A stretch of 35,514 bases of DNA from Gilvimarinus agarilyticus (GTDB taxonomy: Bacteria > Pseudomonadota > Gammaproteobacteria > Pseudomonadales > Cellvibrionaceae): positions 2,073,009 to 2,108,522 of the forward strand of contig NZ_JXCJ01000001.1 of the NCBI RefSeq assembly GCF_000832015.1, written 5' to 3'. A program made the translations under genes and the position numbers. Below, piece by piece: positions 1 through 35,514 of this stretch (position 1 is its first letter; the number at the start of each line of letters is the position of its first letter). The notes beneath the pieces were generated by a model. The model was not told the DNA's origin. It made no database searches and worked only from the letters and a program-made list of their open reading frames with translations.

Positions 1-2
1 GG

Positions 3-1238
3 AGAGCAACACCAAGCCGGAATTCTAGATTGTTTAGACAATTCCCCTACAGTTCCGTCAAGTTTATTGAGGCTAACGGAAGTAGAGTAGAGCCTTTCGC
101 GGATGAGATAAGACCTAAGTCTGTTCGGGCCGCATCGGAAGATATAAGAGAGTTTATGAATTGTGTCTTAGACGATGGGAAGTGGGGAAACCTTAAATAT
201 GTTAATACTCGAAGAGGTGTTGGGAGCGAAGCTTATCTTTTGCCATATACAAGCAAAAGCGTCACCTATTATTTTTCAGAGAAAAATTTTAGCTTGGGTG
301 AGCTTTGTGTGTTGAGGCTTGCGTGTAAGCTTTCTAATGTCCAAAAGAAAAGTTTAGTATTAATAGATGAAATAGAAATGGCTCTTCATCCTCAAGCACA
401 AGTCCGTCTTCTTGAGAAAGTAAAAGAAATATCAGAAGAAAAGCAGCTTACGACATTGTTTTCTACTCATTCAGCAACTTTAATAAAGAATATTGATCGA
501 AGAAAAATAATCCTACTTCAAGAGCAAGCCTCCAAGGTTTTTAAAAGTGTAAATAATGTCTACCCTGCTCAGGTTTTAGGGGAAATCGCTTTTGATGATG
601 AACTTAGTGCTGATTACATTTTTTTAGTTGAAGATAAGCAAGCTAAAATATTATTAGGTCAAATGTTAGCTTTTTATATATCAGAAACGCGTAATGAAAG
701 AAATTATTCGCCTATGTATAAAATTGTCCCAATAGGTGGGTTTGTGCAAGTTTTGGAGTTTCTAAATAGTTCTAGCCAGGTATTTCCTGATTATGTAAAG
801 CGCTATGCTTTCCTGGATGAAGACGTGAAAAAAGAATCGCTAGTAACTGCTAGAAAGAAGAATATACAGAGTTTGTTAGATTTATTTTCTCAAGCCGCTA
901 ATAACATAAAGTATCTACCGTGCACTCCTGAGGTGGGGCTTATGGAAATGATTGAGAGCGGAAATGTAGATTCGACAATTAATCGCCTATTTAATGGTTC
1001 TCCTATAAACATCAATAGGATTATTTCTAGCGTTGATTATACTGGCTTAAATAAAGCGAACAATCGCGAGAAAGCAAAAGATAGAGTTAAGTACATAACG
1101 GAAAGAATTAATGCCTCTACAGGTGTGATGAAAGATGAAATCTACAAGGCGTTATATAAACTTTATTGTGAGCAAAAGTATAGTGCTTCATTGGCATCAT
1201 TACATCAAACTTTAGCTCCGATTCTAAATGCGAGGTAG
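3..1238 (+). CDS. OLD-like AAA/ABC ATPase with TOPRIM domain, 5' truncated by window edge
   Basis: The reading frame is open from base 3 with no stop, so the TTG at base 30 is probably internal and the true start lies left of the window. Counting residues from that TTG, I see an ABC-type signature (FSLGEL, about 87-92), Walker B (LVLIDE, 109-114), a following ALHP, and an H-loop (STHS, 145-148). A TOPRIM-like set follows: E201 (FLVED), GG at 236-237 and D263/D265 (FLDEDV). The Walker A loop should lie upstream. This order (split ABC ATPase, then TOPRIM) is that of OLD-family nucleases and related phage-defence ATPases such as GajA-type proteins; the defence role is inferred from the family only. 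The DNA is far richer in A+T than everything downstream and uses many AT-ending codons, which suggests horizontal acquisition. The fold is fairly sure; the system it belongs to cannot be decided without the upstream genes. Confidence 0.75.
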   Translation, partial: RATPSRNSRLFRQFPYSSVKFIEANGSRVEPFADEIRPKSVRAASEDIREFMNCVLDDGKWGNLKYVNTRRGVGSEAYLLPYTSKSVTYYFSEKNFSLGELCVLRLACKLSNVQKKSLVLIDEIEMALHPQAQVRLLEKVKEISEEKQLTTLFSTHSATLIKNIDRRKIILLQEQASKVFKSVNNVYPAQVLGEIAFDDELSADYIFLVEDKQAKILLGQMLAFYISETRNERNYSPMYKIVPIGGFVQVLEFLNSSSQVFPDYVKRYAFLDEDVKKESLVTARKKNIQSLLDLFSQAANNIKYLPCTPEVGLMEMIESGNVDSTINRLFNGSPININRIISSVDYTGLNKANNREKAKDRVKYITERINASTGVMKDEIYKALYKLYCEQKYSASLASLHQTLAPILNAR

Positions 1239-1263
1239 CGTATAAAAAAGCATTTAAAAGCAC

Positions 1264-1312
1264 AATTTACAGTCGGTTGTTTGCTTCTCTCAAGTATAAC
1301 CAACTGTAAATT
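1264..1312. repeat. Imperfect 14-bp inverted repeat after the ATPase gene
   Basis: AATTTACAGT (1264-1273) pairs with ACTGTAAATT (1303-1312), and GGTT (1275-1278) pairs with AACC (1298-1301), with one C/A mismatch between the two blocks and a 19-nt loop. It lies 25 bp past the stop of the AT-rich ATPase gene, where base composition changes to that of the host chromosome. It has no run of T, so it is a poor intrinsic terminator. It may be a remnant of a mobile-element end or a structured 3' end. I see no gene in 1239-1410 apart from this repeat and the terminator at 1381-1401. Confidence 0.45.
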
Positions 1313-1380
1313 ATTGCTTAATTCGCCGTGTTATCGGATTGGTAAAAGCAGTGTCGAGCCTGACTGCCAAAATCAACTAA

Positions 1381-1401
1381 AGCCCTCCACTCGGGAGGGC
1401 T
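1381..1401 (-). terminator. Intrinsic terminator of the Gfo/Idh/MocA gene
   Basis: AGCCCTCC (1381-1388) and GGAGGGCT (1394-1401) form a perfect 8-bp stem with a 5-nt loop, 9 bp beyond the stop codon of the minus-strand oxidoreductase gene. Read on the minus strand the stem is followed by a T-rich stretch (TTTAGTTGATTTT), as expected of a rho-independent terminator. Confidence 0.7.
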
Positions 1402-1410
1402 GGCAATCAC

Positions 1411-2508
1411 TTACAGCGTAATCCTTTTCTCTTTCTCAGACGATTCAATCGCCGCACGCACAATGGCGATATCCCGCATACCCTCTTCGCCCGGCACCAA
1501 CACCGGCGAATCATTAATAATCGCCAGGGCATCGTCGTCCATCTGTTTGACTTGCTGGTTGGCGAGGTATTTATCGAGCTTTTTGCCATCGCTGGTGGTG
1601 CCTTGCACACCGCTGTATTCCGACATGGGCTTGAGTTGGTACCAACCGTTCTCGGCGTTTACCCGCAGCTGGTTACCCGATTGCACCACCGAGGTCATAC
1701 ACTCGGCGACGATGTCGTTGGGAAACTCCAATGTTAAATGGGTGGTGTTGTCTACCTCGGTAAATTTTGGGTGATCGAACGAGCGCTTGGCGGTAACGGC
1801 AATGGGCTCTAGCCCGGTGGCGTAGCGCGCGCCGTTGATGGTGTACACACCCATGTCGTAAAGGGCGCCGCCGCCCATGTGTTTTTGCATGCGCCAGTTA
1901 TCGGCGGGTAGGCCGTTGCCGCCGTAGGCCGCCTGGGTATTAACGGTACGGATAGCGCCGTAGGGTAAATCCTGGGCGTATTGCATTACGGTTTGGGTAT
2001 TGGGCTCGTGCTGCATGCGGTAACCCACCGATAGTTTCACTTTGTTTTTACGGCAGGCGTCGATAATGCTTTGGCAGTCTTCGGGTGTTAGCGCCATGGG
2101 CTTTTCACACCACACGTGCTTGCCGGTGTTGGCGGCGATTACTGCGTATTTTTTGTGTAACCCGGTGGGCACAACGATATACACCACATCGATCTCGGGG
2201 TTGTCGGCGATCTCGTGCATGGTGTCGTAGTTGTACACGTTGGCGTCTTTAATGCCGTACTTTTCTTGCCACACGGGTATTTTGTCGGGGCTACCGGTGA
2301 CAATGCCTTTAAGCTCGCAGTGCTCGGTGAGTTGCAAGGCAGGCGCAAGCAAATCGCGGCTGTAATAGCCAAGCCCCACCAGTGCCACGCCGAGCTTTTT
2401 GCCACCGCTTGCTGCCAGTACTTGTCGCCCGGCGCCAACACTGAGTAGTGTGGCCCCCATGCCCATTTGCTGCAGTAGGCGGCGCCGCGATGTTAGGTAG
2501 TTGCTCAT
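1411..2508 (-). CDS. Tat-exported Gfo/Idh/MocA family oxidoreductase (glucose-fructose oxidoreductase-like)
   Basis: This is a 365-residue protein when started at the ATG at 2508, which has GAGGGA 6 nt upstream; an ATG six codons earlier (2526) lacks such a site. The N-terminus has a twin-arginine signal (SRRRLL, residues 7-12) followed by a hydrophobic stretch and AxA-like cleavage region, so the folded, cofactor-loaded enzyme should be exported to the periplasm. A Rossmann motif (VALVGLGYYS) and the family EKP motif (CEKPMAL, around residue 135) show an NAD(P)-dependent sugar dehydrogenase or oxidoreductase. Tat-exported members resemble glucose-fructose oxidoreductase with tightly bound NADP. 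The substrate is not readable from sequence. It is transcribed divergently from the btuB region and alone, ending in its own terminator. A role in sugar metabolism fits the carbohydrate-degrading character of the window, but that is inference. Confidence 0.85.
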   Translation of the reverse strand: MSNYLTSRRRLLQQMGMGATLLSVGAGRQVLAASGGKKLGVALVGLGYYSRDLLAPALQLTEHCELKGIVTGSPDKIPVWQEKYGIKDANVYNYDTMHEIADNPEIDVVYIVVPTGLHKKYAVIAANTGKHVWCEKPMALTPEDCQSIIDACRKNKVKLSVGYRMQHEPNTQTVMQYAQDLPYGAIRTVNTQAAYGGNGLPADNWRMQKHMGGGALYDMGVYTINGARYATGLEPIAVTAKRSFDHPKFTEVDNTTHLTLEFPNDIVAECMTSVVQSGNQLRVNAENGWYQLKPMSEYSGVQGTTSDGKKLDKYLANQQVKQMDDDALAIINDSPVLVPGEEGMRDIAIVRAAIESSEKEKRITL

Positions 2509-2602
2509 AGCCAGTCCCTCGATCATTCGTTTTAGGTAATGGCTATTGCAGCAGGGCTGGCGCCGGCCCGCAATGACCTTTACATAGGTTAATATTTAAA
2601 CG

Positions 2603-2616
2603 GTGATGTAGATCAA
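2603..2616. promoter_or_regulatory. Possible FNR/Anr-type box
   Basis: GTGATGTAGATCAA matches the FNR/Anr consensus TTGAT-N4-ATCAA at every fixed position except the first base. It lies about 95 bp upstream of the Gfo/Idh start codon and about 45 bp upstream of the -35 box of the btuB promoter, so it could serve either gene. A single 13/14-type match in an intergenic region can occur by chance, so this is only a candidate. Confidence 0.25.
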
Positions 2617-2646
2617 AGCTGCTGTTGTTTTAGATTGCCCCAATAA

Positions 2647-2675
2647 TTGACAAACCCCCGCGCGCACCGTAAATT
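2647..2675 (+). promoter_or_regulatory. Sigma70-type promoter of the cobalamin riboswitch/btuB transcript
   Basis: A perfect TTGACA (2647-2652) is followed after exactly 17 bp by TAAATT (2670-2675), putting the predicted transcription start near 2682, just before the riboswitch aptamer. The -10 box is enclosed by two copies of the self-complementary hexamer GCGCGC (2660-2665 and 2676-2681), which could act as a protein site or simply reflect local GC content. Confidence 0.7.
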
Positions 2676-2690
2676 GCGCGCCACGATAGC

Positions 2691-2820
2691 AGGTGCCTAC
2701 TGCCACCCTAACCGGTGGGCTGAGTAGGTTAAACGGGAAGTCCGGTAATCCGGCGCTGCCCCCGCAACGGTGATCAGAGCATGTGCGCGGCACACTCTGT
2801 AAGCCCGATACCGGCCTGGA
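2691..2820 (+). promoter_or_regulatory. Cobalamin (AdoCbl) riboswitch aptamer
   Basis: The region carries the conserved core of cobalamin riboswitches: a 5' arm AGGTGCC at 2691, the segment GGGAAGTCCGGT near 2735, and the B12 box GCTGCCCCCGCAACGGT at 2755-2771. A variable hairpin follows, then the closing segment AAGCCCGATACCGGCCTG at 2801-2818. It precedes btuB, the classic target, and is expected to reduce expression when adenosylcobalamin is plentiful. The segment 2818-2935 probably holds the expression platform. In it GGATCGA (2818-2824) can pair with TCGATCC (2900-2906), and a small hairpin CACGC-TTT-GCGTG sits at 2868-2880. Whether control is by termination or by hiding the ribosome site (AGGGG at 2924-2928) is not clear by eye. 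Confidence 0.93.
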
Positions 2821-2935
2821 TCGAACCGTGATGGAGCGGAGGGCTACCATCTGGCAATACGACACCCCACGCTTTGCGTGACGCATTGCTATTCCTCCCT
2901 CGATCCCAAGCCAATATCGACTTAGGGGTTGAACC

Positions 2936-4774
2936 TTGAAAAAACTTATTCTTAGCGCGGCTATTAGCGCCGCTACTGCTGCGCCTGTCGTTGCACAAAC
3001 CGCAGAGCAGGATACCAACCAAAGCCAGGCGCTGTTGCCCACACTGGAAACCATCGTCGTGGTCAGCTCGCGCCAGCCCGAGACCATGCGTCAGGTGGCA
3101 ACGTCCGTATCGGTACTGGATGAAGCGCAAATTAAAGCCCGGGGTTTTACCGCGCTGGCCGATGTGCTGCGCAGCATGCCATCGGTGTCGGTGACTAACG
3201 CCGGCGGTATGGGCAAGGCCAGCTCGATTCGGGTACGGGGTGAATCGGGCTACCGCACCATGGTGCGTGTGGATGGGGTGGATGTGACCGACCCAACCGG
3301 CACCCAGGCCGGCGCGCAGATTCAACATATTTTGAGTGCCGATGTGGGTAAAGTAGAGCTGTTGCGCGGCCCGCAGGGCCTGATGTATGGCGCCGATGCC
3401 GGTGGTGTACTGAATATCTCCACCGAGAGCGCGAGCGACGATACCGAGGTGAAGCTGGCCGCCGAGGGCGGGAGTTTTAACAGCCAGCGTTACAACGCCA
3501 GTGTAGGCGGCACCAGCAACACATTAGATTACTTTGTGGCGGCCTCGTACGCTGAGACAGACGGCTTTAACACCAGCCTGGATGACACCGAATTAGGCGA
3601 CGACGACGGCTACGACAATACCACCTTACACGGCCGGCTAGGCTGGAACGTGACCCAGGCGCTGCGCTTAGAGGCAGTGGTGCGCGATACCGAAGCCACC
3701 AATGAATTTGACCGCTGCGGCTGGCCTTACGCGGACGATTGCGTGGGAGACTTTGATCAGACCAACACGCGGGTAAGTGCCTCTTACAATACCGAGCGCT
3801 TTCGCAACGAGCTGGCGTACTCTAATACGGATGTGGCTCGTAAAAATTATGCGTCCGGTGAAGTGTCTTACGACACAGAAGGTGAGATTGAAAAGCTCGA
3901 GTGGCTTGGTCGCGCCGAGCTGAATGAAGTGCACACCCTTGCCTATGGCCTGGAGCAGCGCGAAGATACCGTACGGGACATGAGCCGCGACCAGTGGGGC
4001 GCCTACGCCGAGTATCAAGGGCACTACGGCAAAGGCCTGTATGTAACCGCTGGCGCTCGCCATGACGATAGCGATGATTTTGGCGACTATGATACCTACC
4101 GCGTAAGCGCCGCTTACGTAGTGGAGCTGGCCGCCGGCTCATTAAAATTTAAGTCGAGCTACGGCACTGGGTTTCGCGCCCCGAGTTTGTTTGAGATCGA
4201 TTACAATCGCCAGTTGGACAACCCACAGTTAGCGCCTTTAACCCCGGAAGAAAGCGAAGGCGTAGACGCGGGCATCGAGTTCTTTGCCAATAACGGCCTG
4301 CACCTGGAGTTGGTTTACTTTGATCAAAGCATTGAGCGCGAGATTGATTGGGACTCGGGCTACGTACAAACTGCTGGCACCAGCACCTCTGAAGGTGTCG
4401 AGCTGATTGCCGATGTTCCTCTGGCTGACTGGTTGGTGGTAAACGCTAACTACACTTACACAGACGCGACCACGGCTGAAGACGCTGTACGTGCCCGCCA
4501 GCCAGAGAACATGGCCAATGTGGGCCTGACCTTCTTGCCTGGCAGTGACCTGCAAATGTCGGTTAACCTGCGCACAGCCGGCGGCACAAAAGATCGCTAC
4601 GGCGACGCCATCGATAATTACCAGGTGCTGGATGCCAGCGTACGCTACCGTATAAGTCCCGCGCTTACGTTTTACGTGCGCGGCGAAAACCTCACCGACG
4701 AAGATTACGTTGAAGTTCCGGGTTACCGCACTGCAGGCGCCTCGGGTTACGGTGGGGTAGAGGTTACTTTTTAG
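2936..4774 (+). CDS. btuB: TonB-dependent outer-membrane cobalamin receptor BtuB
   Basis: This 612-residue protein is almost the length of E. coli BtuB (614 aa). It starts with TTG at 2936, 7 nt after AGGGG. An N-terminal signal peptide (Lys-Lys, hydrophobic run, ending around VVAQ) is followed by a TonB-box-like segment (ETIVVVSS). The plug domain comes next, with recognisable SIRVRG, VDGVDV and VELLRGPQGLMYGADAGG motifs at about residues 95-165. A 22-strand-type barrel follows, containing GFRAPSLFE and a C-terminal strand ending in aromatic Phe (GGVEVTF), the usual BAM targeting signal. It moves cobalamin and other corrinoids across the outer membrane using TonB energy. The upstream cobalamin riboswitch and the downstream btuC/btuD/btuF and cob genes make the substrate assignment firm. 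Confidence 0.95.
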   Translation: MKKLILSAAISAATAAPVVAQTAEQDTNQSQALLPTLETIVVVSSRQPETMRQVATSVSVLDEAQIKARGFTALADVLRSMPSVSVTNAGGMGKASSIRVRGESGYRTMVRVDGVDVTDPTGTQAGAQIQHILSADVGKVELLRGPQGLMYGADAGGVLNISTESASDDTEVKLAAEGGSFNSQRYNASVGGTSNTLDYFVAASYAETDGFNTSLDDTELGDDDGYDNTTLHGRLGWNVTQALRLEAVVRDTEATNEFDRCGWPYADDCVGDFDQTNTRVSASYNTERFRNELAYSNTDVARKNYASGEVSYDTEGEIEKLEWLGRAELNEVHTLAYGLEQREDTVRDMSRDQWGAYAEYQGHYGKGLYVTAGARHDDSDDFGDYDTYRVSAAYVVELAAGSLKFKSSYGTGFRAPSLFEIDYNRQLDNPQLAPLTPEESEGVDAGIEFFANNGLHLELVYFDQSIEREIDWDSGYVQTAGTSTSEGVELIADVPLADWLVVNANYTYTDATTAEDAVRARQPENMANVGLTFLPGSDLQMSVNLRTAGGTKDRYGDAIDNYQVLDASVRYRISPALTFYVRGENLTDEDYVEVPGYRTAGASGYGGVEVTF

Positions 4775-4786
4775 CGATAATGTTAG

Positions 4787-4804
4787 GCCCCGTAACGGGG
4801 CTTT
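4787..4804 (+). terminator. Probable intrinsic terminator after btuB
   Basis: GCCCCG (4787-4792) and CGGGGC (4796-4801) form a tight GC-rich stem with a TAA loop followed by TTT, 12 bp after the btuB stop codon. The T run is short, so some read-through into cobO is possible. Confidence 0.6.
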
Positions 4805-4848
4805 GGGGTAAGTTTGTGAGGAGCTTAATGTCTTTAGGTCTCCTCATC

Positions 4849-5116
4849 TTGCTACGAAGTGTGGTTTTTAAGCCCCTGCATCCAGCCGAGCGGAGGCCTA
4901 TTTTAGGGGGTAAGCAAATAGGACATTTGCGCAAGCATCGCCACGCCATGGACGGCGTGTCGATGCGGCCCACTAAAATCGGCTGGAGTGAGGGAACCCG
5001 CAGGGCTGAGATGCTGGGGTGGCCTTTCTTTTGGTTACTTTGCTTTGGCCAAGCAAAGAAAAGTCACTCGCCACGCTCGGCGAGACGAGCTTATAAAAAA
5101 GCCCGCGTTAGCGGTA
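4849..5116 (+). repeat. Structured intergenic repeat, copy 1 (upstream of cobO)
   Basis: This is the first of two similar ~270-bp elements in the same orientation (the other is 5951-6220). Both begin TTGCTACGAAGTG and end GCGTTAGCGGTA. The 82-nt 3' block starting GGGGTGGCC (5016-5097) differs from copy 2 at only about four positions. Nested stems are visible: an outer stem TTTTAGGGGG (4901-4910) with CCCACTAAAA (4969-4978, one mismatch); hairpin A, GCAAAT-AGGAC-ATTTGC (4914-4930); hairpin B, a 12-bp stem with one mismatch (4935-4966); a near-palindrome CTTTGCTTTGGCCAAGCAAAG; and CCGC-GTTA-GCGG at the 3' end. The element ends 80 nt before the cobO start. Similar blocks around GGCCTTTCTTTTGGTTACTTT are, as I recall, dispersed in other proteobacterial genomes, but I cannot name the family. 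The stretch 4775-5196 has no convincing gene. Confidence 0.8.
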
Positions 5117-5196
5117 CCCACTTTCGCTTTTTCGTTGGCTAATTTATAGCTAATTACTGCGTCAAAAATCAATACAAAATGACTATTGGAGGCCAA

Positions 5197-5802
5197 ATGA
5201 GCAAGGATAAAGAACAGCGCCATAAAGAGGCGATGAAAAAGCAAAAGGCTAAAGTTGATGCCAATATCGCCGCCGCCGATGAAGAGCGCGGTGTGGCTAT
5301 TTTGCTTACCGGTAACGGCAAAGGTAAATCCAGCTCGGCCTTTGGTATGGTGATGCGTGCGCTGGGCTACGATCACACCGTGGGTGTGGTGCAGTTTATT
5401 AAAGGCGCGCAATTATCGGGCGAGGAGTTATTTGTTAAAAACAAATGCCCCGAGGTAACCCTCTACCAAATGGGTACAGGTTTTACCTGGAACACCCAAG
5501 ATCGCAGTGGCGATATTGCCGCCGCCGAAGAAACCTGGGCCCAGGCCGAGACCATGCTGCAAGACGAGCGGTACGATCTTGTGGTGCTGGACGAGCTGAC
5601 CTATATGATTGGCTACAAATATTTAGATGAGCAAAAAATCCTTGATGCCATTAAAAATCGTCCGCGCGAGCAAAGCGTGGTGGTAACCGGCCGTGGCGGC
5701 GGTAGCGCGCTGCAAGAGCTGGTTGATACCGTGGCCGAGATAAAAGACGTAAAACACGCGTTTCGCGCCGGCGTTAAAGCGCGTAAAGGCGTGGATTATT
5801 AA
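5197..5802 (+). CDS. cobO: Cob(I)alamin / cob(I)yrinic acid a,c-diamide adenosyltransferase (CobO/BtuR family)
   Basis: The 201-residue protein starts at the ATG at 5197, preceded by GGAGG 4 nt upstream; an ATG at 5179 in the same frame would put this ribosome site inside the gene and is rejected. A charged N-terminal tail (about residues 1-30) leads to a P-loop (GNGKGKSSS, 39-47) typical of CobA/CobO/BtuR. Further family signatures are VGVVQFIKGA, LVVLDELTYM and VVVTGRGG. The enzyme transfers the 5'-deoxyadenosyl group from ATP to Co(I) corrinoids in the cytoplasm, making the coenzyme form needed before the aminopropanol arm is attached. It stands alone between the two copies of the structured repeat, separated by about 420 bp from btuB and 500 bp from cobQ, in a block otherwise made of overlapping genes. 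Confidence 0.95.
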   Translation: MSKDKEQRHKEAMKKQKAKVDANIAAADEERGVAILLTGNGKGKSSSAFGMVMRALGYDHTVGVVQFIKGAQLSGEELFVKNKCPEVTLYQMGTGFTWNTQDRSGDIAAAEETWAQAETMLQDERYDLVVLDELTYMIGYKYLDEQKILDAIKNRPREQSVVVTGRGGGSALQELVDTVAEIKDVKHAFRAGVKARKGVDY

Positions 5803-5950
5803 CTGAGTTTTTGCTCTTGGCGAAATCTGTGAGAATTAATACGTACAATATTAATGTCGTGTCGATATGAATATTTTTCGGTGGTGATAGTGGGGCACGA
5901 ACCGAGATACAGGTGATGCTTGAAAAGGCATCAGAGGAGTTCACCTTATT

Positions 5951-6220
5951 TTGCTACGAAGTGCTGTTTTAGGTCCCCTGCGACTGAGCCGAACGTAGGC
6001 CTATTTTAGGGGGTAAGTGAGCAGGACGCTCACGCAAGTATCGTCAGGCCAGGGACAGCATGTCGATACGGCCCCCTAAAATCGGTTGGAGAGAGGGCCC
6101 CGTTAGGGCCAGACGCCGGGGTGGCCTTTCTTTTGGTTACTTTGATTTGGCCAAACAAAGAAAAGTCACTCGCCACGCTCGGCGATGCGAGCTTATAAAT
6201 AATAGTCCGCGTTAGCGGTA
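5951..6220 (+). repeat. Structured intergenic repeat, copy 2 (upstream of cobQ)
   Basis: This is the second copy of the element at 4849-5116, in the same orientation. The outer stem TTTTAGGGGG (6004-6013) and CCCCCTAAAA (6072-6081) is a perfect 10 bp here. Hairpin A is GTGAGC-AGGAC-GCTCAC (6017-6033): all of its stem has changed relative to copy 1, pairing is perfect in both, and the AGGAC loop is unchanged. Hairpin B has GTATCG (6038-6043) with CGATAC (6064-6069), a compensatory change from GCATCG/CGATGC. The conserved 3' block is 6118-6199. The copy ends 81 nt before the cobQ start, nearly the same distance as copy 1 before cobO. The 5803-5950 segment before it is AT-rich, with ATTAAT twice (5835-5840, 5850-5855) and a small GATGC/GCATC stem (5915-5932), but no gene. 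No cobalamin box is present in either copy. Confidence 0.8.
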
Positions 6221-6301
6221 GCTCTGTGGAAACTTGAAGGCAGAGATTCTGCTTAGTTCTCAAACTTTTATGAAAAATCGATTTCAAATAATGGCTACAC
6301 T

Positions 6302-7840
6302 ATGCGCGCATTCATGGTTCAAGGCACCACCTCGGACGCCGGCAAAAGTACGCTGGTGGCGGGCCTTGCACGCCTGTTACAGCGTCGCGGTATTGCGGTT
6401 GTGCCGTTTAAGCCGCAAAACATGGCCCTAAACAGCGCAGTTACTGAAGATGGCGGTGAGATCGGCCGCGCGCAGGCACTACAGGCGCAGGCCGCGGGCC
6501 TTGTGCCGCATACCGATATGAACCCGGTACTGCTTAAGCCTTCATCCGATACCGGTGCCCAGGTGATTATTCAGGGTAGGGCGCTGGGCAATATGCAGGC
6601 GCTGGATTACCACGCTTACAAAGCCACCGCCAAGGCGGCTGTGTTGGAGTCTTTTGCCCGGTTATCAGATCAGTATCAATGTGTGCTGGTCGAGGGCGCC
6701 GGCAGCCCCGCTGAAATTAATTTGCGCGAAAACGACATCGCCAATATGGGCTTTGCCGAGGCCGTCGACTGCCCGGTGATTATTATTGCCGATATCGATA
6801 AAGGCGGCGTGTTTGCGCATCTAGTGGGTACGTTAGAGCTGCTTTCGCCCAGCGAGCAAGCGTTGGTTAAAGGCTTTGTGATCAACCGTTTTCGCGGCGA
6901 TATCGCTTTGCTGCAGCCGGGCCTCGATTGGTTAGAGCAGCGCACCGGTAAACCGGTGCTGGGGGTCGTGCCGTATTTGCACGATTTATATTTAGACGCT
7001 GAAGACGCCATCAGCACTGCGCAGGTTAAAGGCGAGCAGCAACTGAATGTGGTCGTGCCGGTACTGCCGCGTATCAGCAATCACACCGATTTTGATCCGC
7101 TGCGGTTGCACCCATCGGTTAACGTACAGTTTGTTTCGGTGCGCGACGAATTGCCCCCGTGCGATTTAGTGATTCTGCCCGGCAGTAAAAACGTGCGCGC
7201 CGATTTACAACAGCTGCAGTTAAACAACTGGCAAACCAAGCTCGATAAACATCTGCGTTACGGTGGCAAGCTGCTGGGTATTTGTGGTGGCTTACAAATG
7301 CTGGGTAAGCGTATTGATGACCCTATGGGAGTCGAAGATACGGCCGGTAGCATCGATGGCTTTGGCTATTGCGATTACGCAACAGAGTTAACCGGCCAAA
7401 AGTCACTGTTAAATGTACAAGGCAATTTTAGTTTACGTGGCGCCGGTGAGACGCCGGCGCGCACCGGTTATTTTAGCGGTTATGAAATTCACTGCGGTAT
7501 TAGCCGCGGGCCGGCGTTTGGCGCGCCGGGTAATGATGTAACCCGCCATGCGCCTTTTACCATTGAATCCGACAAACTCGATGGCCAACCAAGGCCCGAA
7601 GGCGTGATGAGTGCCGACGGGCAAATTCTGGCAACTTATATCCACGGTTTATTTGATGCCCCCGAGGCGTTAAGCGCGCTACTACATTGGGCGGGGTTCG
7701 ATCGCGACGCCAACACCGAGTTTGATTTACAAGCGCACCGGGAGGCTCAGTTAAATCGGCTGGCCGATACACTCGAGCAACACCTGAGCGATGCATGGCT
7801 TAGCGAGCTTATGGCCGGTGGCGAGGCAGCGGCGCCATGA
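6302..7840 (+). CDS. cobQ: Cobyric acid synthase CobQ
   Basis: The protein is 512 residues, normal for CobQ/CbiP. An N-terminal dethiobiotin-synthetase-like ATPase domain begins with [11 protein letters not shown] (residues 7-17) and includes [21 protein letters not shown] and the DIDKGGVFA segment. The C-terminal class I glutamine amidotransferase domain has the nucleophile Cys328 (GICGG) and His448 (YIHGLFD). It amidates the b, d, e and g carboxylates of adenosylcobyrinic acid a,c-diamide using glutamine and ATP, giving cobyric acid. The ribosome site is weak at the ATG at 6302. The stop overlaps the btuC start by 4 bp, beginning the tightly coupled run of genes that continues to btuF. Confidence 0.96.
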
Positions 7841-8859
7841 GCCTGGCCAAACGCACGGCACCGCGATTCGCCTGGTTTACTTTGAGCGGGCTGTTGGCGT
7901 TGAGCTTTTTAGTGGCAATTGCCTTTGGCTCGGTAGATTTGTCCATCGTTGATGTTGTTCGCGCGCTTACCGGTCAACCCCTAGAGGGTTATGGCGCGGC
8001 TATCGTGCACTCGATTCGTTTGCCCCGCGCCTTGCTGGCGGCATCCGTCGGGGCGATTCTCGCTATTAGCGGCGCTTACTTGCAGGGGCTGTTTCGCAAC
8101 CCGCTGGCCGACCCGTCGTTAATTGGTGTTACCGCCGGTGCCTCCGTCGGCGCGAGCGTGGCTATTGTGTTTGGTGCCGGTGGGCTGGGGTTTGTCAGTG
8201 GTTTATCGCTTGTCTCGCTGGGTGCATTTGGCGGTGGCTTGTTGGCGGTGTGGTTAGTGTATAAAGTTTCGTCGTCGATCAACGGCACATCGGTGGCCAC
8301 CATGTTGCTTATGGGGATTGCCGTGAGTGCGCTGGCCGCGAGCCTGACCGGTTTAATGGATTACTTTGCCGATAACGAAATGCTACGCCGGCTAAGCCTA
8401 TGGCGCATGGGCGGGCTCGATGGTGCCAACTACTGGCGAGCGGGAATCGCAGCGGCGGTACTGTTAGTTATGTTGCTTAGCATGGGCGGCTTTTCTCGTG
8501 CACTTAATACGCTTTTGCTGGGTGAATCCCAGGCGCGGCATTTAGGTGTCGATGTCGAGCGCTTAAAAACCCGCTTGATTATTTTGGTCGCCGGCGGCGT
8601 CGGAGTGTCTGTCGCCATGGCTGGAAGCATTGCGTTTGTCGGCTTAGTGGTGCCGCACATGGTGCGCTTGTGGGTGGGGCCGGATCACCGCTTATTGTTG
8701 CCGCTATCCGCCTTAGGCGGTGCGAGTTTACTGCTGTTGGCCGATACCTTCGCCCGTGTCGTGATCGCGCCCACAGAATTGCCGGTTGGGTTAGTCACCG
8801 CTATTTTGGGCGCGCCGTTTTTTATCTCGCTGTTAAAAAGTAGGCGGGATTTACAGTGA
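7837..8859 (+). CDS. btuC: Cobalamin ABC transporter permease BtuC (FecCD family)
   Basis: This is a 340-residue, strongly hydrophobic protein with about ten predicted membrane segments. It contains the FecCD permease signatures [25 protein letters not shown] and [16 protein letters not shown] near the C-terminal third, the last covering the coupling helix that contacts the ATPase. Such permeases work as dimers with two ATPase subunits and receive substrate from a periplasmic binding protein. The family also serves haem and siderophores; the surrounding cob genes, btuB and btuF make a corrinoid the likely cargo. Its ATG overlaps the cobQ stop (ATGA) and its stop overlaps the GTG start of the ATPase gene. 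Confidence 0.92.
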
Positions 8860-9692
8860 ATAAAACTAGCCAAAATACTCCGGATAAGGGCGTGCTGACA
8901 ATCGAGAACCTCTCGGTGAGCATTGGCTCGCGTACGCTGATTAACAATATTAATCTTGCCGTTGATGCCGGCGAGGTGCTGTGTGTTATTGGCCCTAATG
9001 GCGCGGGTAAAACCACTTTGCTGCGTACCATTGGTCAGGATCTAACCCCAGACAGCGGCCATATAAGTTTTGCCCAACAGCCGCTCACGCGCATGGCACC
9101 CAGAGCCCGGGCCCGCCAGCTTGCCGTTCTCACCCAGCACAATCCGCTAACGTTTGCCTTTACCGGGCGCGAGGTGGTGGCACTAGGGCGCTCGCCGCAC
9201 AGTACCGGTGTGGTGATCGATGACGACATTTGCCAGGCCGCCATGGCGGCGCTGGATGTTAGCCATTTAGCGCAGCGTTTGTATCCGTCGTTATCGGGCG
9301 GTGAACAGCAGCGTATTCAGTTGGCGCGGGTGCTGGCACAAATTTGGCGCGCAGAAGATGCCAGCACCAGTGCGCGATTATTGTTATTGGACGAGCCTGT
9401 CACCAGTTTAGATATCGGCCATCAACACCAGCTGATGCAAGCGGTGAGGGAGTTTGCCCGCACCGATGTGGCGGTGGTGATGACGGTGCATGACATCACC
9501 CTGGCAGGTGCGTTTGCCGATCGTATCATTGCCCTTAAAAACGGCGAGTGTATCGCCGAGGGTAGCCCCCACGAAGTACTGACGGAATCCTTAATAAGTC
9601 ACGTCTTCGATACGCCGGTGAGTATTATTAATCATCCGCAAACCGGTAAACCGGTGGTGCTGGGCGCGACCGAAACGGGAACTACAGTATGA
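8856..9692 (+). CDS. btuD: Cobalamin ABC transporter ATP-binding protein BtuD
   Basis: The 278-residue ATPase starts with GTG at 8856, overlapping the btuC stop by 4 bp. Motifs are in the canonical order: Walker A (GPNGAGKTT, residues 46-54), a Q-loop (VLTQHNPL), the ABC signature (LSGGEQQRIQLA), Walker B (LLLLDEPVTSLD) and the switch histidine (TVHDITLA). Sequence alone also resembles haem-importer HmuV ATPases, a close family. Location between btuC and cobU supports cobalamin transport. It powers BtuC at the cytoplasmic face of the inner membrane. Confidence 0.9.
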   Translation: MNKTSQNTPDKGVLTIENLSVSIGSRTLINNINLAVDAGEVLCVIGPNGAGKTTLLRTIGQDLTPDSGHISFAQQPLTRMAPRARARQLAVLTQHNPLTFAFTGREVVALGRSPHSTGVVIDDDICQAAMAALDVSHLAQRLYPSLSGGEQQRIQLARVLAQIWRAEDASTSARLLLLDEPVTSLDIGHQHQLMQAVREFARTDVAVVMTVHDITLAGAFADRIIALKNGECIAEGSPHEVLTESLISHVFDTPVSIINHPQTGKPVVLGATETGTTV

Positions 9693-10216
9693 GACAATTA
9701 ATTCTCGGCGGCGCCCGCAGTGGTAAAAGCCGCATCGCCCAGGAGCGCGCCGAAGCGTGGCGCGAGCAAACCGGTGGCGAGCTGTATTATTTGGCCACAG
9801 CGGGTGCTGGCGACGACGAGATGCGCGCGCGTATAAGTACGCACCGCGCCGAGCGCGATAGCCGCTGGCAAACCCTGGAGGAGCCTGTTGCTCTGGCCGA
9901 AACGCTCAAACAGTATCGCGATCAGCCCGTGTGCATTTTGGTGGATTGCTTAACTCTGTGGATCAGCAATTGTTTGCACCAAAATGTGTGGCAACAAGAG
10001 CGCGATGCGTTGCTCGCAGAAATAGAGACTCAAGTGGCGACGGACAGCGCGCTTACGCTTATTTTGGTGAGCAATGAGGTTGGCTCGGGCGTAGTGCCTC
10101 TGGGGCAGCTGTCGCGTGAGTTTGTCGATGCCTCGGGCTGGTTGCATCAAGCCTTAGCCGCGCGTTTTAACTCTGTCACTTTGGTAGTGGCAGGTTTACC
10201 CCTTTCTTTAAAGTGA
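9689..10216 (+). CDS. cobU: Adenosylcobinamide kinase / adenosylcobinamide-phosphate guanylyltransferase CobU
   Basis: This 175-residue protein has an N-terminal P-loop (GGARSGKS, residues 7-14), an ISTHRAERD motif carrying the guanylylated histidine region, and VDCLTLWISN, all typical of CobU/CobP. It phosphorylates adenosylcobinamide and then transfers GMP to it, giving AdoCbi-GDP, the substrate of CobS. The start ATG overlaps the btuD stop (ATGA), implying translational coupling of transport and assembly. Confidence 0.95.
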   Translation: MRQLILGGARSGKSRIAQERAEAWREQTGGELYYLATAGAGDDEMRARISTHRAERDSRWQTLEEPVALAETLKQYRDQPVCILVDCLTLWISNCLHQNVWQQERDALLAEIETQVATDSALTLILVSNEVGSGVVPLGQLSREFVDASGWLHQALAARFNSVTLVVAGLPLSLK

Positions 10217-10220
10217 TGTT

Positions 10221-11270
10221 ATGACCAACGATTTTTTACCCGAATGGTTAACTCGCCCCATCGAGGCGCCCGATGCCAATGCCGAATCTGAGGCGCGTGC
10301 GCATCAGGCACAGTTAACGAAACCGGCCGGCTCCCTGGGGCGGCTAGAACAACTGGCCGTTACCTTTGCCGGTTATCAGGGCCGTAGCAAGCCCGCCTTA
10401 GAGAACATTATCGTGCGGGTATTTGCTGCCGATCACGGCATCGCTGCGCGCGGCACCTCGGCGTACCCGCAAGAGGTAACGGCGCAAATGGTGGCTAATT
10501 TTTGTCACGGTGGCGCGGCGATATCGGTGTTGGCTAAACAGCTCGATGCCGATTTTCGAGCAGTGAACTTAGGTTGTGTCGGGCCTGTTGCAGCGCATAA
10601 AAACCTTGTCGATTACGCCATTGCCCCTGCGACTGCCGATTTTTCCCAGGCCCCGGCGATGACGGTAACGCAACTCAACAAAGCGCTCGACGCTGGATTT
10701 TTGCAAGCCCAACCCGGTGATTTATTTATTGGCGGCGAGATGGGCATTGGCAATACCACGTCAGCGGCGGCGCTGTTGGCGGCCTTGTTTCAGTTGGCGC
10801 CAGAGGCTATTACCGGCAAAGGTACGGGCATTGATGACGCTACCTTAACCCGTAAAACACAATTGATCGCGACTGCGCTTGGTTATCATCGTGAGCATTT
10901 GACTCACCCGGCGGCGATACTGCAGCGTTTGGGTGGTTTTGAAATAGCGGCGCTGGTGGGCGCCTATGTTGGCAGTGCCCAGCGGGGTGTGCCGGTGTTG
11001 GTTGATGGTTTTATTAGCACGGCCGCCGCAGCTGTTGCCGTAGCATTGCAGCCGACACTTGCTCCGTGGCTTGTGTACGGGCACTTATCCAACGAGGCTG
11101 GCCATAAGCTGGCGCTTGAACAGCTCGGAGCTACGCCGCTTTTAGCGCTGGATATGCGCCTCGGGGAGGGCAGTGGTGCCGCGCTCGCCGCTGGTGTGAT
11201 TCAGCAGGCACTAGCACTACACAGCCAAATGGCCACCTTTGCTGATGCCGGTGTGAGTCATGCAGATTGA
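10221..11270 (+). CDS. cobT: Nicotinate-nucleotide--dimethylbenzimidazole phosphoribosyltransferase CobT
   Basis: This is a 349-residue protein with family motifs KPAGSLGRLE near the N-terminus, FAADHGI, GGEMGIGNTTSA and DMRLGEGSGA. Glu316 in the last motif matches the catalytic Glu317 of Salmonella CobT almost exactly in position. The enzyme makes alpha-ribazole phosphate from nicotinate mononucleotide and the lower-ligand base, thereby activating the base for the nucleotide loop. It follows cobU by 4 bp, and its last 11 bp overlap cobC. Confidence 0.96.
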   Translation: MTNDFLPEWLTRPIEAPDANAESEARAHQAQLTKPAGSLGRLEQLAVTFAGYQGRSKPALENIIVRVFAADHGIAARGTSAYPQEVTAQMVANFCHGGAAISVLAKQLDADFRAVNLGCVGPVAAHKNLVDYAIAPATADFSQAPAMTVTQLNKALDAGFLQAQPGDLFIGGEMGIGNTTSAAALLAALFQLAPEAITGKGTGIDDATLTRKTQLIATALGYHREHLTHPAAILQRLGGFEIAALVGAYVGSAQRGVPVLVDGFISTAAAAVAVALQPTLAPWLVYGHLSNEAGHKLALEQLGATPLLALDMRLGEGSGAALAAGVIQQALALHSQMATFADAGVSHAD

Positions 11271-11853
11271 TTTGCTGCGCCACGGTGAGTGCAAGGGCGG
11301 GGCGATTTTTCGCGGCTCGCTGGACGTAGCGCTTACCGATAAAGGTTGGCAACAAATGCAAAACGGTTTGGCTGAATTAAACGCCGGATGGGATGCCATT
11401 GTCAGCTCGCCATTAATTCGCTGTAGCCGGTTTGCGACAGCGGTTGCCAAGCAAACTGGCTTGGAGTTACAACAAGAGGCCGACTTGCGCGAAATTTGTT
11501 TTGGCCAATGGGAGGGGCAGAGCGTCGAGCGCATTTGGCGCGAGCAAGCCGAGCTGTGCACGCAGTGGAGCCGTGCCCCGGATAAAGTGACGCCGCCGGC
11601 GGGCGAGCCGTTTTTGCAGTTTCGTACGCGTGTGTTGCGAGCTGTTGCCGCGCTGGCACAACGCTATGCCCAGCAGCGTGTATTGCTGGTAACCCACGGT
11701 GGGGTGATTAAGTTGTTGTTAACCGAGGCGTTAAACACGGGCGCGGCGGGCATGATGCAACTGGATGTGGGTTACGGCTTTTCGGCTTCACTGCTTGTTC
11801 GGGGCGACACCTTAACCCTTAAAGAGCCTCTTAACGCCACAGTCGGGCGGTAA
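11260..11853 (+). CDS. cobC: Alpha-ribazole phosphatase CobC (histidine phosphatase superfamily)
   Basis: The 197-residue protein opens with the phosphoglycerate-mutase-like motif LLRHGEC (catalytic His8) and has the second histidine in VTHGGV. It should remove phosphate from alpha-ribazole phosphate or from adenosylcobalamin phosphate in the last steps of B12 assembly. By fold it could be a general phosphatase, but its position between cobT and cobS, overlapping cobT by 11 bp, makes CobC the best call. Confidence 0.88.
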   Translation: MQIDLLRHGECKGGAIFRGSLDVALTDKGWQQMQNGLAELNAGWDAIVSSPLIRCSRFATAVAKQTGLELQQEADLREICFGQWEGQSVERIWREQAELCTQWSRAPDKVTPPAGEPFLQFRTRVLRAVAALAQRYAQQRVLLVTHGGVIKLLLTEALNTGAAGMMQLDVGYGFSASLLVRGDTLTLKEPLNATVGR

Positions 11854-11856
11854 AGT

Positions 11857-12669
11857 ATGTCGCGCAGTAAGTTCGAGACGATCACCCAGGCAATGCTCTA
11901 CGCGTTGATGTTTTTAACCCGTTTACCCGTTGGCCGCTGGCTGACAAACGTTACCGAGCAAACCGCCGCGCGAGCGGTGTATTGTTATCCGCTGGTGGGC
12001 ATTGTGATTGGCGCATTGCTCGCGCTCGCCGCTTTTGGTTTACAGCCACTGGGCCCGCCACTTAGCGCAGCGCTGGTGTTGGTGTTGTGGGTGGCGGTGA
12101 CGGGTGCTCTGCACCTCGATGGCCTGGCCGACTGTATGGATGCCTACTACGCCGGCCACAAATGTGGCGACGCGCAGCAGCGGCGCGAAAAGATTTTACA
12201 GGTGATGCACGATCCTGCCTGTGGCGCCATTGCGTTAGTGTCGCTGGTGTTATTACTGTTGGTGAAGTGGGCGGCGCTGTCGACTTTATTTACCCTTTTT
12301 GCTCATGAATCGGTTGTTTCTGTCACGTCGATTTTAGCCGCTGTGATCGTCACGCCAGTGCTGGCCCGCACCATCATTTTACCTTTTATGACGTTAAACG
12401 GTTACGCCCGCCGCGAGGGAACCGTACCACCTGCGAGTGAAACAAACGCGAGACGTTACTGGTCGATTGCTGTGTTGGTATTCGCCCTGTGCGCAATGTG
12501 TGTTGGTTTTTTTGTCACGGCGATTTTATTGCTGGGGCTAGTGGTATTTATGCTGTTTTGGGCACGGCTGTGGCAGCGGCAAATAGGTGGCTATACCGGC
12601 GACTGTTTAGGGGCGTTGGTGGAGCTCAGTGAGGCGCTGGTGTTAATTGTGTTTGTGGCGCTATGGTAA
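11857..12669 (+). CDS. cobS: Adenosylcobinamide-GDP ribazoletransferase (cobalamin synthase) CobS
   Basis: A 270-residue integral membrane protein with several hydrophobic segments. The family motif LHLDGLADCMDAYYAG lies near residue 90, with acidic residues that bind metal, and MHDPACGAIA follows. It joins AdoCbi-GDP with alpha-ribazole or its phosphate at the inner membrane, completing the nucleotide loop. It starts 3 bp after cobC and overlaps the cbiB start by 7 bp. Confidence 0.95.
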   Translation: MSRSKFETITQAMLYALMFLTRLPVGRWLTNVTEQTAARAVYCYPLVGIVIGALLALAAFGLQPLGPPLSAALVLVLWVAVTGALHLDGLADCMDAYYAGHKCGDAQQRREKILQVMHDPACGAIALVSLVLLLLVKWAALSTLFTLFAHESVVSVTSILAAVIVTPVLARTIILPFMTLNGYARREGTVPPASETNARRYWSIAVLVFALCAMCVGFFVTAILLLGLVVFMLFWARLWQRQIGGYTGDCLGALVELSEALVLIVFVALW

Positions 12670-13601
12670 CCGCGTGGGCGTTACTCGTCGGTGTGCTGCT
12701 GGATTACCGCTTGGGTGAAGTCAGCCGGTTACACCCGTTGGTAGGATTTGGCTATTGCGCCAACTGGCTCGAGCGCCGCTTAAACGCAAAGGGCAGTGGT
12801 AGCCGCGCTGCGGGCTTGCTAGCACTGTTGTTGTTACTGCTGCCCGCTATGGCTGTAAGTGTTGGGCTCTGGTGGGCGCTGCTAGTTCATGCCCCGTGGC
12901 TGGCGTTTATAGCGGGCGCGGTAGGTTTGTATTTTACCCTGGGCTGGCGCAGTTTGACCGAGCATGTAACAGCGGTACAAAGGGCGCTGGATGCTGATGA
13001 TTTACCCGCGGCACGCATTGCTGTGGCACGCATTGTCAGTCGCGATTGCGAGCAAGCCGATGTGTTGCAAGTGCGGCGTGCGGCTATTGAATCGCTACTT
13101 GAGAACAGCGCCGACGCGGTTGTGGCGCCACTGTTTTGGTTTGCTGTCGCGGGGCTGCCGGGCGCGGTGATCTACCGTTTAAGCAATACCCTGGATGCTA
13201 TGTGGGGTTACAAAAATGATCGCTTTTATCATTTCGGCTGGGCCGCCGCGCGTTGCGATGATGTGTTAAATTTTTTGCCGGCGCGTTTAACGGCACTGGC
13301 ATTCGCGGCCATGGGAGATGCTCACGGCGCATTGCAGAGCTGGCGCACCAGCGCATCTCACTGGGCCAGCCCCAATGCCGGGCCGGTCATTTGTGCCGGG
13401 GCGGGTGCTTTACATCTAAGTTTGGGGGGCGGGGCGTCTTATCATCAACGCTGGTGCGATAAACCCACAACGGCCGGAAAGCCACCGCAAGCGGATGCCA
13501 TTGCTCGGGCGCTGGCACTGGTGCATCGCACGCTTTTGCTGTTGGTTATTATTTTTATAGTGTTCGCATTGGGCATATGGGCGAGTGGGGTCACGGGATG
13601 A
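12663..13601 (+). CDS. cbiB: Adenosylcobinamide-phosphate synthase CbiB (CobD of Pseudomonas nomenclature)
   Basis: A 312-residue membrane protein of the CobD/CbiB family. It has the N-terminal LLDYRLGEVSRLHPLVGFG segment (one residue short of complete here), IVSRDCEQAD, ESLLENSADAVVAPLFWF, YRLSNTLDAMWGYKND and the FLPARLTAL motif. It condenses adenosylcobyric acid with (R)-1-amino-2-propanol O-phosphate, the product of the next gene, at the cytoplasmic membrane. Its start lies inside the end of cobS, and its TGA overlaps the ATG of the decarboxylase gene. Confidence 0.95.
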   Translation: MVTAWALLVGVLLDYRLGEVSRLHPLVGFGYCANWLERRLNAKGSGSRAAGLLALLLLLLPAMAVSVGLWWALLVHAPWLAFIAGAVGLYFTLGWRSLTEHVTAVQRALDADDLPAARIAVARIVSRDCEQADVLQVRRAAIESLLENSADAVVAPLFWFAVAGLPGAVIYRLSNTLDAMWGYKNDRFYHFGWAAARCDDVLNFLPARLTALAFAAMGDAHGALQSWRTSASHWASPNAGPVICAGAGALHLSLGGGASYHQRWCDKPTTAGKPPQADAIARALALVHRTLLLLVIIFIVFALGIWASGVTG

Positions 13602-14656
13602 TATTAAGTGATGGCTCGGCGGAGTTACTGCATGGTGGCGACTTAACCTACGCCAGTGCCGTGTTTGGTGAACCCGATGAGCCCTGGCAAGATCTATCCA
13701 CCGGCATTAGCCCGTGGGGTTATCGGGCGGTTAATATCCCCTCTGATATTTGGCGAGATTTACCCGGCAGTAACCGGCCCTTGTGCGAGGCGGCCGCTGA
13801 ATACTATCAAACGCAACCTGAGTTTGTTGTGCCATTGCCCGGCAGCCAGTTTGCCATTAGCCACATGCCCCGGCTGCTCGCGCCGGCAACGGTTGCCTTG
13901 CCTGCTATTGGCTACGCCGAGCACGCCAAAGCCTGGCAGCAAGCGGGGCACCGGGTGGTTTTTTATGATTGTATCGCCGGGCTGCAGAGTTTGGCCGAGC
14001 AGGGCGCTCTACACAGCGCGGTGGTGATTAACCCTAACAACCCCACCGCCGAGGTGTGCCCGCTGACAACCATCGAGCTTTTGCACGGGTCTTTACCTGG
14101 TATGGTGGTGGTGGATGAGGCTTTTATCGATACGTTGACGCTACCGAGTGCGGTGTCTTTATTACCCCGCTGCCCGCGTTTATGCGTGCTGCGCTCTGTG
14201 GGAAAGTTTTTTGGTTTGGCCGGTATTCGGTTGGGCTTTTTATTGAGTAGTGGTGATTTGCCTGAAAGAATGCTACAGGTGCTTGGCCCCTGGGCCGTGA
14301 GCCACCCGGCGCAGTGGATGGGCGAGCGCGCCCTAAAAGACAAGGCCTGGCAGCTTGCACATAAGCTGCGCTTGCGCGATGCACAGCAGCAATTGCAAAA
14401 GATCTTGCAACAGGTTGCGCGCGATCGCTTTACCCTTGCCAACGGTGGCTTATTTTTCACATTGCGCGGTAGCTGGAAGCCCTTAATGGTGTTGCATCAA
14501 ACGCTGGCAGAGAGTGGTATTTATACCCGCTGGTGCTATTGGCCCGAGCCGAACGAGGCCGGCGGTACGCCACCGGCATGGCTGCGCATTGGTTTGCCCG
14601 CTGACGGTGGCGTGCGTATGGCTCAGGCACTAAAAACGATAACGTTTTCGGAGTAG
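13598..14656 (+). CDS. cobD: L-threonine-O-3-phosphate decarboxylase (PLP-dependent, CobD/CobC type)
   Basis: The 352-residue start at 13598 gives an ATGA overlap with cbiB, the pattern used throughout this operon; an upstream ATG at 13577 is possible but would overlap cbiB by 25 bp. It is a fold-type I aminotransferase-like protein with INPNNPT, VVDEAFID and the PLP lysine Lys203 in SVGKFFGLAGIRLGF. It makes (R)-1-amino-2-propanol phosphate for CbiB. Naming differs between organisms: CobD in Salmonella, CobC in Pseudomonas denitrificans. No threonine kinase (PduX or BluE type) is visible in the window. Confidence 0.92.
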   Translation: MILSDGSAELLHGGDLTYASAVFGEPDEPWQDLSTGISPWGYRAVNIPSDIWRDLPGSNRPLCEAAAEYYQTQPEFVVPLPGSQFAISHMPRLLAPATVALPAIGYAEHAKAWQQAGHRVVFYDCIAGLQSLAEQGALHSAVVINPNNPTAEVCPLTTIELLHGSLPGMVVVDEAFIDTLTLPSAVSLLPRCPRLCVLRSVGKFFGLAGIRLGFLLSSGDLPERMLQVLGPWAVSHPAQWMGERALKDKAWQLAHKLRLRDAQQQLQKILQQVARDRFTLANGGLFFTLRGSWKPLMVLHQTLAESGIYTRWCYWPEPNEAGGTPPAWLRIGLPADGGVRMAQALKTITFSE

Positions 14657-14662
14657 CACCCT

Positions 14663-15607
14663 ATGGTACAAATAGAGAGTGGCGCTTGGGTAATGGGTTT
14701 GCGCCGTTGCCGTAAATACGCGGTGGCGCTGTGCGGGAGCCTGCTGATGTTGTGGGTGGCCGCGGCGAGCGCTGAGGTTATTGAGGTGGTCGATGCTCGC
14801 GGCAAAACCATTCGGCTTGAGCAACCTGCCGAGCGCATTATTGCGCTGGCGCCACATTTAGTGGAAAACGCTTACAGCGCGGGCGCCGGTGGCAAACTGG
14901 TGGCGGCGGTAAGCTACAGCGACTATCCCCCAGACGCAAAAGAGTTACCCGAGGTAGGCACCTACAAAACCGTTAGCTTAGAGTCCGTGCTCGCTCTTAA
15001 GCCCGATCTGGTACTGGCCTGGTCATCGGGGAATGGGTTAAACGCGGCGGCTCAGTTAGAGCGCTTAGGGTTGACAGTGTATGTGGATGAGCCGCGCACG
15101 CTGGACGATATCGCGCGTGAAGTAAGCAACATTGGACGTTTGGCTGGCACCTCAAAAGCCGCTGAAAAGACAGCGGACGCCTGGCTCGCGCGGTTACACA
15201 ATTTGCAAACCTCACATCTAAACGTACAGCCAGTCTCTGTCTTCTATCAGGTATGGAACCAGCCGCTGCAAACCCTAAATGGTGAGCATTTGGTCAGTGA
15301 TGTGATTCGCTTATGCGGAGGGCGCAACGCCTTTGCCGATGCCGTATCGCTGGCACCCAAAATTAATGTCGAATCGGTGCTGGGGCGCGACCCGGATGTG
15401 ATTGTCGCCAGCGGCATGGGAGAAGAGCGCCCAGAGTGGCTGGATGAGTGGAAACAGTATCCGGCTCTGAGTGCGGTCGCAAACAATCATTTGTTTTTTG
15501 TGCCACCGGATATTATTCAGCGGCATACGTTTCGCATACTCGACGGTGCCGAGTTAATGTGTCAGATGTTAGATCAAGTGCGCCAGGACACTGTTGCTGA
15601 CCATTGA
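14663..15607 (+). CDS. btuF: Periplasmic cobalamin-binding protein BtuF
   Basis: A 314-residue class III substrate-binding protein of the BtuF/FepB fold. GGAG lies 9 nt before the ATG at 14663; an internal Met (residue 11) would give a more compact signal peptide. A hydrophobic signal ends near AAASA, followed by the typical opening VVDARGKTIRLEQPAERIIA in which the conserved PAERIIAL motif is clear. Later features are VSYSDYPP, PDLVLAW and DPDVIVAS. It should carry corrinoid from BtuB to the BtuCD transporter. It is the last gene of the cobalamin block, 6 bp after cobD. Confidence 0.9.
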   Translation: MVQIESGAWVMGLRRCRKYAVALCGSLLMLWVAAASAEVIEVVDARGKTIRLEQPAERIIALAPHLVENAYSAGAGGKLVAAVSYSDYPPDAKELPEVGTYKTVSLESVLALKPDLVLAWSSGNGLNAAAQLERLGLTVYVDEPRTLDDIAREVSNIGRLAGTSKAAEKTADAWLARLHNLQTSHLNVQPVSVFYQVWNQPLQTLNGEHLVSDVIRLCGGRNAFADAVSLAPKINVESVLGRDPDVIVASGMGEERPEWLDEWKQYPALSAVANNHLFFVPPDIIQRHTFRILDGAELMCQMLDQVRQDTVADH

Positions 15608-15666
15608 TACACGTTAAGGTAGTACGCAAGTAAACAGCACTTAATGTAATCAATTAAGAGGTGAGT

Positions 15667-16530
15667 ATGACAGACGAGTATGTACCCCCTAAAGTGTGGA
15701 AAATGGATGCCGAAAATGGCGGCACCTGGGGCAAGTTAAATCGGCCGGTGGCGGGCTCAACCTTTGAGCGCACCCTGCCTCGCGGCAAACAGCCCCTGCA
15801 GCTGCACTCGCTTGCAACACCTAATGGGCAAAAAGTAACCATCATGCTCGAAGAGCTGCTTGCGCAAGGTGAAGCGGGCGCCGAGTACGACGCCTACCTG
15901 ATTGATATTGGCGAGGGCGATCAGTTTTCGTCTGGCTTTGTGGCGCTAAACCCCAACTCTAAAATCCCTGCGCTGCTCGATTGCTCGCTCGATACTCCGG
16001 TGCGGGTGTTTGAGTCGGGCGCGATTTTATTGTATCTGGCCGAAAAGTTTGGCCATTTTTTACCCAAGGAGTTAACCACACGCACCGAGGCGCTAAACTG
16101 GTTGTTTTGGTTGCAGGGCTCGGCGCCTTATTTGGGGGGTGGCTTTGGTCACTTTTATGCCTACGCTCCGGCTAAATTTGAATACCCAATCAACCGCTTC
16201 ACCATGGAAACCAAGCGGCAGCTGGATGTGCTTGATCAGCGTTTAGCAAACAACTGTTATTTAGCCGGTGGTGAGTACACGATTGCCGATATGGCCACCT
16301 GGACATGGTACGGCAATTTAGTGCTGGGTGAGCTGTACGATGCCGCCGAGTTTTTAGACGTAAAAAGCTATAGCCATGTAAAACGCTGGGCGCAGGAAAT
16401 TCTTGAGCGCCCTGCGGTGCAGCGCGGGCGTATCGTCAATCGCACCTGGGGCGAGCGTTGGGAGCAGCTGCCCGAGCGGCACTCGGCGGCCGACATCGAT
16501 AACGTATTAGCGCTAAAAAATGCGGACTGA
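15667..16530 (+). CDS. yghU: YghU-type glutathione S-transferase / disulfide-bond oxidoreductase
   Basis: The 287-residue protein matches E. coli YghU (288 aa) along its whole length as I remember it. It has an N-terminal extension (YVPPKVW, GGTWGKLNRPVAG), the thioredoxin-like domain with TPNGQKVTIMLEELLA and NPNSKIPAL, and the helical domain with WLFWLQGSAPYLGGGFGHFY and YTIADMA. The ATG at 15667, 5 nt after AAGAGG, fits YghU better than the GTG at 15661. YghU-type enzymes bind two glutathione molecules and reduce disulfides and peroxides in the cytoplasm. It is not obviously linked to the cobalamin genes, and a 59-bp gap separates it from btuF. Confidence 0.93.
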   Translation: MTDEYVPPKVWKMDAENGGTWGKLNRPVAGSTFERTLPRGKQPLQLHSLATPNGQKVTIMLEELLAQGEAGAEYDAYLIDIGEGDQFSSGFVALNPNSKIPALLDCSLDTPVRVFESGAILLYLAEKFGHFLPKELTTRTEALNWLFWLQGSAPYLGGGFGHFYAYAPAKFEYPINRFTMETKRQLDVLDQRLANNCYLAGGEYTIADMATWTWYGNLVLGELYDAAEFLDVKSYSHVKRWAQEILERPAVQRGRIVNRTWGERWEQLPERHSAADIDNVLALKNAD

Positions 16531-16534
16531 ACGT

Positions 16535-16885
16535 ATGGCGAGAACGCCGCCGGTGTTTCTGATGGTTTGGCTGGCACTGCTTGTCTCGTGCAGTGCGAGT
16601 GCCCGTGAAATTACCTTAAACGTCGGGCAGGAGTATCAAGTGCCCGACGATAAGGTATGGGTGATTAAGTCCGTGGCGCCGGCGCCTTGTAATATTTGTA
16701 CCGCGGATGTTTATATTAGTGGTGAGGCCAGTAATGTAGAGATCGCCGGGGTCATCATGCACGGTACGTTTGATTTCTCTATCAGTGACGAGCATCACCA
16801 TAAGGTTGTACTTTATGGCGGCACTCACGTATCCGTGGGCGATAGTCGCCAAACGTTAGTGGTAAAAGAGCAGCCTATGGAGTAG
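16535..16885 (+). CDS. Small predicted lipoprotein of unknown function
   Basis: I do not recognise this family. The protein is 116 residues from the ATG at 16535, or 121 from the ATG at 16520, which would overlap yghU by 11 bp; neither has a good ribosome site. A hydrophobic N-terminus ends in LVSC, which fits a lipobox with the Cys at residue 19, followed by Ser, so outer-membrane lipidation is possible; cleavage after SASA by signal peptidase I is the alternative. The mature part is rich in beta-forming residues and has a CNIC pair, a DEHHHK cluster that could bind metal, and no membrane segment. It may be translationally coupled to yghU. Function not assigned. Confidence 0.7.
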   Translation: MARTPPVFLMVWLALLVSCSASAREITLNVGQEYQVPDDKVWVIKSVAPAPCNICTADVYISGEASNVEIAGVIMHGTFDFSISDEHHHKVVLYGGTHVSVGDSRQTLVVKEQPME

Positions 16886-16940
16886 TAAACGCTCCACGCT
16901 TTACACCAGTTATAACACTTCTTTTTAGCAGGCATTGGCC

Positions 16941-17126
16941 ATGACAAATGTCTTACCCTTTAAGCGCCCCAGCCCAAAACAAAAACACAAAGGTAAAACT
17001 TTGTGCAAAAGCGGCTTTCATAAATGGAAGGTGGTTACCGCGCAGCAGTTTGACGTAAAGCAGGGCAAGCTAGTAACCAAGTCTAAGTGCGAGCGCTGTG
17101 GTGAAGAGAAGGTGGAGGCGAAGTGA
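16941..17126 (+). CDS. 61-residue zinc-ribbon-like protein
   Basis: The ATG at 16941 has AGCAGG about 7 nt upstream; a TTG two codons earlier is less likely. The protein is basic at the N-terminus (FKRPSPKQKHKGK). It then has Cys-x4-His (CKSGFHKW) and, some 27 residues on, Cys-x2-Cys (CERCGEEK), together a plausible single zinc site. The layout resembles small phage-associated DUF1660-type proteins, which also read C-x-GHKW ... CxRCG, but I cannot confirm family membership. It lies 55 bp after the lipoprotein gene and ends just before the heptad array at 17131. Confidence 0.75.
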   Translation: MTNVLPFKRPSPKQKHKGKTLCKSGFHKWKVVTAQQFDVKQGKLVTKSKCERCGEEKVEAK

Positions 17127-17130
17127 GTGG

Positions 17131-17247
17131 ACGGGAAAGGGGGGACGGTTAACGGTGAACGGATTAAAAAAGGAGGGCATTTGCACTCCTTTTTAGTGGC
17201 TGAATAACGGGGAGCTGGTGCTTCGCTCCCCGTGAACCGTCTCCCGT
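17131..17247. repeat. Inverted ACGGNNN heptad array, locus 1
   Basis: Five consecutive 7-bp units run from 17131 to 17165 (ACGGGAA, AGGGGGG, ACGGTTA, ACGGTGA, ACGGATT). After the terminator hairpin and a 9-bp perfect stem ACGGGGAGC/GCTCCCCGT (17207-17215, 17225-17233), three units in inverse orientation follow in strict phase (17227-17247: TCCCCGT, GAACCGT, CTCCCGT). The array fills the space between two convergent gene ends. The same architecture recurs at 26261-26353 and 28252-28350. Confidence 0.75.
17167..17194. terminator. Bidirectional intrinsic terminator
   Basis: AAAAAGGAG (17167-17175) pairs with CTCCTTTTT (17186-17194) around a 10-nt loop. The A and T runs on either side make it usable from both strands, which suits its place between the convergent zinc-ribbon gene and GH43 gene. 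Confidence 0.7.
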
Positions 17248-17249
17248 TT

Positions 17250-20200
17250 TTACTCCTCCACCAAAGCTTGAATCACATCAGCGGAAACCGCTTCGTTATA
17301 AATAACCAGCTCGTCAATCAAACCGTAGAAGGGAACATCCCAGTAGTTAACGCCCAGTGCAAAGCTATTGCCGCTGGCGGCGAACACGCTCGGGAAGCCT
17401 GTGGCATTAAACACTTGCGTACCATTTAGGTACAAGGTGACGGAGCCGTTATCGACCACGGCGGCAAAGTGGGTCCACTGGCCCGGAATAATCTGAGTGC
17501 CAGTGTCGCCGTCAAACCAGTTGGTGCCCGACCACAACATGGTGTTACCTGAGGTGCCAGGGCCAAAAGGTACAACACTGAACCAGCTATCAGTTGAGCT
17601 TGCGCCAAAAAACGCTGGAGTGAATGCCGTAAGGCTGGTGGGGTTTAACCATAAGCCAAACGAGTAGCGGTTGCCGGTAATCAAATCGTTGGGCAGTAAA
17701 ACCCCACTGCTACCGTCCAGGCTAATGGCCGAGCCTACTTGGCCGGGCGCATAGCTTAAGCTGCCGCCGGCGTCTCCCAGCAACATTCCGTTCGTCATGC
17801 CAGCTGCAAAGTTACCCGCGTCGTCATCCAGGTGGTCGTTAAAGCTGTAATGCGCCATGGGGGTAGGGGGCGCCAGCGAGTCGACCGTCGCAATAAACGC
17901 TTTGCTGGTGGTTTGTCCGTCCAGCGTGATGGTCGCGGTCAGGGTGACGTCGCTATCGTAAAGCTCGGGGCGCTGCACCACGGCGATATTGCCTTCAATG
18001 CGAATCAAGCTGGCGTCTGAGGTGCTCCAGCTAACGACCGAGGCAAAAGGCCCGGAGGCGGGCAGGGTAACGTTATTTTGCACACCGTTTAAATCGCCCA
18101 GGCTTAAGATGTCTGCGGCCGAGGCTAGCAGCTCGCTGGTGGTTTTTGCCTCGATATCCAGCGCTTGTATTTCTTCCGCGCTGAGTGCTGCGTCGTAAAC
18201 ATTGAGCTCGTCAATTAGGCCACTGTAAGGCGTATCCCAAAAATTGACCCCTAAGCTAAACTCGCCTTCTTGTTCACTGAAAAAGTCAGTCAGTGATGCG
18301 CCGGTATATTTAGCATCGCCATCAATATAGACGGTGACGGTGCCGTGATTGACGCTAAAGGCCAGGTGGCTCCAGGCGTTGGCCGGAATAAGCTCGCCGG
18401 TGGTGGCATCCACCCAGGCCTGGGCGCCGCTCCACAGCATCGTATTGTCATCCCAGCCTTGCGGTTGCAGGCTGATCCACTGATCGGATGCTCCCGCGCC
18501 ATTGGGTAGCCCGCCAAAAAACACTGTTGCCATCGGCGTGATAACCGTGGGGTTGACCCACAGAGATACCGTGTACTCGTAGTTATCGATTAAGCCGTTG
18601 GGCAGTTGTACGCCGTTGCTGCCATCTAATAACAGTGCCTGGCCCTGCTGGCCAGCGGCATAGGTAACCGTACCCAGGGTGTTTGCCCGGTCGGCTGTTG
18701 CCTGTCCGTCACTGTAGCGGCCGGTACTGTCGCTTAAGTTGTCTTCAAATTTAAATTGCGCTAAGCGGTTAAAGGCGGAGCGCTCTTGTACCGTAATGGT
18801 GAAAGATTTCTGGCTCTGTACGCCATCGCGCTCAATGGTCGCGGTCAGGCTAACCGTTGCGTCACCCTCGCCATCGTTGGGGCGGGTAACGGCGCCAGTG
18901 GTACTGATGACAGCCGGGTTGTCGCTCTCCCAGCTGATGCTTGCACCGCGCGCACCCTCGAGCGGCAAGGCAAGCTTGCTGCCCTTAAAGCTGGTGGGCA
19001 GTGTCAGAGCGTCATCAATGGCGTCGATGATTTCATCATTGGTTTTGCTTTGCAGTTGTATCCCCCAAAGTGACACACCGGTATCGGACATGGCACTGAA
19101 GGTGGGTATTAATTGATTAAGGCGCGGATCCCACTGCCAGGCGGCGACACCGTCAAACACTTCACCGCCATCCAGACTGATGGTGATACGCTCAGGCTGC
19201 TCGGGGTACAGCGTGTAGCGGCCGGTTACCTCACCACTGATGGTGCCGTCGTCGTTAAAGTGCGCATCTACTGACTCATGGGCGATACGGTTAATATCTT
19301 TTTGGTGATTAACAATCTGGAAGTCACCCACAATATCGGCGTAGTCGACGATATTCTCGCCCTCGATGGGGGCGTAACGCTGGGGCGAGGCCACCAGCCA
19401 GCCGTCGTTGTTAAGCCACATCTCGTGCACGCGAATGGCATGGCCTTCACCGCGGTTGGGGAAGCGGGTGTGAGTAATCAGGTAGTGCTTGCCAGTGGCT
19501 TCGTCATAGTACGCCGAGTTATGACCGGGGGCCAAATAACCACGGGCCTCGGCATCAGAGCCCGGGTACGAGCCAAAGGTAAAGCCGCCCATTAGTTTTG
19601 TGCCGTAAGGGGCAATGTTGTCCCAGCTGCCGCGGGCGTTAGCCACGTCGTTACCGGCAGCATCTAAATAAGGGCCGTCGGGTGTGCGCGAGCGAGCTAC
19701 ACGAATGTTGTACCCTTCGGCGGCCACATAGCCGCCAAATGAGACAAACATATAGTAGTAATCGGATTCGGGGCTGTAGATGACAAAGCTGCCTTCAATC
19801 TGGCTGTGATTGCCGCCGATGATGTGCTTGCCATAGCCCTGGTCGGGCTCGGGCTTGCCGGTAGTTTCGTCCATTTTTAGCACGAAAATACCGCCAGAGT
19901 AGGAGCCGTAAGACATCCACAAGTCGCCGTTTTTGTCGAAAAAGGCTGTGGGGTCAATAACGTTGGGGTGAATATTGGCGTTAAAACTGTCTAGCCCGCC
20001 GACGTTGTACTCGCCTTGCATTTCCGCGTCGGTCTGGCCGGAATAAAGAAACACCCCCTGATCTTCATAGGGGCCTTCTACATGGTCCGATACCGCTACC
20101 CCTAAGTAAGAGCGCGGGCCGTCGCACTCGCCGGTAGCGGGCTGGGTGCAATGGTTGTAGTAAAAATAGTAGCGGCCATCGGCCAGGCGAATAATATCTG

Positions 20201-20882
20201 AGGCCCACGAGCCGACATAACCGCCAGTCCATGCAATGCCCTCGGCAATCTCAGTGGCGTAGGTGTTAAACAGTGGGTTTAAATCGTTTACGTCGTTGGC
20301 GACCAATTCCCAGTTTACTAAGTCGCTACTTTTGGCAAAGCCTAAGTGCGAGCCCACGACATAATACGTACCGTCTTCGGCGCGAATGATCGAGGGGTCA
20401 TGCACCGCAACGTCGTTAAAGTTAACCAGCGCCGGGTTGATGGTTGGATCGGCGTAGGTGGTGAGTGCCGCCGCCGATGAGCTGCTGAAGGAGGGCGCCG
20501 AGCTTGATGACACTGCAACACTTGAGGAGCTTGAGGCCACAGAGCTAGAGCTAATTGAACTTGATGACACAACCACACTTGAGGTTTGTGAGCTTGAACT
20601 ACTGGTTACAGGGTCGCCGTCAGATGAAGAGGACGAGGCCACCGAGGAGCTGGAAGAGGTAACGCTGGATGTCGATGACGCGATGCTGGAGCTAATCGAG
20701 CTGGATGATTCGCTGCTCGAGGGTTCTGAGCTGGCGATCACACTGCTGGAAGATGCTGAGCTTGCCGGAACACTGCTGGTTGAGCTGGACGATGATGTGT
20801 TGTTATTGCCCCCGTCGGACTCACTACCGCAACCGGCCACAGATAACACACTCACCGCGAGGGCGAGAGCACGTATAGACAT
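17250..20882 (-). CDS. GH43 arabinanase-like lipoprotein with Ser-rich linker, Ig-like and LamG domains
   Basis: This is a 1210-residue protein with AAGGGG 7 nt before its ATG. A lipobox (VAGC, Cys18) is followed by a linker of almost pure Ser with Val/Ala/Ile (about 29-137). A five-bladed beta-propeller GH43 domain (about 145-515) has the expected acids: Asp162 (VHDPS), Asp310 (VIDPT) and Glu364 (QIEGSF). A beta-rich C-terminal extension follows (about 515-615), then an atrophied-Ig-like repeat (625-700), a LamG/concanavalin-like domain (about 705-905), a second Ig-like repeat (about 915-1005) and a second LamG domain (about 1010-1210). Subfamily features resemble endo-alpha-1,5-L-arabinanases (Abn2 type), so arabinan side chains of pectin are the likely substrate; the LamG units probably bind carbohydrate. 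It is likely surface-anchored. An AT-rich promoter region (20885-20960) precedes it. Confidence 0.88.
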   Translation of the reverse strand: MSIRALALAVSVLSVAGCGSESDGGNNNTSSSSSTSSVPASSASSSSVIASSEPSSSESSSSISSSIASSTSSVTSSSSSVASSSSSDGDPVTSSSSSQTSSVVVSSSSISSSSVASSSSSVAVSSSSAPSFSSSSAAALTTYADPTINPALVNFNDVAVHDPSIIRAEDGTYYVVGSHLGFAKSSDLVNWELVANDVNDLNPLFNTYATEIAEGIAWTGGYVGSWASDIIRLADGRYYFYYNHCTQPATGECDGPRSYLGVAVSDHVEGPYEDQGVFLYSGQTDAEMQGEYNVGGLDSFNANIHPNVIDPTAFFDKNGDLWMSYGSYSGGIFVLKMDETTGKPEPDQGYGKHIIGGNHSQIEGSFVIYSPESDYYYMFVSFGGYVAAEGYNIRVARSRTPDGPYLDAAGNDVANARGSWDNIAPYGTKLMGGFTFGSYPGSDAEARGYLAPGHNSAYYDEATGKHYLITHTRFPNRGEGHAIRVHEMWLNNDGWLVASPQRYAPIEGENIVDYADIVGDFQIVNHQKDINRIAHESVDAHFNDDGTISGEVTGRYTLYPEQPERITISLDGGEVFDGVAAWQWDPRLNQLIPTFSAMSDTGVSLWGIQLQSKTNDEIIDAIDDALTLPTSFKGSKLALPLEGARGASISWESDNPAVISTTGAVTRPNDGEGDATVSLTATIERDGVQSQKSFTITVQERSAFNRLAQFKFEDNLSDSTGRYSDGQATADRANTLGTVTYAAGQQGQALLLDGSNGVQLPNGLIDNYEYTVSLWVNPTVITPMATVFFGGLPNGAGASDQWISLQPQGWDDNTMLWSGAQAWVDATTGELIPANAWSHLAFSVNHGTVTVYIDGDAKYTGASLTDFFSEQEGEFSLGVNFWDTPYSGLIDELNVYDAALSAEEIQALDIEAKTTSELLASAADILSLGDLNGVQNNVTLPASGPFASVVSWSTSDASLIRIEGNIAVVQRPELYDSDVTLTATITLDGQTTSKAFIATVDSLAPPTPMAHYSFNDHLDDDAGNFAAGMTNGMLLGDAGGSLSYAPGQVGSAISLDGSSGVLLPNDLITGNRYSFGLWLNPTSLTAFTPAFFGASSTDSWFSVVPFGPGTSGNTMLWSGTNWFDGDTGTQIIPGQWTHFAAVVDNGSVTLYLNGTQVFNATGFPSVFAASGNSFALGVNYWDVPFYGLIDELVIYNEAVSADVIQALVEE

Positions 20883-21126
20883 AGAGATACCCCTTATTAT
20901 ATTTAGATTAATTGTGAACTGCTTACCGCTAATAAGTAATACAATAATAAAATACTACTGATAAGTAAAGTAAAGCTAACTCAGGCGTGAGGTGCGCTGA
21001 GGCAGGGGGCAGTAAATAAGTGCTGGATGGTATCGCGCAGCCGAGCGACCGCGTTGGGGCATAAAGTAATGCTACAGGTGGGTAAAAGCGTGAAAGCCGG
21101 CGTTATTTGCGCCGAAGAGGTGGGGT

Positions 21127-21152
21127 GCCTGACGCGCGGGCGCGCGTCAGGC
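21127..21152 (-). terminator. Strong hairpin after slyD, probable terminator
   Basis: GCCTGACGCGC (21127-21137) and GCGCGTCAGGC (21142-21152) form a perfect 11-bp stem with a 4-nt loop, 7 bp beyond the slyD stop. No T run follows on either strand, so it may protect the 3' end rather than terminate by itself. Confidence 0.5.
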
Positions 21153-21159
21153 TGTGGTC

Positions 21160-21642
21160 TTAGTGCTCGTGGCCGCCAGCACCGTGGGCGTGACCGTGGG
21201 TTTTTTCTTCCTCGGTCGCTTCGCGGATGTCGGTGATCTCAACATCAAAGTTCAGGTCAACACCGGCCAACGGGTGGTTGGCATCAACGGTGACCATGTC
21301 GCCGTTAACGGCGGCAATGGTTACTACCTGCATACCGTTTTCGGTTTGCGCGTGAAACTCCATGCCTTCTTCTACTTTGTCGACACCGGTGAACATGTTT
21401 GATGGCAACTCTTGCATCATCGCATCGTTGCGCTCGCCGTAAGCTTCAGCGGCAGGTACCGCCACTTGCAGCTTGTCGCCAACTTGCTTGCCAACCAGTT
21501 CTTTTTCCAGGCCGGGGATAATGTTACCGGCGCCGTGCAGGTACGCCAGCGGCTCGCGGCCGTCAGACGAATCCAGTACCTTGCCTTCCTTGTCGGTAAG
21601 GGTGTAATGGAAGCTGGCAACGCAGTTGTCAGAGATATTCAT
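21160..21642 (-). CDS. slyD: FKBP-type peptidyl-prolyl cis-trans isomerase SlyD
   Basis: The 160-residue protein has the SlyD arrangement. FKBP halves (YTLTDKEGKVLDSS, ending in ANHPLAGVDLNFDVEI) flank an insert-in-flap chaperone domain (about residues 70-120), and a histidine-rich tail (HGHAHGAGGHEH) can bind nickel or other metals. E. coli SlyD is longer (196 aa) because of a bigger tail. It acts in the cytoplasm as a folding helper and a metallochaperone, for example for hydrogenase nickel. It is a single-gene unit. Confidence 0.93.
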   Translation of the reverse strand: MNISDNCVASFHYTLTDKEGKVLDSSDGREPLAYLHGAGNIIPGLEKELVGKQVGDKLQVAVPAAEAYGERNDAMMQELPSNMFTGVDKVEEGMEFHAQTENGMQVVTIAAVNGDMVTVDANHPLAGVDLNFDVEITDIREATEEEKTHGHAHGAGGHEH

Positions 21643-21703
21643 AAAAATAGCCTTTGCTTTTTAGTGAGTGAACTGTGGCGTTTCATCTGCCTCGCAGAGC
21701 GCC

Positions 21704-22450
21704 TTAATTAAATGTCGAGATCTTTTTGTTGTCGACCTCGGCCTCGTCGATGTTGATGGTGTAAACGTCGCCGTCTTCTTCCTGCTGCATACGTACCAGC
21801 AAATAATCGTACTTAGGGGCCATCCAGGCATAGGTGACCCGGTCGCTGTCTTTGCGGGTGCGCTTAATTTTCACCGTATCGACTTCCCCCAGCGGGGTCT
21901 TCAAGCGCTCGTTGCCGACAATGGCAAACTCGTAACGCTTGGTTTTGCCGCCGTCGGCAATGTTGTACGCCAGATTTTCGGTTTTGCCGGCGATCAGGTC
22001 GCGCTGCAGCTGGATCTGAAAACTGACTTTGTCCTGCGTCCCCACGGGGACATCCATCTTCCAGGGGTTGTCATTGATGTCGTTGATTACCTTGCGCGTA
22101 TCCCAGTCGAAGGTGATGCGCGCTTTACGATCGCGGCCCAGCCCCGAGCGATCGTAGGTGTAAAGCTCTGGTTGCAGTAGCTCGCCCTCGGGTGAGCTAA
22201 AGGTGCTGGTTTCTTCGATGCTTGCCACCAGCGAGTCGGCAAAAAAGCGTAATTTGTGGCGGTTGTCATCCAGCGGCGTTAGCTCGTGGGTGACAGTGAC
22301 GGTCATGCCGTACACCGATGATTTATAAATGTTGCGAAACTGCTCGGGTGGTGTTGCCTCGTCGGCAGCATTGGCTGCTGGTAACCATAAGCCCGCGGTC
22401 AGTGTCGCGCCTGTTAGTAACCCTAAGGTCAAGCGTTTAAGTCGAGTCAT
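21704..22450 (-). CDS. DUF3108 domain-containing periplasmic protein
   Basis: The 248-residue protein has a clear signal peptide ending near NAADE. The DUF3108 pattern is visible: FRNIYKSSVYGMTVTVTHEL near the start of the mature protein, then FSSPEGELLQPELYTYDR, DNPWKMDVPVGTQDKVSFQ and the closing APKYDYLLVRMQQEEDGD. The family has no established biochemical role; it is predicted to be a beta-barrel-like periplasmic protein. The order DUF3108-purN-purM followed by DUF2066-hda on the other strand is the same as in Pseudomonas (PA0943-PA0947 region, from memory). It starts 6 bp after purN. Confidence 0.85.
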   Translation of the reverse strand: MTRLKRLTLGLLTGATLTAGLWLPAANAADEATPPEQFRNIYKSSVYGMTVTVTHELTPLDDNRHKLRFFADSLVASIEETSTFSSPEGELLQPELYTYDRSGLGRDRKARITFDWDTRKVINDINDNPWKMDVPVGTQDKVSFQIQLQRDLIAGKTENLAYNIADGGKTKRYEFAIVGNERLKTPLGEVDTVKIKRTRKDSDRVTYAWMAPKYDYLLVRMQQEEDGDVYTINIDEAEVDNKKISTFN

Positions 22451-22456
22451 AAATCC

Positions 22457-23125
22457 CTATGCTTGCGGTTGTAAGTTCCTTACTTGGTAACCGCCGGGCG
22501 GCAAAGGTTCACCGTCAAGCAGTACCCGATTCTCGTTCATGACCAGACGACCTTCACAAAACCAGCGCACGGCCATGGGGTAGATAATATGCTCTTGTTG
22601 TTGCACTCGTGCGGCAAGGCTTGCGGCATCGTCACTGGCTGCCACGGGCACCACGGCCTGAATGGCCGCCGGGCCACCGTCGAGCTCGGCCGTTACAAAG
22701 TGCACTGTTACGCCGTGCTCGGTATCGCCTGCCTCCAGCGCCCGCTGGTGGGTGTGCAGCCCCTGGTATTTGGGCAGTAGCGAGGGGTGAATATTGAGCA
22801 TCCGCCCGGCAAAGTGGTTGGTAAATGCCGGGGTTAAGATGCGCATAAAGCCCGCTAACACAACCAGCTGCGGTTGCAGTGTGTCGAGCTGCTCAGTGAG
22901 CGCCTGATCAAATGCCTCGCGGCTGTCGTACTCTTTGTGATCGAGGGTAATAGCGTCAATGCCGGCATCGCGCGCGCGCTCCAGGCCGCGTACGTCCGGA
23001 CGGTTGCTGATGACGGCGACGATATCAATGGGCAGCTCGCCGCTTTGCTGGCCATCAATTAATGCCTGCAGGTTGCTGCCGCTGCCTGAAATAAGCACCG
23101 CTACGCGTGTTTTAGGGCTCGTCAT
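22457..23125 (-). CDS. purN: Phosphoribosylglycinamide formyltransferase PurN
   Basis: This 222-residue enzyme has the N-terminal ISGSGSNLQAL motif. The catalytic set is Asn111 and His113 (NIHPSLLP) and Asp149 (AELDGGP), matching E. coli N106, H108 and D144 with a constant shift of five. It transfers the formyl group from 10-formyl-tetrahydrofolate to GAR, step three of purine synthesis. It begins 2 bp after purM, so the two are co-transcribed. Confidence 0.97.
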   Translation of the reverse strand: MTSPKTRVAVLISGSGSNLQALIDGQQSGELPIDIVAVISNRPDVRGLERARDAGIDAITLDHKEYDSREAFDQALTEQLDTLQPQLVVLAGFMRILTPAFTNHFAGRMLNIHPSLLPKYQGLHTHQRALEAGDTEHGVTVHFVTAELDGGPAAIQAVVPVAASDDAASLAARVQQQEHIIYPMAVRWFCEGRLVMNENRVLLDGEPLPPGGYQVRNLQPQA

Positions 23126-23127
23126 GC

Positions 23128-24180
23128 TCAGTGTAAGCCGTCCAGCTGTACTTGCTCTTCGCCCGCCGCCGCGTCGGCGATGTGACCCACCAGCAGCGCT
23201 TGCTCGCCGGCGGCTTGTAGTTGGGCAATGGCCTCGTCGGCGCGCTCGGCGGGCACCGCGATGATCATCCCAATGCCGCAGTTAAAGGTGCGGTACATTT
23301 CGCGCGAGTCAACGTTACCGGCCGCTTGTAGCCATTTAAATACGGCTGGCAGCTCCCAGGCGGTGGTGTCGATTACCGCCTTGGCGTTATCTGGCAGTAC
23401 CCGGGGGATGTTCTCTAGCAGGCCGCCACCGGTAATGTGCGATAACGCGTATACCGGCAGGGTTTTAATCAGCTCGAGCAGTGGTTTAACGTAAATGCGG
23501 GTCGGAGCCATCAGCGCATCGGCTAAGCTCTGGTCACCGCAATCTTGCTGTAAGTCGGCGCCTGAGACTTCGATGATTTTGCGAATCAACGAGTAACCGT
23601 TAGAGTGAGGGCCGCTTGAGGTAATACCAATTAGAGCATCACCGGCACTGACGTTGCTGCCATCGATGATCTCGGACTTCTCTACCACGCCTACGCAAAA
23701 GCCGGCCAAGTCGTAATCTTCGCCTTCGTACATGCCCGGCATCTCGGCGGTTTCGCCACCCACCAGCGCACAACCGGCAAGCTCGCAGCCGGCCCCTATG
23801 CCGGTAACTACGTCAGAGGCAACATCCACATTGAGTTTGCCGGTGGCATAGTAGTCGAGAAAAAACAGCGGCTCGGCTCCGGCGACAATCAGGTCGTTAA
23901 CGCACATGCCGACTAAGTCGATACCAATGGTGTCATGCTTGCCCAAATCCATCGCCAGACGCAGCTTGGTTCCCACACCGTCGGTGCCCGATACCAGTAC
24001 CGGCTGGCGGTAGCCTTCGGGCAGCTCGCACAGTGCGCCAAAGCCGCCAAGGCCGGCCATGACTTCTGGGCGACGGGTGCGTTTGGCAACGCCTTTAATA
24101 CGTTCTACCAACGCATTACCGGCATCGATATCGACACCAGCGTCTTTATAACTTAACGATTGCGGGTTTTTCTCGCTCAT
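23128..24180 (-). CDS. purM: Phosphoribosylformylglycinamidine cyclo-ligase PurM (AIR synthetase)
   Basis: The 350-residue protein shows the PurM landmarks [39 protein letters not shown]-type and [13 protein letters not shown]. It closes the imidazole ring of FGAM using ATP to give AIR. It is the first gene of the purM-purN-DUF3108 minus-strand operon and is divergent from the DUF2066 gene across a 263-bp region. Confidence 0.97.
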
Positions 24181-24392
24181 AGCGGCCTAGGGTCTCTCGT
24201 GCTGTGCGCCGGCCTCGACTACCGGAGGGCGTCAATGGGTGGGGCGCCGGGTCTGAAAGGCGCACATTCTAGCAGTTAATAGCCTGTAATTGCAGGTAAG
24301 GGCGGCGATATTTCGCCTGTGCGGGCAATTTAATCCCTAAGATTATCGCCACTTACTGCGCGCTATTACAAGAAAAGCGCAGCATTGCCTGT

Positions 24393-24398
24393 TACAAT
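24393..24398 (+). promoter_or_regulatory. Candidate -10 box for the DUF2066-hda transcript
   Basis: TACAAT followed by GCGCG lies 46 bp before the predicted start of the DUF2066 gene. The identical 11-mer TACAATGCGCG occurs ahead of waaC (29433-29443), which supports both as -10 plus GC-rich discriminator elements. No convincing -35 box is visible. The rest of the divergent region 24181-24443 holds no gene I can support. Confidence 0.4.
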
Positions 24399-24443
24399 GC
24401 GCGGGCTTTTATTGTCAGAGTTCGGCAGCTGGGAGACGAGACG

Positions 24444-25535
24444 CTGATTATTCGATACCTATTATTTATCTGCACCCTGATACTGTCCGGCGTCGCTAGC
24501 GCCGATCAAGTGGTCGACCTCTATAGTGCTGATGCGCTGGTCAAGTCGCAGTCCGAGGCGCAGCGCGCCGCGGCGGCAAAGCAGGCTCTGGCGGATACTC
24601 TGGTCCGGGTGTCGGGCTCGACCTCGGTGGCCGATAACCCCGAGGTGCGCCAAGCTTTGGTGCGCGCGCAAGATTACGTCTACGAATACAGTTATGCCTC
24701 GACTGACAAAACTCTAGAGGCGATCGACGGCAGCCTAGTGCCTGCCTCACGTTTGCAGCTTAAGTTCTCGCCACCACTCATCGAGCAGCTACTGCGCGAT
24801 GCCAGCCTCGCGTTTTGGCCCGCCAACCGCCCCACGGTACTGGTGTGGTTGGTAACCAATACCCCCGCCGGGCGTGACGTGGCAAGTGATTTACCCACAT
24901 TAACCGTTTTACGTGAGCACGCCGACGAGCGCGGCTTGCCGTTAATGGTGCCCCTGTTTGATTTGGAAGATCATCTGGTTATGCCAGCGGACGCCCTGTG
25001 GCAAATGGATGAACGGCAAATTCGAGAGGCCTCGGAACGTTACCGGGCTGACGCTATTGTGGTGGTGCGTGCCTCTGAGTTATCGGGGCAGCGCTGGCGC
25101 GCTGACTGGCAGCTAATGCATGCCGATGGCACCCCAAGTTTTGATGCCGAGGGCGAGTCGCTCGAGTCGGTGCTGCCGGCTGTGGTAAACACCGTCGCCG
25201 ATTTCTTTGCCGACCGTTACGCCATTAGCCCCAGCGAGGCGGGCGATGCCAATGTGGTGCTGCAAGTTAATAATGTCGAGAGCTTTGCCGACTATAAAAA
25301 AATTGAGCATTACCTGGCGCAGTTGGCGCTGGTGCGCCGCACGCAGCTGGCAAGCTTAAGCACGGATGGGTTAATTTTACGGTTGTTTACCGAGGGCGAT
25401 ATAGCCCGGCTGCAAAACACCTTGGCTTTAGGCGGCGTGTTGATTCCCGCCTCCGAGAGCGTCAGCTTGCCTAGCAATCGGTATCTGGTACCGGGCACAG
25501 AAAGCGCCCCGTTGCAGTACCGATTGGCTCGTTGA
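24444..25535 (+). CDS. DUF2066 domain-containing exported protein with non-canonical start
   Basis: The first canonical start in this frame is GTG at 24510, but that already lies past a perfect signal peptide encoded just upstream in the same frame (Leu-Ile-Ile-Arg-Tyr, hydrophobic run, then GVASA and DQVVDL). Within that stretch there is no ATG, GTG or TTG. A good ribosome site (GGGAG, 24431-24435) sits 8 nt before CTG at 24444 and 11 nt before ATT at 24447, so translation probably begins at one of these. The 363-residue product fits DUF2066 (the gene before hda in Pseudomonas): an early domain with TLVRVSGSTSVADNP, FSPPLIEQLLRDA and LVWLVTNT, then a beta-rich C-terminal half. Biochemical function unknown; periplasmic. 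Confidence 0.85.
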   Translation: MIIRYLLFICTLILSGVASADQVVDLYSADALVKSQSEAQRAAAAKQALADTLVRVSGSTSVADNPEVRQALVRAQDYVYEYSYASTDKTLEAIDGSLVPASRLQLKFSPPLIEQLLRDASLAFWPANRPTVLVWLVTNTPAGRDVASDLPTLTVLREHADERGLPLMVPLFDLEDHLVMPADALWQMDERQIREASERYRADAIVVVRASELSGQRWRADWQLMHADGTPSFDAEGESLESVLPAVVNTVADFFADRYAISPSEAGDANVVLQVNNVESFADYKKIEHYLAQLALVRRTQLASLSTDGLILRLFTEGDIARLQNTLALGGVLIPASESVSLPSNRYLVPGTESAPLQYRLAR

Positions 25536-25544
25536 GGTCGCTTA

Positions 25545-26255
25545 ATGTCAACTCCGCAGCAGCTGTCATTAGGCGTCAGCTTAAAAGACGACGCCACCTT
25601 CGATAACTTTTACGCCCCCGAGGGCTCGAGCAACGAGCAGGTGATTCGCGCCTTGCGCGAGCAAGTAGAGGGTGCGGGTGAACACTTTTTGTATTTGTGG
25701 GGCGCCAGCGGTGTGGGCTTAACCCACTTGTTGCAAGCCAGTTGCCACAACGCCGAGGCGCGCCGTATGGCGGTGCAGTACTTGCCCCTGCGTGAGCTAA
25801 CCGGCTTTGCCCCCGAGGCATTGTTGGATGGGCTAGAGGAGTTAGACATGGTGTGCCTGGACGGTTTGGAAGCCGTCGCTGGCAACCCGGCCTGGGAGCG
25901 CGCCCTGTTTAACCTGTACAACGCTTTGCGCGATGCCGGCCGCTTATTGTTGGTGGCGGCGCCGCAAAACCCCCGTGAGCTAAATATTCAGTTGGCGGAT
26001 TTGCGCTCGCGCTTGCAGTGGGGCGTTATCCTTAAAGTGCAGCCGCTGGACGATACCGACAAACAGCAGGCGTTAATGCGCCGTGCCCGCGAGCGCGGTA
26101 TGGAGCTAAACGAAGAGGTAGCCAGCTATATCGTGCAGCGGGTACCGCGCGATATGAACCAGCTGTTTTGTTACCTGCACCGGCTCGATCACGCCTCGTT
26201 GGCCGAGCAGCGTAAACTGACGATCCCGTTTGTGAAAAAAACGTTGGGATTATAG
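25545..26255 (+). CDS. hda: DnaA regulatory inactivator Hda
   Basis: The 236-residue protein is a DnaA-like AAA+ domain without the DNA-binding part. An N-terminal clamp-binding-type segment (PQQLSLGV, residues 3-10) should contact the DNA polymerase sliding clamp. DNFYAPEGSSN and the nucleotide-binding loop GASGVGLTHLL follow, with Leu where a canonical P-loop has Lys, as is common in Hda. LRSRLQWGVILKV and the sensor-2 region complete it. With the clamp, Hda stimulates ATP hydrolysis by DnaA and prevents over-initiation of replication. It follows the DUF2066 gene by 9 bp. In Pseudomonas other genes follow; here a heptad array and a GH9 gene do. Confidence 0.93.
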   Translation: MSTPQQLSLGVSLKDDATFDNFYAPEGSSNEQVIRALREQVEGAGEHFLYLWGASGVGLTHLLQASCHNAEARRMAVQYLPLRELTGFAPEALLDGLEELDMVCLDGLEAVAGNPAWERALFNLYNALRDAGRLLLVAAPQNPRELNIQLADLRSRLQWGVILKVQPLDDTDKQQALMRRARERGMELNEEVASYIVQRVPRDMNQLFCYLHRLDHASLAEQRKLTIPFVKKTLGL

Positions 26256-26260
26256 TTTTT

Positions 26261-26353
26261 ACGGGGGACGGTTGACGGAAAACGGGGCACGAGTGTGTAG
26301 GCTACTGTTATTTTCCGTGCGCCATTTCCCGTTCCTCGTACCCCATCCCCCGT
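26261..26353. repeat. Inverted ACGGNNN heptad array, locus 2
   Basis: Five direct units fill 26261-26295 (ACGGGGG, ACGGTTG, ACGGAAA, ACGGGGC, ACGAGTG). A 16-bp spacer follows, then six inverse units in perfect phase at 26312-26353 (TTTCCGT, GCGCCAT, TTCCCGT, TCCTCGT, ACCCCAT, CCCCCGT). The array begins 5 bp after the hda stop. The arms can pair into a long imperfect hairpin and may act as a terminator, although it has no T run. The remaining 26354-26452 holds the GH9 leader, with TAATAT near 26384 as a possible -10 box. Confidence 0.8.
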
Positions 26354-26452
26354 ACTCCGGTTTAACCATTCTTTGCGAACCCTAATATAGTCTGGCCCTT
26401 ACTTCGCGCTACACTCGGTGGCGGAAAACAACAATATAACGAGGAAGAGCCC

Positions 26453-28350
<1,898 letters not shown>

Positions 28351-28452
28351 TCAAACTTCCCCACAAGCCTGATTCGCCTGTACGAAATAACGCTTGCCGG
28401 TTATTTTGCAAGATTTTGGCAAAGTCTTTGGGTACGCTCCTGAGCTACCGTT

Positions 28453-28980
28453 TTATCGGTTCCAGGGCATGCGCGCAATTAACATTCCCATGGCGCAGGT
28501 GTCGGTGATTCCGGCAAACATTAAACCGGTACCGACAAAGCCCGATAAAGCAAAAAACGCTGGGTGTATAAAAAATCCAGTCAGTACCCCCGTGACGACT
28601 AAACCACCTGCGGCAATGCGCACTTGGCACTCGAGCGAAATTGCCGTTTTAGTCCCGTTGACTAACGTTGCACTGGTTTCTGTTAAGGCGTTTACACCGC
28701 CCTCGATAATAATCAATGGTTCGTCGAGCTGCCCGTTGAGCGTATTGGCGGCCATATCGGCGCGCTTACCACTTTGGCACAAGAGATAAACCGGCTGACC
28801 CGTTTTGCCCGCATCGTGTAAGGCGCCGCGCACTCGCTCGGGGGTGATTTCGTTAACCGGAATGTGAATGCTGCCGGGTAGATGGCAAGCTTTCACTTCC
28901 GCCGCCGTACGTATATCAATAACGCAGCACTGGTGGTGTTGCTCGGCGGCTTGTTGCGCAGAGTGACGCTCAATAGTCAT
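28453..28980 (-). CDS. ygaP: YgaP-like membrane rhodanese (rhodanese plus DUF2892 membrane segment)
   Basis: The ATG at 28980 has GGAGAG 6 nt upstream and gives 175 residues, close to E. coli YgaP (174 aa); the longer open frame to 29046 is not needed. An N-terminal rhodanese domain carries the persulfide-forming Cys68 (LLCQSGKRA), and ECQVRIAAGG begins a DUF2892 tail with two hydrophobic segments (around residues 122-160) that anchor it in the inner membrane. It should move sulfane sulfur from thiosulfate or persulfides to acceptors. It follows the ArsR-type regulator by 16 bp, the same pair as ygaV-ygaP in E. coli. Confidence 0.9.
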   Translation of the reverse strand: MTIERHSAQQAAEQHHQCCVIDIRTAAEVKACHLPGSIHIPVNEITPERVRGALHDAGKTGQPVYLLCQSGKRADMAANTLNGQLDEPLIIIEGGVNALTETSATLVNGTKTAISLECQVRIAAGGLVVTGVLTGFFIHPAFFALSGFVGTGLMFAGITDTCAMGMLIARMPWNR

Positions 28981-28996
28981 AGAAAGCTCTCCAATG

Positions 28997-29302
28997 TTAG
29001 GGGCAATAAATGCTCTGTAATACTTCAATAATCCGCACGGCGGCATCGCCGTTTAGGCGGTAGAAAATCTTTTGTGAATCCCGCCGAGTGGCGACCAGCT
29101 CGGCCTCGCGTAGGGCGGCCAAGTGTTGCGACAGGGCAGACTGCGACAGCGGCACCTGAGCATTCAGATCGCCGACGCTCATCTCGCCGTTAATCAGGGC
29201 ACACAAAATCATCAGGCGCTTTTGATTGGCCAGCATTTTTAAAAAACCCGCCGCCTGACTGGCGTTGGCTTTTAGCTGTTCAGGTGTCATGGGTTGGCTC
29301 AT
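28997..29302 (-). CDS. ygaV: ArsR-family persulfide-responsive regulator, YgaV/BigR/SqrR type
   Basis: The 101-residue winged-helix repressor has ANQKRLMILCAL, a recognition helix in SQSALSQHLAALREAELV, RRDSQKIFYRL and an ending VLQSIYCP. The two cysteines, Cys34 and Cys100, match the pair that forms a tetrasulfide or disulfide in SqrR/BigR and is present in E. coli YgaV. Oxidation by reactive sulfur species should release DNA and switch on the following rhodanese gene. A short GAGGGA site lies 7 nt before the ATG. A two-site operator lies in its promoter region. Confidence 0.9.
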   Translation of the reverse strand: MSQPMTPEQLKANASQAAGFLKMLANQKRLMILCALINGEMSVGDLNAQVPLSQSALSQHLAALREAELVATRRDSQKIFYRLNGDAAVRIIEVLQSIYCP

Positions 29303-29327
29303 GTTTATCCCTCCTTGCTATCATAAT

Positions 29328-29373
29328 ATTAGATAAGCCTAAAATAGCAATAGCTAAATTAGACTATTCTAAT
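29328..29373 (-). promoter_or_regulatory. Two-site operator for the YgaV-like repressor
   Basis: A perfect palindrome ATTAGA-CTAT-TCTAAT lies at 29358-29373. A second, imperfect copy of the same layout, ATTAGA-TAAG-CCTAAA, lies at 29328-29343. Their centres are 30 bp apart, close to three helical turns, so two dimers would sit on one face of the DNA. The region is AT-rich and 26-71 bp upstream of the ygaV start codon. Operators of SqrR/BigR-type repressors are also AT-rich dyads with TTAG/CTAA half-sites, as I recall. Confidence 0.65.
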
Positions 29374-29467
29374 ATTTTGGTGAAGTTTTTATCCCTTCTC
29401 ACGATGGGGCGCCAGTTAACGGCCTGTTAAGGTACAATGCGCGCAGTTTTTCAGTGGCTGGACGGAT

Positions 29468-30511
29468 ATGCGGGTATTAATTGTTAAATTGAGCTCTATG
29501 GGTGACCTGGTGCAAACGCTGCCCGCTATCAGCGATGCGGTGCGTGCCATTCCCGGTATCCGGTTTGATTGGGCAGTGGATGAAGCCTTTGCCGAGGTGC
29601 CTACGTGGCACCCGGCGATCGAACGCACCATCGTATCCGCCCACCGGCGCTGGAAGCGCAGCGTCAAAACCGCTTGGCAGTCGGGCGAGTTAAAGGCCTA
29701 CTGGCGTAAGTTGCGCGAACGCGAGTACGATTTAGTGCTGGATGCGCAAACGAGCTTTAAAAGCGCTACGGTGGCCCGTATGGCACGCGGTTTACGCGCG
29801 GGGCCCGATGCCGACTCGGTGCGCGAGAAGGGCGCCCATCTGTTTTACCAGCGCCGTTTTAAAGTGGCGCAAGATATTCTGGCAGTGGATCGCTGGCGAG
29901 ATTTATTTGCCGCTGGGCTCGGGTACCCGCGCCCTCAAACCGCGCCCGAGTTTGGTTTGCAGGACAAAGCCTGGCCCGCGCAAACCGTTACCCATAAGCC
30001 GTATATAGTAGCCGTAACCAACGCCAGCTGGCCCACTAAGTGCCTGCCCAATACAAGCTGGCAGGGCTTGATTAAACACGCTGCAGCGGCGGGTTTAGAG
30101 GTGTTGCTCCCGTGGGGCTCGCCCACCGAGCGCGAAACCGCCGAGGCTATTGCGCGCGACCACGCCAATGCTAAAGTACTCGAGCGTATGAGCCTGACCG
30201 AACTTGCCGGGCTTTTACACACAAGCCAAGGGGCCGTGTGTAATGATACTGGCCTGGCCCACATTGCCGCCGCGCTTAATGTGCCTACGGTAACCGCGTA
30301 TGGCCCGACGGACCCTGCGCTGATTGGTGCCACCGGCCCGCGCTCGAGCCACATTGTTGCGCCTGGCTACTTGTGTGAGCAGTGCGGTAAGCGTTTATGC
30401 CGTCACCCGGACGCCAGCGCAACAACGGATTTTGTGGACAACCGCCCACGCACACTGGCCGCCATTACCGGCGACCAATTGTGGCAAGCACTTACCCAAA
30501 TTCAGAACTGA
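29468..30511 (+). CDS. waaC: Lipopolysaccharide heptosyltransferase I WaaC
   Basis: A 347-residue GT9-family enzyme. It has the N-terminal [20 protein letters not shown] segment in which the KLSSMGD motif is diagnostic, [22 protein letters not shown] and the C-terminal [25 protein letters not shown] nucleotide-sugar site (recognised by NDTGLAH). It adds the first heptose to Kdo2-lipid A at the cytoplasmic face of the inner membrane. It is preceded by TACAAT (29433-29438), a probable -10 box. It ends 14 bp before gltX, so the two may be co-transcribed. Confidence 0.93.
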
Positions 30512-30525
30512 TACAAGAGACACTT

Positions 30526-32019
30526 ATGACCGTTCGCACTCGTATTGCTCCGTCGCCCACCGGCGACCCCCACGTTGGCACCGCTTATATTGCGCTGTTT
30601 AACCAATGCTTTGCCCGCCAGCACGGCGGCCAGTTTATTTTGCGCATTGAAGATACCGACCAAACCCGCAGCACGCCAGAATCCGAGCAAGCGATTCTCG
30701 ACAGCCTGCGCTGGTTAGGCATCGACTGGGACGAAGGGCCGGATGTTGGCGGCGAGCATGGCCCCTACCGCCAGAGCGAGCGCATGGGTATTTACAAACA
30801 ATACGCCGATGAGTTGATTGAAAAAGGTCACGCCTTTTACTGCTTTGCCACCAGCGAAGAGCTGGATGAAATGCGCCGCGAGCAACAAGCCCGTGGCGAG
30901 ACGCCTAAGTATGACGGCCGTGGCTTAAAACTTAGCGAGGCTGAGGTGCAAGCCAAGCTCGCCGCCGGCGAACCCTACGTGGTGCGTATGAAACTGCCGG
31001 AAGAGGGCGTGTGTGTTATCGATGACATGCTGCGCGGCAACATCGAGATCGAATGGTCGCAAGTGGATATGCAAGTGCTGCTAAAAGCCGACGGCATGCC
31101 CACTTACCATCTGGCGAACGTGGTAGACGATCACCTGATGGGCATCACCCACGTGATTCGCGGCGAAGAGTGGATCAACTCTGCCCCCAAACACCTAAAG
31201 CTGTACGAATACTTTGGCTGGGAAGCGCCGGTATTGTGCCACCTGCCGCTGCTGCGCAACCCGGACAAATCCAAGCTCAGCAAGCGCAAAAACCCCACCA
31301 GTATTCTGTACTACCAGCGCGCCGGCTACCTGCCAGAGGCGGTGCTTAATTACTTAGGCCGCATGGGCTGGTCTATGCCTGACGAGCGCGAGAAATTTAC
31401 CCTGGCTGATATGCAGGCCAACTTTGACATTACCCGCGTCAGTTTGGGTGGGCCTATCTTTGATGTGGAAAAACTCAGCTGGCTCAATGGCCTTTGGATA
31501 CGTGAAGACCTAAACACCGAGCAATTGGCCGACCGTCTGAGCGAGTGGGCACTTAACCGCGATAACCTATTAAAAGTGCTGCCACACGCCCAGTCGCGTA
31601 TGGAAACTCTGGGCGACTTTATGCCTTTGGTGGCGTTTTTAGCCTCGGGCCAGTTGCCGCTGACCGAAGCGCACTTTGCCGAAAACCGCCTACCTATGGA
31701 CGAGCAAAAGCAACTGCTGCAATTTGCTCTGTGGCGCTTAGAGGCGCTGCGTGTGTGGGAGCGCGATGAAATTTTTAACGCGCTTAAAGAGCTGGCCGGG
31801 CAAATGGATATCAAGCTCAAAGACTTTTTGGCCCCTATCTTTATCGCCATCGCCGGCACCACGGCGTCTTTTTCGGTGATGGACTCGATGACTCTGTTAG
31901 GCCCGGATATGAGCCGCGCAAGACTGCGTCAGGCGATTAATATTTGGGGCGAGGTAGGTAAGAAGCAGCTTAAAAAGCTGGAGAAAACCTATCAGGGGTT
32001 GGGGCAATCGGCTGACTAA
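30526..32019 (+). CDS. gltX: Glutamyl-tRNA synthetase GltX
   Basis: The frame is open further upstream, but the true start is the ATG at 30526 (AAGAGA 6 nt before), giving 497 residues; upstream starts would overlap waaC. Class I motifs are present: the HIGH equivalent HVGT (residues 16-19) and the KMSKS equivalent KLSKR (250-254). The zinc cysteines of E. coli GluRS are mostly lacking ([13 protein letters not shown]), as in Pseudomonas GltX. It charges tRNA-Glu in the cytoplasm. No tRNA gene follows, unlike the arrangement in some relatives. Confidence 0.96.
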
Positions 32020-32087
32020 CCGTAGCGGGTGGCGAAAACTACCTACGTTGCCGCGGCGGTGTTAACAATGGCCTGCTAGCGCTAGTG

Positions 32088-32119
32088 GCCGGCTCCTGCG
32101 TGTTTATCGCAGGGCCGGC
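32088..32119 (+). terminator. Hairpin after gltX, possible terminator
   Basis: GCCGGC (32088-32093), a one-base bulge and CCTGCG (32095-32100) pair with CGCAGG (32108-32113) and GCCGGC (32114-32119) around a 7-nt loop. It lies about 70 bp after gltX and before the convergent dnaE2 end. Only TTGT follows, so termination strength is uncertain. Confidence 0.45.
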
Positions 32120-32179
32120 TTGTAGCACTTAATAGACAAGAGTGCTTTTGCTGGGCTTTAAGCGGCCTGATTTTTCCAG

Positions 32180-35100
32180 CTAATGAAAGTCGCGCGATGA
32201 CAAGGCCAGGCCATCGAGCAGGTGATCCAGGCTTTCCAGTTTACCGGCAATAACATGAATCACTTCCCCTTCTCTTTCTAATATACCTTTAATGCGTAGC
32301 AGCTTGGCAGCCAGAAACGGCCCCTTTTGTGCCCGCGCGGTAGCGGACCACACCACAACGTTAATGTTGCCGGTATGATCTTCTAGCGTTACAAAGGTTA
32401 CGCCCGATGCGGTACCGGGACTCTGCCGGCCAGTGACCACGCCGGTGATGCTAACCGGTGATTGATGCCGTTTATGTATTAAATCGCAGGCAAACGTAAA
32501 GGGCGGCAGACGCTGCTCGGCCAGTAGTAGCGATACCGGGTGGTGCTGCAAACTTAGCCCAAGGTTAACGTAATCCTCAAGCATGTTTTCTTGCGCGCTG
32601 GGCGCGGGCAGTTGTACCTTTGATGGCTGGTTAATGCTCAGTGGTGCGGTAGACTGTAACGTTTGTTGTAAGGGTTTAGCGGTTTCCGGTGTGCGCTGCA
32701 TTAGCTCCCAGCGGCTTTGGTAGCGGTTGCCGGCCAGCGTGGCTAAAGCATCGGCGCTGGCAAGCGCTTGTAACGTTTGGCTGTTAAGCCCGCAGGTTTT
32801 AAGGGCTTGCAGGCTGGTAAAACCTGTACCGCGTTTATGAATAAGTACCTCGGCCGCCTGGGGCGCCAGGCCTTTTATTTGTCGTAAGCCCAAGCGTATG
32901 GCCCAGCTGCCGGAGTATGGCTCCAGCGTGTGGTCATAAATGGATTGATTAACACATACGGGCAGCACGGTATGGCCGTGGCGCACCGCGTCTTGAATCA
33001 GTTGGGAGGGCGAGTAAAACCCCATGGGCAAACTGTTTAATAGCGCGCAGTAAAAGGCTTGAGGGTAGTAGTGTTTTAACCACGCCGAGGCGTAAGCGAG
33101 CAGGGCGAAACTGGCCGAGTGTGACTCGGGAAAGCCGTACTCGCCAAAGCCGCAAATTTGGGCAAAAAGCTGCTCGGCAAAATCTTTTGTGTAACCACGT
33201 TCTCGCATGCCGTTAATGAGTTTGTTTTTAAACCGCATTAGTTGGCCGGTTTTTTTCCAGCTGGCCATGGCGCGACGTAATTGGTCGGCCTCGCCACCGC
33301 TGAACCCGGCCGCCACCATCGCCAGTTGAATGACTTGCTCCTGAAAAATAGGCACACCCAAGGTGCGTTCCAGAATCGAGCGAACATCTTCCGATGGGTA
33401 GCTTACCGCCTGTTCGCCATGGCGACGTTTTAAGTAGGGGTGCACCATACCGCCTTGAATGGGGCCGGGCCGCACAATGGCAATTTGAATTACCAGGTCA
33501 TAGTAGCTGGCCGGCTTTAAGCGTGGCAGCATAGACATTTGCGCACGCGACTCTACCTGAAATACACCCACCGAATCGGCTTTTTGCAAATCCGCGTACA
33601 CCGCTTGATCATCCATACTGCGGGTAATGTGGTATAGCTCATAGCGCTTTTGATGGTGCTGCTCAATCAGGTTTAGTGTTTTACGAATAGCGCTTAGCAT
33701 ACCAAGAGCAAGCACATCGACTTTTAACAGCCCTAAGCTTTCTAAATCGTCTTTATCCCATTGGATCACTGTACGCTCAGCCATGGCTGCGTTTTCTACG
33801 GGCACCAGCTCGTATAAAGGGCCGCTGGAGATGACAAAGCCGCCTACGTGTTGTGATAGGTGGCGAGGGAACCCTATTAAAGTTTCGGTGAGTTGAATAA
33901 GCTGCTGTGCAGTATGAGATTCGGCATCGATGCCCAGTTCGGTAATTTGCTCTTGCCAGGGGTGGCCGGTATCGCGTCGGTTGATGTTTTTAATGTAAAA
34001 GTCTAGTTGGGTGTCGTTAAAACCCAGAGCTTTGCCCACATCACGTAGAGCGCTTTTGAAGCGATAGCCAATTACTGTGGCGGCCAGTGCAGCGCGTTCA
34101 CGGCCGTATTTTTGATAAATATACTGAATAACTTCTTCGCGCCTTTCGTGCTCAAAATCCACATCAATATCGGGTGGCTCGTTGCGCTCTTTGGAGATAA
34201 AACGCTCAAACAGCACGTTGATATGGCGTGGGTCTACGGCGGTAATCTCCAGGCAGTAGCACACCACGGAATTAGCCGATGAACCACGCCCCTGATACAA
34301 AATATGCTGTTCACGGGCAAAGCGCGCAATATCATCAATGGTTAAAAAAAAGTGGGCGTAATCCATCTGTTCAATCAGTGTTAGCTCTTTTTTAATAGTG
34401 GCGGCAATGTGCTCGGGCACACCGTCTTTAAAGCGTTTTTGGCAGCCCTCGGCTACGCGCTGGCGTAAATAGTCCATGGCAGTTAGCCCGCGAGGTATAA
34501 CCTCGGATGGGTATTCGTATTTCAGCTCACTCATATCAAATTGGCAGCGTTCGGCAATCGCTAAGCTTTGCTGCAGCCAGCGGGTGTTAAATAAACGCTG
34601 TAGCTTGTTAATACGGCGTAGGCTGAACTCGGCATTGCTGAGCAGGTCGAGCCCGGCTTCTTTAACGCTAGTGCCGAGCTTGCGGGCGCTCAGGACGTGC
34701 TGCAGCGCAAGGCGCTCGCTGTGATGCATCAATACCCCGCCGCAGGCGACCAGTGGAATCTGGTGGCTGTTGGCCAGTTGTTCTAGTCGCCGGTTGCGGC
34801 TCTCTTCGTTATTAGTGAGGTGCCGTTGTATGCCAACCCACAATCGCTTGTTGTGGTATTTTTTTAGCCATTGGGCTTGCTCGCTTTGATTGCCGTCGCC
34901 GTTTGGCAACCAAATTAATAAACAGTGTTTGAGTGAGGCGATATCCCAGCGGGTGAGTTCGTAGTGATTTTTGCGGGTGCGGCGCCTCGCGTTAGTAATA
35001 ATGCGGCATAGCTCGGCGTAGGCTTCACGGTTAGGGCACAGCGCTACCAACTTTATGTCAGCATTAATGTGTAACAGGCTGCCGACAATTAACTTGATCG

Positions 35101-35278
35101 GTAATTTGTAATTTTTAATAGCCGTATAGGCTTTAACAACGCCGGCCACTGAGCATTCGTCGGTAATGGCCAAGGCGCGGTAGCCTAATTCGCACGCGCG
35201 TATCGCCAGCTCCTCTGGATGTGAGGCGCCGGTTAAAAAGGAGTAATTACTTCGGCAAAACAATTCGGCGTAATGCAT
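32180..35278 (-). CDS. dnaE2: Error-prone DNA polymerase III alpha subunit DnaE2 (ImuC)
   Basis: The 1032-residue protein is the usual length of DnaE2, shorter than replicative DnaE. It opens with a PHP domain in the DnaE2 form (SNYSFLTGASHPEELA, ALAITDECSVAGVVKA). The C-family polymerase palm follows, with catalytic Asp372 and Asp374 (PDIDVDFEHERR); then fingers (GVFQVESRAQMSMLPR, IVRPGPIQGGMVHPY) and the C-terminal helix-hairpin-helix and OB-fold region (SITGVVTGRQSPGT). It performs the mutagenic extension step of SOS translesion synthesis. It lies 21 bp after imuB, as in typical imuA-imuB-dnaE2 operons. The expected LexA box would be upstream of imuA, outside the window. Confidence 0.95.
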   Translation of the reverse strand: MHYAELFCRSNYSFLTGASHPEELAIRACELGYRALAITDECSVAGVVKAYTAIKNYKLPIKLIVGSLLHINADIKLVALCPNREAYAELCRIITNARRRTRKNHYELTRWDIASLKHCLLIWLPNGDGNQSEQAQWLKKYHNKRLWVGIQRHLTNNEESRNRRLEQLANSHQIPLVACGGVLMHHSERLALQHVLSARKLGTSVKEAGLDLLSNAEFSLRRINKLQRLFNTRWLQQSLAIAERCQFDMSELKYEYPSEVIPRGLTAMDYLRQRVAEGCQKRFKDGVPEHIAATIKKELTLIEQMDYAHFFLTIDDIARFAREQHILYQGRGSSANSVVCYCLEITAVDPRHINVLFERFISKERNEPPDIDVDFEHERREEVIQYIYQKYGRERAALAATVIGYRFKSALRDVGKALGFNDTQLDFYIKNINRRDTGHPWQEQITELGIDAESHTAQQLIQLTETLIGFPRHLSQHVGGFVISSGPLYELVPVENAAMAERTVIQWDKDDLESLGLLKVDVLALGMLSAIRKTLNLIEQHHQKRYELYHITRSMDDQAVYADLQKADSVGVFQVESRAQMSMLPRLKPASYYDLVIQIAIVRPGPIQGGMVHPYLKRRHGEQAVSYPSEDVRSILERTLGVPIFQEQVIQLAMVAAGFSGGEADQLRRAMASWKKTGQLMRFKNKLINGMRERGYTKDFAEQLFAQICGFGEYGFPESHSASFALLAYASAWLKHYYPQAFYCALLNSLPMGFYSPSQLIQDAVRHGHTVLPVCVNQSIYDHTLEPYSGSWAIRLGLRQIKGLAPQAAEVLIHKRGTGFTSLQALKTCGLNSQTLQALASADALATLAGNRYQSRWELMQRTPETAKPLQQTLQSTAPLSINQPSKVQLPAPSAQENMLEDYVNLGLSLQHHPVSLLLAEQRLPPFTFACDLIHKRHQSPVSITGVVTGRQSPGTASGVTFVTLEDHTGNINVVVWSATARAQKGPFLAAKLLRIKGILEREGEVIHVIAGKLESLDHLLDGLALSSRDFH

Positions 35279-35299
35279 AGCTTAATCACTGTGTGGGTT

Positions 35300-35514
35300 T
35301 TAACTAAAATAACCGTGGATATACCAATTTTTATCCGGCGGGTTGAGCGACCGGTATACCCACAGCCAGTGTCCTGCCCGGTTGCGGGCGACAAAATAAT
35401 CGCGCGACATGGGCTGTCGATCCCACCAGCCGGTCACAATGCGCTCGGGGCCGTGCACCAATACCAAAGGCTCTGCCGTGGCTTTGGGTTTTTGGTGTAA
35501 TAAGCTGGGCCTGA
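35300..35514 (-). CDS. imuB: ImuB (Y-family-like polymerase homologue), C-terminal fragment cut by window edge
   Basis: Reading the minus strand from the window edge gives an open frame of 70 residues ending at TAA (35302-35300). It includes HGPERIVTGWWDR, RDYFVARN, GHWLWVYRS and NWYIHGYFS, the recognisable C-terminal end of ImuB. ImuB is a catalytically inactive Y-family relative that links DnaE2 and ImuA to the sliding clamp. Only the last part is in the window. Its position directly upstream of dnaE2 confirms the assignment. Confidence 0.88.
   Translation of the reverse strand, partial: RPSLLHQKPKATAEPLVLVHGPERIVTGWWDRQPMSRDYFVARNRAGHWLWVYRSLNPPDKNWYIHGYFS

Follow-up and report, generated by a model that had tools for sequence, protein, structure and literature searches.

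The two repeats in the cob operon of Gilvimarinus agarilyticus are copies of a dispersed element of ~265 bp, which is best explained as DNA that is, or once was, mobile and that encodes an RNA bound by CsrA/RsmA (probability about 0.55). Its hairpin core is almost certainly TwoAYGGAY RNA, and its 3' half very probably forms a covarying pseudoknot with a predicted third strand.

Two Copies of the Element in the cob Operon

The window, i.e., the whole 35,514-nt stretch of DNA analysed, contains two copies of the element, which align with 227/262 identities; the duplicated ~270-bp element described in the first-pass annotation is real. Both copies lie in sense orientation inside the cob operon, 62 nt before the cobO frame and 81 nt before the cobQ frame. 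The covariance model R1, described below, matched their cores with 171.9 bits (copy 1, 4873–5021) and 145.5 bits (copy 2, 5975–6123). The parts of the element are listed below.

4852–5116, + strand: element copy 1, in the gap between the TonB receptor gene (2936–4774) and cobO (5179–5802)
4852–4859, + strand: conserved 5' end CTACGAAG of copy 1 (by-eye comparison of copies; pattern search)
4873–4885, + strand: 5' strand of the outer stem P1, copy 1; both strands covary in classes
4895–4910, + strand: 5' strand of stem P2, copy 1, the outer stem of the first-pass annotation (covariation; RNAalifold consensus)
4914–4930, + strand: hairpin A, copy 1, loop AGGAC, GGA site 1 (covariation; GGA-loop counts)
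4935–4966, + strand: hairpin B, copy 1, loop ATGGAC, GGA site 2 (covariation; GGA-loop counts)
4967–4984, + strand: 3' strand of P2, copy 1 (covariation; RNAalifold consensus)
5006–5019, + strand: 3' strand of P1, copy 1 (covariation); the Rfam family stops near here, with its model match reaching 5027
5020–5024, + strand: pseudoknot strand TGGCC, copy 1, complementary to the P5 loop (permutation test)
5025–5032, + strand: pyrimidine strand TTTCTTTT, copy 1, predicted third strand (pattern comparison with the purine arm)
5033–5067, + strand: hairpin P5, copy 1, with loop strand GGCCA at 5047–5051 and purine 3' arm CAAAGAAAAGTCAC at 5054–5067
5069–5090, + strand: P6, copy 1, CGCC..GGCG with GCTC/GAGC (by-eye comparison across copies)
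5095–5116, − strand: terminator-like hairpin and T run, copy 1 (by eye; its stem of 4 pairs is too short for the scanner)
5954–6220, + strand: element copy 2, in the gap between cobO and cobQ (6302–7840)
6017–6033, + strand: hairpin A, copy 2, loop AGGAC (covariation; GGA-loop counts)
6038–6069, + strand: hairpin B, copy 2, loop AGGGAC, upper stem with two mismatches (alignment)
6122–6126, + strand: pseudoknot strand, copy 2, with its partner in the loop from 6149 (permutation test)
6127–6134, + strand: pyrimidine strand, copy 2 (pattern comparison)
6156–6169, + strand: purine 3' arm of P5, copy 2 (alignment of the two copies)
6171–6192, + strand: P6, copy 2 (alignment of the two copies)

Hairpin A was recovered at exactly the positions reported earlier. 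It has 6/6 pairs and an AGGAC loop in both copies, and the compensatory pair claimed for hairpin B is present between them. The outer stem said to enclose both hairpins is perfect in copy 2, whereas in copy 1 its 3' side reads CCCACTAAAA and leaves one G-A mismatch. These hairpins are one end of a larger element, whose less familiar half, the 3' pseudoknot domain, was overlooked in the first-pass annotation.

Upstream of the TonB receptor gene, a cobalamin riboswitch (RF00174, 52.5 bits) is located at 2674–2832, which fits the cob operon downstream.

Covariation of the Core Fold

The RNA fold is almost certainly real. The two window copies folded with z-scores of −3.9 and −3.1 against shuffled sequences. 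BLAST with copy 1 returned 28 pieces in the genome, from which 24 stretches were cut; ten of these were excluded because of inserts or fragmentation, and the 14 own-genome copies with complete cores and no inserts formed alignment A1, from which R1 was built. Under a 50-pair structure, 95.0% of the cells in A1 were paired compared to 84.8% in shuffles, and 20 pairs had changed on both sides compared to 11.9. Pairing dropped to 35–44% when partners were shifted by 1–3 columns. Four of five covariation measures exceeded all 500 shuffles and the fifth (further pair types) was equalled by 58 of 500, in a test that leans in the structure's favour because the structure was taken partly from the RNAalifold consensus of A1 itself.

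The earlier suggestion that structure is under selection is supported. The pattern named at first as refuting it, i.e., extra copies in which the arms of hairpin A vary without keeping their pairing, was looked for and did not emerge: hairpin A was 97.6% paired. By eye, the outer stem P1 falls into covarying classes, in which TGCAGCCAGCC goes with GGGCTGAGATGC, TGCGACTGAGCC with GGGCCAGACGC, TGAGAGCGAGCC with GGGCCGCGAACC, and CGTAGATACAGCC with GGGCTGGATATG; in a 2014 paper (PMC4333381), this stem is described as poorly conserved in the Rfam v11 model. G-U cells on the + strand exceeded A-C cells by 22:9 in A1 and by 96:41 in a larger model-fitted set. The + strand is therefore favoured as the folded one; single-stranded DNA would give the same sign.

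The Core as TwoAYGGAY RNA

At the Rfam gathering threshold, the cobalamin riboswitch was the only match in the window. At a relaxed threshold, RF01731 (TwoAYGGAY) was detected at copy 1 with 41.2 bits (E 8.5e-5) and at copy 2 with 33.8 bits, the cut-off being 43. The search of the genome itself returned nine RF01731 matches, with six other copies at or above the cut-off (43.0–50.6 bits). As in TwoAYGGAY, the element has two hairpins with AYGGAY-like GGA loops on the same strand within a longer enclosing stem, and this stem covaries. We assign the core to this family with very high confidence.

TwoAYGGAY appears in a 2010 survey (PMC2864571), its function was unknown in 2014, when a CsrA-binding hypothesis was drawn from motif matches (PMC4333381), and two covarying pairs were added to it in Rfam 15 (PMC11701678). 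Rfam gives RF01731 the type Cis-reg and places it with CsrB in clan CL00106. The hairpin core, the printed CsrA-binding proposal and the clan shared with CsrB are thus already known. The undescribed RNA family suggested at first was rejected, because the hairpin core matches RF01731 and the CsrA link is already in print; the accompanying alternative, a folded repeat possibly bound by a protein, was judged the right reading.

Two differences separate the element from TwoAYGGAY as modelled. The Rfam model stops at P1, whereas the element continues into the pseudoknot domain; the element is also multi-copy and mobile-looking, with inserted GGA hairpins in some copies. A literature search for an 18-base element string alongside 'repeat' found no occurrence, and one with a ten-base element string found no related paper, judging by titles, among the matches listed. 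Searches linking CsrA to sponges or repeats, to MITEs, to triple helices or pseudoknots, and to repetitive elements gave no mention of the element among the matches listed.

GGA Loops and the Proposed Link to CsrA

The AGGAC loop, first described as invariant, is identical in both hairpin A loops of the window, but across the family it is better given as A(N)GGA, a motif of the CsrA/RsmA type. The loop survey covered 62 distinct aligned copies from 69 matches across 48 sources, with insert-bearing loops scored by content. GGA was present in loop A of 59 copies and in loop B of 59 copies, with stems differing widely, and it was preceded by A, or by A and one further base, in 57 A loops and 58 B loops.

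A strict count (stem of at least 4, loop of 5–7) was applied to 21 own-genome copies, three fragments being excluded. It gave 44 GGA hairpins on the + strand and 2 on the − strand, with 3.0 in shuffles; the remaining 34 kb of the window contained 3 and 6 on its two strands. Two copies had no strict hairpin, two had one (window copy 2 among them), 11 had two and six had three or four. At least two were thus present in 17 of the 21 copies, in line with CsrA/RsmA-binding RNAs, which carry more than one A(N)GGA hairpin loop per RNA. In some copies, inserted modules add further GGA hairpins (GTGCACGGATGCAC, GCGCATGGATGCGC, CTACAGGGATGTAG; by eye). One Pseudoalteromonas copy (L273, about 410–440) has an extra hairpin, GCGCCC-ATGGAC-GGGCGC, directly after P5.

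RF01731 matched 34 of 398 genomes of the phylum (27 above the cut-off). CsrA was found in all 34 and in 220 of the 398 overall, a co-occurrence possibly due to descent alone, because 33 of the 34 genomes belong to one class, that of the window. In the genome of the window, CsrA was matched once, in a frame of 63 residues that includes R44, an RNA-contacting residue. Binding of the RNA to CsrA appears reasonably probable.

CsrB/RsmZ-type sRNAs are encoded by one gene or a small number of genes, each equipped with a promoter and a terminator. The element resembles these RNAs (RF00018, RF00166) in having several GGA hairpins, all on one strand, and differs from them in that its copies number in the dozens, are dispersed and share no common promoter block. 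In 8 Gilvimarinus genomes, no match to RF00166 (PrrB_RsmZ) exceeded the cut-off; weak RF00166 matches occurred in Gilvimarinus genomes and also in 8 of 14 control genomes.

Probable Pseudoknot of the 3' Domain

In both window copies and many others, P1 is followed by a linker, a pyrimidine tract and the long hairpin P5. The linker and the P5 loop are complementary in many forms, including GTGCG/CGCAC, TGTCC/GGACA, TGAGT/ACTCA, TCGCC/GGCGA, GTGGCC/GGCCAC and CGCT/AGCG. This complementarity was assessed in 138 copies, comprising 92 of 94 from four Gilvimarinus genomes (two weak matches excluded) and 46 from other genera, the latter being 40 copies plus six of ten further loci (three without a hairpin and one with a divergent hairpin excluded). 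The parser failed on eight copies; visual inspection removed ten more that were misparsed or lacked the domain, two of which were re-entered manually; copies bearing an inserted module were excluded. The sequence-only alignment of the 3' domain left the pseudoknot strands unaligned and was kept out of the counts.

At least four Watson–Crick pairs between linker and loop were found in 40 of 59 distinct combinations (106 copies), while 3000 permutations gave a mean of 7.7 such combinations (sd 2.5, maximum 16). The pseudoknot helix was represented by 28 different strings, and 19 of the 59 combinations stayed below four pairs. A covarying pseudoknot is thus very probable for this domain.

Outside Gilvimarinus, P5 was present in 34 of the 46 copies from other genera (three by eye); 12 had no recognisable P5, one of them being cut by the contig end. 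BLAST matched 13 plasmid-collection records, and all ten among the matches listed fell in the 3' domain; no phage record matched this domain. Four records were examined. Those of Aeromonas and Pseudoalteromonas carry the 3' domain together with a TwoAYGGAY match, scoring 41.5 bits (under the cut-off) and 51.3 bits, respectively. In a Pasteurella multocida record (L274:351-401), a knotted 3' domain without GGA hairpins lies just past dapF, a gene whose reading direction points at the domain. A plasmid record of Burkholderia cepacia (L275:351-496) has a P5-like hairpin without a complementary linker, abutting the sRNA Bp1_684 (RF02421). The two domains can therefore separate.

Predicted Third Strand

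Because the geometry of an H-type pseudoknot requires it, the tract between the linker and P5 would run parallel to the 3' arm of P5. This arm is purine-rich, and the tract pattern matches it in different copies: TTTCTTTT occurs with AAAGAAAA, TCTTTT with AGAAAA, TTTCTT with AAAGAA, TTCTTTT with AAGAAAA, and TTTCTTTTT with AAAGAAAAA. Internal C and G occurred in 19 distinct patterns, eight of which matched exactly. Three of these are symmetric and five asymmetric, the latter (pyrimidine patterns 3-4, 1-4, 3-2, 2-4 and 3-5) all in parallel order, and none matched in reverse only. The other 11 patterns were not exact, in some cases as a result of the parser cutting the arm.

A broader permutation test gave 0/5000 for the parallel and 0/5000 for the antiparallel reading. 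The two readings differed in 30 of 44 combinations, with the longer run being parallel in 14 and antiparallel in 16; the longer antiparallel runs often came about via a terminal C that is here assigned to the pseudoknot strand. Since this test fails to separate the two orders, the case for a third strand rests on the five asymmetric patterns. A duplication would yield direct or inverted order rather than this mirror of the 5' arm. On these patterns, we predict that the tract forms a triple helix of U.A-U and C+.G-C triples with P5, and we regard this as likely.

Telomerase RNA and the SAM-II riboswitch are triple-helix pseudoknots. The predicted fold resembles them in being an H-type pseudoknot whose pyrimidine loop runs parallel to the purine strand of a stem. 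No homology is claimed; in the element, in contrast, there is free turnover of stems, loops and triple pattern.

Copy Number, Placement and Possible Mobility

R1 detected 22 copies in the genome of the window and 12–41 per genome across all 8 Gilvimarinus genomes examined. Such numbers also fit the main rival to the proposed explanation, namely a selfish or miniature piece of mobile DNA. The hairpins and pseudoknot would then help the element itself to be copied or inserted, in the form of RNA or of single-stranded DNA; CsrA would play no role, and the host would merely tolerate the element at gene ends. We consider this rival rather unlikely; it is compatible with a titrating RNA.

Presence and absence at the cob operon agree with the proposed explanation and with this rival alike. 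The closest relative of the window CobQ among the best 80 loci was that of G. polysaccharolyticus (83% identity), in which the TonB-cobO and cobO-cobQ gaps hold no element. A reversed copy is instead present there between later genes of the cob operon, in a gap that is empty in the window. Target duplications, which a selfish element might have left, are unreadable, the empty sites being too diverged.

Placement was characterized for 94 copies from four genomes, taken among the matches listed together with others in the same stretches; genes were defined as long open reading frames, not by annotation. The 3' end of the element faced a stop codon in 69 of 93 copies (binomial, 3e-6). Between co-directional genes, 49 copies were antisense and 17 sense of 66 (1e-4), the two of the window being among the 17. 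A further 20 of the 93 copies lay between two stops and 7 between two starts, and 49 of the 93 were antisense to both neighbouring genes. Copy pairs less than 700 nt apart in the fetched stretches were head-to-head in six cases, tandem in five and tail-to-tail in none. The stop-codon, antisense and pair-orientation biases count in favour of the selfish reading. Three tandem copies with a common 3' tail occur in one Gilvimarinus genome (L144:778-1649).

The same distribution speaks against a cis-acting element that would control the adjacent gene (here cobO and cobQ) via CsrA-dependent termination or RNA stability. The sense orientation of both window copies just upstream of the cobO and cobQ frames, and the Rfam type Cis-reg, agree with such a role; however, both sites are empty in G. 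polysaccharolyticus and sense orientation is found in just 17 of the 66 copies between co-directional genes, which makes this explanation very improbable. Least probable of all is a gene-end spacer or bidirectional terminator in which descent alone has kept the GGA loops. It accounts for the closeness to stop codons and for the terminator-like hairpin that many copies carry at their 3' end on the minus strand (by eye), but leaves unexplained the covarying stems with GGA loops on one strand and the pseudoknot.

The ends and flanks of the element bear further on mobility. Inverted ends CTACGAAGT / ACTTCGTAG were seen by eye in some copies: in L11a and L11b the CTACGAAGT end recurs inverted at the 3' end, and CACTTCGTAG, which inverts the 5' end, closes some copies. 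This favours a selfish element, but such ends are limited to some copies. A Y1 transposase, as in the REPIN/RAYT systems, was rejected as the mover, since none of the 14 Y1 loci held an R1 match within ~1.5 kb on each side (stretches of ~3 kb). In genome G081, two copies do lie 1.6 and 2.2 kb from one Y1 transposase gene, on the same side, a point in favour of the selfish reading. A search for an autonomous relative by the 5' end pattern gave 36 exact matches in four genomes, of which 29 were known copies or a fragment, by eye. The 3' domain was present in 22 of 27 genomes with several RF01731 matches and in 5 of 13 with one (by eye, with match counts as lower bounds), again as a selfish element would suggest. 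It leaves unexplained why the two loops and the inserted hairpins share an A(N)GGA consensus.

Upstream sequences were compared for the 94 copies: 48 share no similarity with another copy, and 46 form 13 groups of 2–9, some of them reflecting other repeats or the stretch between paired copies. The 94 copies thus have no upstream promoter block in common, and a scan of the two window elements found no promoter-like or terminator-like site on their + strand. Three copies (L117_5992, L120_4321 and L211_2884) have ~65 nt upstream in common, with AGAATATTAC in register, as a possible promoter block.

As described by Silby 2009 (PMC2718517), Pseudomonas REP/REPIN and MITE repeats are short, intergenic stem-loop sequences biased to gene ends. 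On that description, the element resembles them in these respects and differs in its complex conserved RNA fold and GGA loops. A REP-like palindrome, ~CACTGGATACCGGCTCAAGGCCGGTATGACG, was seen beside several copies of the genome of the window (L116, L118, L123 and L124); it represents a separate repeat family in the same gaps.

Proposed Explanation

The explanation we prefer is an element, mobile now or in the past, whose RNA product binds CsrA/RsmA. The dispersed intergenic element would encode one structured RNA of ~240 nt on the + strand. Its 5' domain (P1, P2 and hairpins A and B) would be a TwoAYGGAY RNA with loops that display CsrA/RsmA-type A(N)GGA sites in pairs, and these GGA hairpins would bind CsrA dimers, with two to four hairpins available in 17 of 21 copies by the strict count. 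The 3' domain would form an H-type pseudoknot by pairing of the linker after P1 with the P5 loop, and the pyrimidine tract would occupy the P5 major groove, forming U.A-U and C+.G-C triples. The pseudoknot may shield the 3' side of the RNA, and the many copies per genome may constitute a distributed CsrA reservoir. Transcription of the element and its transposition-like spread are both presumed in this explanation. Several results count against it: the lack of a common promoter block and of + strand promoter-like or terminator-like sites in the window elements, the 49 of 93 copies antisense to both neighbours, the 4 of 21 copies with fewer than two strict GGA hairpins, the 19 of 59 combinations short of four pseudoknot pairs, the 12 of 46 copies from other genera with no recognisable P5, and the Pasteurella and Burkholderia records in which P5 stands without GGA hairpins or a complementary linker.

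Action as a titrating RNA is proposed tentatively and graded lower than CsrA binding, since we know neither of a promoter that moves with the element nor of a transcript of it. The fullest form of the proposal is quite unlikely as it stands: a mobile element of Gammaproteobacteria whose whole cargo would be a CsrA-sequestering RNA stabilised by a triple-helix pseudoknot, with copy number setting the buffering of the regulator.

What is new here is, first, that the TwoAYGGAY-bearing element is dispersed, with GGA loops kept while stems turn over and extra GGA hairpins in some copies. It also has an uncharted 3' pseudoknot domain with a predicted triple helix, and a strong orientation bias with respect to neighbouring genes. 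The full element, with its knotted second domain, high copy number and dispersal, provides testable handles on the strand, the loop binder and CsrA tuning. If confirmed, a covarying triple-helix pseudoknot over several families would be a further natural bacterial example of this fold.
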